Of a stretch of 64,000 nt of DNA, positions 1 to 64,000 are shown in pieces. A program made the position numbers and the translations under genes. Origin of the DNA: Acanthamoeba castellanii str. Neff (Eukaryota > Discosea > Longamoebia > Acanthamoebidae); assembly GCF_000313135.1 (NCBI RefSeq), contig NW_004457610.1, positions 1-64,000 on the forward strand, read 5' to 3'. Every line of letters starts with the position of its first letter. Position 1 is the first letter of the stretch. A model generated the notes under the pieces. That model was not told the DNA's origin. It saw only the letters and a list, made by a program, of their open reading frames with translations, and did no database searches.

Positions 1-7
1 CATCATC

Positions 8-304
8 ATGATGGCGTCCAGCTGGGAAGAGGCCCTCCAGGCCCAATCCACTACACTGGCTCTGCTGACCAACCTGGGATGGTCAGTCAACTGGGAGAAG
101 TCCTCACTTGAGCCCAGCCAGGCCAAGGAGTTCCTTGGCCTCATTGTTGACATGATGGTGGAGCTGAGATTCTGTGTCCCAGCAGCCAAGTCACACACTC
201 TCCACCATGACATTTCATGCCTCCTACTCCACACTTGCCACCACCACTTGGTTCCCATGTGTTGTGCAGCTGCAGTAGCGGGCCACTGTGTCTCCCTCAC
301 CTGA
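8..304 (+). pseudogene. Reverse transcriptase C-terminal fragment of DIRS-like element
   Basis: The frame reads through LGWSVNWEKSSLEPSQAKEF followed by LGLIVDM. This is the typical segment after the catalytic region in DIRS, Ty3 and pararetroviral-type reverse transcriptases (the 'W..N..KS.L.P.....FLG' pattern). The catalytic YxDD box would lie upstream, outside the window. Homology fades after about residue 55 and the frame then ends, consistent with decay. Confidence 0.65.
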
Positions 305-424
305 GCAGTCCTCCCAGCCTGACTTCTCCTCTGCAACCTCTTCTGTGACATTGGCCACTGCTCTGATTGGAACAGCCAGATCAAGCTGTCCCAGGCAGCG
401 ATCCACAACCTTGAGGAGTGGTTG

Positions 425-885
425 GCAGGCCTCTCCAAGTGGGATGGGAGAGTGGTGTTGACCTGGCCCTTAGTGCTTGACACTGACACCTCCCTCACTG
501 GGTGGCACAGCCCTGAAGGACTCAAGCACTACTTCCATGGGCTGGTGGAAGCATTGCAGCCAACACATCAACAAGTTGGAGCTCAAGGCAGTCCACCAAG
601 CCCTGAAAGCCCTCCTCCCCTGCCTGTGGGGGAAATTGATTCTCCTCCACTGCAACAATGTCACTGCAGTTGTGTACATCAAACACCTTGGTGGCTGAAA
701 CCCAGTGATGAATTGCATGACCCACAAGATATTTGACCTGTGTGAGCACCACAACATCCAATTGTTGGCCATACACCTCCCAGGCGTTGAGAACAACAGA
801 GCTGACCACCTCAGCTGGCTCTACCCCCAGCACAAGTGGAGGCTAGCCTCTTCCACTTCATCAACCACAAGTGGGGACCCCACAC
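425..885 (+). pseudogene. RNase H domain fragment of DIRS-like element
   Basis: Split over at least three frames: LTWPLVLDTDTSLTGWHSPE (the D-A/T-S-L-x-G-W start of retroelement RNase H), then HINKLELKAVHQALKALLP with the E-L-x-A-V helix and ILLHCNNVTAVVYI, then IQLLAIHLPGVENNRADHLS, the conserved 'A.HIPG..N..AD.LS' end. Switches between frames near 580 and 700 mean it cannot be translated as one protein. Confidence 0.7.
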
Positions 886-1274
886 CATTGATTGGATGGC
901 CATGGTGGTGAACACACAGCTCCCTTGCTTCAACAGCTGATTCTGGGAGCTGAACTCTGAAGCTGTTGATGCCACTGCTCAGGACTGGTGTGGGGAGACC
1001 AACTGGGCAACTCCCCCTATCACCCTTATCCCATGTGTGCTACGCCTCCTCCAACAACAACACACGTCAGCCACAATCATCACACTGGTGTGGCCTGGCA
1101 GACCATGGTTCCAGGACCTCTGCCAGATGTCCACAACACCCCCAATCCCAATCCCCAACATCCCAGACTTGTTCAAGTGGCAGGGCCTTCTACCCCCCAA
1201 ACCCCTGCACAATCCCCACTGGCGCTGGGCAGCCTTCAAGATCTGTGGAGACACAGAACAGAAGGCTGGTCTGG

Positions 1275-2220
1275 GCTGGCACTAAATATGCTCAACCTAG
1301 CCCTCACACCATCCACATGGTGGCACTACCACAGTTCCCTACTGTGGTTCTGTGACCACTGCTGGGCAGACAGCCTCAAGTTCCCCCCAACAGGCCTGAC
1401 AGCAGTGGCCACAATTGCCAACTTCATCAAAGTGGCCACCAGATCCTCACAACGCCCATCCTCAACCATCAATGGCCTGCTTGCAGCCATTGCTGCAGTC
1501 TACAAACTGATCAGCCTCCAACCTACCTGTGATCTGCTCATCAAATGTCTTTGGAGAGCACTTGTCCATGACTGTATGAAGCAGCCTGTCAACCATGGGT
1601 GAGTCTTCGACCTCTCAAGCCTGACTGACCTCTTCAAGGGTTGGGGCCTCAAAATGTTGCTACAGAAGACATGTGTGAAGCTCCTCATGCTCCTCTGCAT
1701 GCTCAGCGCACTCTGGACCTCTGTGGCCATCCTCCCACAGTTCAACACCATCCACATCAAACACATCGACACCAAGGACATGTTGGTTGTACCTGTTGTT
1801 GGGTACAAAAATGACCTATATGGAGAAGGCCACACTGTCTGCCTCTATGAGTGCAGTGACAAATGCCTGTGCCTGGTCACAACCTGGAAATGGTGGGCCT
1901 GCTCCACCTCCACCATCTGAAGCTGCATCCAGGACCCATGCATTGTCTTTGAGCTGGAGTGCCCACATGGACCTCTCTCCCCCAGCAATTGTGTGCTGTG
2001 ATCCTCAAGGCTGTTGCATGAGTGGCTGGCCTTGACACCTCCATCTTCACTGCCTGCATGTTCTGCAAGTTGGGTGTGATGGCAGGCATCTTGGCTGGTA
2101 TTGATGTGGATGTGATCTTCAGACTGGGTGGATGGTGAGACCCTGCCACCTTCCACCAACACTACATCATCACCAAGATCCCCACAACCTATTCAGACAT
2201 CCTCTTCAACGCCATCAATC
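1275..2220 (+). pseudogene. Tyrosine recombinase fragment of DIRS-like element
   Basis: The N-terminal SAM-like part is seen near 1290-1600 (LALTPSTWWHYHSSLLWFCD onward). The core follows near 1740-1900 with KNDLYGEGHTVCLYECSDK and a CLCLV segment like the 'K.D..G.G..v......lCPv' region of DIRS recombinases. The C-terminal end near 2060-2190 reads LGVMAGILAGIDVDVIFRLG then GW and a later HYI, matching the region around the last catalytic residues, but with stops and GGW where GRW is usual. It is inactive as found. Confidence 0.6.
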
Positions 2221-2327
2221 CCAAGGATCCCAATGATCTTGACAACCAGTCCCTGACCTCTGACAAAGACAGTGACAGCAACGACACTATCACTCACCTC
2301 TAACCACTCACTGTCTCTGCAGTCAAC

Positions 2328-2573
2328 AATGCAGAGAGCATTCCTCCAGAGGGTAACTGGCATTACTGTCAGGTAAGCATAGTTATCCAACACAAGGAAC
2401 ACTCTCTGCATTCTTCCCTACCCTCCCTCCCTCCCTCTACACCTCATTCACAAGAAAAAGACCCCATACCAGACCATGTTTTAACTATTTATTCTTTATT
2501 TCTTCTCCATGTTAGCAGAAAAAGAAATAAATAGTTAAAACAACGCAGAGAGCGTTCCTTGCATCAGATAACT
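2328..2573. repeat. Three related 31-32 nt repeats (one inverted) at the 3' side of the DIRS-like relic
   Basis: Copies lie at 2328-2358 (plus), 2381-2412 (inverted) and 2542-2573 (plus). The first two form an imperfect 85-nt hairpin with a loop of about 22 nt. All share a GCAGAGAG core followed by TTCCT and end in TAACT. The third copy keeps two CpG sites; in both other copies each of those CpGs has become TG or CA. Inverted and split direct repeats are usual at DIRS ends, so these are probably terminal sequences of the element. Confidence 0.7.
2478..2541. repeat. Perfect 16-bp inverted repeat flanking the last terminal-repeat copy
   Basis: The arm GTTTTAACTATTTATT at 2478-2493 is exactly complementary to 2526-2541, with a 32-nt spacer. 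The right arm abuts the third copy of the 31-32 nt repeat. It could be a terminal inverted repeat of a nested element, or part of the DIRS end. Confidence 0.75.
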
Positions 2574-2579
2574 ATGCTG

Positions 2580-3465
2580 ACTAACTATCTGGCAGCATGT
2601 ACAGATTGTCAGGGCTGTAACACCAGCATCTGCACACCCTCCAGAAACAGATTGGTGTCATCAGTGAACTTTGGCCAGTTCAATGCACATAATCTGAGAA
2701 ATGTGAACAGAAAATGGGTAGAAAATGCAAGAAAAGACCATAAAAATGCACATATTTCAGCGAAATTGCAATCCAACATGCGTCAGATGGTAAATCTGTA
2801 CATAAAAAGGGATTCTGCTTTTGTCATTTCTTCTTCAATAGCATCCTCCACTTCTGTACATTTTCTGAAAATGATACCCAAGCTTTCCTTGATTTGTACA
2901 CCAACCTCATGAAAAACAGCCAAATGGTTACAGATACTTGATTTTTGTGTTAAGCAAAAAGGGTCACTGACCCTTTTTCATAAACACTTGGTTCCTGCAG
3001 GGTCCATTAATTCTTCTGTCCTCATCTGCTTGCTCACTTATCTTCTCTCTCTCTTTCTTTCTCACACTTTGCAATGCAGCTACCAATGCAAGAGAATGAC
3101 AAAGACAGTGGAGTATTTCTGATGCACTATGTGGAGAGCTTTAGCAAGAAGCCACCCCAAAATAGACCTGAAACACATGGCACTCATCATTGCCCATTTT
3201 TTGTCCATGATTGCCACCACACTACCAACTCTAATTTTCCAATCTCACAACACAGCTCAACCAACAGTGGTTTACATCAGCATATGTGAGCATATGTATG
3301 TGGCACATACACCTGCACCCTGGTAGAGATGTCTAGCAGCCTGTGGGTTTGTTTTCACAAAGAAAACAATTTTCTGGAGGCCTGAGAAAGTGGTGTTGTG
3401 GTTGGAGGTCCAGAGGCCAGGCACACCATCTTTGAGAGCAGTTAGACAGGAATGCTCTGCTTTTA
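2580..3465. other. CpG-poor stretch with no recognisable gene
   Basis: The segment is AT-richer and CpG-poor like the DIRS relic before it. Short open frames on both strands show no family resemblance. It contains a pyrimidine-rich run near 3037-3066. It is probably old mobile-element or other non-host-like sequence. CpG-rich host sequence begins at about 3520. Confidence 0.5.
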
Positions 3466-3617
3466 TTCAAGCCTCCCCCTGTGGTTGTGTGGCTGATGCA
3501 GCGCCAATAGAACATTGAGCCTGCCCGAAATTTCGCCACGTGTGCGCACAGTATGCAGCGAAGATTGAAGACGAAGACAACCCAGCGTAGACCCTAAAAC
3601 TCGAGAGAGAGAGAGAG

Positions 3618-4943
<1,326 letters not shown>

Positions 4944-4982
4944 CAACATGGTCCCCAGCACACTGTCTGGAGACGACACGAC

Positions 4983-6092
4983 TCATACATTCATTTTCTT
5001 GGCGTGGTTGATGACGAGTGGTTCCTTCTCCGCCTGTATCGCGGTCATCGCTGGGGTCACCTTCTTGCGCTCGGCAGTGTGCGGGTGCTCGTCGTGTTCG
5101 TGCTTTGGTTCGTCTTCGTCGTCATGGCCCTCGAGGTGGCAGAACCTGCCCAGACCAAAGATGGCAAAGTAGATGATGTACGACGCCGCCAGTGCATCCA
5201 CCGCCACCGCGACCAGCTTGATAAGCTCAAAGACCTGCACCTCGTCACCCTGTTGACGCCAAATGTGTGGGACACATATTCGTAAGCTTACACTTCTCAG
5301 AACGGGTTGGAGGGCTGTGGTGGTGGTTTGTACCTTAAAGCCATCGCCGTAGAAGAAGAGTTCGAGGAAGGTGAGCACGCCGAGCGGGATGCCGCTCCAC
5401 AGGAGATCGGCCAACAGGAAGAGCTCGGTGAGCTCTATGGCAGTGCGAGACTCCTTGCGTATGCGCCCGGCGATGATGATGTCCTTCGTCACGCGGAAGA
5501 GGAGGAACAGCCGCAGGCACACCATGATGACCTTCCACACCAGCGCCAAGAGGATGAGCGCCACTCCGTTGCTCATGCCGCTGTTCGAGGACGACTTCTG
5601 CGAAGACGACGAAGAGGTGCCGTCCAGGTCGTCGAATAGCTTCACCGTGGGCGGCATACCGAACATGAGGAAGAGCATGACGGGAAGTGCACCGATGAGG
5701 GTAATGAGCACGCGAGCGAGCAGGAGCTGTCGTTCGTCGGAGTCGCCCTCTGCGTTCTCGTCTTCGTCGTCGACCCAGCTGCCGGTGAAGTAGGCGATGA
5801 GCGTCTTGCCCAGCAGGTTGAAGTCAGAAACCAGGTCGGCGAGGCCCGCGACGTGGATGAAGAGGACGACCATGCTGAGCCACACGGAGGGCACGAAGTG
5901 TTCGATGAGCCCCAGGCCCAGCGCCAGCGGAACGAGGGCCACGAGCGCCAGCGCCACTGCCGTTCCCTCGACCAGGAATGGCGAGAAGAAGACGACAAAG
6001 ATGGCCAGACCCACCCACGTGCAGGCCCGCACCCTCGACCACTCGGTGCGGCGAACCGCAGGCACGATATCGCGGAAGGCAAAGTCCGGCAT
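4983..6092 (-). CDS. Multi-pass membrane protein of unknown function
   Basis: Starting at MPDFAFRD (6092), the frame encodes about 6-7 hydrophobic segments: two or three early ones (WVGLAIFVVFFSPFL, ALALVALVPLALGLGL, WLSMVVLFIHVAGL), then VLITLIGALPVMLFLMFG, ALILLALVWKVIMVCLRLFL, FLLADLLWSGIPLGVLTFLE and a final AASYIIYFAIFGLG. A serine-rich loop lies mid-protein and the tail is acidic and His-rich (GHDDEDEPKHEHDEHPH), possibly metal-binding. The frame stays open upstream to 6215, but MPDF is the likelier start. An 84-nt in-frame insertion after GDGFK begins GTAC and ends CAG, so it is probably an intron that happens to be open. I do not recognise the family. Confidence 0.75.
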   Translation of the reverse strand: MPDFAFRDIVPAVRRTEWSRVRACTWVGLAIFVVFFSPFLVEGTAVALALVALVPLALGLGLIEHFVPSVWLSMVVLFIHVAGLADLVSDFNLLGKTLIAYFTGSWVDDEDENAEGDSDERQLLLARVLITLIGALPVMLFLMFGMPPTVKLFDDLDGTSSSSSQKSSSNSGMSNGVALILLALVWKVIMVCLRLFLLFRVTKDIIIAGRIRKESRTAIELTELFLLADLLWSGIPLGVLTFLELFFYGDGFKVQTTTTALQPVLRSVSLRICVPHIWRQQGDEVQVFELIKLVAVAVDALAASYIIYFAIFGLGRFCHLEGHDDEDEPKHEHDEHPHTAERKKVTPAMTAIQAEKEPLVINHAKKMNV

Positions 6093-6302
6093 GCTTTTGT
6101 TTTGGCGCGCGTTGGTTACTCGAGAGAGGGTTAGGCCAGGAGAAACCTCCCCTTTTGAATGGGGCGCCAGCCGAAGCAAAAGGGAGGGGGTTCTCTTCTC
6201 GCTTTTCTGAGCCACAGTTCGGGGAACACTACACCACAGCTCCGTTCCCTTCTTCTTGGTGTCGCTGTTATTAATTTATTACCTTAAACCGTCGACCAAT
6301 CG

Positions 6303-6425
6303 CTGGGACCTGTGGCACAGTGTCTTGCCTCCGGCCGGATTCGAACCCGGCCGCCATTGAAAGCAAGGCGCAAAGCCAAGGCAAGCCAAAAAATCTCTTG
6401 GAGCAAGACTTCGATCCCATAGGGT
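6303..6425. other. tRNA-like / SINE-like segment with Pol III box matches
   Basis: The minus strand contains GGTTCGAATCC (plus 6339-6350), an exact B-box, inside a GGCCGG/CCGGCC stem, and a 7-bp acceptor-like pair GTCTTGC/GCAAGAC (plus 6322-6328 and 6404-6410). The T loop would be one base too large and no good anticodon arm forms. The plus strand independently shows TGGCACAGTG, close to an A-box, and ACTTCGATCCC, a weak B-box. This looks like a degenerate tRNA or tRNA-derived repeat rather than a working tRNA gene. Confidence 0.3.
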
Positions 6426-6592
6426 TGTGTTGTAGTCAGTCGTTGGGTGCATGATGGAGAACCCTGCGGCAGCGGCACAGCAAGGGAGGAGGAAGAGTAC
6501 TATTTTCAGTTTCTTGTCGTGCCTTACCTCCATTTGATCTCATCATTTGATCGCGATACCAAGGGGGCAGGCACGGCGACTGGGAGGACAAC

Positions 6593-9316
6593 AATGCTCA
6601 GCGCCCAACAACAACAACAACAACAAGTACCAAGGAGCGGCAGCCCAAAATCAAAGATCCCAAGAGCGAGTACAAGCACCGTTATTGTTTTAGATTTCTT
6701 TCGTCACAATCTTATTTTGGTTGGTGGAGCAGAGCAGCGAGGTTGTTTGGCTGCACTCCCAAGCAAGTGTCACCGTTCAAGGTGGCCAATGACCCTTTCA
6801 ACCCCGGCAACTCGCTGGAGGGCTGTACGACACCTTTTCCCTCATACCTGCTTGTGCCTACCGCCGGCCACTGTGCACGTGCTCACATCTGACGTCTGTG
6901 TTGTACTCTCTGCCCATCACCATGGTGCAGGGATCTGCCGCAAGGAGGGCAGTATGGGTGGTGCGCTGTTCATCACTCACGTCAACAGGCGCAGGGTCGA
7001 GCCGCAGACCATCTACGGCACTCCGAAGCTCAAGTGCGTGCGCTCCTACGCTCCTTCTCACGGATCACATGAGATGATGCACCTAACGTGTGCCCGCTCT
7101 GCATTAGATATCCGTATGCCACAAAGGAGAACAACGAGTGGAAGACATTTTCGGAGGCGTGCTGCCACTACTACGTGGCTACCAAATGGAACGGGATGAA
7201 CGTGCTCTTCTTCAAATACACCGACGAGGACGGTAACACCTACGTCACCGGCAAGTCCAAGGGCTCTGCCAGCTTGGCCGACGGCACCTTTGGCAGTACG
7301 TCCGTTACCCTCGATTGCGCCTTATCCGATGCGACTTAATTGTGTCGTGTGTCGTGTGTCGTGTGCCGTGTGCCGTGTGTACTCACCGTGTGTGTCAGAC
7401 TTCTTCACCTCCACGCTTCAGGTCTTGGGTTTTGATGGTGGAGTGCCCGAGGGAGGTCTATGGAAGAATCTCCCCGCTCGACTGGCCCTGCTCGCGAACC
7501 CCCTCGTACAATCCTTGACGTTCGAGCTGTGTGGCAACAAGGTACCCAGCCCACCAGATTCCAACCGGTCGTAGACTTGATTGGAGATTTGCCGTTTACC
7601 TACCCTCCTATCTCGTACATCAGGAGCCTCATCTGGTCAAGTATGACTTTGACCTCGACCTGCAGCCGCTCTTTTCGACCACTGTCAGTGGACAGATCTC
7701 ACCGATCATCGTAAGCCCCGAGGAGGGTGGAGATGTGCTGCATCCGTTCGACCAAGCCGAGGTCGTCAGGGTACGCGCGTCCCTTCGGCTCCGCCCATGC
7801 TGAGCGCCTTATGCCTGCAGACATTTTTAATCGATGCACGGACGTGTGTATATAGGTCTGCAAGGAGTATCAGGAGAGGGACTTTGCGCTCAACGAAGAG
7901 TACCGTAAAGCTCACGGGCTCAAGCACAAATACGAGGTAGGCTCCACAATGATGTTGCTTTTGGCCGCACTTGATTGATCCCCTGAGCTCACGAGCAAAC
8001 AAACACGCAGTACAACCACTTTGCGACGGAAGGTATGTGTGCTTACTCACCGCGGCGAACGCCCCAACGCCCACGAACACTCATCGCTTGACGTGTCTCA
8101 GGCCACGTGCTGTACTTGCTCGACGCCAAGCAGCACTTGATTGGCCGGACCATGTACAAAGTCAAGGTGCGCGCAGCCGCTTCATTCTTGGACTCTGTTT
8201 GCCTGTGCCTTCACTTGACTGACTGTCGCCTCCCGACGTCGATTCGTCGAATGGTGTCAGCCGAGAGACATCGAGGAAGTGCACTGGGGCAATTTTGATG
8301 CCACAATGGAAGGCCGGGTGAAGGAGGCGGTGGCGAAGATCGCCACTCGAGAGAAGCCCATGACCGCGGCATCGCTCCGGGCCGAGCTGGACATGGGTCC
8401 CAAGGAGTGGGGCAGGTACACTCTGCCGCTTCTCCGCTCTCTTCTGGCGCTTCGTAGGCGGCTTGGAGGAGCTGACGCGCTTTTGACCAGGTACGGGAGC
8501 GACGTCATGAATGCTGTGGGACAGCTCAGGTACCAGAAATTCTGGGCTCCTCCTGATAACGGACCCCTAGGCCTCCTACTCGTAGGCATTCCAGCAAGCG
8601 GGTACTACCACTGCCCACCGCCTTTCATCCAGGCCGTGTTCGCCTTGATCCGGCTGCTCTTCTGGGCAGAAGGCCTAACTCGCGACTGTATGTTCTTCAC
8701 CCTGTCAACAGCAAGACGACGATCGCCAAGAGGCTGGCCAAGCGCGGATGGCTACGCTTCAGTGAGGATGACTACAAGGGCCATGTGGAGTGCAAGGCTC
8801 ACATGTTGACGACCTTGAGCGAAATGTCAGAGGAGGGCAGGCCCAAGGACGTCGTCGTCGATGCCTCGGTCCTGAACCCCGTCCATCGGAAGGTGCGCCT
8901 TCCTGCTATTCCTCGTCGTTGGCTTCATATATATGTTGCAACTCACCCCGATGGCATGTAGGGGTGGATCAGCACGCTGCATGCTGCCGGGTACTGGAAC
9001 GTGTACGCGTTGCACCTGGACATCTCCGCGGACGTGTGCAAGCGCAGGGCGGCGTCTTTGCATGGTACTGCTCGCTTCATCTACCGCGCCGCGCACCCAC
9101 AGAAGAAGGTGCTGTTGCGGCAAAGGCGCAAGTTGACAACCGACCGCTCTATGACGTGCAGGCGAGGAGAGCGACGAGGGGAGGAGTATGCAGGAGGCCA
9201 TCGGCAAGCTGGCCCAGTCTGCCGAGGCCCAGCCCAAAGCGCGAGAAGGCCTCCAGCGCATCGCTGCCGTCCACACCGACGCCGAAATCGAGGAGTTCCT
9301 CGCCTCCCTCTCCTGA
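6593..9316 (+). CDS. RNA ligase fused to a T4-Pnkp-like polynucleotide 5' kinase
   Basis: At least thirteen exons; from 7108 the junctions are 7108-7295, 7399-7541, 7624-7770, 7856-7936, 8011-8032 (22 nt), 8102-8166, 8261-8415, 8491-8601, 8712-8892, 8962-9064 and 9162-9316. The ligase half carries nucleotidyltransferase motif I (ATKWNGMN, lysine as AMP acceptor), a TGKSKG element, motif III (LTFELCGNK), motif IV (TEGHVLYL) and motif V (TMYKVK). The kinase half has a P-loop GIPASGKTT completed exactly across an intron at 8601/8712, then FSEDDYKG and VVVDASVLNPVHRKGW, which match the catalytic-acid and lid-region layout of T4-type 5' kinases. No 3' phosphatase or cyclic phosphodiesterase domain follows. 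The role is probably RNA end healing and sealing. The N-terminus is uncertain: I propose the ATG at 6593 with a poly-Q tract, followed by poorly supported exons to about 7033. Confidence 0.8.
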
Positions 9317-9459
9317 CAGACCTTGCTCGGCTGCCCTTGCGCTGCTTGAGGCTCGTCAACCGGGTTAGTTACCGCCGACAAATCAGAAATTTCGACAATT
9401 TCTGGGCGACACGTCGTACAGTTATGCGCCAAGTTTAGATGAAATTCCTGGCCTGCGCT

Positions 9460-9467
9460 TATATAAG
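9460..9467 (+). promoter_or_regulatory. TATA box of the CBS-domain gene
   Basis: TATATAAG stands about 150 nt before the ATG of the CBS-domain gene in an otherwise GC-rich flank, at a plausible core-promoter distance if the leader is about 120 nt. A (CA)n run at 9596-9609 lies in the presumed leader. Confidence 0.5.
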
Positions 9468-9618
9468 TGGTCCACCGCTTCACACTTATCATCACAGCAC
9501 AGCTCCCCTCGAATACCTACACCACACCACTTGGACTCCCGCAGTACCAACAAGAACCCAAAGTTCTCTTCCACTCTTCACCTAAACCTTCCAACACACA
9601 CACACACACCACGAGCAA

Positions 9619-10649
9619 ATGGAAACCGCCACAGTGAGAGACGTTCTTAGCCACCAGCAGCTGCCCGCCCAAATCCACGTCGTGAGCAAGACCGCGACGG
9701 TGAAGGAGGTCCTCGACACGCTCTACCGCCACCACATCCTCGCCGCGCCCGTCGTCGACTTCGAATCCAAGTGCGAGGGCCTTATCGACGTGCTCGACGT
9801 CCTGTCCTTCCTGCTCCAGGTCGCCTCTGAGCCCGTCGAGTCGCGCGTCTCGCCCCTCTCCACCACCCTCCACAACGACGACATGGACATGCTCGTCCAG
9901 CGCAGCGAGCGCTTCAACACCACCAACGTCGCCACCGGGGTATGTAGTTCTCTTCTACCACCCCCCCCCTTCCTCCCACTCAAACATCTATTTCTACACT
10001 ACAAACACAGGTCAACCTGTCCACCAGAAACCCGTTCCTGCCCTGCACGCTGGGCGCGCCGCTGATCGAAGTGCTGCGCAACTTCGCCCGCGGGGTGCAC
10101 CGCGTGCCGGTGGTGGACTCAGAGGACCCGACGCGCATCGTGGCGATGCTCACGCAGACCGACGCCAACCGCTTCCTCGCGACCGACCCCGAGAAGTACC
10201 TGGGCCAGGCTCGCGCCCACGCCTCGATCACCGATCTGGGCCTCGTGGCCGGCGCCGACAAGGTCGTCACCGTGCCCACCTCGACCAAGGCCATCGACGC
10301 CTTCATCACCATGCACGCAAAGGGCCTGAGCGCCCTGGCGGTGGTAGACGCCGAGGGCGCGTTCCAGGGCTGCCTCAGCGCGACCGACCTGAAGCTGATC
10401 ACCGACTACCGGTTCCAGGCGCTGCTGCTGCCCGTCGTCGAGTTCCTCGAGCACGTGCGGAAGGAGGAGGGCCGCACCTGCAAGAGCTACCGCGTGTGGT
10501 GCATCCCCACCACGCCCCTGCAGACGGTGGTGAAGAAGCTCGCCGAAGAGCGCGTGCACAGGGTGTTCGTGGTCGACCCCGTCTCCATGAAGCCCCTGGG
10601 CGTCGTCTCGCTCACCGACATCGCCCGCATCGTCACCGCCAAGGCCTGA
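9619..10649 (+). CDS. CBS-domain protein (AMPK-gamma-like architecture)
   Basis: Two exons, 9619-9939 and 10011-10649, give about 319 residues. Four CBS-type units can be read: one around TVKEVLDTLYRHHILAAPVV, one around LIEVLRNFARGVHRVPVVD, one around AIDAFITMHAKGLSALAVVD, and a last around LQTVVKKLAEERVHRVFVVD with GVVSLTDIARIV. Tandem CBS pairs bind adenosine nucleotides, and this layout is that of AMPK gamma subunits and related energy sensors. There are no extra catalytic domains. The intron carries a poly-C tract just after its donor. A TATA box lies upstream, and the gene converges with TDP1 121 bp away. Confidence 0.85.
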
Positions 10650-10769
10650 TGTGCATCCATCCGCCTTAGATCCCTTCCACCTCTTGTACCTAAAAAAAAC
10701 CTATCAACACACACCTCTCAAGAAATACATTTTGTCAACACACAACCAACGTGGGTACGACGAGCGTCA

Positions 10770-13700
10770 TCACACGCCTCGCGTCTGGCCAAGTGCGTCG
10801 GGCTCAGGACGGGGGAGGTCCCAGATCCAGGGCTCGTCGCGTGGTCCATAGCGCTCCAGCGGCTCTATTCGATAGGGCAGCGGAATCACCACCGAGTCTG
10901 CACACACACCCCACACGCACTGCATTGTCGGCCGGGCTGCACCAGGCGGAGGCGTGGAGAGAGCTGGAGAGGGGGGGTACCTTTGGACAGAGCGGCAGGT
11001 GCGGAGCCTGCGATGAAGGTTCGGTCGTCGAAGTGGGAGGGGAGGAACAGGACCCCGATCTCGAAGTTGCGGATCATCAGCTGCGTGTTGCCCTTCTGCA
11101 GAGCGCCCCACGCGGCCTTGGACAGGTTGGCGCTGGTCAGACACACCCTGTTGCAGGCCACAACGAAACAAAGAACAACGAAACAAATTGTGAATCAGCG
11201 TTTGTGCGCGGAGGAGAAGAGCGACAAGTGGTACCAGGCCAAGTGAGAGTCACGGTGTCGCGTGAAGCACTTGATGTGGGGCGTTACACGGCCTCGACTC
11301 TCTGGCATGGCCTTGTACTGGCGAAACAGAGGCGTCATAAAGTCTTTCCTGTTGCTCTCCCCAAAGCACAGCGAACCTGCACATTCCACACCAAAGCCCC
11401 AAAAAGAGGTGAGCAGGGCAGGTGCTGGACAACTGGTGTGGGCGGACTGGGGTAACCTCCGGCTGCGTAGCCGTCGATCGAGCTTCGCACGTAGTCCACC
11501 GTCGGCCATACAAGCTCCACCTGCGCTTCCTTCTTGCTCTATTGGGTTGGTGGACGTGTGGGCGTGTACGCTGTGAGGTGGCTTCGTCTGGCCATCATGG
11601 GCTGCAGGTGCGTCGTACGTCGGACGATCCGGCGGAGGCCATGAGGCTCTGCCCGAACTCCTCCTCGACCCACTTGGCAGTGAGGGAGCCGACCGAGGAG
11701 AATTGACAGGCCACCGACGAGCGTCGCTCAATCTCGGCCGGCATGGTGACCCTGGACAATAGGCCGCGCAGGCGCATGTGTCCGTACCGGTTTAGCGTTG
11801 CTCCTGTAGAGCGCGACGAGACACGAAGCGAGCGTTAGCAAGTGAGATGGATTGTGCGGGGGGGGGGGGAAGCGTGTACGCGAGTGATAGCCCGGCACGC
11901 TGGTGACGAGGGCTACGCGTACGGCGGAGTAGTCGTAGTGTCGTAGCGAGGAGGGCTGGAACTGGAGCTGTCGCTCGTTGCCCATGTGGCCGAAGTAGTC
12001 CACCAGCGTGTCCTCGAAATCCTGAGCCAGCCCAGAACCTTGACTGCTGCTGGCGGACGACGCACCCTTCGGCACAACAACAATAACACCACTTTTAGTG
12101 TTGGCTCTCTCATTGCACCACCAGAGACTCTTGTTGGGGTACCCCTCTCTTCTTTGGGAAGTCTTGCAACCAAATGCCCTGCGTTTTTCTCTCGTAGTCC
12201 TTCTGTATGAGGTTGGCGGTGGTGATCGCTACGCGCAACGTGTCTATTATGGCATTGATAGGCTCGCGTGTGAGTGTCAGCCACCGATGCGATGGCGCGC
12301 ATTGGACGTACCTTTCCAAAACAGAAGCATCATCTTGCCGTGGTGGCATCCGTAATCCAGCACCCACGGCTTGTGGTAGTGCACGTTGGGCGGCGGTGGA
12401 TGGGGCAGCACCTGGCGCACCACACACGAGTTAATCAACATGGAAGGAAGTACAACACAGTTTTCTAGATGAGACATATCATACGACAAGGGGCTGTTGC
12501 ATTACCCCAACGTTTCTCTCGCCATGTATGAGAGACCAGGGCACACGTTTGAGTACGGGACACCGACGCATGAGCCAATCCATGTCCACCTGGTACGTCA
12601 CAATCACCGCACGCTCCACATTTTCCTGAGGGAACATACAAACAAACAAAGAAAATAGGATTAACGAAGCTCTCGATCGATACAACGTAGGAGGAGGGCA
12701 GAGAGCGTCGTGGGTACGGGAATGATCTGCCTGATCCCGAGGGCTCCTTGGTTCGCGTCGGCAGGAAATCTAAGCGAGACGCGCGGCACGAGATCACTGG
12801 TGAGCATTCAATGCGTCAGTGAGCGCGCAAGAGAAGCTGAAGGAGGAGCATACTTGGGAAGCCAGTTGAGATGATAGTACGGTTCGGCTTCGGCGAACGA
12901 GTTCGAAGGCACGAGCTCGCCTGCCAGATCTGCTTCGTCGTCGTCGACGACGACCAGCTCCGGCTGTTCGTCTCCTTCAGGAGACTCCCCGACGCTCAGC
13001 AGCTTGTCGATGGCCGCCTCTACATTCCAGTCGAGCTTGGCCAGCACCTTGCGAATCTGGTCGGGTGGGAGGTGTGGAAGCACGCCGGCCACGTCGTCCA
13101 TCGCCTTGTCTTGGTCCCGCTTCGACAAGGCGGTCCTTGCCGGCACTGGCACTGGGCTGGCATCGTCGTCCGACTCCCGGGTGAGGTCGAGCACCTTGAC
13201 CGTGGCGCCGTGCTCACCGAATTCAAACTCGAGCGGCACCAGCTCGCTGCCCGCGCGCCGATGAGAGGCCCTCCCACCAGGTCCCGTGCGTGCTGCACCG
13301 TCGTGCGTGTCCTGCTTCACATTCCTCTCGCCGCCGCCGTCTTCTCCTTGTTGTGTGTTGCTCTCGTGCTCGAGTCGCCGTCGCTTTGCCGGGTCAACTG
13401 GGTCGTCGTCCCCCTCCGCTGCTTGCGTGTCCGCCTTAGCTCTCTTTAAGGGTGATCGTTCGTGTGAACGGTCGCGTGATGGTCTCTCGAGCCGGAAGCA
13501 GTAGTCAGCGGCGAGCAGGCACAGCACGTCGCCCACCCTGTACAGCGCATTCAATCCACACAACTCAGGCCACGCACGTTTTCACGAGAGCGAGAAGGAA
13601 GGGTGCGCCCACCGCATCTCGGCCGTGTCACCCTTGCGGGCGAGTATCGTTTCCCTTTCCACCGCACCCTCGCGACAGTGGCGCACCACGGAGGGATTCG

Positions 13701-14149
13701 CCCCTGTCTTCGCGGCACGTTGTGGAAGGAAGACGAGGCAGAGAGAAGGCTTTGAGTGTTCCACACCTTCAGAAAGAGAGCAGGAGAGGCGTACCAAAGT
13801 CACAACCACCACGCCGCTGTTGCCATTGCGAACAGATCGTGCCTCCAGCTCAACCTGCTGCCGACTAACCCGCCTGGTGGATTAACATTCATGCAGCATT
13901 AGATTGAAAGCAATTCACTCTGGGTAGCACTGCTCAGGGAGGCTCATGTTACTTGTCTTGTACACCGAGTTGACCTCCTCGCCCGACTGCAACACGCCCG
14001 GCGATTAACAAGGATCTCCGACCATCCGCTCTGCTCTGGGAAGCGCCAGCGTGGGAGAGGCCACTGCCCGTTCCTGCCACCTCAAAGATAGGCACCAGCT
14101 CAAAGGAAGCATTCCCTTCCTCTTCGTCCTTGAATCCCTCCCAATCCAT
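10770..14149 (-). CDS. TDP1: Tyrosyl-DNA phosphodiesterase 1 with N-terminal FHA and CUE-like domains
   Basis: TDP1 removes topoisomerase I peptides from DNA 3' ends. Both catalytic HxK motifs are present: [10 protein letters not shown] (plus about 12325) and PHIKCFTRH (plus about 11255), the latter followed by [11 protein letters not shown]. Other landmarks are [18 protein letters not shown], the early [10 protein letters not shown] segment and a C-terminus like the family ([17 protein letters not shown]). Upstream exons encode an FHA domain of the PNKP/aprataxin kind: [14 protein letters not shown] joined by splicing to [13 protein letters not shown], then TGANPSVV and a [13 protein letters not shown] end. 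An acidic, Lys/Arg-rich linker follows, then a CUE/UBA-like helix bundle ([20 protein letters not shown]). The start used is [11 protein letters not shown] at 14149. FHA splice junctions restore conserved residues exactly, so the fusion looks real. Confidence 0.88.
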
Positions 14150-14446
14150 TCGAAGATCGAGCGGAAAACAAAGAGTTTGGGCTTCGAGGAAAACATTGGT
14201 GTTCTGCGGAAGTAAACCGGGGGTCTGCGGCGTGTCGAGAGAACGACGTGACGCAGTAGACGAGAAGAGCAACACACGGTAGCTGGGGGTGATAATAAGG
14301 GTTTTACTTTACAGATGTGGCGTGTCTTCTCTTTGCACGTATCTACATGCGGTGATGATCAGCAATAACTTACGACGGTCCTTTTCCTCCTTTACATCCT
14401 CACTCTGCTTCCACCTCGCGCTCAGTGCCGACATGGCTGATACGTA

Positions 14447-15434
14447 TCAGAGCGCGAGGTGTTCGAGTTCGAGGGTGTGGTCTTCCATCTCGATGTCGCG
14501 GCAGCAGAAGTAGTAGGTGAAGCCGTCCTTGAAGGTGACGCCGATCTGCTGCATGCTGTTGCCGGCGAAGAAGAGGTCGCTCACGGTCGCCTTGCCGCCA
14601 AAGTGACTTCGCGCACCGCGCGGGTAGTTGTAGAGGGTCTCCTGCTGCGCCTTGACCCAGACCGTGGTACCGACCTCGAGCTCGCTCACCTCGGGCGTGC
14701 GACGGAGGACCACGCCGCTGTTGGCGCCGTTGGCCTCGCCGTGTTCTCCCCTCGCGCCCTTGTCTCCGCGGTCGAGCAGGAGGAAGTAGTCGAGCTCGTG
14801 CATCAGCTGCTCGAAGGTGACGTTGGGCGGCGGCTGCACGATGCCCGTGCGCAGGAAGTCCAGCACGCCCTCGAACACGCGCCCGTTACGGTCGAGGTAG
14901 TAGGCACCGTCGACCTGCGTCAGCGCGTGGCGCCCGGAGAACATGGCCTCGAAGTAGGAGCCCTTTCGGCACAGCGTGGCGCGCGTGGTCACGTACAAGA
15001 CGCCACCCTGCACAACCAAACGTCCCACCTCCAGTTAGCGACATTGACCCAGGAAACACCCATTCACGCCCATTCCTCGCATTCCCGTGGGGCGAGGCGA
15101 CGCACGAAGCGTTGGGAACGCCGCGGAAGCCAAAGAGAAAAAGATGAAGTGGAAGAGATGACGAGGGGAGAGAGGAAGAACGTACGACGTTGAGACGAAT
15201 GAGGTGGACGTTGCGAGCCTGCTCGTCGACAATGCATTGGTCGCGAAAGGCGGCTTGCTTGCGTTCGAGCTCCCACTTTTGTCGTTCGTGCTGGAGCTGG
15301 TGCAGCTCGCGCAGTGCAGCCTCGTAGACGTGGTTCAGGGCCAAGGCCGCGTCGGCGCCCGAGCTCGTCGAGCTGCTGAAGTTGTGCGTCGCCTCGCCCA
15401 GCTCGGCCACCAGTTGTGTAAGAGTCCTGCTCAT
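14447..15434 (-). CDS. BTB/POZ (KCTD-type) protein
   Basis: Exon 1 (15186-15434) encodes a short helical N-terminus. Exon 2 (14447-15007) completes a T1/BTB fold: the junction gives IRLNVGGVLYVTTRATL, the classic KCTD start, then GSYFEAMFSG, YYLDRNGRVFEGVLDFLRTG and FEQLMHELDYFLL. A C-terminal part of about 110 residues has beta-rich features (VGTTVWVKAQQETLYNY, GVTFKDGFTYYFCCRDIEME). KCTD proteins often oligomerise and act as Cullin-3 adaptors. No channel domain is present. It lies head to tail with TDP1, about 300 bp away. Confidence 0.85.
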
Positions 15435-15815
15435 CCTGATCTTGGAGGATATTCGCGAATCTGTGGAGTTCTGCGGCTTGTTGTGGGTTGATGTTGTTGG
15501 CCTTGTGCAGGCAGAGGCGGTTGCTGGATTAGTTGTCGCTAGACGTCTACGCGATAACTAATGCCTTCGGCTGGCTGTGGGGTCGCCTCGCGCGCAGTTG
15601 TAGTGGTAGTGCAGGGGTGCAGTCGAAGGTGTGGAAAATGGCGAGGAAGGAGGGCCGCCTTTGTTGTCGGCGCCTGTCGCTGGTGTCAATGCGCGTTGAT
15701 GTATTCTCCTGACAGACGCCTGTTGTTGGGACCTTCTTGGCGAGGCTCTTGGGCTTGATCGTGTTCTGCTCGTTTGCAGCCAGGATTCAGTCATCCGAAT
15801 TTCGCCGCGTGACCA

Positions 15816-16034
15816 ATGGCAACGGCACCTGACGAACGCTCACGTAATGTCACTCGAATTCTCATCGAGTCGTTCTCTAAGAACAAGGAAAAGATCGAGA
15901 AAATAAGAGAATTCTGGAAAAGAAAATCACATGCTGCGGACGCCCGCCCATTGCAGCCAATAGAACCAACTCATCCCTGCCAAAAACAGAAGGGGGATCT
16001 GTTGTACCTTTTGGGCATCATCAGTGTCAAGTTC
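15816..16034 (+). pseudogene. Short open frame cut off by CpG-poor insertion
   Basis: MATAPDERSRNVTRILIES followed by a lysine-rich helical stretch (KNKEKIEKIREFWKRK) is in host-like CpG-containing sequence up to about 15955. The frame then runs into CpG-poor DNA with different composition. It may be a small gene, or a first exon separated from the RRM gene downstream by the insertion. No family is recognised. Confidence 0.3.
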
Positions 16035-16880
16035 TGAGTGAAACAGGGCTGTATGTGCATGTGTATAAACAAGAGAGTGGCCTACAGGACTTTTACCTTC
16101 TCTTGTGTGAGCAGTGGAACAGGGATATGTGGTGTCAGTTCAGACAATTTGGTATGCAGCATGAAGAGAAACTTTTTGTTGGGTACAACACATGGGTGGG
16201 GCACTTGGACTATTGAGGGCTCACCTGCAGTGGAGGACCTCTCTGATGAAGGAATAAACAATATTTCTGGTACATTGTGTGTACCTGTTGTTTCTTATGT
16301 GAACATGGCATAGGCCAACTCTAGCTTGCCTTGGTTGCTGAAGCAGGGGCAATTGCCTGGTGAGCCTGTGGGATTGTTGGGATCAGCTCAACATTGCAGC
16401 TATCATTTAAGAGTTTGTTGTTACTATGACACACCTGAGGCAGCACACAAGCCACTGGAGGGCCTTCACCTTGGATGGAGCCAGTGTGTTGGGTCTAGGG
16501 GCACATACACATTGCCACTCTGTAACACACTGTGGCCATGGCAAAGTGGTGACAATCATCTGAGACATCAGCTGCATGAAGTTGAGGCAGGGAGAAAAAA
16601 AGGGTATGTACCCAAGCACACTGATGACCATTGGAATCAAAGGAAATGCTTGTGTGGGCTGCCCTGCCCTTCTTGGGTTCTTGCCAGGCTTGAATTATTG
16701 CAATTTTAGTGTGACCTCTCCCTGTTACACTGCACTGAGCTGCAACAGCATGAGTAGTGCACCACAGCTGGCGCTCATGGCATGGAGAGTGCACAGCTCT
16801 TGAACAGACAGAACAGGTCAGGGGCTGCCCCTCCATCTGTCCCAAGCCACAAGGATTTGTTTTTTTCCTTTTTTTACAAA
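15960..16880. mobile_element. CpG-depleted insertion, probable transposon relic
   Basis: About 0.9 kb with almost no CpG but many TpG and CpA, between CpG-rich host sequences. Composition matches the DIRS relic at the left edge. Several broken open frames run through it on both strands, but no domain could be named. No clear terminal repeats or target duplications were found. It ends about 50 bp before the RRM gene start. Confidence 0.5.
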
Positions 16881-16931
16881 ATCGTAATATTTCCTCTTTT
16901 TCGGCTTGGGCCAAAATCAATTTGCGAGCTG

Positions 16932-18619
16932 ATGGAAGGAGAACATGAGCAACGAGAGGAGGTGGCAGCTCAGAGGGATGGCGAAGACCAAAAGGACGAG
17001 AGAGAGCGCAAGGACGAGAGGGACGATAGGGATGTGAGAGATGAGAGAGATCATCACGAAAGCGACAGGAGGGACGAGAGGGACGAGAGAGACCACAGAG
17101 ATCGCAGAGACCATAGAGACCATAGAGACCATAGAGATGAGCGGAGGGATTCCCCCAGAGTAAGATTACGCTGCACACCTACACCAGCAAGCCTGCATTC
17201 TTCCTTTACTTCATCCCCACTCTATTGATCCCACATGAACAGGTTACTGGCGTACTCTACTTCGAAATTAGACGCTAGAGATAAAAGTAGATTAAAATTA
17301 GAGCAACATTAACGCTAGATTGAGAAATTGAACACCAGAAACCCTTTCATCGGTAGAGTCAAGAGCTTCGAGAGGACAGACGGATGCGTGTGAGACTGAC
17401 ATTTTCTTTTTTCTTCGTTCTCCCGCTGACAGGAAGGTCTCAACGCGAACGGTGAGGAGGAGACCAAGCTTTACGTCGCTGGCCTGCATTGGGAGACGAA
17501 CAGAGAGAAACTACAGGAACTCTTCGGGCAGCACGGCACCGTTACTGATGGTGCCACCAAAACCAGCCTTCTTGTTGCTGTTTGCCTAATGCTGCTTCTC
17601 TTACCTGCGGACTGTTCTGTGGCCACACCACCAACACACACATAACACACACACAACACAACACACAGTGAAATTGATTGTCGATCACTTCAGCGGCCGC
17701 TCACGCGGTTTTGCATTCGTGTCGTTTGCCACCTCTGAAGACGCCACCGCAGCTCGCGATGCCATGAACTCTGCGGTTCGTACTCGACGCTCAGCACTTT
17801 TCTCGCTTGTGCCCGCGATCTCCATTTCCCACCAATGCTCGATGCTCTACTCGTCGTTCGCAACAGGATGTCGATGGCCGACGGATCTTTGTCAAGAAGG
17901 CGATGGCAGAGGGCGTTGGTGGCGGCAGAGGGCGCGGCGGCTTCGGTGGCAGAGGCGGCTTCGGTGGCTACGGAGGCTGGAGGGGCGGATTCCGCGGCGG
18001 CATGGGCGGATACCCTGGGTTCCGCGGCGGCTTCGGCGGTCCCTACGGCGGTGGCTACGGTGGCGGCGGTGGCTACGGCGGTCCCTATGGCGGTGGCGGC
18101 TACGGCGGCGGCGGCGGTTATGGCGGTGGTGGCGGCTATGGCGGCTACGATCGAGGCTATGACCGAGGCTACGACCGCGGCTACGGCGGCGGTGGCTACG
18201 ATGGCTATGGCGGCGGCGGCGGTTATGGCGGCAGGGGTGGTTTCCGTGGTGGCGAGCACAGCGCCTACGGCAGGAGGGACTCCCCCTACGGTATGCCCCC
18301 TCGCGGCTCCTACGGCGGCAGAGACTCGGGCTACGGCGGCGGCTACGACTCCTACGGCGCGCCGGGCGGCTACGGCCAAGGCTCGGACGATCGCTACTCG
18401 TCGTCCTACGGCAACTACCCACCAAGCGGTGGCGGCAGCGGCGGCAGCGGTGCGGGCAGCTACGGCGGCTCCTACGGGGGAAGCAGCAGTGGCGGCGGCA
18501 GCAGCAGCTCGGGAGGCGGAAGTGGTGGAGGGAGCAGCAGCGGCAGCAGCGGCAGCAGCTCGGGTTACGCAAGCTACAGCGGAGGCGACTACTCCAGTAG
18601 CTACAGTGAGCGCAAGTGA
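16932..18619 (+). CDS. RNA-binding protein: charged RD/ER-rich N-terminus, one RRM, long glycine-rich tail
   Basis: Four exons: 16932-17159, 17433-17550, 17669-17775 and 17867-18619. The N-terminus of about 76 residues is built of D, R, E and H dipeptides (RRDHRDHRDHRDERR), similar in feel to U1-70K-type arms. A single RRM follows with RNP2 KLYVAGL and RNP1 RGFAFVSF, split over three exons. The last exon is about 240 residues of GGYGG-type repeats rich in G, Y, S and R with RGG-like sites, typical of hnRNP or cold-inducible glycine-rich proteins that phase-separate. It is probably a nuclear mRNA-binding factor. The antisense frames opposite the glycine-rich exon are compositional artefacts. 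Confidence 0.85.
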
Positions 18620-18876
18620 GAGAAGAGGTCCAGATCATCACGCAAGAGGCAAAGGGGCACGCCACCACCCGTTTGGTCAGAAAAATAAAAAGCACCACGC
18701 CGCGGGGCAGCGCGGCGATTTATGAATGGCTTTTGCGATTGGAGGAAAAAGTAGGCGACTTAATTCTAGCGCCCGAAAACATCCGATAGGAAAGAAAAAC
18801 AGGAGCTCAGCGGCGAAAAAAGCAGGCGTCTACTTGAGAATAGCCTCCATTCGTCAATGTTTCTGTTGACGGACAG

Positions 18877-21279
18877 ATGGAAGCACCACGGCAGCTGCAG
18901 GACCACCACGACGAAGCGCACCACGACCTGCCGAGCGAGCCGGGACCGAACCCGATCGGCAAGGCCTGCAACTTTTGTCGCATCTCCCACACCGCCTGCG
19001 GCCCGTACCACTTCACCGCCCCATTCGCTTTCTGTGCTGTGGGTAGTCTGAGCTTCTTGGGCCTAATGTGGTGGTACCAACGTGTGCGTGTATGTCATCA
19101 CACGCCATTTTGTTCTTCTTTTTCTTCAACCCATGTAGAGAGCGACCATGTCGGCGCTGCATCAAGATAGGCAAGGCGCACTTGTGTTCCGACGTGCAGA
19201 TGCGCAAGCGGGGCCGCCCCAGAAAGACCGACCCGCGCTACCGACCCCGTGACCGGAAAGCCGCGGCGGCAGCAGCGGCCTCGTCATCGTCGTCCACCTC
19301 CTACGTAGCTCCTCCCGATAACAGCACCGATGATCGCCATCGCATGACAGTTGCCGTGCACCCCAACGGCGCAGGAACAGGTCTGTGCACCCGCGCTCTC
19401 GTTGCCTTCGGGTATGGCACCGACACTCGGCTATCACTAAACTTGTGTGCGTGATGTGGGCACTGTGCATAGACCATGCGCTTGCGAGGCGGGATCCAGA
19501 CCCTGGGCACCAGCAGCGCGCCACGCACCCGGGGCACTACGACACCGGGGTCCCACTCTACTTCACTTCCCCCGATTCATCCCAGCGCGAGCTCTCCTCA
19601 GATGACGATGACAACGGGAGCGACGATAACGACGGCGGGAGCGACTACGATGATGACGACGACGATGACGACAGTGCGCTGGAGGATGGCGGCTTCGTAA
19701 GGAGGGGATCATCGGCGGTGAAGGCAGAGTCGCAGCTGGCGAATAACGTGATAGAGATGATGTCGGCAGAGATGCGGAAGATGCGGAAGGAGAACCATGA
19801 CCTGCGGGAGAAGATGAGGAGGCTCAAAGAGAAGCACAAACAGGCGAAGAAACGGCTGGCTGAGTTCCTGGACCTCGACCAGCGACCGCACACGCGCATG
19901 AAGATCGACGCCATCGAACTGCCCCGATCCTCCTCTCCGGCGTCTGCACCACCGCCACCACCATCGTCAACCGCAATGCCTTTCTCGTCTCCGCCGCAGC
20001 CTCCACCGCTCATCTCTGCCGCCGCTGTGTCTCCGTCGCTGCGAGAAGCTCGCAAGTATCTGCCCTTCCTCAACCACTACAACATTCCACCTGAGCGGCC
20101 GTTCGTGATCGACAACATGTTCAGGTAGACCTTTTTTCACGCCCACCTTTCCCCCGTGGCACCTGAACTCACGCCACCACGGGCGCCGTTCAGTCACCCC
20201 ATCAGCGCGGTCGTGGTGAATGGCATGGAAGTATCGACACCGCCGCTGTTTCTCTTTACCAACGACGCCTTCGCCACCATGCTGCAGTTCTTACCGGTAC
20301 AGCTCCTGTCGGTATCAGTTCACGAAATACACGCCCTAATCCTCTGTTCCTCTCCCTATTTGGGGTTACTTTAGAGCGAGCTGGCCGGCTCATCGCTGGT
20401 GGGCGTGTGGGCCCAAAACGCCGCGATTGCAAGAAGGATGGCCCCTGTGCTCGTCGCCAAGTGCGCTTACACCCACCATCGCTGTGTTTGCGCTGCGGTG
20501 ACTGCGCACCGGACATTCACTCACAGCAATCACGCAGGGCGCCATGGAGCGTGAGCGAGGTGTATCGGATGAGTTCGCTCCTGCGCCGACGGGACGGCAC
20601 CACGTTCCGTGCCGTGTCGCACGTGCAGTTCTTCTACGATCACTCCGGCATGGTACCATGTCTTGCAACCCCTGGATTACAGTTCACACTTAGCCCTTTC
20701 TAAATGCGCCGCACTCTGTGCACGTATCAGGCCAAGTACTCGATCGCCAAGATGCTCAAGTGGAAGAACGATGTGCTGCATGAGGGCGAGCAATTCGACA
20801 GCTGGGTCGGCATAGCGAATCTTCTGTTCGGCCAGCATCACGCGGGAAATCATCACACCGCTCCTGCTCCATACATCCATCCGATGCACCACCACGGCCA
20901 TCTGACCTCACATCGCTCGGCCAGTCCGCCCTCCCCTCACTCAGCTCCACATCTCGGCGTACCTCTGTCATCAGCCACACATTCGTCTTCGTCTGCGCCT
21001 GACTGCTTCCCGTCGTCTTCTTCATCTTTAGCACCGCCTTCTGTCGCGAGTCTTTCAACCTCGCCCTACTCCTACTCATCTCCTCCGTCGTCTCTTAGCC
21101 AACACGGCCAACTCGGCGCCACCGACGGCGATTCTGCCTCCAGCGAGCGAGACGACATGTGCTACCTGGCACAGCTCCTGTTCGACGCTCCACCCTCGGA
21201 CTACGCCCAGTTCGCGGACTACTCGCACGAGGACATCCACCAGCCGCAGCACCAGCATCAGGTCTGGGACAACATCTGA
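18877..21279 (+). CDS. Zn2Cys6 (fungal-type) transcription factor with AT-hook and PAS-like domain
   Basis: Seven exons: 18877-19004, 19139-19380, 19500-20124, 20194-20296, 20375-20460, 20538-20652 and 20731-21279. The zinc cluster is made across the first intron: CNFCRISHTACGPERPCRRC then an IKIGKAHLC end, giving six cysteines with fungal-type spacing. An AT-hook-like KRGRPRKTDP follows. The middle has an acidic D-rich run, a coiled-coil-like helix rich in K, E and R, and a proline/serine linker. The later part (VVVNGMEVSTPPLFLFTNDAF, RRDGTTFRAVSHVQFFYDHSG) resembles the PAS-like region of Ert1/AcuK-type fungal regulators. The C-terminus is H/S/P-rich. Confidence 0.82.
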
Positions 21280-21408
21280 GAGTTGTGGCACGCCCTTTCG
21301 GTTTGTACAGACCATTTTTTTTAAAACGAACAAAAGACCTTGGTAAAACGAACAAAAGAAAAGTATTTTTTATTTAAATAATATACAATCAGAAGAAAAG
21401 AGCAGGCG

Positions 21409-22149
21409 ATGGTGAAGGTGGTAGTGGCAGTTGACAACTCCTCGAGCGCAGAGCGCGGTAGGTTACCCTCTTGCTTTGCTAAATGTGGCGAGTGGGCTGA
21501 TTTGTTGAGATTGGATCTCTTTTCATCGTGTGGGGTGGACAGCGTTCAAGAGGGCGGTGGAGGTGATGGGAGGGCGAGGCTCGCTGGTGGTGTTGCACGT
21601 GACCGAGGTGGTGACGACGTCCGTGCTGGACCCCTTCCACGACACCCTCGACCACCTGCAAAACGTGGAGGCCCGGGAGACCGCCACCCACGTGCGCAAG
21701 AAGTTCGAAGGGCTGTGCCACAGCGCCAGCCCCAAGGTGCCCACCCCCTTTTACTCGCCGCACACGACACACGCCAACGCGCGCACACGATACACCCACA
21801 ATCAACGCCGCACGCTGGCAGAAACAACGTTCAACCTGCCAGTGCCTGACGATGAACAACACTCGGCCCCAGGTGGCCCAGTGGGAGTATAGGGAGGTAG
21901 AGGCGTCGTCCCCGAAGGAGGCTCTGCTTCGCCAGACCGAGGAGCTGGAGGGTGCCGATCTGCTGGTGGTGGGCCGAAAGGGCATGAGCACTCTCGACAA
22001 GTACGCCCACTACTCACGTCATGCTCGGACGAGCTTGCGTTCATGAGCGTCGTCTAACAACACATACCATCGCATGCAGGCTACTACTGGGGTCTACATC
22101 AGAGTATGTGGTCGCACACGCCCACATGCCCGTCATGGTCGTGCACTGA
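21409..22149 (+). CDS. Universal stress protein (UspA-like)
   Basis: Four exons: 21409-21457, 21543-21736, 21873-22000 and 22080-22149, about 146 residues. It starts MVKVVVAVDNSSSAERAFKR, a standard Usp first strand and helix. It continues with GSLVVLHVTE and ends with the ATP-binding signature DLLVVGRKGMSTLDK, LLLGSTSEYVVAHAHMPVMV. The G-x2-G-x9-G(S/T) pattern is present, which suggests an ATP-binding type. The last exon is only 70 nt. A polyadenylation signal (AATAAA-like) lies near 22250. Confidence 0.88.
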
Positions 22150-22362
22150 GTGTCAACCACACCAATCTCGCCTTGGTTGGCCTTGAATCTATTTATTTTT
22201 CTTCTTTTCCTTTGTTTTCTCTTGGGCGTGTTGGCCAGCGGACTTGTCGGAAATAAAAAACTGGTGCAGAGCAACCAACACGCGGGGGGGGGGTAGTGAG
22301 AAGAAAAGGCAGAGCACCAGCTACTCCCGCACTCATACGATCAACACACACCAACACACAAG

Positions 22363-23154
22363 ATGAGCGACTTGGACAGGTTCAAGGAGGTGATTGCGAG
22401 GCCCTACAGGGACCAGGCCGTGTTCTTCCTGAACGCCTTCTGGAACGAGCACAAGGGCGACGCCGAGCAGCTGTGGAAGTACGTCGCCAAGATGGTGGAG
22501 CTCGACCAGGACCGCAAGGCCGAGGGCTCCGATCTCGATGAGTTCAACGCCCACCGCTTCCTCGAGTTCTGGCAGGAGACCGCCACCGTGGTCAAGCTCC
22601 GCGAGCTGCTGCGCGATCTGGGCCTCGACCGCAAGAAGCGGATGAGCCTCATCGAGTACCTGGTCGTCAAGTACCGCGTCACGGTGCGCGAGCTCGTCAC
22701 CCGCCCGCAGGGCTCCAACGAGGAGCTGGCCCGCGCGCAGGCCGCCCTGAAGGCCGTCCAGGACGAGATCAACAAGATTGAGACCCGCAAGGCCCAGCTC
22801 GAGGCCGCGGCGGCCGGTGCCAGCGGCATCAAGGCCATGCAGGCCAAGAACGAGCTGGCCCAGCTCCTGTCGGCCGATCAGACCGACCTCAACCGCGCCG
22901 TACTCACGGCCGAGGCCGCTGTCCGCAAGGCCCAGAGGCTCGGCGGCGACGCTCACGGTACGCTCTTCCCCCCCCCGCACAAAGATCGAAAGCTTTTTTT
23001 TTTGATTTTATAAAATCAAAACAATTTGGCTTGTGCTCACCGAATTAATGGATTATGCTGCGTGCGTACAGGTGCTCTGTGGTGGATTGAGCGCGAGCTT
23101 ACCGAGATGAAGAAGTACAAGCCCCAGAAGAGCGGCGGCATTGGCCGAGGCTAA
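22363..23154 (+). CDS. abpB: Calcium-regulated 34 kDa-type actin-bundling protein
   Basis: Two exons, 22363-22957 and 23072-23154, about 225 residues. It begins MSDLDRFKEVIARPYRDQAV and has the body of the amoebozoan 34 kDa bundler: helix-rich, charged, with a long coiled-coil-like A/E/K segment (residues about 120-190). The C-terminus GALWWIERELTEMKKYKPQ is highly characteristic of the Dictyostelium protein. It is shorter than the roughly 295-residue Dictyostelium member, and I see no clear EF-hand, so calcium regulation is not assured. The role is cross-linking of actin filaments in the cortex. Confidence 0.72.
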
Positions 23155-23761
23155 ACAGTATGCCATGTAAGTTGTAATTGTACGCAGTACGTTTTAATGC
23201 AAGTCCACTATAAATATAAATGCTGGCAAGGTTGCTCCCGTGGTGTCTCGTAGTCTTCAAATCGCGACATAGTTCTGCTGCTCTTGGCGATTGGGATTGA
23301 TTTTCCTCTTGTCTTGAGCGTAGTGCGGCCCTCTGTGTGCCCCTTGTTGTAGGACTTCCTTCGTCTTGCTCGCCCCTGGTCCTTCGTGCTGTGCCGCTCG
23401 ATGGGAGCCCACTTGGGCGTCGCCCCCCGCACCTTACCTTGTCGCGGCCGTGCCGCTCCTTGTGCTGTCTGCTCATCTATCGCTGCCGAAGGCGACGCGG
23501 CCTGCCCTTCCTCCATCTTTTGTTGCTTTGGCTTTCGTTAGAGGGTTCCTCGTGATTGCAACAGACAGGCATACGGGCACGACGAAGAAGACCATCACGC
23601 ACAGGAACACGAGTGCAAGAAGGCGGTGATGAACACACGCGTGTGTGTGGTATTTACTCATGGCTGTTGTGTACGCTACAAGCAGCAACCAAACAAAGAG
23701 GGGAGGTAACATAAACACAAGGGGAGAGCTCGGGGTAGGACGCGAAGCGCTTCTTCTTCTT
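23155..23761. other. Intergenic region without a supported gene
   Basis: Host-like composition in the convergent gap between the actin bundler and the small beta-rich gene. Open frames exist on both strands but show biased R/S/P composition and no family resemblance. Polyadenylation-type AT-rich sequence lies near 23190-23225 after the actin-bundling gene. Confidence 0.5.
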
Positions 23762-24443
23762 CTAGAAGGCTTGCGACCTCTGCTGGATGGAGAGACCCTT
23801 GTCGGTGAACACGAGCTTGAGGTTCCTTCCGTCCTTGACATCCACCTTGAGCGTGTTGTCAAAGTTCTGTATGTACGCACACATTCATTCATTCACACAC
23901 GCACCAAGCAGCGAAGAGTCACGTCGTGTTAGCCACCGCGTCACCGTGCAAACGGCGGCGTCTCTCTTGTGGTGCATTACCTTGGTTCCGATCTTGAGCT
24001 GGATGTTGAGCTCGGACGTGGACTGGGCGGTGATGGGCGGGAGGTCCACCTTGAAGTTCTCCTGCACGTCGCCGTTCAGGTTGCCGCTGTGGTACACCTG
24101 CCTGCCCTCGAACACCAACACAACGGGCTGGCCTGGCACGGCAGGGAAACCCTCTGCACAAACATATAACAGATTTTATAAATTATAAATTATAAATAAA
24201 ACTCTATAATCTTTATAGAGATTTATTGATAAATTAGATGGGTGGAAGATCAGCAAGAAAAAATTAAGTGAGATGGATTGAGGTGGTACCGAGCCAGAAG
24301 CCAAACTTGTTGTCAGTGCCAGGCCGATCGCTCGGGGGCACCTTCTTGAAGGCGTGCCGCATGATGCGGTCCTCCTCCTGATTCTCGGCCGGGTCGCTCT
24401 CCTTCAGGTTGAGCGCGGGGCATACCTTCGTATCGTCGGTCAT
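23762..24443 (-). CDS. Small conserved-looking protein of unknown function, probable beta-sandwich
   Basis: Three exons join to about 138 residues. It starts MTDDTKVCPALNLKESDPA at 24443, continues with MRHAFKKVPPSDRPGTDNKF and GFPAVPGQPVVLVFEGRQVY, then GDVQENFKVDLPPITAQSTS and IQLKIGTK. The last exon has DNTLKVDVKDGRNLKLVF and ends SIQQRSQAF. Strand-rich hydrophobic alternation suggests a beta fold; no enzyme motif is seen. The first intron is unusually AT-rich (about 24175-24245). I do not recognise the family. Confidence 0.7.
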
Positions 24444-24747
24444 CTTCTCTCTATCTGTGTTCTACGCGGCTGGCGCAGGAAGAGAGGCACGACGGCACTC
24501 CCGCCTTCTGCGTCGCCTCGGGGCCGCCGACAAAGGCAACCACAACCGGTTTTATCCCAACTCAAAAGGAAATGTCATTTCCTTTGCATTTACCACCTTC
24601 TCCTTTCTGGTCCAGAGCCGCTAGCCCTTCGTCTTGCTGCACCGGTGTGGGACTACAGGCCCACAATGAAGTTGAGTAAGAAGGAGATGGTGCAAGAATA
24701 TAACAGTGTTGACTATTCACAAGGTTGTGCTCTATCGTCCTTGTGGA

Positions 24748-26890
24748 TCAGACAACGACCAGGCTGTGGCTGTAGCCGGCCGAAATGGCTGAGACTGTGT
24801 GGCCCGCGGCAAAGACCACGGTAGGTTGGGTGGCATTGCTCTCGTCGCCCTTGCCCAATCGACCATTCTGTTGGGGGATGGGCGTCAGCTTTAGATGATT
24901 GCTGCCAGGTAAGGCAAGGTGAATAGTACCTTGCCGCAGCCGAACGAGAACACCGTGCCCTCCGCACTGAGCACCAGGCTGAAGTTGTTCCCCGCAGCAA
25001 CGTCCACAATGCGCTCCCTCTCCAGCGACTGGATCAGGGTCGGTTCGGGGTTATCACGCAGGTCGTTGCCATGGCCTGGTTACCACACAACACACCAGTT
25101 GGTCACCAAACACACCGTGATCTGAGCTAGAGCTCTTGGGAGGAGACACGTACCCAGCTGCCCATGCTGCGCGAGCCCAAAGGAGTAGACTCGGCCGTCG
25201 TTGGTGAGAACGAGGCTGTGGTGAGCTCCCGCCTCGATTTCCACGGCCGCAGCTTCGACTTGCACTTGGGCCGGCGACGCGATCATGCGCGAAAAGTGGC
25301 CCAGGCCCAGCTGGCCGTAGCTGTTCTGTCCAAAGGAGAGAACTCTTCCTTCCTGCTCGAGCACATAAAGCTGAGATGAGCGACAATGCACGGGCAACCA
25401 CAGCGTGGTGTGGCTGTGTGGCAGTGGTGGCTGTGTGTGTACCTTGGACAAAACGAGGCTATGGCTGCCGCCAGCAGCAACCTTGACTGCTGGTCGCTGT
25501 ACAAAATGTTCAATCTTCTTCGGGACGAGGCTCATGTCTGTGTCGCCATGGCCCAGGGCGCCCTATATCAGAGAGGGGGGGGGCATGTCAGAGGGTCTGC
25601 TGTGCTTAAGAGCCTCACACGCCCAGGGCATGGTCAGAAAGGGGTTACCTCGCTCCCAAGGCCAAACGAGTAGACATCGCCGCTCTCCGCTACCACGAGG
25701 CTGTGTGCGCTGCCTAACGATGAAGAAGACGAACAAAAAAGATGAGAACCGGCCAGAAAGAGAGGAAGAGAGCGAGAAAGATGGCGTTTCTGCTTCATTG
25801 AGTAAGGCGCTCCGTACCTGCGGCGATGTCGACCACCTTTTCGCGCTGCAGGCTGGAAATGAGCTTGGGCACCAACTGCCGGGCCTGGTCGCCGTGCCCG
25901 AGACTCCCGTCTATTCCGACTCCGAATGAGAACACGTTGCCTTGGTCGCTGTGTGGAAGATAAGAGTCAGCCACAATTTCGAAATGGAGCCCACGTTTTA
26001 AGTCCGACAGGCCGGTGACTGACGCCGGAGGTAAAAAGTTGTACCTGAGGACCAGGCTGTGGTGTGCCCCCGCAGCGACCTTCACAATGCGAACGCCGGA
26101 GAGCGAGAGCACCGGGCGCGGAATCATCTGCGTGCGCTGATCGCCGTGACCCAGCCGACCATCTACGACCACGTTAGCTGGTGAGAAAAAACGGTGGTGG
26201 TGGTTGGTTGGTGGTGGGCGGTGGTTGGTACCACTGCCGTAGCCGAATGAGAGTAGGCCGCCGTCCTTGGTGGCGACGAGGCTGTGGTAGAGGCCAGCGC
26301 TCACGTCCCGCACGCGCTCGCGGGCCAGCGCCTCGACGCACTTGGGCCGCAGCTTGTCGACGTGGTCCCCGTGGCCGGACGGGTCCGCCAGCCCGAACGA
26401 GACCACGTTGCCCGCCACCAGCTGCTGGCGCAGCACCGCGTCCTGCGTCAGGCGCCACCAACGCCTGATGGTTGTGGGTCGTTGTGGATGTCGTCAGAAA
26501 TTAGTTAGGCCAATCACCAGACTTTCTTCTTCCTCGCGTCAGAAACGTTGATCTTGAGCTTACGTCGCGTGTTGTTCTTGCTTGCGTGTTCTCGCACATG
26601 TAGTGATGTGTGTTGCGTTGTTGATTGGGGGGGGGGTGTTGCGTGTTGCGTTGGTGGGTGGTGTGGTACCGGCACACGCTGGCGAGTACGGGCAGGTCCT
26701 TCCACGTGAACAGATCGGGTCCGAAGATGAGGAACATGAGCTCCTTGTCCACCAGCACGTCCTCGATGCCCTCCTCGTCGCCACCGCCGCTGTTGTGGTC
26801 GCTGTTGTTGTGGTCGCTGCGCTGCTTCCGCTCCTTGGGAAGCACGGGCCGCAGGGCGCGGTCGCTTCCGACGCTCACCTTCCTCTTCAT
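24748..26890 (-). CDS. F-box protein with RCC1 beta-propeller
   Basis: It starts MKRKVSVGSDRALRPV at 26890 with a basic, low-complexity lead. An F-box follows, made across the first intron: LMFLIFGPDLFTWKDLP, VLASVCR joined to RWWRLTQDAVLRQQL. About seven RCC1 repeats come next, with the signature spacing of SFG, GxLGxGD and VxAGxxHSL, for example DGRLGHGDQRTQMIPRP, VKVAAGAHHSLVLR, GVGIDGSLGHGDQARQLVPK, GQLGLGHFSRMI and a final RLGKGDESNATQP with AGYSHSLVVV. Seven repeats close one propeller. F-box proteins feed substrates to SCF ubiquitin ligases, with the propeller as the likely substrate binder; human FBXO24 has a similar pairing. One intron carries a sense-strand poly-C tract at 26629-26637. 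Confidence 0.85.
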
Positions 26891-27159
26891 CGCTGGCTGG
26901 GCCAAGTGGTCCGACGTGTGTGTGTAGCGCCACGGTCTGGGTGGATGCGCTGAGCAAGCGATGGGTCGCACTAGCGGTGTGGGCGCGTACTCGTCTTGCT
27001 CAGAGAAAAGATGGTGAGTGAGACGAAGCGAGTTGGGTTGAGTTCTGGCCAGCTGGGCCTGACGCCACGTTCCCCGTGACCAGCCCGTTTCCCCTCGAAT
27101 TGCCATGAGTGCCAGGGAAAATGGCACCCTTGCGTTTCGAAGTTCCCGAAGTTGTTCCC

Positions 27160-28050
27160 ACTGAGGCAAGCCCAGTGACACCCAGACTTTAATGATAAAA
27201 AGGTCCAAGTTCATGAAGAGGGAGAGCTCACCTGGGACAAGGCCCCACATGTTCTCAGGTGTGTGTCGCCTGGTACTTTGCACGAAACAGACGTGGCCCA
27301 ATCAGCACTCAGCATCTAGAATAAAAATAAATGTCAACTTTGGCATCCACAGCTCACTTCTATTCACCAATGACATGCACTGATGTGACTACTTCACATA
27401 CCACTAGTATCTTGATATCTGTTGACACAAATGCTTAACATACCCTGGTATCTTAATGTGTCTAGTGGTGGGAGCACTGATCCACCTCAGTGATATTCTC
27501 CTGGACCACACCACCAGTGCCCAAGGTTGTGTTTATTTTTGTTCACCCAGTTTGTACCACCTGTCTTGTTTAGTGCCATTCAAGTCTTTAGGCCAACTGA
27601 CCACCCTAACCTTCACTACACAGCACAAAAGGCACAACCATCAGGTCTGAGTATGTCATTACATATGTCTCACTATCTGTGTGGCCTGCCCACACTCACT
27701 GCTTTCTGGCTGACTTATGAGACATGCCATTGACCCAGGGTTTGAGTACCTGGAGATTCTTCACTGTCTGCCTGCCCTCAAGTGACTTGATATCTGCATG
27801 ATTGGTCCTGAAACTGTATGTTGTCCACACCACAACACCACTTACTACTGTGCATGGTGGGGGTGTCTAACTGCTGCTGTACTGCCCTGTGGCACTGTAG
27901 GACCACTGCCTGATGGTACTGATGCAAGTGCCCAGTAGGGATGCCCAGGGCAACAAATCACATGATGGAGGCGACCAACACCTTCTTCCACCTCAACCAC
28001 ATCATGTGGGCCTTTGAGGGCTGCCAGCCATGATGTCTCTCATACTACAT
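27160..28050. mobile_element. CpG-depleted segment, probable transposon relic
   Basis: About 0.9 kb of CpG-poor, TpG/CpA-rich sequence with broken frames, between CpG-rich genes. No protein family could be named on either strand and no terminal repeats were recognised. It ends about 80 bp before the F-box/tubulin gene, after a short AT-rich stretch. Confidence 0.45.
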
Positions 28051-28134
28051 TTTCAGGTTTGTACTCGCCAAATTCAAACAAATATTTGTTTGTTGTGTAT
28101 TTATTAAATTTATTAATTAACTTATTTTCAAAAA

Positions 28135-30660
28135 ATGGTGGCGGAGGAAGAAGAGGTGCCGACGAAGCACGCGCTGGAGCTGCTTCCAGCGGAGGTGTGG
28201 TGGCACGTGTTGCAGCAGCTGGAGCCCGGACCGCTGGCGGACGTCGTGCGGCTCGCCCTGGTGTGCCGCACCTTCTGCGCCCTCGCCCTGGGCAGCGAGA
28301 CTGCGCTCGAGGCGAACCCCGTGGCCAGTACCGCACCGCCGCCCTTTGCGCCCCTGCGCGCTGCCGCCATCGCCCACCAATGGCGCCTCCTGTCTCGCCA
28401 GCGCTGGCAGCAGCCTGTGCGCAACGTTGGCCCCTTGGGTCCATCGCCCCTCATCCAAATCAGCAGCGGCATCATCGGTGCGCCCTTTAAATAATATTTA
28501 TTCTTTTTATACTATTTATTTTTCTTTTTATACTATTATTCGTACACCGTCATTTATTCTAGGACTTCGCAGGCGAGGCGCTGCTGGCGTCGTACGTGGA
28601 GCAGGTGGCGCTCGAGCACGACCTGCTGGTTCCCTCGGCTGCAGCGACGTCAGGACCCGGTGGCCTGACGCTCAACCACAAGATACCGCCACGCGCGCTC
28701 TATGGTCTCGGCTCGCACTTCAGGGAGTCTGATCCCGGTACGGAAGGCGGAGCGAGTTACACAGACGATGATAATATTGATGTGATCTGCTTCGCCTAAG
28801 GCTTCGATTCCTGTGATGTGCGCTTTCTCTCTCACAGGCCGGTCCGATCAGTCGGTGGTGGCCCGCGCGGTCTTCGCCGATCTGGAGTACCTGGGCATGC
28901 GGACCTCGAAGCATCCCTCCAGCGTTCTGTTCGACCGATCAAAGTGCGTTTGGCAGGTGTGGAGTGCGAGGGTGGTGGCGCGGTGATGGTGTACTCTTAC
29001 GATGTTCGTGACCACTTCCACCACACTCAGCTGCTTCCACACGACCGACAATACACTACACGGCTACTGGTCACAAGGCCACTACTTGGAGGGCGCCGAG
29101 TCCCTCGACGATGTGCTCGACCTGGTCAGGCGGGAGGCCGAGCGCGCCGACACGCTCCAAGCCTTCCAGCTCTTCCACGACGTTGCGGGTACCCCAACCA
29201 CACCAAATAATGCCGAGAATGTGGTGCTACACGTGTGTTGACTGGTTGGAATGTTTGGGTGGGTGGCTCAAGGTGCCTGTGGCGGCGGATTCACGACCTT
29301 GCTCCTGTCTCGCCTGCGGGAGGAATACCCCGACACTATGATGTCGACGCTGTCCGTGATCCCCGCTCCCGATATGCCGCTCGCCGTTGGCCCCTGTATG
29401 TGTGACTCCCCTTCTTGGGTCCTTCGTCTCTAGCCGCACGCACACACGCACACACACAATACTGCTTGGATCATCTCGCGCCAATGGGACCTGGCTGGTG
29501 TGCAGATAACATCGTCCTCACTCTGCACCAGCTGATCGAATACGCGGATCTGTGCTTCTACGTCAGTGAAAAGGTGCCTCTTCGTCATCTCGCTTCGTGC
29601 TCGTCTATGCTGGTGAGCAAAATCTGATAAATACTTCCTTCTTTTAATGATTGTAGCGCGCCCGCAGCCTCTGTGGGCCTTCGACCAAGCCAATCGACCT
29701 CATCGCCCGCGCTTTCGCTGGCGTACGTTGCTGGTCCCCCATAGTCAGCTGACACCCAAGGATCATACCACAGACTCACGCGCCGCTGTTGATTGCTTGT
29801 GCCGGTCCAATGCAGGTCACGCACCCCCTGCGATTCCCCGCGCGCCAGGGCAACTACGCGCCGAGCTCGCTGCGCAGCCTCGCCCACACGCTGGTGCCCT
29901 ATCCGCGGCTCCACCTCCTCTCGCTCAACCACGTGCCCTCCTGGCAGCCGGCGGCGGCCATGACCCCGCGCGCCCTGGTGGACGCGCTCTACTACTACGG
30001 CAACCTGCTGGCGCCCCGGGAGCAGTGGGTGTCGGGCCGCCTGCTCGCTTCGCACGCACACTTCCAGCTCGAGCCGCACACCAGCAGCGCTGGTGTGGTC
30101 AGCAACATCGAGGAGCCCCTGGCGCAGATGCATGACATCACCACGACCGTCGCCGCCAAAGGCCAAGGAGGTGAGGCAGAGCCGCCGCCGACGACGACCG
30201 ATAGACGCGATGAGGTGGTGGTGCCGTGGTATGTGCCCTGGGTCGCCGACAATGCCAAGCACTCCTTCGGGCGGTGGCACCCGCGACCGAGCCTGTCCTT
30301 CGGTAGCCGTGAGGCTGACGTGGCGGGAACGACAGCTGCGACGGCCACGACCACGGGCGAGCAAGGCAGTCGCCTGCCGCGAGGCAGCTGCACGCTCGTC
30401 TCCAATTCGACCAGCGTGCGACACTCCCTGGAGACCTCGTGGGAGATCTTCAACGTCATGTTCAGGCGCAAAGCCTACCTGTACGAGTTTTGCCTCACAC
30501 ACTCCGCGCGGGTATGATGATTTTCATGATGTTATCGCACTGGTGTTGCAGGTACTATGAGCGCGGGTGCGACGAGATGGAGTACGCCGAAGCCAGCTCA
30601 AATGTGCGTGACTTGGCGGACGAATACCAGGAGGTGGCCGAGTACGACAGTGGAAGCTGA
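28135..30660 (+). CDS. F-box fused to a full-length divergent tubulin
   Basis: Exon 1 (28135-28477) encodes an F-box: [17 protein letters not shown] then [14 protein letters not shown], and continues without a break into [11 protein letters not shown], the first strand and loop of tubulin. Later exons track tubulin throughout: [143 protein letters not shown], and the C-terminal helices [20 protein letters not shown] and [20 protein letters not shown], with an acidic end. The T4 glycine loop is AGACGGG instead of the usual GGGTGSG, so GTP handling may differ. One junction near 28956-29080 is uncertain. A His/Arg-variable insert lies near residue 480. Confidence 0.82.
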
Positions 30661-30758
30661 ACGGGAAGGTCGAAGGTTCCAGCCAGCAATGGTCAAAACT
30701 CCGAGCATACAACTTAATTAACAAGTTTCCGTAGTTTTATTAAGACAATTTAGGATAT

Positions 30759-31322
30759 TTATTCGTCTCCGGATAGCTCACAGGCCACAGAAGACAATGG
30801 CAGAAGATGTGCCCCTCTGCTCTTCCTAGCCTTTGAAAACTCTCCACTCCACCCAACATTCTCCTCGACTAATCGAATCAGTAACGAGCAGGGTGGCAAT
30901 ACAGCAACCCACTGGTGACACCAGGAGGTGGCGCTTAACACCGAAGGAAGCGGCGGCAATGATGAGAGCAAAGAGGGTGAGGAAGAGGAGAGTGGAGGCA
31001 GAGACGAGGGTGCTGGCGACGAGACGGAAGTGGACGTTTCGTGTGTTGCTTGTGAATGGCCAAGCTTGGCTTCCAGTCTGCGGATCACCCACCATCACCT
31101 GTCGAGAGAGGCTGACGAGCGTGGCAGCTGAGAGGTCTGTGGAATGCAGTCTGCTGGTGTGGGCGTGCGTGTCATCATGCCCAGCAGGCCAACGTACGTC
31201 TCGATGAGCGGCCCGACGCAAGTCGTGGCTCCACTCCCTGACCTGCAGGAGAAAAGCCCACGGCACGCAAGTGCATGCGCGATCAGCCCACGTACAACCG
31301 CACGAAGGCCTCTGGAGCGCAC
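30759..31322 (-). CDS. Hypothetical small gene, model uncertain
   Basis: The minus strand has splice-like signals (CAG at plus 31240, 31135 and 31095) and a TTTATT on the plus strand near 30755, which reads AATAAA on the minus strand right after a stop. Two frames compete for the last exon: one with a clear hydrophobic stretch (LVASTLVSASTLLFLTLFAL), the other with an amphipathic RRLEAKLGHSQATHE and a serine/proline-rich tail ending VACELSGDE. I cannot decide which is real or name a family. Confidence 0.3.
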
Positions 31323-31385
31323 TGGGCAGACCAGTAGTCTTTATAGACGTTCAACCGCACACAAGACCCACCACCAACAAACCCG

Positions 31386-32440
31386 ATGCAGAGGAAGCTC
31401 GCACTTACCCTCTTGGTGTGCCTGGCGTGCATCGCCTGCTGCCACGCCTGGAAACAGATCGTCGTGCCCGAGAAGCCGACGGTACACTTCCCTGTCGGTC
31501 CAAGAGAGCTTCACTGTGTCAGCACTAACACGCTCGGGCGGCGCACACACGCACACACGCACACCGCACGCACATGCACAGTTGCCGCCGGCCTTCTCCG
31601 CGGCGGTCCACGTACAAAGGAACTACAAGCCCTACCAGGAGTACTTCCGCTGGTTCAGGGACGAGGTGCGCTCTCATCGCTGCTTCATCGTCGATGCGTG
31701 CCGGGTTGTTCTTCTTGGTGGTGCTCACCTGCGTCACATCCGCACGCACACAGAAACTGCAAAAGGCTCGAGTGGACAGACTGGCCGAAGTGCACGGGGA
31801 GACGCTCTTTCACTCCTTCATCTACGACCACTCCGAGCAGAAGATGTTTGCTGTCTTCTTCAGGGGCGAGGTCGCTACCTGCTTCACCAAGGTACATCGA
31901 CCGTAGTGTCTTCATCTTCATACGACGATCTCGAAGTGGAGAGAGACTAACCTCGTGCTTCTTGTTCATCGGCCCTTGATCTTCTCCTCCTGCTGTGCAT
32001 GATGCGTTCAGACCATTCGTGGCAACCTGACCCACTTCGACCTGAGCGAGGCCGAGTTCCTGGGCAAGTCCTACGTGTACTTCGACCCGGTCTACCACTG
32101 GCAGCTCGAGACCGATCGCTACCACTTCGAGCTCTTCGACACCCCGGAGCCGCACAGGGAGCTGCGCAAGGTCAGCTTCTTCATCAAGCCCAACGGAAAG
32201 GCTGGCTCCTGGTACTGCCCCCCCCCGCGACTTAGTCTAATCTGCATGTGATACCATGTCTCATTTGCCTCACCCCAATGCAGGACGATGCACGAGTTCG
32301 ATGCTGGATCGCAGGACGAGTCGCTGTTCATGATCAATGACAAGGTCAAGCAGTCGTGCACCCCGTACCATGGCGAGGCAGAATCCGCCAGCCTGCCCTC
32401 GCACGACCATCACGCCTTCCTCTCCCTCTACACCCAGTGA
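31386..32440 (+). CDS. Secreted protein of unknown function
   Basis: It begins MQRKLALTLLVCLACIACC-HA, a textbook signal peptide, then WKQIVVPEKPT. At least five exons are joined: one ending at the T of PEKPT, one with HVQRNYKPYQEYFRWFRDE, one with LAEVHGETLFHSFIYDHSEQ, one with TIRGNLTHFDLSEAEFLGKS and YHFELFDTPEPHREL, and a last starting TMHEFDAGSQDESLF and ending SLPSHDHHAFLSLYTQ. Introns hold CA/CACG-rich runs and one poly-C tract directly after a donor (32219). Aromatic and acidic residues are frequent and cysteines rare in the mature part. I do not recognise the family. Confidence 0.75.
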
Positions 32441-32629
32441 TTCGAGGAGGCTGTGCGGCCCATCTCCCATCTATTTCTTCTGTACATAGGCTTTTGAAGC
32501 TCATCTAAGATTTCGTAAACAAAACAATAAATCAAAAAACAATCTTCAAAAACACCAAAGAAATAAAGCAAAGGAAACAAAGGGTACATTATTTTCTTTC
32601 AGAGCACTCGCCTTCTGGAGAGGATTCAG

Positions 32630-34593
32630 ATGAAGAAGGCAACTGGTCGTGCTGCGGTGGTGGCGGCCGCCTTGGTGGTGTTGGTCGCCCTCCTCTTCGT
32701 TGCGGCGGATGCACAGCATTCCCACTCCCATTCGCACGGGGGCGGGGCAGCACATTCGCACTCGCATTCCCATTCCCATTCTCACTCTCATTCGCACGAC
32801 CACGACCACGACCATGCGCACGACCACCATCACGACCACGACCATGATCACGACCACAATCACGAGGCGCATGACGACATCGCCGAACTGGAGCGCTTGA
32901 TGGACGAGCAGCAGAAGGCCCAGCAGCCCGCCGCTTCTTCGTTTGAGGATTACTTGGCCGGTTGGACCTTCAAATCCAGGTCCGCCCCCTCCCTCTCTTC
33001 TTCTTTTCCTTCAAAGACAAAGATGAGACTTAGCCACAAGTCTCATCTTTTGAGCCATCTTGATCTGCGACGAACGTCGACGACTGACAACGCCACCAAC
33101 GAACCGGCACGAAACGCACGCAGGGCGAAGCTGAACGCGCTGTTGGCGACGGCGCTGGTGAGCATCGCGCCGGTCTTCATCCTCCCGATGATCCCCATCG
33201 ACCACACGCCCGAGCGTCAGCCACTCCTCAAAGGTACTCACCCCATTGTGGTGTGCGTGTGCGTGTGCGATGTAATTGCTGACGACAGACGACATGGTGA
33301 TGGTAGTGCTGCTGAGCTTCGCCGTGGGCGGTCTGCTGTCGGACGTGTTCCTGCACCTCATCCCGCACGCGCTCCACTCGTCGGGCTCGGGCGAAGGCGG
33401 CCATTCGCACTCGCACTCCCATTCGCACTCGCACGACGGGGACGAGGAGGGGGAGGACCTGTCCATGGTGGTCGGGCTGGGCGTGCTGGCCGGTCTGCTG
33501 ACCTTCTTCATCGTCGAAAAGTTTGTGCGGAGCAACCACGGCGGTAGCGGCGGCCACGGCCACTCCCACGGTGCCAAGCCCCAGGTACCTCCTCCCCAAA
33601 GAATACAGCCTCATAACTATTACTATTTTTATTGTTATTATTATGATGCTGACGCCAACGTGCGTGTCGTGTCGTGTGCCATGTGTGTGTGTCGTGTCGT
33701 GTGCATGAAACGAGCAGCAGAAGAAGAGCGAGAAGCCAAGCGACAAGAAAGAGAAGGAGCAGGCCAAGAAGGAGAAGAAGAAGAGGGAGAGCGTGGAGGA
33801 GGGCATCAAGGTGGGCGGTTTCCTCAACCTTGCCGGTACGTCGTGCGGCGACGACCAGTCGACTGGTCGCTCTCGTCCTCCTCCCACCCACAATGCCTGA
33901 GTGAACCGCCGGGCCTGATAAGCGCTCGTGCGCCGCCTGTGCAGCTGACATGACCCACAACTTCACCGACGGCCTGGCCATTGCGTCGTCCTTCCTCGTG
34001 AGCACGCCCATCGGCATCACCACCACCGTCGCCGTCCTGGTGCACGAGATCCCCCACGAGATCGGTGCGTACTCAGTCTCAGTCGCACACGCGCACGCAC
34101 GCGCACTCGCACACGCACCACCAAACACGATACTTGTTGCGTTTGGGCTGACGGTTGTCTGGGCGGGGCCGCGCGATGCAGGTGACTTTGCCATTCTGCT
34201 CCAGAGCGGCTTCTCGAGGCGCCAGGCGATGATGGCGCAGTTCGCCACCGCCGTGGGCGCGTTCATGGGCTGCCTGCTGGGCGTGCTGCTCGAGCACGGA
34301 CTCGGCAACACCACCCACTACATCCTCCCCTTCACCGGTGCGTACCACACACACACACACAGCACACACACACACACACACGGCGCACACACGCGCGCCA
34401 TACAACCGCGCACGCACCTTAATGCAACGTGTGTGGCTGCGCAGCTGGTGGCTTCATCTACATCGCGACGGTCGATGTACTGCCGGACCTGCTGCAGGAC
34501 TCGTCGTTCAAGCAGACCTTTAAGGAGGTCTTCGCCTTCCTCTTGGGCGTGGGCCTCATGGTCGGCGTCGCCCACCTCGAGGAGTCCATGTAG
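32630..34593 (+). CDS. ZIP-family zinc transporter (SLC39A7/KE4-like)
   Basis: An N-terminal signal/TM segment ([20 protein letters not shown]) is followed by a long histidine-rich run of HS and HD dipeptides, typical of luminal zinc-binding regions in KE4/Catsup-type ZIPs. TM segments follow over several exons: [39 protein letters not shown], a second His-rich loop, then [19 protein letters not shown]. The transport core is intact: [17 protein letters not shown] and [20 protein letters not shown] carry the metal-site histidines of ZIP TM4 and TM5. It ends [20 protein letters not shown]. It is probably located in the ER or Golgi and moves zinc to the cytosol. Introns contain (CA)n and CACG repeats. 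Confidence 0.92.
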
Positions 34594-34791
34594 AGCTTCG
34601 CCTTCGCGTCACCACCTCTTCGCGGGCTTATGTGATAAATAAATAATTTTATTTATTTTCTTTCCTTTTCCGTGTTTTTTTGGATTTACTTTTGTGATTG
34701 GATGAACAGCGGGATATTACGGCTAAGAGATCCGGCCATTTCCTCCTTTGCACCCCTTCTCGAAAACAACACAACGCAAGCTGCACCACCC

Positions 34792-35740
34792 ATGCCTTTC
34801 TGTTCCCAGTGTGGTGCGCCACTCTCTCCGCTACGCTTCCAAAACAAAACCGACGTTGTGAATAGTTATTCTAATTTCTAAAGTTAAATGCAGCATTTTT
34901 ATTTTAAGATAGACTTTCAAATAATAAAATAAATGTAATAACCTAAAATAAAAAAACCAGGATCGTCGATACCGAGTGCGACGGCGAGGTTCTGTCAGTC
35001 GTGCGGCAGCCCGACGCCCGGCGGTGGCGGTTCGTCGGGTGGTGTCCCAGTGCGCGCGGCGCCCTCCGGAGCCTACGGCGTGAGCTCGACCTCCGCCGCG
35101 GGCGTGCCAGTCAACGCCGCCCAGCCCTCGCGCTACACCGGAGGAGCCAGCCCGGCCTCGTCGCCCAAGACCGCGGCCCGCAGCTACGGCAGCAGCCCGG
35201 CCTCCTCGCCCGGCGTGTCGCGTAGCTACGGCGGCAGCCCGGCATCGTCGCCCGGCGTGCCGGTGAATGCGGCCTCGCGTTACGGCAGCGGCAGCGCAGG
35301 CAACGTTCCAGTGAACGCCAGCTCGCCGGCTCGCTACGGCGGCGGCAGCCCGGCGTCGTCGCCCGGCGTGTCGCGGGGCTACACGGGCGGCGGTGCGGGT
35401 GTGCCGGTGAATGCGGCCCAGCCCTCGCGCTACGGCAGCGGCGGCAGTGTGCCGGTGAGCGCGCCGGCGGCCCGCTACGGCGGCGGAAGCGGGATGGCGG
35501 GCGACTACGGCGCGGCGCCGGTGCAGCACAAGAAGACGTGGGAGCAGGTGCGCTGCCCGGGATGCGGCGCCACTCTCGCCGGCCGCGCGACCGTTACCAT
35601 CGTCGCCAAGGAGTGGTACCTTCTCACGCCCCCATTATTCACCGTTCTCTTTGTGCGCGTGCCACACCTGCGCGTCATTGATCGTGTGTGTCGTGTCGTG
35701 TCACAGGCACACTGAATGCTGGCAGCGCATGAGCGGTTAG
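34792..35740 (+). CDS. Zinc-ribbon protein with repetitive S/P/G/Y linker and LIM-like C-terminal zinc site
   Basis: Exon 1 is only 22 nt (34792-34813, MPFCSQC plus one base). Joined to 34961-35615 it yields MPFCSQCGSSIPSATARFCQ followed by SCG, a perfect double-CxxC zinc ribbon, which validates both the tiny exon and the splice. A linker of about 170 residues has imperfect repeats of YGSSPASSPGVSR and GVPVNA units. The C-terminus VRCPGCGATLAGRATVTIV is joined to exon 3 (35707-35740) to give AKEWHTECWQRMSG, half of a LIM-like zinc finger. The first intron is AT-rich (about 34860-34960). It is probably a scaffold or adaptor; the function is unknown. Confidence 0.78.
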
Positions 35741-35869
35741 GCGACATCAATGTAATCGAATGTAATCCTAGTTGTTGTTGTTGTTGTCGTGAGGCAAAGA
35801 AAGAACGAAGAGTGTAGTTTTAGGTGACTAAGGACAAAATCGCAGGGTGGTGGGGCGGCAGCAAGGGGT

Positions 35870-38496
35870 TCACGAGGAGGCCGAGTTCGGCACGCTACGG
35901 CGCCGGAGGTCGGCAAAGTAGGCCATGGAGTGGGCGCAGAGACCCTTGTGGTCCTCCTCCAGCAGCAGCGGTGAGATACCACGACTCGCCCACAACTCCT
36001 GCACCTGTTTGTTGTAGCCACCTGGTCAGTTTTCGCACCACCCCACACACCGCACACACGCCTACACACACACCCGCGCGCGCTGGCGAGAGAGGGCATA
36101 CGGCAGCTTGTGCGGTCGCGCCCAGGGCCACGGCGAACAGGGCGTCCATGCCTCCAGCTGATGGGCGTGAAGGGAGTGAGTGGCGCCAATTTAGGGGGGG
36201 GGGGACTCGAGTGAGGGGCAGCTGCGACGGACCTCCGGGTACGCCGGCGAGGAGGACGCCGGGCAAGGCCATGGTGGCGTCGCACACCTGTGTCTGCACG
36301 TCGGGCTCGATCGCGGCGCCGGAGAGGTCGCCCATCAGCTTCAGGTTCCTGCGCACCTCGACCAGGGCCGCGCGGAGGGCCAGCAGCTGCGTGACGACCA
36401 CTTCATCCGCACCGTCGCCCTGCGCTCGCCACTGCGCGTGCGTGTGCGGTGGTGAGCTTAGCTGAAGAAGAATGTCCGGAATGCACGCATGAATGGGCAC
36501 CTGGTCGGCGGGGAGAGCGGCCAGGCGCTCGAGGGTGGACTCGTAGGCCGCCCGTCGCTCGTCGGCCAGGGCGTTGAGCCGCCGGAAGTGGCCGATCATC
36601 TGCGCGTTCAGGCCAGCCAGCCGAGTCCACGCCGAGTCATCTGATCCCTCATAGACCCACCGCACACGCACGCACACGCACACGCACCACCGCACACGGG
36701 TTCTGTGTGAGCCAATCTGAGGAACGATGGAAGGCCACGGCGTGGCGCAGGTACCGAGCTTGCCCTGGTCCTTGAGCGCGTGGCGCCACCGGTCGACGGC
36801 GGCGACCATGCCCGGCGTCTTGGCGCCCACCGAGATGTCCCCCAGCAGGAGGTGCATCCCGTGGGGCAGCTGCAGGCTCTCCGCCTTGGAGTCCCTATTG
36901 TGTCTGGTGAGACCACTCGCGCACACGCACACGCACACGCACCATGTGCACCGCACCGCACCGCACCGCACCGCACACGACACGACACATGACACACACT
37001 CACGCGTGCAGCGGGCCTGAAAGGGAACGTACCAGAGCGGGGAGTTGAGCATGGCGACCATGTTGGCCGGGGTCGTTGGCGAGGCCATCACGCCCTGACC
37101 CACTTCGCCTTCCTGGACCGACAAGCACACATACATGACCACGATGACGATCATGAGGCACACCACCACACATGAAATAGATCTATATATATATATATAT
37201 CTCTCTCTATATATATATATCTCTATATATGTATATAAAGAGCGGGTTTGGCGAAGATGATGACGTACGGCCAGCTGGAGCGCAGGAACGGCGAGCAGCA
37301 CGTCGGGCGAGAACCGCGTGTAGATTTGGCTGGTGCCACAGGCGGTGTCAGAACTCGAAAACACACGCACACACACGCACAGGCAGGCACTCACTCACAC
37401 ACACACCGCAACCGTGGGTGGCTCACCTGCCGAAGACGGCCGAGGACACGTCGAAGCCCGACCCGATCTTGCCCTGCGCCTTGTAGTGGCAGTACTGCGC
37501 CAGGTTGTGCGCCAGCTGCAGCCGCGACACGTCTGCGCGTACGCGGGGTACCCGATCAGTTTATTGATCGAAGCGTGGGGCGCCGATGGGTTGAAAGCAG
37601 CGGACGGGGAGGACCTGGTGCGGCGGAAGACAGGTCGAGGAGGCCCAGATACGACAGCAGAGCGGCCACGAGCGAGGATACCAACGCGGCCGAGCTCCCC
37701 AGACCGGTCTTCTTGGGCTCTGCGCAGTGGAAATCAATCAAGGAGGACTGGTACAAACTGGAAGCGCGCGCGCACACACACACACGCACGCACCGCACGC
37801 ACACACAATCGCACACGCACACATCCAGATGCCTACCTGACTCGGGCGTCTCAGGTGCGGAGTAAAAGGCGGCGTCGCCGAGGATGGTCACCACTACGCC
37901 CGCGCCCATCCGCGCCTGCACCAAAAGCAAAGCAGTGAGCGGTCAGATTCGCCCGTCGCACGCACACACATCGCACAAGCCGCTGCTGTGACCACGTGAA
38001 GCTTCGGAGGCAAACCCGGAAGCTGTCGACGCCCAGCAGACCCACGCCGGCCGTCAGCGCCGAAACCAGCGTCGTCTCGATGAACTCGTTCGCCTCACCC
38101 GACCTGCACACAAACACCAGTAAATAAATAAATAAACAAATAAATAAAATGCATAAATAAAAATAAAAAAGGAAATGGTTTATAACTTATTATAATTACG
38201 TACGAGTTGCGGAGGAGAAGGTGGGGCTCGCTGCTGCCGTCGGCGGCGGCAAGGGCGGCGCTGAAGCGGAAGGTCTTCCGGAACTGCGGCGAGTCGACCA
38301 CCAGCCCGAACTCGTTCTGGTCCGCTCCGCCGTTGAGGGTCGCCGGAGATGAAGCGGGTGCAGCAGCGGGCCCGACGGCCGCGTAGAGCCGAGCCGAGAC
38401 GGAGAAGACGAGGCCCGGGTGGGGCCGAAGCGTGACCAGGTACCCGCCCGCCACCAGCACCTTCCCCGGCGCCGACACACAACAGCCCTCCTCCAT
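35870..38496 (-). CDS. ERG8: Phosphomevalonate kinase (GHMP family)
   Basis: It converts phosphomevalonate to diphosphomevalonate in the mevalonate pathway. It starts [20 protein letters not shown] (38496), the ERG8-type start. Later exons give [16 protein letters not shown], the ATP-binding [77 protein letters not shown] and a GHMP C-terminal part GVLLAGVPG joined to [12 protein letters not shown]. The end is [20 protein letters not shown] before the stop at 35870. Family landmarks occur in the correct order over about ten exons. Introns carry CA/CACG runs, an AT microsatellite and a C-tract (sense strand). The enzyme lacks any obvious targeting signal. Confidence 0.9.
37184..37238. repeat. 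(TA)n/(TC)n microsatellite in a phosphomevalonate kinase intron
   Basis: Alternating runs of TATATA and TCTCTC followed by TATATA again, in an otherwise GC-rich gene. It lies inside an intron of the minus-strand gene. Confidence 0.85.
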
Positions 38497-38599
38497 CTTG
38501 CAGGTACGAACAAAATAAAAATAAAATAGATAGAGAATTTGTTTTTCACATCTTTTTTTACGGCATTATTATTTATGAAATTTTTATTTTACCTCTAAT

Positions 38600-38990
38600 T
38601 TTTATTTTGCCACCCGCCCGCTGGCACAAGATACTTCAGGCACACCCCTTCCCTTGCAGAAGACGGTCAAGTTATACATGATTGATATAAAGGTCCACAA
38701 GTGATGGACTGCTGACACAGGTGACAACCATTTGATGCCGTTGCTTGACTTGCCCTCCTGTTCAGTCTGCATGTTCCTCAACCAGCTCATGGCCCACTCT
38801 GCATGTGTAGCTGTCAAAGCACATGCCAGCAAGGGATGGGGTGGCAGCCCAATACTTGGTCATGTAGTCCAAGTACTTGATCTGCTCCAGCACCCTTTGT
38901 GCAAGCTTCTTCATGCATGCTTCTCCTCACTTTGCTTTGGCCCACAGGTGGGCACCTGCCCCGCAAAGCTTTGATTATGGATTTTATTTA
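38600..38990. mobile_element. Short CpG-depleted segment, probable transposon relic
   Basis: About 0.4 kb with few CpG dinucleotides between phosphomevalonate kinase and the histidine phosphatase. The minus strand has one open frame of about 70 residues without recognisable family. Host-like composition returns at about 39000. Confidence 0.4.
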
Positions 38991-39132
38991 TAACACAATA
39001 AAAGCGTGTGTGCTTGGCCCAACCAAGGCAAGAGCACGGTGAACGGCGAGGCTACAACTACCAGTATGCGATGTAGCGCGGGCCGCGGGAAAGAGAGAGG
39101 AGGATGATGATGGCGGATGGAAGGGGTTGCCC

Positions 39133-40613
39133 TCAGGCGTTGCTGACGGTAGTGAAGTCGAGGAAGCAGTGACTGCTGTCGTTGAGGCAGATCAGGAACG
39201 GATTCATGAGCCGTACTTTCTTCTTGAGTGACTCCTGCTTCTTCTCGCCTCCGCCGATGAGGCCGCCCGTGCCTTCATCGTCGTTGCGTCCGCGCTTGGC
39301 ATCGTAGATCACGAACTCGGTCTGCACTCGGGTGACGGAGGCGTTGCGAATATCGCACGCGAACCACCGGAAGTTTGTTGGCTCCTTGCTTCCCACGTTC
39401 ATGATCCACTCGGTTCCGATGTTGAGCAGCTGGGTAAGCAGGGCGCGAATGAACAGTGCTGCCAAAGAAGAAGACATAAAAATGTGAGCAGCGAGGAGAG
39501 CAGAGCACAACGAAGAGAGAATAGAGAGATGCCTGGTGTGGCCACTTCCACCTCGTCCCCCGTCCCACGCATGGACCACCTCCCTACCGGCGCGACGAAA
39601 TGATTCGTGGCCACCAGCGACAAGGCCCAGCGAGGCTCCATCCACAACCCCAACACAGGCAGCAGACACCGAGAGCCGCATAAAGGAAAACGAAGAGAGG
39701 CCCAGGAGAGAAGCGCGTACCATGCGAGACGCACAGGACTCTTATCTCGGGGATGGCATTTCTAGACACAAAGTGCGTGAGGTACGACACGATGTGGGCA
39801 ATCATGAATTGAATCGCCCTCTGCGCTCTGCTGAGGAACTCGAACTTCGATTCAACGCCCATTTGATTCGCTGCATTGTGCACACGCGTCAAGTACGTTA
39901 GGGTTCCAGGACGATCGGAGCGCATGCAGGAAAGGAGCGGAAAACGTACATGAGGATTCCTCAGCGATGATGTCCCAAAGGCCCATCATGCGGGGTTCAG
40001 GGAGGTGATCCCATCTGAGCCTGCCGAACTCGTCGAGCACTTGCTCCGATCGGCGACCCTCGTACGCTCCCAGGCTTCTCTCGGTGAGGAGCGGAGTTGC
40101 CACCACTTGGCCCCATGTTGGCGAGGGGGCCGAAGAAGGTGCTGGCGTTGGTAGCGAAAGCTGATCTGCCACGATCTCAGACGTTTCGCTCGCTGCAGGC
40201 ACAGAAGGAAGGGAAGCGTGAGCTCAAGACTGGGCCAAAACAAAGCTAAGGAGAATGGAAAATTCGAGGAATCGCATTTGGCGCGAAATCTCCCATTGAA
40301 ATCTTGAAGGGGAGGTCAAGAGGTCGGGAGGTCGGAGGAAAAGCGGACCTCTTGGGTTGTTGGAGGAGAAGATGAAGTGGAAGGGAGGTTCTTGAGCTTG
40401 CAAAGTGCCGGCTCTCGTGCAGGTAGAGGATCCAATCCGCCCCTTGCTGGTGCTCTCGTGCTCCCTCTGCAGGCGAACACCGAGGCGGCGGGCCTGCTCG
40501 CGTCCAGCCTCGTTGAGGGGTGTGTGCTTCGACCCTTGAAGGATCTTGTGCGCGTTTTCATCTGTCTCGCCATGTCGTACGAAGGTGAAGACGAGCTTGC
40601 GCCTTACGCCCAT
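39133..40613 (-). CDS. Histidine phosphatase (phosphoglycerate mutase-like) family protein
   Basis: It starts MGVRRKLVFTFVRHGETDEN at 40613: RHGE is the phospho-acceptor histidine motif. LNEAGREQARRLGVRL follows as in the family. A later exon has TPLLTERSLGAYEGRRSEQV, the usual 'l.E...G.wEG' region, and the second catalytic histidine is in IRVLCVSHG, completed by an exon ALFIRALLTQLLNIG. The C-terminal extension, with a K/E/G-rich loop, ends CLNDSSHCFLDFTTVSNA and is longer than in TIGAR-type enzymes. Substrate is unknown; it could be a sugar phosphatase. Confidence 0.82.
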
Positions 40614-41268
40614 TGATGAAGAGAGAGCCGGGGGCGAACTCCTCGATCCTCTCGGCCGATTGCTGTGAATGGTGGTGCTGTTGTGTAATCTGGGGGCGAC
40701 GCCGGAGGCCGCTTCGAGGGTAGCCAGCCTTTGCTACCGATCTCCGAAATCGAGTATACTGCGGGGGGGGATAAATTAACAACAAATTCATGGACATTTT
40801 CAAAGATGCAGCAAGCCCAGCTCCCATGTTCCTATTTGCACGATGAATCCCTCACGTAAAACAACCACATCATGAGCGCGGGGATACCTGGTGGGTGGCC
40901 TACGCGGGCTGTGAGTTCTCTCGGCGGGAACGAGCGCTTTGGTTGAAATGGAAAGTTCAGCTGCGCTCAGAATTTTGCCGCTTTTTTGAGGCCCGAACAG
41001 ACATCGTCGCAACCGTAGCTCCGTCTACCTGGAAATTTGGAGAGTAACGAAATTTCCAAGGCACGGAATATTTAATCGGTCCATCCACCAACCAAGAATC
41101 TACCGAACGATTAGCGTTGCCCGGAAACCGCAAAATTCCCTGCATACTCCAGCGAAAAAGGAGAAGCCTTAATCTCCGGTTGGGTGCCGCGTGCTGTTGG
41201 CCACTTGGCCACGGTCCGTGGCGTCGGAGAAAAGTCGTCGGCCGACGGCCCTGTGCTTGCGGTGGGGC
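40614..41268. other. Intergenic region without a supported gene
   Basis: It lies between the start of the histidine phosphatase gene and the stop of Roco gene A. There is no convincing coding frame or repeat, apart from a G9 run at about 40762. It may include the promoter of the phosphatase gene. Confidence 0.5.
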
Positions 41269-44200
41269 TCAAAGCCGGGGCTGAGCGGAAGAGTCGATGT
41301 AGGCGCTGATCGTCTTCACCACCTGCGTAAACGACGGCCGGTCGTGCGGGTTGTGCGCCCAGCAGGCCTGCGGAGGGGGCACAAGAAGCCCAAACGTGAG
41401 ATCAACGCAAACGCACATTTCCCAAGCGCCAGATTACGGAGGATCACAGTGGCGCGCGGAATTTTGTGCCGTACCTGCATGAGCTTGGAGAATTCGGGTG
41501 GACAGTCGGCGGGCGGGGTGGGGCGGCACTGATCCTTGACGATGGCGTTCTGGCAGTCCTTCGCCTGGAAGTACCCGTTCCTCTGGAAGCGGTCCCAGTA
41601 CTCCTCGGTGTAGGGCAGCTTCCTCGACGCGATTTCGTACATCACGATGCCAAAGCTGTGTGCACACCACCCTAGAGTGAGAAATCAACGAAGAAGAAGA
41701 AGAAGGTGGTGAAGAAGGCACCTGTAGATATCTGATCGTTCGTCATATTCGGTGTTCTCGTGATCCAGGATTTCGGGTGCTAGCCTATCGTTGGCACGCA
41801 CGATCAAGAGATCAGTTACACCAGCCATTTGCTTTGAACTGCGGGCTTCCGCGGTACGCGTACCACTGCCACGTGGGCAAGCCTTCGTGCAGCCGCGGGT
41901 CCACGTGGCGAGCGAGACCGAAATCGCCCACCTTGGCCACCGTCTTGGCGTCGGACTCGAACGCCGTCAGCTGCGAACCCGGAGTGTGAACGAGGCGAGT
42001 GTGAGTTGCGTCATCGGAGTGGGTCCAGCATAAGCTGGAGAGATGAGGTGGCGGAGGAGAGGCGTACGAAGACGTTGGGGGAGCGGAGATCGCGGTGCAC
42101 GATGGGCGGCTGGAAGGAGTGCAGGTAGTTCATCCCCTTGGCCACGTCGAGGGCGATGCGCCAGCGCAGGGCCCACGGGATCTGCTCGTCCTTGCGCGGC
42201 GCCTGCACCGAGCCAGCATTGGCGTGAGACACCGTGAGCTCCTTGGCGTCAAGGAGCTGCCCCACAGCGCAGTTGGGGCGGAGGGATGCCCAGGTCACGA
42301 TACCTTGCCCAGGTCGATGAGCTCGCTGGGGAAGAGTCCCTTCTCGCCGTACATGGTTTCCACTTCGTAGAGGTCGGTCTTCTTCTTCTTGCCCAGAATG
42401 ATCACCGAATCGCCCGCCTTCAGGGGCAACAGCCGGTGCTTGCCCGATTCTGCCGCATGCGTCGCATGATCACAGTCAGTTCGAGGCCGCGCGCGGCCAA
42501 GCGGGGAGAAATGTGTGGCGCAGGGAGGGAGGCGGTACGGAGTGAGTAGGGGTCCTTGTTGACCTTGCCCTTCTGGAGGCTCTCGAGGAGGTCGTGCAGA
42601 TCGCCGTTGCCGGCAAACTCCATGACCATGCCCAGCGGGTTGTAGCAAATGCCGTACAGCCGGATCACGTTTTCGTGCTCCAGGCAACTGTTTTCCAAGC
42701 CAAGCCGAGGGTTCATCATCAGTCCGGCCTCAACCAACATGTTTTGCATTCAACAGGCGAGGCGCATACCTCATAAGGAAGGCCTCGTGCTTGAACTCAT
42801 CGTAGTGCTTGGTGCTCTGCTTTTCCCGCTCCTCGAGTTCCTCATCTTGGTGCTAATGAAACCAAATGAATGTGACGTTAGAACCGCACGCACGCACGCA
42901 CACGCACACGCACCACCGCACTCGACGTAAAACAGGGCGTGCTTGGCATGATACTATACCTTGACGATGAGGAGCTTTAGGGCGACGGGGGTGTTGTTCC
43001 AGGAGGCCTTGTAGACGAGACCGTAGCCACCCTGACCGATCTGGTTGCCCTTGCGCAGCTCCGAATCCTCGATGAACCGCACCGACCCGATGGCCAGATC
43101 TGGCGCCAGGCGGTGCACGCTGATCGACGTCCCGTGGATGGGGCACTCGACTCGCCGGCCCAGCATCACCGATTCCACGCAGTCTGCGGCACGCTCTCGC
43201 GGTCAGTAAAAGAAACACCTCAATCAAAAACGAAAGAAGAAAGAAGAAAAGAGACTTTCGGAGCTAAAAGAGCGAAGAAGAGCGTACCGGCATAGGTGAA
43301 GAGGTGGCTGCAGCGGCGCTCGGGTGTGTCGGGGAAGGGGAGGATGCAGGGAATCTTTCGGGAGACCTCGAGGCCCGTGTAGCCCTGAAGAAGCACATCG
43401 ATGAGGTAGATCACCTGCTCCAGCAGGAACACCTTCTCTCCGCCGCGGTCCTTGTCTCGCGTCTCCGTCGTCTTATCCACTCCCTGAAGGACGCTGCTGA
43501 AGAGCTTCTGCTCGGTAGATTTGTAGATGTTCTTCTCCTTGCCCTGCTCGTCGGTGGCGTCTTCGCCCTGCTCCTGCTGCTTCTTCTTGTCCTTGCCCTT
43601 GTCCCGCTTGATGCCCTCGTCGACGCTCTTGCGCTCGCTGCCGTCACCGTCGGCCCCCGAGTGCGCGCCACCCGTCGCTCGCACGAGCACTTCGATCTTG
43701 TACTCGGGCTTGTCCAACTGCCGCACCAGCGCCTGGTAGGTGGCCGGCTTATCATCGGATCGACCCGATGACGACGGCAAATCCGCCTCGACCACCACTC
43801 CCGTTCGCCATGCCACCAGCAGCCGCACTCCTACGAACAATCAATTCACACCAGGCGTAATAAATTAGAAAATTACAGTTTATCAACAAATAAAGAAATA
43901 CAAGTTAATGATAATAATAATAAAAAATAAAAAGAAAGAGCGAAAGCGAAACGAAGTGAGGAGGTACCGGGGATGTGCATCATGCGGACGATGAGACGCG
44001 CAAAGAGGCCGATGGGGATGAAGTCATTGAGTTCGTAGATGCGGGCGTATTCGGCGACGTCCTCGCACTTGTTCGGCGGCCAGGCCCTGTTGAGTACCTC
44101 CTCGGGCGGGTCCTCCGGCAACAAACTGGGCACCATAAACCGCTTCTCGACCTTCTCCTTCTCCTTCTCTTTCTCCATTTCCGCCTCTCCATTGGTCGTC

Positions 44201-47200
44201 TCCTCCTCTTGCAGCATGTGGTCCAGTCGCAGGTGGTAGATGATCTGACACCGGCGACAGCAAACAATGTTAATGGCGCATAACAAAGCAATGGACCGAT
44301 GCGCTTGCGAGTGTGGCCATACCTGGAATTTTTCGAAGATTCGTTGGAGCGCCGGACGGATGTTGGCCGGATAGTCTCGCCACGCCCAATTGTAGAGCTC
44401 CCTGTTAACCGCACGCACACGCACACGCACACGTCAGGAGCTCGTCGCACACGCACGCGCACAGGACGGGTCGTACCGTTGTGTGATGGCGCCGTTCTTG
44501 ACCCACTTGTTGTTGAAGGAGATGATGCTCTTCATGACGTCGGCCAGCCACTGCGGGTCGATCACCACCAGATCCTGCAGCCCGCTGAACGCGTCGTCGA
44601 AGTGCACCAGCGTACCGGCGTCGTACAGGAAGCGCGCCACCTCGACCAGCTCCTCGCTGTTGATGCCGCAGCCCTGGGCCAGCTTGACCAGGTGGTCCCA
44701 GGTGGTCCACCGCAGCACCTGGCTGGACTGCGAGTCCACTCTGTCCGCCCCGTACGCCGTGCTGAACCCCGCTTGGTGCTGTTCGTCCGCTTCGTCAGCC
44801 TCGTCGCTCTTGCCAGGCAACTTCGGGGCGTCAACCTGCACCTTGCCTGCACTCACCGACAATGACGTGGCGTCAGTCGAGGGTCGTTGCACTTCAGGAA
44901 TGCGAAGAATGAAATGAGGGCCGCGGGTGGTACCGGTGCGTAGGTTGGTGATGGTCTGGTGCAGCGTGTAGTAGCTGCCGGGGATGAGCTGCTTGAGGAA
45001 GCTGTGCTGATTGGCCAAATCGATAATCGACTCCATGAGCTCCTCGAGGCCATCGCCCGACTTGCAGCTGACGTAGCACACCTTCCGCACCCATCGCTCC
45101 TCTCTGCGTTGGCCAACTCGCGTCAGTCACTGACCTGGACAAGCGCGCACACATTAACGGAAACACAGGTGTGTGATGCATACCGCTGCAATTGCTTGCC
45201 GATGGTGGTGAGTGCCTGCGCGTTGGGACAGTCGGGGTGGTCGATGTGTGTGCCCACCACGATGATGGGCGTTTCATTTCCCTTGGTCGACGCTCGCACC
45301 TATAGACACGCCATGATGTCCGTCAGCCATCGTGTGCGTGCGGCGTGTGCGGTGGCGCGTGTGTGGGCAACTCCCCGCTGTGCGCGGGCATGTGCGTGTG
45401 TGCGGTGGTGCGTGGGCGTGTGTGGGCGGGTTGGTCGTGGTCAGGTACCTGCTTGAGCCAATAAAGTACATGATTGCGGTCGTCCTCGACGACGTTGAAC
45501 ACGACCAGGTAGATGGATCGGGCGGTGAGGAAGAGCTGATGCGTCGGGTAGAACACCATCTGCCCGCCAAAGTCGTATGTCTGGAAGGTGACCGGGTCGG
45601 TCTTGCCCTTGCGCCGGGCGGCCACCCAAGCGCTCGTCGACAACTCGCCCATTCCAATGCCGTCCGTGCTCAGCGGCATATGCCTGTACAAGGCCAACCC
45701 TGTCAGTCCACGCACGGCACACACGACACACACGACACACGACGCACGTGCGCACACAACAACACGGTACCTGAGGTGTGAGGGAACTTTCTTGCCCTTG
45801 GCGGTTGCGGCGAAGAAATCGGAGGCGGACTTCTTGGCGGCCTTGGGGTTGTGGAGCAGCGTGGTGAGGCAGTGGAGCAGCGTGGTCTTGCCCACGTTCT
45901 CCTTGCCCACCAGCATCAGCTTGATCCGCGCCCACTTGGCCTGCGACTTGGCAAGCTGCCGGAGGTAGACGAGGATGCCCTTGAGCGAGCCGCCCTTGAC
46001 CTCGGAGGGAATCGACTCGAGTGGGTTGCCAGAGATGTCGAGCTTGACGAGGCCCTTGATGCTGGCCAGGAACGACGGGAGCGCGGTGAGCTTGTTGTCG
46101 GACAGGTCCAGCTGGCGCAGGCCCTTGAATTCCTCGAGCCACGCCGGCACCGTTGTGAGGCCCCTGCCCGCCAGGCTCAGCTGCTTCAGCTTGCGCAGTC
46201 GTCCAGCCGACTGCGTGCGTTGGGTGTTAGGCGTGGTTCATGCGTGAAGAAAGCAACATGCGACACACACGACCACACACACGACACACAAATAGGCGAG
46301 GCAGCAAGGACCTTGGCGGTCATCTTGGACCCGCTATCGAGCAGCAGCAAGGAGAGCTCCAGATTCCGGTTGTGTGTCGCGGCATCCAGCGGGAGCTGCG
46401 AGCGGCATCAGCATTAGGAGCAGGGTGGTGTAGGTGAGAGCCCATCTTAGAACAGCCAAGGCAGCAGTCGGGCCTAACAGTACCTCCTGTAAATTTAAAC
46501 ACCCACGCACGCGCCAGATGAGCTGTTGTCCGAATTATTGGCGAATGGAAGGACGAGAATGGATGCGTACATTCTGTGATGATAGCGGATGAGAGGGAAA
46601 TGGGTTCGCCGGAGGGGGAAGGGGACAGGTAAGATGAGGGACCAGGAGAAGCCAATGTCTCTCAAGCACCAACACGTACCTCCTGTATGCCCCGAGGGTG
46701 GTGTCAGTAAATACCACAAAGCAAAAGACACAATCGGAGTTGAAGAATGGCGAAGGCTCGAAAACGAGAACGAGAAGACGTACAAGCTGGGCGTTGGGAA
46801 CATCAAAGAAGGCAGACCGGGTACGTGACCAAGCGGGGCAGACAGGGGGTCAGCAGCATGTGATGATCATAACGATAACAAGTTAAACAGAAGGCACCTT
46901 CTTGCCGCCTCCGCCCACCGCATCGGTTGACGCCGCGCCCAAAGCCAGCTATGCACACACGGCCACCACGCGTTGATGAGATAAGAAAGGCAGGAGTGAT
47001 CCGACGTCAGAGCGCCCACGTACCGCATTCTGTACATGTCGATTGTGTCCGGGGGGGGGGTTAAAGGTTCGAGTTAGTATACACGTCGAACATTGGTGTG
47101 TGTGTGCGGTGTGTGCGCTCGCGCGTGCGGAAGTACGTACGACCACGTCCTGTAGAAGGCCGGCAGAGAGGGACAAAGAGTTGGTGTCGACCCGTTAGTC

Positions 47201-48990
47201 CATGGATTGAACGCCGCGGCTTCCGCAAGTGGGAGGACGGGAAGGGGAGGCAAACGTACATCCTGTATGGACCGATGGGAAATAAATAAAAGAAAATAAA
47301 ATGAGAATGAGCACTTTACAGCTGTGGTGACCAATAGTGCATTGACCCAATCGGAGGGAGATACGTACAAACTACGTTGGTGTGCCATCAAGAACAGAAC
47401 GAAGAGGCCGCAAGGCAAAGTAAAACGGCGGACAGAGGAGAAGAAATGGTCAGAGAATGTGCGAGAGAAACGCAGTCCACTTGCGAGTGAAGGGAGGGAA
47501 GTACCTCATCCTGTGAGAAAGATCAAATGATCGGAAGAGCGCGAGCGTGCAAAGGAAAAGGTTAGTTGTGGAGGAGGAGGAAGAAGAGACAGTGCCGCTC
47601 ATCCGACGTACTTTCTGCAGAAAGGGAGCCCACGGGTGAGAGTGAGTGATAGTTGAAACACGTTCATGAACACCAACATTGAGGCCATTGATTCGTGCTA
47701 GTCTCAATTAGCTTGTGTTGATAGGGAGAAGGAGTGTGAGCGTACCATCTAGGTGGCCGGCAGACCAAACACCGCAGAAGAGTTGAGGATGGGTTAACGT
47801 CAGTTTGCCGTTCACATCTCTGTTTCACACACACACACACACACACGACAAAACCGCATGTGGCACAGGCTGCCGCGCGTACCTCCTGTCGATCACAATG
47901 CCACGACATCAAGCGTTAGCCATACGCTCACTGCAGCCAAGCTAACTGGTGTGTGGTGTGTGGTGTGTGTGTGAAAGGGACACGCACCACCTGCGTTCAC
48001 CGACCATCGATCGTACAACGTCAGACCACAACACGCGATGCGACTTCAGTCCAAGAAGCGAAAAGGGGCGAAGAGCCTCCAGAAGAAGGAGAGGTGTGTG
48101 CGTGGAGCGCGTACCAACTGCGTAGTAGAGAGGAAACGGATCACATGAGAGGGATCGCGGTTAGTCGCGGTCGGGTGGAGAGAGCAACAAACACGCAAAC
48201 GACCCATCGATGAGAGGGAAAGGCGTACGGATGGCTTGTTGACGTCGGCGCCCTTCGCCAGGAGCGCGCGAACGATTTCCTCCACATTGTCCGCATCCTC
48301 GGCGCACGCGAGATACAACGGCGTACACTATGCATAGTGGAGTCATGAACAACAACCAATCAGTCGAGCGGGTTTGCTTATGATCGTTTACATGCCCATA
48401 GAAGGTGAACACAAAAAGTTGGTTGCTGGGGTGGGATGTGGTTGTGAACACGATGGGCAAGTGTGTTGTTGTGCAGCGGGGGGGGGGGCAAGCAGGGCTG
48501 GCGGTGCGTACCTTCTGCGTGGATGCAGCAAGGGTAAAAAGGAAAGGTCGAAAAGGAAATCCATACGGGGTGAGATCCTCGCGGTTTGCTGTGCGATTAC
48601 GTAGCCAAGATGAGGCGTTGCATATGGGGGGGGGGTACCTCTTGAGAAGCCGGTGTGGAGGGCGCAGAGCTAGAGGGGGAAAGAGGCGCGCTCTGTGTTT
48701 GAATGCAAAATGAATGCAAGGCGTGTAGCCGTTGATTAGAAAAAGAAATCTTTTCGATTTCGTTTGGAGTGGGAGTTCCCATTTTCACGCGAAAGAAAGA
48801 TGGGGAAAGTGGAGTAACGAACCTGATTGCTGAGTAGAGAGTTGATTGTGAGGGATGCGCTTCCGGCAATAATGTCATCTACGGCCTTGAGATTGCCAGT
48901 CTTCAAGGCCTGCACGAGCCGCGGTTCATCCACATCCATCTCTCCGCCCCCTGCTATTATGCCCCCACTGCTCGACGCCAACGCTGCCAT
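41269..48990 (-). CDS. Roco protein kinase A: ankyrin-LRR-Roc-COR-kinase
   Basis: Tandem paralog of the gene at 49405-57071. From the N-terminus: start MAALASSSGGIIAGG (48990) and an ankyrin-like unit; a 99-nt exon that is one whole 33-residue ankyrin repeat (48229-48327, TPLYLACAEDADNVEEIV); an array of 3-9-nt exons; an ankyrin-like exon (46312-46395); leucine-rich repeats (LRQLDLSDNKLTALPSFLA); a Roc GTPase with P-loop GKENVGKTTLL, DFGGQ and VGTHID; COR ([20 protein letters not shown]); a Cys/His segment; and a kinase with [34 protein letters not shown] and LAPEIL, all catalytic residues present. An SH3-like module interrupts the kinase before [10 protein letters not shown]. The end is ISAYIDSSAQPRL. 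It is likely a signalling kinase gated by its Roc domain. Confidence 0.85.
42054..42190 (-). repeat. 137-bp tract identical to 50168-50304 in the paralogous Roco gene
   Basis: The exon encoding the kinase helix before HRD through [13 protein letters not shown], plus about 10 nt of the following intron, is identical base for base in both paralogs, although flanking exons and introns differ widely. Confidence 0.9.
46484..48692 (-). other. Micro-exon array in the ankyrin region of Roco gene A
   Basis: On the minus strand the unit (C/T)AG|exon|GTAC or GTGC recurs about every 100-140 nt. Exons of 3 nt: 48512 AAG, 48115 TTG, 47988 GTG, 47883 GAG, 47746 ATG, 47612 AAA, 47369 TTT, 47260 GAT, 46784 CTT, 46680 GAG, 46571 AAT, 46484 GAG (lowest coordinate given). 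Six nt: 47505 GATGAG, 47024 AATGCG. Nine nt: 47141 GACGTGGTC. Larger members are 48639-48692 (54 nt), 48229-48327 (99 nt, ankyrin repeat), 46898-46948 (51 nt) and 46312-46395 (84 nt, ankyrin-like). All lengths are multiples of three and all introns phase 0. Joined, the residues include DEFDDVVNALALGAASTDA, which resembles the second half of an ankyrin repeat. Confidence 0.65.
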
Positions 48991-49404
48991 GAGGGACGTG
49001 CGACTCTCCCTCTCGCTCGTTCTCTCTTCGGGGTGAGGTTTAGGCTCGTCGCCGTCAGCCCAAAGAAAAATGGAACGCGCCCAAAGAAAAGAAGAACGAC
49101 AGTCGTGTCGCTCTTCCTTCTTTTTGCCTGGCCCTGGTGAAGTGGAGGGGCACCACCACGGCTGTTTGCTGGCTTGCCTGTGAACCCGCGGAAGGTGCAA
49201 TTGCAAGCCACGCGAAGAGATCGGGCGGACGGTGGCGCTGTGTGCGCACGGATGTAATAATATTGTCCTTTATGGCGTGTTGCGCCACCAAATTATGTCG
49301 GTAAATAACGAGACCCACTTTACTCTTAGAGCAGGTCCTAACACCCACCACACCAGCCCCTTCTTCTCTTTTTTCTGGCCCTCTGGGACGTCTTGTGGCC
49401 ACGC
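48991..49404. other. Intergenic region between the tandem Roco genes
   Basis: About 0.4 kb between the start of gene A and the stop of gene B, both on the minus strand. No gene was recognised. It must hold the 3' end of gene B and the promoter of gene A. A TTTATGG/ATAATATT AT-rich patch lies near 49256-49275. Confidence 0.5.
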
Positions 49405-52400
49405 TCACTCGTCGATCGTCGCGCGGGCCTCTCGCGGCGAGGCGAAGGCTTCGGGTACCTGCTTGCTGATGCGATCGACGATCTGCGCAAACGTGGGCCG
49501 ATCGCTCGGATTGGTATGCCAGCAGTCCTGTGCGCACCCAAGTCAAGCAAAAGAGGCGCGGCCTCGTTAGCTTGGTGACTCTCACCGAAACCACATGACG
49601 TCGACCAACACGAGCGGAGAGGGGCGCGATGGGCGGTGGGTACCAGCATGAGCTGAGCGAATTCGGGCGGGCAGTGGTCGGGTCCGGGCGGAGTCGGGCG
49701 ACAGTCGTCGTGGATGATGGCGTTGATGCAGTCCCTGGCCTGGAAGTAGCCGTTACGCTGGAACCTCATCCAGTACTCGTCCACGAAGGGCAACTTGCGC
49801 GCGGCGATCTCGTACATCACGATGCCAAAGCTGTACATGTGTGGGCAAAAACACAACATCGGAGTTAAAACTGCTCAAGCTCGGAGTCAAAAGCAAAGGG
49901 TACGCACCTGTACACGTCGGACCGCTCATCGTACTCGACGTGCTCGAGGTTCAGCACCTCGGGCGCGAGCCACTGCCAAGTGCGCAGGCCCTCGTCCAGG
50001 CTCGGGTCGGTATGTCGCGCCAGACCAAAGTCGCCCACCTTGGCCACGATCGGCGCGTCCAGGCTCGTGCTCATAAGCTGCACCATTCGTGCACGAAGCA
50101 TTCAGCCAAGCTGCACCATTTGCGCGCGCACACACACAAGTCGCCTCATCGGTCGCCGATGGTGAGCGAGGAGAGGCGTACGAAGACGTTGGGGGAGCGG
50201 AGATCGCGGTGCACGATGGGCGGCTGGAAGGAGTGCAGGTAGTTCATCCCCTTGGCCACGTCGAGGGCGATGCGCCAGCGCAGGGCCCACGGGATCTGCT
50301 CGTCGGTGAGCGGCGCCTTGGAGAGCTGGAGGCACTCCTTGGGGAAGAGGCCCTTCTCGCCGTGCGGCGTCTCGACCTCGCACCACCCGCGCTCCTCCCG
50401 CGGATCGTTCCGCTTCACGCCCACCTTCTCGCCTGCATTCCATCAACATTCATTGCTCGGCCACGACGCTATAGTGTCGTGTGTCGTATGTCGTGTGGTG
50501 CTTGCGTACCCTTTTGGAGGTGGTCGAGCACCTGCGCGCCCTCGGGCAACGGGTACCTGTGGACGGCCGGCGAGTAGGTTTGCCGCACGAGGCCCTTCTG
50601 CTGGTTGTCCAGAAAGTGGTAGAGATCGCCGGCGCCGGCGAACTCCATCACCATCCCCAGCGGGTGGTGGCAGATGCCGAACAGCCTGATCACATAGTCG
50701 TGCTGCAGGGAACTGTGCACGCACCCACGCTCGTCAGTATCGGCTGACTGATTGTCAGGTAATTGCCAGGAATGTGGATTATGATTATTCACCTCATGAG
50801 GAAAGCCTCGCGCCTAAACTCGTCGAACTTTCTGGCGTCTTCCTCCTTGTCCTCCTCCTTGATCCTCTGCAGTGTGTCGTGTGTGTCGTGTTGTGCGTGT
50901 TGTGCGTGTTGTGCGAACATAGGTAAGTCTTTGGAACGAGACACAATCGCCGCACGAAGAGGGGAGAACGAACGATGAGGAGCTTGAGGGCGACGGTGGA
51001 GTTGTTCCAGGTGGCCTTGTAGACTTCGCCGAATCCGCCCTTGCCCACGCGGTTGTGCTTGCGCAGCTCGTCTTCGCCGATGAGCCGCACCGAGCCCATC
51101 GCGATGTCCGGCGCCAGACGGGCGACCGAGATCGGCGTGCCGCGGTGCGACGAGCAGCGCACGGGCCGTGCGCCCATCACGGCCTCGATGCACTCGGCAT
51201 ACTCGAAAGCGTGGCGACACACCTTGCCGGTCTTCCGGGTGATCGCAAGGCACGGCACGCGCTTCTGCACCTCGAGCCCGACGTAGCCCTGGAACAGCAC
51301 GTCGAGCACGTAGACCAGGTGCTCGAGCAGGTCGACCTGCAGGATCTCGTCGTCGGCGCTCTGCCGCAGCGGCGGCGACGCGGAGCTGTTGCCGTCGTCG
51401 CCCTGCTGGCTGCTGTCGCTCTCGGCCTCGCTCGACGACAAGCTACTGCCGCCGCAGCTGCTGCCAACGGCGCTGGTCTGCGACATGGACGACGGCGGGC
51501 GGATCTTACTGCGGCGCAGGGTGGACAGCGGGCTCGAGCCCTCGCCATCGGCCATGCGCCACAGGCTGATGGACTTGATGCGCAGCAGGCTCGACGCGAT
51601 CAGGTTGCCCTTGGCGTCGGCGCCCATTTTGCCCGCCGCCGACTTGTCAGCGTCTTGACCACTCTGCGACGCAAGAGCGGTCGAGCTGTTGGTGCGCACG
51701 AGCAGCTCGAACAGGTAGCTGGGCCGCGAGTGCTGCCGGATGAGGGCGCGCTCGACCACGGGCGGCGCGTCGTCGGTCGCGCCGGGGCGGGTGAGCTCGA
51801 CGAGAATGCCCGAGCGCCAGGCCAGGATGAGCTTCAGGTCCGGAATGTGAAGCACGCGCACGATAAGACGCGCGAAGAGGCCGATGGGCACGAAGTCGCC
51901 GAGGTCGTAGACGCGGCCGAACTCAGCCGTGACGTCGTCGCCGCGCACCTCGGGCCACTCCTTGGCCAGCTCGTTGGCCGGGCAGTCCTCGGGCAGGAGC
52001 GAGGGCACCATGAACAGCTTGCCCTTGGGACCACTCACAGCGCCTTCTTCCGACTTCGGCGGCTCCTCGTCGGCTCCCTCCTGGTGCTTGACCTGCTCGA
52101 CGCGCATTTGGAACAAAATCTGCAGTTGTTGCCGTGTGTCGTATCGCGTTGCGTGTCGTGCGTCGTGTGCGGCGTGTGTTGTGTCAGCGATTGCGAGTTG
52201 TCCTGGTGAGAGGAGAGTTGAGCAGACGCAGACGCACCTGAAACCGCTCGAACATGCGCAGCAACGCCGGGTGGAGATGCGGCGGGAAGTCTCGCCACAC
52301 CCAGTTGAACAACTCGCTGTGGTGGTGGAGCGACGTCAGCTGATTGGCACATAAAATAAAATAATATGTGTGATGATTGGGAGACGTTGGCATACCGCTG

Positions 52401-55400
52401 CGCGATCATGCCGTTCTTGATCCATTTGTTGTTGAAGGAGATGATGCTCTTCATGACGTCGGCCAGCCACTGCGGGTCGATCACCACCAGGTCCTGCAGC
52501 CCGCCGAAGGGATCGTCGAAGTGCACCAGCGTGCCGACGTCGTGCAGAAAGTGCACCACCTCGCCCAGATCCTCCAGCGCAATGCCGCACCCACGGCCCA
52601 GCTTCTCGATACGCTCCCAGGTGGTCCACTTCAGGCCCTCCTGCGGACACAAAGAGATAGGAGTTAAAACCAAGTGTTCCGGAGCTAAAAAAAACAGAGA
52701 AAGAGAAAGAGAGAAGAGCGAAGGGCAACGAACCTGTGCTGCGGACTCGCGAGAAAATGTAATGAAGGATTCGCTGCTGTAGAGAGGGGCCACGGTCTTT
52801 GTCATCTCAGGGGTCGGCATGAGGGGCATGGAGACGGAGCTGCCCGTAGTTGCGAGAGTGTGGTCAGCCGCCGTGTCGGGCGACTTGCCGCTGCGCAGGT
52901 TGTCGATCGTCTGGAGGAGCAGGTGGTAGCTCTCGGGCACGGTCTGCTTGAGGAAGCTGTGCTTCTCGGCCAGGTCCACGATCGCCTCCATCAACTCCTC
53001 GATGCCGTCACCAGTCCGACAGCTCACGAAGCACACCTTGCGCACGTTCATGTCTTGTCTGCATTCAATAGCGTTAGCGTGTGTCATGCGTGCGTCGTGT
53101 GTCGTGTCGTGTACCGTTGGATTTGCTTGCCGATTTGGAGGAGGGACTGGCTGCTGGGGCAGTTGGGGTGGTCGATGTGTGTGCCGACGACGATGACCGG
53201 CGCCTCGAGGCCCTTGGTCGATGTCTTGACCTGCTTGAGCCAGTACTGAATGTTTGTGCGATCGTCCTCGACGACGTTGAACACGACCAGGTACAGCGAT
53301 CGGGCGGTGAGGAAGAGCTGGTGCGTCGGGTAGAACACCACCTGCCCGCCAAAGTCGTACGTCTGGAACTCGACCGGGTCGCTCTTGGCCTCTTTGCCCT
53401 TGCTGCCCTTCTTCGCCTGCCGCACCCAATTCTCGGTCGAGAGCCGCCCCATTTGAATGCCGTCCGTGCTATAGTGATGGAAAAGATGTGCATTAGTGAA
53501 TGAACCGCGGGGGGGGAAATAACGAAAGGGAACGCGAAAACGAAAGCGAGAGCAAACGAACCTGAGAAGAGGGATGTTGGGCGCGTTTTTCTTCTTCTTG
53601 TCGGGCTTTTGCTTCTTCATCAGTTTGGGGTTGTCGAGGAAGGTGTGGAGACACTTGAGAATCGAGGTCTTGCCCACGTTCTCCCGGCCCACCAGCATCA
53701 GCTTCACCCGTGACCACTTCTTCTCTTGCGACCTAAACACACACCCGATCACCACACGTATGAGCGCGCGTGCGGTTGGGGTGTGTGCGTGTGCGTGTGC
53801 GACGGTGCGTGTGCGGCGGTGTGTTGCGTACATTTTGAGATTGCGGAGGTAGACCATGAGCGGTTTGAGGCTGCGTTCGAGGCGCTGCTTGATTTCGACG
53901 GGGATGCTGGGCAGCGGGTTGCCGGTGAGGTCCATCTTCTCGAGGTGGCGGAAGTCCGAGATGTAGGTGGGCAGCGCCGTGAGCTGGTTGTCGGAGAGGT
54001 CCAGCTTCCTCAGCCCTCGGAACTCGCGCACCCACTTGGGCAGCGCCGTGAGGTCGCGGCCCGCAAGCGACAGTTCCCGCTGCTTGGCGAACACCGTGGC
54101 CGCCTGTAGCATCCATTACCCAGACATTCACCCTCAGTGAAACACGCTCACACGCACGACAGCTGACAGGCTGCGCACAAGTCTGCAGACGGAGATGAGT
54201 AGGTNNNNNNNNNNNNNNNNNNNNNNNNNNNNNNNNNNNNNNNNNNNNNNNNNNNNNNNNNNNNNNNNNNNNNNNNNNNNNNNNNNNNNNNNNNNNNNNN
54301 NNNNNNNNNNNNNNNNNNNNNNNNNNNNNNNNNNNNGCGGCCCGCGAAAAGAGAGCAGGTTAGAGCCTTGGGCCCGAAATGGCAGGCCTTGGCGTAGGGC
54401 CTCGGCGTGTCTCGTGCGTACCTCCTGGTGGACGGGAAGATGCGAGTGGTGAGTCAAACTCTGCGTTTTTGTTCAAAAGCACCTGAACACCACCTTGTGG
54501 GGACCAGCGGGTGGGTACGTACATACTACGCAGCGCGGAAGCGTTCATGTGTGGTGTGCGTGTGGGGTGGTGCCGAAGTCAGGTCGAAAGGTGACCAGCG
54601 CAACGTGAAGGAAAGAGGAAATACGCACTTTGGCCTCCTTCAGCGTTGGCTGTATCGGCTCTGCTTCTCCCTGGACATTTGACACGAAACGGATGAGGAT
54701 GGGCGCGATCAAGATTGGGGCTCACACTACAAGAAGAGTGGAGAGGGCGGAGCGCACCAGCTGGCGGGTTGTGGTTGATGGTGACGGCCGAAGAAAGAAG
54801 AAAGGTGATTGATGCAGGCATTTGATTATGTGTTAGCGTTGGCGACCACAGCTCACAATGAAACGCGAGCTCAGTAACGTACGATCTGCACAACGCAACG
54901 ACAAGACGGACAATTGAGAGTGGATGAGCACACAGACGAAAAGATAAACTTGTTGTGTGGGGGGGAGATAGAGCACGTACAGCCTACATGAGAAGAAAAG
55001 GCAGCCACAAGCCCAAGGGAGGAAGTCGTCAACACACGGTGTGCAAGCAACCAGGGCCAAAGGGACCTGCACAACACAACGCACTCACGCCTCACTCAAA
55101 CGTACCCCCTGCGCGTCCATGACTGATCGATTAGAAGTGGCGGTGGCGACAGAGTGGGAAGAGTGTTCGCGTACCAACTGAGTGACCGGACATTTAAAAA
55201 GGGGGAGGATCAACGGGCAGGTGGGTCAGTTCAGTGCGGGCCGTAAGGGAGGAGGCCGTAGCAGTGCGTACCGTCTGTGTTGGCGGTCAGGTCAGTCACG
55301 GTAAAATGAACAAGGGAAAAAGATTGCTCGCTGCGACCAATCAGAGGAGAGGCGGAATGTAACGCACGTTCTGATTGGTGGAAAATCAGCCACAGAGATA

Positions 55401-57071
55401 TGGGGACCACACCAACCCCAAACAAGGACCCGGGGGCGTCAGACAGGAAACCTCACATGGTGAGTGTGTGTGTCTGTGTGTGGCAACGTACGTCCTGGAT
55501 AGGATAGAGAACAAACGAATTGGTTAGCTTGCGCGAGCGTTGTCGGTGGTGGAGAAGCAACACTCAAAGCCGTACCAGCTGTAATCGCAGACATGGCCCA
55601 AGAGCGAAAGAGACGAGGGAAAGAGCGAAGGAAAATTAGACTTGTTACATGGATAAGTGAAAGAGAGAGGGCTTGCGTACTCGTTTCTGCACGGGATGGG
55701 CGAGCCGAGGGCAAACGGAGCGGCAGCAGCACGAGGAGAAGGAGAAGCAATGTTTGATTCAAACGCAAGTCAGATGTGTGCCAGCTTCGCCCAGGCTGCA
55801 CCAAAGCAACGCACAAAGCCACAAGAAGAACGCGTACCACCTGGGAGATGCACCACAGTGTCGTATGGTGAGTTACGCTCAAAATAATAATAATAAAGTT
55901 GGGCCGCATAGGAGAGCGGGGAGTACCCTCTGCTCGGTGGATGGTTTTGGGTTTATAGCGCACACGAAGATCACGACGTCATCAGGTTAGAAATAAAAGA
56001 GCGGATTTTGAGTTGACAGTCCATATCGTACCCTCTGCGCGAAGACGAATTAGCGGTGCAATCGCGACGCGTGATTGTGTGCGGTGGTGCGTGTGCGGTG
56101 TTGGGGAGAGGTACAGAAGGAGCGTTGACTTCGGCGCCTCGTCGTAGCAATTCGATGACAAAGCTGGTCCGTCCCTCCTCGGCCGCCACATACAGAGGTG
56201 TCCTCTGTGGCGTGTTTATAAAAAAGGCGTGTGAACCCAACAGTGGTGCTCATTTCCGCTCCACATTGCGGGGAAGAACAGCGATGCAGCAGCGCGTACC
56301 CACTAGACCAGGCACAGCGAACGCACAACGTTGTGCGGCAGAAAGGTCAGTCACCAAACCTCAACCAAGCAACCAAGCGCAAACAGGACAACAGGCAGTG
56401 TTTGTTTACCTCCTGGCAGGTGTGTAACGGCCCGAGCAACCCCGCACAAAAGTTCAGAACGTCGCACGCGACGTGTCAGCCACCTGCACACAACACCACC
56501 GATGGGAGGCTCGGACGGTCGTACCTCCGTCTGTCGGTGGGCAACAGACAACAGGTCGTGGTCGTGGTCAGTCGCACGTCAAATTCTCTCAAGCAATTAT
56601 GTGCACGAATAATGCAAAAATACAAATAAGAAATATCAATACTAAATAAAATAAGGGAGCTCGTGTGTGTGTGTGAACGAACGACGAATCTCGGCGTGAA
56701 GAAGCTCAAGTTGTTGTGGGGGGAAAAGAACGAAAAGAGAAGGGGGATTTAAGGAGGGGGGGCCCGGAAGATCGAAAACGAGAAAGAACGGAGGGTGGGG
56801 GTACGTTGAGATGAAAGATTGCGTTGGCGTTGGGCAGGCGATCAAGCAGGCTGCGCCAGGCGGCCTCATCGCCCAGCTTGGCCGTCTCTTCGAGTTCTTT
56901 GAGGGCGCCCACGCCTCCGATCCGAACCGCCCCGACCGAGCCCGCCGTACCTCCCGTTCCCGCCGTCGTGCTGCCCGAGGTCGATGGCGACCGCGACGAA
57001 CTCGAGCCGAGGCTCCTCGGCGCGCTGGTCGAACCCCCGCTGTCGGTGTGGGGCCTCGCATTCTTCTTCAT
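49405..57071 (-). CDS. Roco protein kinase B: ankyrin-LRR-Roc-COR-kinase
   Basis: It starts [18 protein letters not shown] at 57071; exon 1 is 56805-57071 (89 codons) and ends in an ankyrin-like helix pair. Then come micro-exons, one ankyrin exon (56115-56204, [20 protein letters not shown]), a further micro-exon array, an assembly gap, LRRs ([19 protein letters not shown]), Roc with [16 protein letters not shown] and VGTHID, and COR ([20 protein letters not shown]). A serine-rich low-complexity stretch follows, then a Cys/His segment ([21 protein letters not shown]) and a kinase with [34 protein letters not shown] and LAPEVL. An SH3-like module ([20 protein letters not shown]) sits inside the kinase, as in gene A. 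It ends [11 protein letters not shown]. The kinase appears catalytically intact. Confidence 0.85.
54205..54336. other. Assembly gap (132 N)
   Basis: A run of 132 undetermined bases inside Roco gene B. By comparison with gene A, an 84-nt ankyrin-like exon should lie about here, between the last micro-exon (54422) and the LRR exon ending near 54110. Confidence 1.
54422..56530 (-). other. Micro-exon array in the ankyrin region of Roco gene B
   Basis: Same layout as in gene A. Three-nt exons (lowest coordinate): 56408 GAG, 56300 TGG, 56032 AGG, 55927 AGG, 55838 GTG, 55576 CTG, 55492 GAC, 55368 AAC, 55272 ACG, 55175 TTG, 55106 GGG, 54981 GCT, 54883 ATC, 54758 CTG, 54523 TAT, 54422 GAG. Six nt: 56525 ACGGAG, 55681 AAACGA. 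Nine nt: 54629 GAGGCCAAA. The 90-nt ankyrin exon (56115-56204) sits inside the series. Donors are GTAC except GTAA once and GTGC three times; acceptors are CAG or TAG except AAG once. After the ankyrin repeat the joined residues read RRVKRLDNTLGAILEAKYE, a plausible helix. The exon between 56530 and 56805, if any, was not resolved. Confidence 0.65.
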
Positions 57072-57484
57072 CCTCGTGCGGCTGGGCTTTTTTAGTTTTT
57101 CTTTCCTGCTAATCAATACCCCGTTCCCCGTTGGGTCTGTGTTCGCTCCCCGCAAACCAACGCTCGCGACCGGGGAGAAAAGCGAAAAGCGACCAGGACC
57201 GAGGTCGCCTGCGGAGTGGCCCAAAAACGGAGTAATAATTGACTCTGGAAAATCACAAAGAAAGATGAAAAAAAACAAATTATTCTTTTTAAATCTTTTG
57301 AAAAATTAGGTCACTAACGTCGATGATGTACAGAGGTAATAGGGCCAACACTATGATGCGACCCTTGCTCACGCGACGGCCTGCATCTGCTGCGAAGTTT
57401 GTTGGTATGACATCTCTGCATTTCATTTTCTTTTTGGGCGATTTTCTCATCATTGGACAAGATGGGCAGTGTCGGGTCAGCCAA
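57072..57484. other. Intergenic, divergent promoter region
   Basis: About 0.4 kb between the start of Roco gene B (minus) and the PPR gene (plus). It is AT-rich at 57230-57310, with CCAAT/TATA-like sequence not clearly placed. No gene was seen. Confidence 0.5.
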
Positions 57485-59887
57485 ATGGCTGGCCTCGTGC
57501 TGCAGTCCACCCTGCGCCGACCATCGACAGCGAGCTTGGTGAGCCATCTGCACGCGCGACGATTTGCCACTGCACAAACCAGCAACCGCAGAAGCATCTG
57601 TACGCCCTACGCGCCATCGTTGTGTCACGCCCCCGCGCACTGCACACCACGCCGGTTGACGGGGTTGGGCTTCTTCATCAGGGGACGCCGTGGATAGGGA
57701 GAGGAGTAGCCAAAAAGCGCCACCGCGCTTGAGTCTCGAGGAGATGGAGGCAAGCACCGCGCGCATCCACCCGACGTCATTGCGGCAACTCCTCCGCGAG
57801 CAGCCCGACCGCTTCCGTCAGCCGGAGGACGCCCAGCGGCTGTGCGCTCTGCTCCCCCGCGTCAAAGGTTCGCAACACACCACACACACGACACACGACA
57901 CACGACACACGACACACGACACACGACACACGACACACGACACACGACACACGACACACGACACACGACACACGACACACGACACACGACACACGACACA
58001 CGACACACGACACACGACACACGACACACACAACCCATGTGGGTTGTATATGCTGATTGATGTGAATATCTTGTCCACGCACAGGCGGGACCATGTATGC
58101 CTACAGCGCTCTGATACGAGAGCTGGTCCAGCTCAACTTCCTGCGCGAGGGCGTACAGTTCCTCATCCGTATGGACGCGGAGGGCGTCAAGATGACCCCG
58201 CAGGTCTTCAACATCGTGCTCCACGCCTACGCCAAGCAGGGCTCCATCGATAGTATGCGACACACACGCCACACGCCACACGCCACACGCCACACGCCAC
58301 ACGCCACACGCCACACGCCACACGCCACACGCCACACGCCACACGCCACACGCCACACGCCACACGCCACACGCCACACGCCACACGCCACACGCCACAC
58401 GCCACACGCCACACGCCACACGCCACACGCCACACGCCACACGCCACACGCCACACGCCACACGCCGTCTAATAGCAATACTCCCTCATGCCTCTGGCTC
58501 ATGGGAATGAAGGCATGAACGATCTGGTGGACATCATGAAGGCGTGCGACGCGACGCCAGACCTCTACACCTACTCGACGCTGCTCAACGCCTACGCGAG
58601 GCAGGGCGACGCGGACAGCTGTCAGCGGGTGATACAGGAGATGCTCCAGCGCAAGGTTCAGCCGCTCGTCCTCCCCTGTTTTCACTCAGTGATTGACCGT
58701 GGCGCGTGTGTGCGGTGTGTGTGTGTGCTTCGTGTGTGTGTCGTGGGTGTGTACGCGCGCGCGGTGTGGTGCGTGTGCGTATGTGTGTAAAACAGATCAA
58801 GATGGATGAGCACATCATGGGCAATCTCATCGAGTGCTTCTTCAAGGTGAACAAGCAAGAGAACGCCTTGCAGGTGGTCGAGGTGTTGTCCTCGCTCGGG
58901 ATCGTGCCCTCGATCGCCACCCACAACGTCATCATCAACCAGTTCGTCAAGCACGGCCAGTTCGACCAGGCCTTTGCCTACTATGCGGGCCTGCATGCCC
59001 GGCACGGGGTCAAGCCCGACGAGCTGACCTACACGCCGCTCATGCAGGCCAGCATCAAGCGGGGCCGGCCCGACGAGGCCATCGAGCTCTTCGACGCGCT
59101 CAAGCGCAGCGGGCTCCAGCCCAACGTCCAGCACTACAGTCTGCTCGTCCAGGCCCGCGCCGAGAAGAACGAGTTCGAGCGGGCCGTGGCGCAGCTAGAC
59201 GAGATGGCGGCCGGCGGGGTGGAGGTCGACGACCGGCTCTACTTTGACTACGCCAAGGCGCTCCTCGACCGCGGCCGCGTGCGCGAGATGGCCGACGTGT
59301 GCGCGCGGATGGAGCGCGTGGGCCAGCGGCTCGACCGCGAGACGGGCCTCCGCATCGTGCGCTTCCTCGACCGGGTCGGGACTGAGACCGCGACCGTGCG
59401 CGACCACGTCGAGTCACTGCTCGCCCTGGTGCGTGTCCTCCACAAGCACCGGTTCGGCTACCGCCCCACCACCTTCCTCGAGCCCTACCTCGGTACCTCC
59501 ACCTTTTTCCATTGATCACTCATCATCATTTCTTGTGCTTGTGTCAACGCTGACACTTGGTTGTCGTCGCTCACCGACATCGGTGCAGATGAGTGCAAGA
59601 AGGAGGAGAAGCCGGAGGAGGCGGTGCAGTTCATGCAGCGGGTGCTCAAGGCACGAGAGGAAAGCGGGGGAGAGGGAGAAGGAAAAGGAGGAGAACAAGG
59701 GGTGCCGCCAGCCACCGCCGGCACCCCCAGCTTCCGGCTGCACCCGACCTACTTCTTCGCCTTCACGTCGCAGTGTCGGATACGACGGTTCGGCCGCACG
59801 CGGAAGCTCCTCGAACAGCTCCGCGACGCGGGGCTCTTCAAGTCTTCCACTGCTGCGAAGAAGCCACGCCAGCCGCAGCTCGACTGA
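57485..59887 (+). CDS. Pentatricopeptide repeat (PPR) protein, probably mitochondrial
   Basis: The proposed start at 57485 gives MAGLVLQSTLRRPSTASLVS and an R/S/T-rich, acid-free lead (HLHARRFATAQTSNRRS) typical of a mitochondrial presequence. The join to the next exon (SLEEMEASTARIHPTSLRQL) is not certain. PPR units follow: MYAYSALIRELVQLNFLREG, FNIVLHAYAKQGSID, LYTYSTLLNAYARQGDADSC, HIMGNLIECFFKVNKQENAL, ATHNVIINQFVKHGQFDQAF, LTYTPLMQASIKRGRPDEAI and VQHYSLLVQARAEKNEFERA. At least seven repeats of about 35 residues can be counted. The C-terminus has a K/E/G-rich linker and a basic end. PPR proteins bind organellar RNA. Two introns are filled by 7-bp minisatellites. Confidence 0.85.
57892..58030 (+). 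repeat. 7-bp minisatellite (CACACGA)n, about 20 copies, in a PPR intron
   Basis: Nearly perfect tandem array between the exon ending CALLPRVKG and the exon starting GTMYAYSAL. It occupies most of the intron. Confidence 0.95.
58260..58467 (+). repeat. 7-bp minisatellite (CACACGC)n, about 29 copies, in the next PPR intron
   Basis: Nearly perfect tandem array starting a few bases after the donor of the exon ending AKQGSID. The unit differs from that of the previous intron by one base. Confidence 0.95.
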
Positions 59888-60153
59888 TCCCGGCACGTGG
59901 CGCCAAGCACTGTTCGGGTTGCTACCACAACAGAGTTTGAACGAATCACAAATCAAAGTTTGAAAGTTCAGGCCAACTCCCGTTGGTGAATTTAATTTTT
60001 AATTGAGCTGTTCAGGGCACGAGGCAAAGAAAGAAGTGGCGGCAAGAGAGAACAGCTTCTCAATCCGCATCGAACGTTGGACAGGACAAAGACAACCCCC
60101 CTCAGGGAGAAACGAGAACATAATAATCAATTTGATATTCAATTTGATCCGCC

Positions 60154-63119
60154 ATGCAAGGACATAAAGGTTCGTTCCTCGTTTCGATTTTTCTCGTTCA
60201 TCGCTCCCCTTGCCTCGATCTTCGTCTTCATCTCCATCTTCATCTTGCATTCAATTCTTTTACGGCGACAAAAAATACTCCTTCGATGTGTTCGATTTCG
60301 TCACCCTCCGTTTTTGATTTGCGGATTTTATTCAAATCTAAATCGCAGGACGGTGGGTGTTGTCGCCCTGCGTCGGGCATCCGCCAACGGCCAGGGCCGG
60401 TCACACGTGCGCTACGCTCGGCGATGTGACGTTCCTCTTCGGCGGATTCGACGGCACGTCCCGCCTGCGCGACCTCCACGCCTACCACCACCCCTCCACG
60501 CACGGTACTACTCGCCCCCTTCCCTCTTTTTTCAGTCTTCGTTCTTTTCTTCGCTTTCGTTCTTTTCTTCGTTCTTTTGGCTCCTATTGCAGGGCAAGCG
60601 AGTAGGACATAAAACTTAACGAGGGGGAGCGCAGGAGGAAACGGAGGAGGCCAGTGGACGGCGGAGGTTGAAGAGGACGACTGCCCGCCGGCCCGCAGCA
60701 GCCACTCGGCCGTCTTCAGCCACACCCAGATGATCGTCTTTGGCGGCTACGACGGCGCCAAGTCTCTCAACGACCTTCAGGCCTATGACTCCGGTTGGCT
60801 TTTCGTTCTTCTTCGTTCTTCTCTGTTCGCTCTTCTTCGTTCTCCCTTCTCATCACAACGCACTTGCTTGTCGGGGTACTGCAGTGACGGGCGATTGGAA
60901 GGAGCTGGTGGGACGAGGCAAGGCGCCATCGCCCCGTTTCGGCCACAGCGCCGTCGTGCACCAGCAGGACAAGATGTACATCTTTGGCGGTTACGATGGC
61001 GTGGATAGGAATGACCTCTACTGCTTCGACTTTGGTACGCTTCATGTCGTGTGCGGTGGTGGGTGTGTGCGGTGGTGTGTGCGGTGACGTTTTCTCGAAG
61101 TGGTGGTGACTGATTGTCACACACATACAGAGTTGATGCAGTGGAATGCAGTGCTGGTCAAGCAGGGCACCCCGCCGCCGCCTCGTCAGTACCACAGCGC
61201 GGTCGTCTATGAAGACGAGATGTACGTGTTTGGCGGGAAGAACGGCACCAGGCATTACCACGACCTCCACGCCTTCCATTTTGGTACGCACTCGCGGCAC
61301 ACCACGCAGAGTTGTGCAACGGCGACACGACTGATATCTGAGATCTCTTCTATGCTTTCTGTTCTCTGCGCAACGAACGACAGGCACGCAATCGTGGCGG
61401 GTCGTCACGGCGGAGAGCGTGGTGAAGCCGTGGCCGCGTGCGGGTCACACGGCCGTTGCGTACGGCTCCCTGATGGTCGTCTTCGGTGGCATGAACGGCA
61501 AACAGAACTTCAACGATCTCAGTGTCTACTCTATTCGTACGCTTGTACCTCTCATTTCTGACTTTGCTCGGCACAGTTACTAACAACGACACGACACACG
61601 ACACATTCACATCGCACACGAACGCACATCACGGAACTGCCTGTAGGAACAAACCGATGGACGGTGGTGAGCATTGACGGCGACGTGCCCGCTGAGCGAC
61701 GGGCTCATTCGGCGGTGATCTCCAGCGGCGGGCACCTCTGCATCTTTGGCGGCAGCGACGGCGCCAAGCGGTTCGACGACATTTACTCCTTCGATCTCTC
61801 CGGTAGCGTCCCCCTGTTCTTGCGTGGCGTGTGTGCGGCGTACCATGTGTCGTGGCTGACATTTGGTGTAATTCAAAACAGTTCTGCCAAAACAATTCGA
61901 AGACGAGACGACCAACGGGACGGCGCCTGCGACGACGGCTGCAGCCGCGGCCACGGCCACGGAGGAGACCTTCACGGCACCGGTGACCCCGCCGCCCAAG
62001 GAGTGGCGCCAGTCGCGGGCGCGCATGGACACCGCGCCGGCGCCGGTCTCGCCTTCGGTGCTGCGGGACAGCGGCACGAACCGGAAGCGAGGCACTGTGT
62101 CGCTTTCGCCCCAGGCGGCGGCTGCGGCGGCTGCCGGGAGCCCGCGCGCCCAGGAGGAGCCGGCCAACAACGGCCGCGAGACCCAGCAGAACGAAAACGA
62201 AAGCGAAGGCCAGGCCGAAGCGCCGCGAAGCGACGGCGGTGACGTCACCAATAAGAGCGAAGAGCCCAAGGGGAAGAATAAGAAGAAGAGCAGCAACGTG
62301 GAGACGGACAAGAGTGAAAGCGAAAGCGAAAGCGACAAAGAACAGAAGAGGAAGAGGAAGGAGCAGAAGAGGAAGGAGAAGAGCGAGATCAGGCGACGAG
62401 AGAAGGAGGCGCGGCGATCGAGGCAAGTCGCGGCCGTGGCGGCCCAGGAAAACGGCGCCTCGACCGAGACCGCTGCAGCCGACGCTTCGCCCGCACCCGT
62501 CGCCAACAACGAAAACGGAGCTCCCACGCCCACCCCACAGGCTGCGCAGTCCGCGTCGTCATCTTCTTCGTCTTCGTCATCGCCGCCTCGCACGACCTTC
62601 GCGACGCCGCCGTCGACGCCCGTCAAGCTCGAAGAGCGGAGCGGCTCCCGCATCGCCCTCCTCAAGGCGCGCTTCGACGCCACCTCGTCCGGCTCCTCCA
62701 CCGCCGGCGCCGGCGCCTCGCCCGCCGCCTTGTCGGGTTCACCGTCGTCGGGCTCGCCCAACCCGCGCAGTCTGTCGCGGCGGAGCGTGGCCTATCCGGT
62801 CTCGCATCAGCAGCACCAACAGCAGCTCCTGCAGGCGAACGAGCAGGTCGAGGTGGTGGAGAAGCTGCGGGGCGATGTGACGGAGCTGCGGGGCCGGCTG
62901 GACGAGCGCGAGCGCGAGGTGGCGGCGCTACGGGAGCGACTTGACGCGCGCGACGTCGAGCTGCAGAAGCTGGCCGACGGGATGGCCAAGCAGATGAAGA
63001 AGATGAAGCGTGACCTCAAGAAGCTCAAGAAGAAGAAGCCCGCCGCCAAGGCCGACGGAGTAGGCAAGGACAAGAAGACCACCCCCAGAAAGGGCGGCGA
63101 CGCCACCGCCGCCCACTGA
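60154..63119 (+). CDS. Kelch-repeat protein with long charged linker and C-terminal coiled coil
   Basis: Exon 1 is 16 nt (60154-60169, MQGHK plus one base); its junction to 60349 gives GRWVLSPCVGHPPTARAGHT, a correct kelch start. About six kelch repeats follow, mostly one per exon: VTFLFGGFDGTSRLRDLHAY, MIVFGGYDGAKSLNDLQAYD, MYIFGGYDGVDRNDLYCF, MYVFGGKNGTRHYHDLHAF, MVVFGGMNGKQNFNDLSVYS, LCIFGGSDGAKRFDDIYSFD, with the double-glycine and R.GH/R.YH signatures. Six repeats suit a closed propeller. The last exon adds a low-complexity region rich in A, S, E and K, then a coiled coil (VEVVEKLRGDVTELRGRLDE onward) and a lysine-rich end. It resembles kelch/coiled-coil proteins of the cortical cytoskeleton (for example Tea1-like), by architecture only. 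Confidence 0.85.
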
Positions 63120-63258
63120 GGGGAGCCCAACTGCAACAAGTAGTGCAGTACCTTTTTTTTTGTAATACATCTTTCTTCGCCTCTACATCTTTGCAGCTTT
63201 GTGTCAAAAAAAATCGATGGTGGCGTTGTACAACGAACTTCTTTGGCGTGGCTCATCT

Positions 63259-64000
63259 TCAGCAGAGGTGGAGAGCCTTGCAGGGACCGTGGCAGTGGTC
63301 CTCGCAGAAGCAGGTGGCGCAGCCCTCGAGAGCCTTGAGAGCGGCGAGAATGCAGGGAATGTCCTCGGGGCCGCCGCACGCGGCCACGGCGCCGGCGATG
63401 CCGACGGCACAGGCGGCCTTCTTGAGCCACGAGCACTTGCCGAAGGGCGCGTCGACGGGCGCGATGAGGTCGAACACATCGGTGGTGGCGGAGTAGAGGC
63501 ACTGGCTGGCGCACTGGGCCAGGGCGCCGAAGGTCGGGTCGCCGGCGGCCTGCGTGCAGCCAGTGGCGCACGCCACGTCGGACGGACCACACGCCTCTGT
63601 ACACAGGCAAAGGGGTCGTGTGGTTGGCGCAAATAGGAGTTACGTAGCTAAAATAGAAATCGATCACAAGGGAGAAGGCGGAGAGGAAGACGTACGGACG
63701 CACGCGATGGCGGAGAGGCAGACGGGGTCCTCATAGCAGGCCATCACCTGAGCCGGGCACTTGGCGATGATGCACTTCGCAATGTCGTTGTGTTGGGACT
63801 GCGCGGCGACTACATTGAAGGAGAAGGATGAAGAAGAGAAACAGCAGTAACACTTTTTGAGACACGGCCGCAGGAAATGAAGGGGAGGAGTACTGCAAAT
63901 AAAGATCAAAAGCGAAAAAGAAGTGGAGGATTGAAAGGAAGAGCGAAGGCAGGGGGTACCAAAGAGCGAACACGCGAGAAGGAGAACGAAGGCGAAGGCA
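63259..64000 (-). CDS. Cysteine-rich secreted protein, 5' end outside window
   Basis: Three exons are seen on the minus strand. The most upstream (near 63960-64000) encodes a hydrophobic AFAFVLLLACSLF, the core of a signal peptide whose start lies beyond the window. The next exons give AAQSQHNDIAKCIIAKCPAQ, ACYEDPVCLSAIACVR, then ACATGCTQAAGDPTFGALAQ and CASQCLYSATTDVFDLIAP. The end is CATCFCEDHCHGPCKALHLC. About 20 cysteines in roughly 150 residues suggest a disulfide-stabilised secreted protein; the family is not recognised. Confidence 0.75.

Follow-up and report, generated by a model that had tools for sequence, protein, structure and literature searches.

Exon definition implies that exons of very small size are prone to skipping. 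Isolated microexons (here, exons of ≤30 nt present in mature mRNA) of 1–9 nt are described for mouse Ncam (3 nt), Arabidopsis APC11 (1 nt) and Fusarium CYP621A (1 nt); for APC11, the authors propose intron definition, with introns removed one after the other (PMC4674806, PMC8042270, PMC12940212). Like the exons described below, these are spliceosomal and far below the size suited to exon definition, but they occur singly, whereas Acanthamoeba has actual or candidate runs of 10–13. Schistosome micro-exon genes contain 10–20 short exons, mostly multiples of three; most measure 15 bp, the smallest are at least 6 bp in the text of one report but the range is 3–81 bp in its abstract, and introns reach about 5 kb (PMC10526429). 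In plants, peptidase M1 has two adjacent microexons of 5 and 12 nt, and read data suggest consecutive removal of the introns flanking microexons (PMC8831610, PMC11096116). Recursive splicing at ratchet points uses repeated acceptor–donor pairs and stepwise removal (PMC4674806). We found no published run of single-codon exons in the literature. The earlier note on this DNA had held that isolated 3-nt exons were known and a consecutive string of them was not; this agrees with our search for single-codon runs, but consecutive short exons as such have a precedent in schistosomes.

Here we describe a run of exons, mostly one codon long, that encodes an inter-ankyrin loop of an Acanthamoeba ankyrin-LRR-Roc-COR-kinase protein and that we hold with high confidence to consist of true spliceosomal microexons. 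Coordinates are positions in the window, the whole 64,000-nt stretch of an Acanthamoeba contig that was analysed, in which the Roco gene A and its tandem paralog, gene B, lie on the minus strand. The gene A model has 37 exons and a spliced frame of 1309 amino acids plus stop, open from end to end. Its features are given below with the evidence for each, including a database protein of 297 amino acids (P0239).

48823–48990, minus strand: exon 1, 168 nt, first ankyrin part, with ATG as inferred start codon; open frame, phase 0
48639–48692, minus strand: uncertain candidate 54-nt exon (SAPLSPSSSAPSTPASQE); YAG and GTAC ends, phase 0; outside P0239
48512–48514, minus strand: microexon 1, AAG (K); sequence pattern and model; outside P0239
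48229–48327, minus strand: 99-nt exon, one ankyrin repeat (CTPLYLACAED...GADVNKPS); in P0239 from its fifth codon onward
48115–48117, minus strand: microexon 2, TTG (L); spliced in P0239
47988–47990, minus strand: microexon 3, GTG (V), next to the GTGC donor; spliced in P0239
47883–47885, minus strand: microexon 4, GAG (E); spliced in P0239
47746–47748, minus strand: microexon 5, ATG (M); spliced in P0239
47612–47614, minus strand: microexon 6, AAA (K); spliced in P0239
47505–47510, minus strand: microexon 7, GATGAG (DE); spliced in P0239
47369–47371, minus strand: microexon 8, TTT (F); spliced in P0239
47260–47262, minus strand: microexon 9, GAT (D); spliced in P0239
47141–47149, minus strand: microexon 10, GACGTGGTC (DVV); spliced in P0239
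47024–47029, minus strand: microexon 11, AATGCG (NA); spliced in P0239
46898–46948, minus strand: 51-nt exon (LALGAASTDAVGGGGKK); covered by P0239
46784–46786, minus strand: microexon 12, CTT (L); spliced in P0239
46680–46682, minus strand: microexon 13, GAG (E); spliced in P0239
46571–46573, minus strand: microexon 14, AAT (N); spliced in P0239
46484–46486, minus strand: microexon 15, GAG (E); spliced in P0239
46312–46395, minus strand: 84-nt exon, last ankyrin repeat (LPLDAATHNRN...); covered by P0239
41269–46210, minus strand: remainder, 17 ordinary exons for the LRR, Roc-COR and protein kinase parts, ending in a stop codon at 41269; open spliced frame, homologues of like architecture

The 15 microexons span 2.0 kb on the minus strand (46484–48514) and measure 3 nt (12 exons), 6 nt (two) or 9 nt (one), each preceded by YAG and followed by GTAC, or by GTGC in one case. 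All lie where the earlier note had placed them, with the borders it described. Its 2.2-kb array (46484–48692) contains every unit, but the microexons end at 48514, and 48692 is the start of the candidate 54-nt exon; without this exon, the resulting loop is near normal in length. The spacing of about 100–140 nt that it gave is slightly too narrow: the 18 introns flanking the microexons measure 75–184 nt, 14 of them 101–134 nt. The microexons supply only 19 of the 1309 codons, and gene A is thus not of the schistosome type, in which the greater part of a gene consists of consecutive short symmetric exons. Schistosome micro-exons are mostly 15 bp and introns reach about 5 kb, against 3 nt for 49 of the 58 microexons and a median intron of 105 nt in the four Acanthamoeba genes A–D; the proteins are also unrelated. 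The plant example likewise involves neighbouring microexons, but comprises two exons, of 5 and 12 nt.

P0239 derives from a 1643-nt contig. Over 254 residues it aligns without gaps to the predicted spliced product of gene A, from which it differs at one position. The aligned part spans 2678 nt of the genome and takes in the 51-nt exon, 14 of the 15 microexons and 18 introns, so that the source contig is too short to have contained the introns; microexon 1 (AAG) and the candidate 54-nt exon lie outside its coverage. Ten consecutive exons of 3–9 nt are followed by the 51-nt exon and then by four more microexons. The gene A triplets are therefore spliced and coding, and their order and frame in the joined product are those predicted. 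The earlier note had regarded transcripts that skip all units, or that retain the spacers as coding sequence, as decisive against it; P0239 does neither, and its proposal of spliced coding microexons is upheld for these 14 units. The phase 0 it assigned to the larger exons is borne out by P0239 for the 51-nt and 84-nt exons and most of the 99-nt exon; the 54-nt exon, which P0239 does not cover, keeps phase in the model. P0239 is one transcript-like sequence, concerns gene A only and is known as a protein, probably originating from assembled sequencing runs. Among six fragments examined, it alone contained the array, and three database searches returned no sequence named as Acanthamoeba among the matches listed (120 each). 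Its predicted structure is of low quality, with a mean pLDDT of 59 and values below 50 for 12 of the 18 microexon residues.

Further candidate arrays of like kind were found in a like loop of three paralogs, suggesting a family trait; the array that the earlier note had found in gene A alone is thus real but not solitary. A second array, absent from that note, lies in gene B (54422–56530), the features of which are as follows.

56805–57071, minus strand: exon 1 of gene B; gene model
56300–56530, minus strand: first-loop candidate microexons ACGGAG, GAG, TGG (TE-E-W); sequence only
56115–56204, minus strand: 90-nt ankyrin exon (...GAEVNAPS); gene model
54758–56034, minus strand: 13 candidate microexons AGG AGG GTG AAACGA CTG GAC AAC ACG TTG GGG GCT ATC CTG; sequence only
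54422–54670, minus strand: 42-nt exon followed by TAT and GAG as candidate microexons; sequence only

Gene B has 18 candidate microexons, and its model ends at a run of N (54205–54336). Two other ankyrin-Roco paralogs, genes C and D, have 16 and 9; the gene D model has 31 exons and is open up to the end of the sequence examined. ACGGAG (TE), a candidate microexon in gene B, forms the last six nucleotides of exon 1 of gene C. In a fifth ankyrin-Roco paralog, the ankyrin repeats are uninterrupted. On contigs C67, C72 and C146, LRR-Roc relatives had 4, 10 and 10 candidate units, scattered over both strands of about 9–10 kb each without forming a cluster.

Chance clustering of units was ruled out by shuffling and simulation. 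The window contains 34 YAGNNNGTAC sites, a number reached in 0 of 100 shuffles (8.15 would be expected), and 24 of these sites are on the minus strand inside the arrays of gene A (11) and gene B (13). Allowing gaps of 3, 6 or 9 nt before GTAC gives 14 units in the gene A array, where GTGC follows the remaining microexon. On the minus strand, units are densest in the gene B array, with 15 in 2.3 kb; 200 first-order Markov copies of this strand had at most 6 per 2.3 kb. Gaps between YAG and GTACG other than multiples of three were 1 in gene A, 17 in gene B, and 0 and 17 in gene D. Single-codon arrays as a general habit of the genome were rejected: a genome-wide search for a pair of 3-nt exons, in three spacing combinations and with GTAC donors only, gave 9, 6 and 7 matches, of which 6, 3 and 3 lay inside genes A–D, leaving 3, 3 and 4 outside against 2, 15 and 5 for the backwards pattern used as control. 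A 4-nt version of the pattern matched twice in the genome, with none in genes A–D and four matches for its control.

All 69 introns flanking microexons in genes A–D are in phase 0, against 16 of the 37 other introns in the models (10 in phase 1, 11 in phase 2), and the 58 microexons comprise 72 codons without a stop, although both counts are partly built in, frame-keeping exons having been chosen for the models. The introns are of GT-AG type like the others of the genome: all introns compared, ordinary ones included, end in CAG or TAG, and GTAC is the donor in 57 of 69 microexon-flanking introns and in 21 of 37 others. The putative branch site differs. Of the 58 introns ending at a microexon, 6 have CTRAC at 10–32 nt from the acceptor, against 15 of 37 ordinary introns; at 33–55 nt, the motif is found in 17 of 58 (2.8 in shuffled sequence) and 1 of 37 (1.6 in shuffled sequence). 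The median distance from the nearest branch-like motif to the acceptor is 49 nt in the former and 23 nt in the latter (0 of 5000 permutations), placing the motif about 25 nt farther away than in ordinary introns of the same genes. This displacement was a post hoc observation and holds for three motif definitions, more weakly for the loosest (YTNAY, 21 of 5000 permutations). The 11 introns leading from a microexon to a long exon have CTRAY near in five cases and far in none, and CTNAC in two and two; these few introns look as if they have an ordinary branch position, by CTRAY only.

The microexon codons fall within loops between ankyrin repeats. The N-terminal parts of the gene A, C and D products, to which the Pfam scan was limited, are ankyrin domains, and P0121, which has precomputed LRR, Roc, COR, kinase and ANK domains, is 40% identical to the gene D product over 97% of its length. 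The proteins can thus be assigned to Roco kinases with ankyrin and leucine-rich repeats (ANK, LRR, Roc, COR and kinase, in this order), by homology for the non-ankyrin part. In gene D, three loops that would otherwise have 3, 3 and 5 residues reach 6, 8 and 7 with the microexon residues, where about 7 is usual (counted by eye). Their inclusion gives a Pfam Ank score of 74.2, against 67.6 without them and 68.7–69.9 for all eight random fillings. Five of seven Pfam ankyrin families rise in this gene and two weak ones fall; random fillings exceeded the gene D sequence for Ank_2 (2 of 8), Ank_4 (1 of 8) and the sub-threshold Ank_KRIT1 (5 of 8). Scores drop slightly with the microexon residues in all four families for gene A (both versions compared without the 54-nt exon) and in five of seven for gene C, which indicates that the loops there are insertions. 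Exon shuffling is reported for brown algal LRR-Roco proteins, candidate pathogen receptors, by Zambounis et al. in 2012, as cited in PMC4053784, with repeats likewise built from separate exons; there an exon is reportedly a whole repeat, whereas in Acanthamoeba the inter-ankyrin loops are split into codons.

The units might instead be ratchet points in one or two long introns, with the triplets finally lost by recursive splicing and thus noncoding. YAG-NNN-GTAC does look like the joined acceptor and donor of a recursive splice site, and omitting the triplets keeps the frame and slightly improves the ankyrin scores of genes A and C. We regard this explanation as very improbable: P0239 contradicts it for gene A, since it holds the triplet residues in order, and those of gene D complete ankyrin loops. 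Ratchet points leave no nucleotides, whereas the Acanthamoeba units each leave a codon in the mRNA, 3–9 nt remaining in P0239; in gene A, the distance between YAG and GTAC is 3, 6 or 9 and never 0, the two exceptions (1 and 13, once each) overlapping the 99-nt and 9-nt exons, respectively. P0239 itself invites a further question. Its last 42 residues depart from gene A, and 41 of these have a 100% match on contig C48 of this genome, so that the contig behind P0239 is either a chimera or a spliced retrocopy from another strain. The latter, by which P0239 would not come directly from RNA, is favoured by this fusion and by the single residue that differs from the window, but seems improbable to us as no second copy of gene A was seen in the 13 matches of an LRR-Roc search of the genome, none of them on C48. 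A retrocopy would in any case preserve the spliced mRNA, and the claim that the gene A microexons are spliced and coding would stand.

How the array arose is a separate matter. Tandem duplication of an intron-plus-codon unit, or a mobile intron (introner), would be expected to give the uniform phase 0 and near-uniform 3-nt exons seen here, and copies of such a unit would also inherit a common displaced branch position. The array introns, however, share hardly more sequence than chance (mean local score 15.8, against 15.1 shuffled, 15.7 for neighbours and 15.0 for ordinary introns); their best pair scores 36, against 29 for shuffled and 50 for ordinary introns, and there is no unit-length tandem repeat within 44000–50000. 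The shared sequence of introner-derived introns is thus not seen, and we consider such an origin rather unlikely, an old and fully diverged duplication of units being possible.

Taking the units as spliced coding microexons, each spacer would be a short intron recognised across the intron, which would make exon size immaterial. The earlier note had stressed that the exons are too short to be defined as exons; exon definition is not needed if the unit of recognition is the intron. An acceptor and the next donor, 3 nt apart, could hardly be occupied simultaneously, and the introns would thus most probably be removed successively, each step adding one codon to the upstream exon, with the displaced branch point leaving space for factors on the next donor. 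The array may persist because skipping a 3-nt exon would cost one residue in a length-tolerant loop. It is conceivable, if in our view a long shot, that the array is a combinatorial device run by a codon-by-codon splicing ratchet with displaced branch points and single exons skippable in frame; this receptor-like Roco kinase family would then yield very many ankyrin-domain loop variants with single-residue differences.

Gene A joins ten and then four microexons correctly, and gene B suggests a run of 13. Such arrays lend themselves to testing intron definition, the sequence in which introns are removed and the minimum acceptor–donor distance. The displaced branch motif offers a concrete, testable reason why the array can work. 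The crowding of phase-0 introns into one protein loop bears on intron gain or tolerance, and the array shows how gene finders overlook coding sequence. Introns 2, 8, 15 and 17 of gene C and intron 3 of gene A (164–260 nt) may hide further exons; gene C intron 8 contains a frame-keeping 15-nt candidate exon (WNFQT), which was left out of the models.

The single-codon exons that the earlier note had claimed for the ankyrin-LRR-Roc-COR-kinase (Roco) gene on the minus strand at 41269-48990 (gene A) are real, spliced and coding according to a database protein, P0239, and they belong to a small gene family. All 15 exons of 3, 6 or 9 nt that it had placed on the minus strand in the 5' part of the gene were recovered in position. 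The window belongs to a 67.7-kb contig in a genome of 38.4 Mb and 250 contigs. Over 125 residues a profilin encoded in this genome shows full identity to profilin II of PDB 1f2k, an Acanthamoeba castellanii entry, so the genus is very probably Acanthamoeba. A 37-exon splicing model of gene A stays open for 1,309 residues up to a stop. The product begins with ankyrin repeats (Pfam); after these it is judged, on the basis of database relatives, to contain LRR, Roc-COR and kinase regions.

A search seeded with the aligned N-terminal regions of gene A and three paralogs (B, C and D) ranked P0239 first of 416 matches. It has 297 residues, from a source contig of 1,643 nt, and contains GADVNKPS-L-V-E-M-K-DE-F-D-DVV-NA-LALGAASTDAVGGGGKK-L-E-N-E-LPLDAATH, which is the predicted array product. 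From exon 4 to exon 22 it matches gene A over 254 residues with 0 gaps and 1 mismatch, crossing 14 of the 15 microexons and 18 introns; the single mismatch suggests another strain or allele. Because the matched stretch spans 2,678 nt of genomic sequence, more than the entire contig, the source of P0239 must be a spliced sequence. Its first codon is the exon 4 TTG, read as M, and both the 54-nt exon and microexon AAG therefore lie outside its evidence. Its C-terminal 42 residues are foreign to gene A, and 41 of them match another contig of the same genome (C48) at 100%, indicating that the P0239 contig is chimeric, joining two Acanthamoeba loci, or else represents another strain's spliced retrocopy. 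In either case it records splicing of the array, P0239 being known here as a protein sequence; its source label presumably denotes assembled sequencing runs. None of five other database fragments examined had an array. Three of these, P0248, P0250 and P0254, start shortly upstream of the LRR exon of gene B and look genomic in origin.

The pattern was also well above chance. The motif YAGNNNGTAC, joining an acceptor end to a donor start across three bases, occurred 34 times in the window against 8.15 expected, a count reached in 0 of 100 shuffles. Array A (46484-48514) held 14 units of 3, 6 or 9 nt preceding GTAC, and array B, in which the minus strand reaches its highest density per 2.3 kb, held 15, compared with a maximum of 6 per 2.3 kb in first-order Markov copies (n=200). 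Distances from YAG to GTAC in array A were 3 (11 cases), 6 (2 cases) and 9 (1 case); the remaining two, 1 and 13, overlapped the 99-nt exon and the 9-nt exon. Gaps before GTACG that were not multiples of three, counted in all introns between large exons of the four genes, were 1 (A), 17 (B), and 0 and 17 (D).

Paralogs of gene A carrying candidate microexons (exons of 3-18 nt in arrays)
Gene B, minus strand, tandem neighbour of gene A: 18 candidate microexons, 3 in the first loop, 13 in the second and 2 after a 42-nt exon, then N
Gene C, contig C172: 16 candidate microexons including one of 18 nt, found via pattern search
Gene D, contig C207: 9 candidate microexons, found via pattern search

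The candidate microexons of gene B fall in loops corresponding to those of gene A. Together the four genes have 58 microexons (49 of 3 nt) comprising 72 codons and 0 stops, a regularity that is partly built in by the choice of frame-keeping exons. No array was present in a fifth relative (contig C67), whose ankyrin repeats lie in a single unbroken frame and have normal-length loops, for example VNARDQAGWTPLF. In gene B a run of N occupies 54205-54336, where the last ankyrin exon is expected. Intron 8 of gene C (L018:5632-5891, 260 nt) contains a frame-keeping 15-nt candidate exon, TGGAACTTTCAAACG, flanked by YAG/GTAC. Just upstream of gene D, on the opposite (plus) strand, there is an ankyrin-repeat match near L019:6827-7078 (G000:C207:1313327-1313578).

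The microexon codons sit between ankyrin repeats, with GADVN upstream and TPLH downstream. Counted by eye, the microexons lengthen the loops of D from 3, 3 and 5 residues to 6, 8 and 7, the norm being 7, as in the ankyrin-Roco relative P0121; the glycine codon in the first loop of D coincides with the consensus glycine. The Pfam Ank score of D was 74.2 with the real microexon residues, 67.6 without, and 68.7 to 69.9 with random residues (8/8 trials). Ank_3 and Ank_5 agreed with Ank in 8/8 random fillings; random fillings scored above the real residues in 2/8 for Ank_2, 1/8 for Ank_4 and 5/8 for the sub-threshold Ank_KRIT1. Including the microexons raised 5 of 7 family scores in D, lowered 5 of 7 in C and slightly lowered 4 of 4 in A; given these drops, the long loops of A and C are insertions. 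The loops of B and C align (HLN-TE-E-W-RTPLY vs HLYQTE-EM-E-R-TPLY), and ACGGAG (TE), a microexon in B, closes exon 1 in C. The structure predicted for P0239 was too poor for loop placement.

The arrays may have originated by entry of introns into a pre-existing loop (suggested by gene D) or by the addition of intron-and-codon units (suggested by the long loops of A-C). Neither recent unit duplication nor introners found support, since array introns, neighbours included, were hardly more similar to each other than shuffled sequences. The genome of A. castellanii has 6.2 introns per gene, and for introns of transferred genes none of the proposed gain mechanisms was supported, according to the portions of PMC4053784 consulted. 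In the kinase region, an identical stretch of 137 bases is common to A and B (42054-42190 and 50168-50304) and extends into the next intron, the next longest exact matches being 65 and 32 bases; this points to recent gene conversion.

Introns flanking microexons were 66-274 nt long (median 105) and the others 62-154 nt (median 87). The donor GTAC began 57 of 69 array introns and also 21 of 37 other introns of these genes, so array donors are of a kind common here. Introns were sorted by what follows them, in a post hoc, motif-based comparison in which branch points are putative. Introns ending at a microexon had their nearest CTRAC a median of 49 nt from the acceptor (motif in 36/58), compared with 23 nt for ordinary introns (16/37), a difference reached in 0 of 5,000 permutations. 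At 10-32 nt from the acceptor CTRAC occurred in 6/58 microexon-ending vs 15/37 ordinary introns (Fisher p 0.0008), and at 33-55 nt in 17/58 (shuffled 2.8) vs 1/37 (shuffled 1.6; p 0.001). CTNAC and CTRAY were consistent with this shift, which was smaller for the loosest motif, YTNAY (21/5,000 permutations). Where an intron follows a microexon and precedes a long exon (n=11), CTRAY was near the acceptor in 5 and far from it in 0, as in ordinary introns; with CTNAC near in 2 and far in 2, this ordinary-like pattern is weak. Where a donor directly follows the acceptor, the branch point would lie farther upstream, leaving room. The pyrimidine share 3-25 nt before the acceptor was 0.65 in microexon-ending and 0.55 in ordinary introns.

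Recognition across the intron would be the simplest account of array splicing. As acceptor and donor sites separated by three bases could hardly be bound simultaneously, we infer that the array introns are removed stepwise. Stepwise removal has been put forward for APC11 with its 1-nt exon (in the part of PMC4674806 consulted), and read data suggest it for plant microexons (PMC8831610, in part). All 69 microexon-flanking introns are in phase 0, the remaining 37 being mixed, so a skipped codon would do little harm; this low cost may be the reason that the array is tolerated.

Matches in excess of the control for consecutive 3-nt exons with GTAC donors were confined to genes A-D (three spacing combinations searched); a 4-nt version of the pattern had no match in these genes. 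Neither a report of Acanthamoeba microexons nor a run of single-codon exons was found in the literature searched, whose coverage mostly excludes subscription journals. The nearest parallels, from partial texts, are schistosome micro-exon genes (PMC10526429), two adjacent plant exons of 5 and 12 nt (PMC8831610, PMC11096116) and two 3-nt exons inside one fungal gene (PMC5639578); the array is an extreme form of known microexons. Downstream of gene A, the start of the minus-strand gene at 39133-40612 resembles histidine phosphatase (VRHGETDENAHKILQG) when read by eye.
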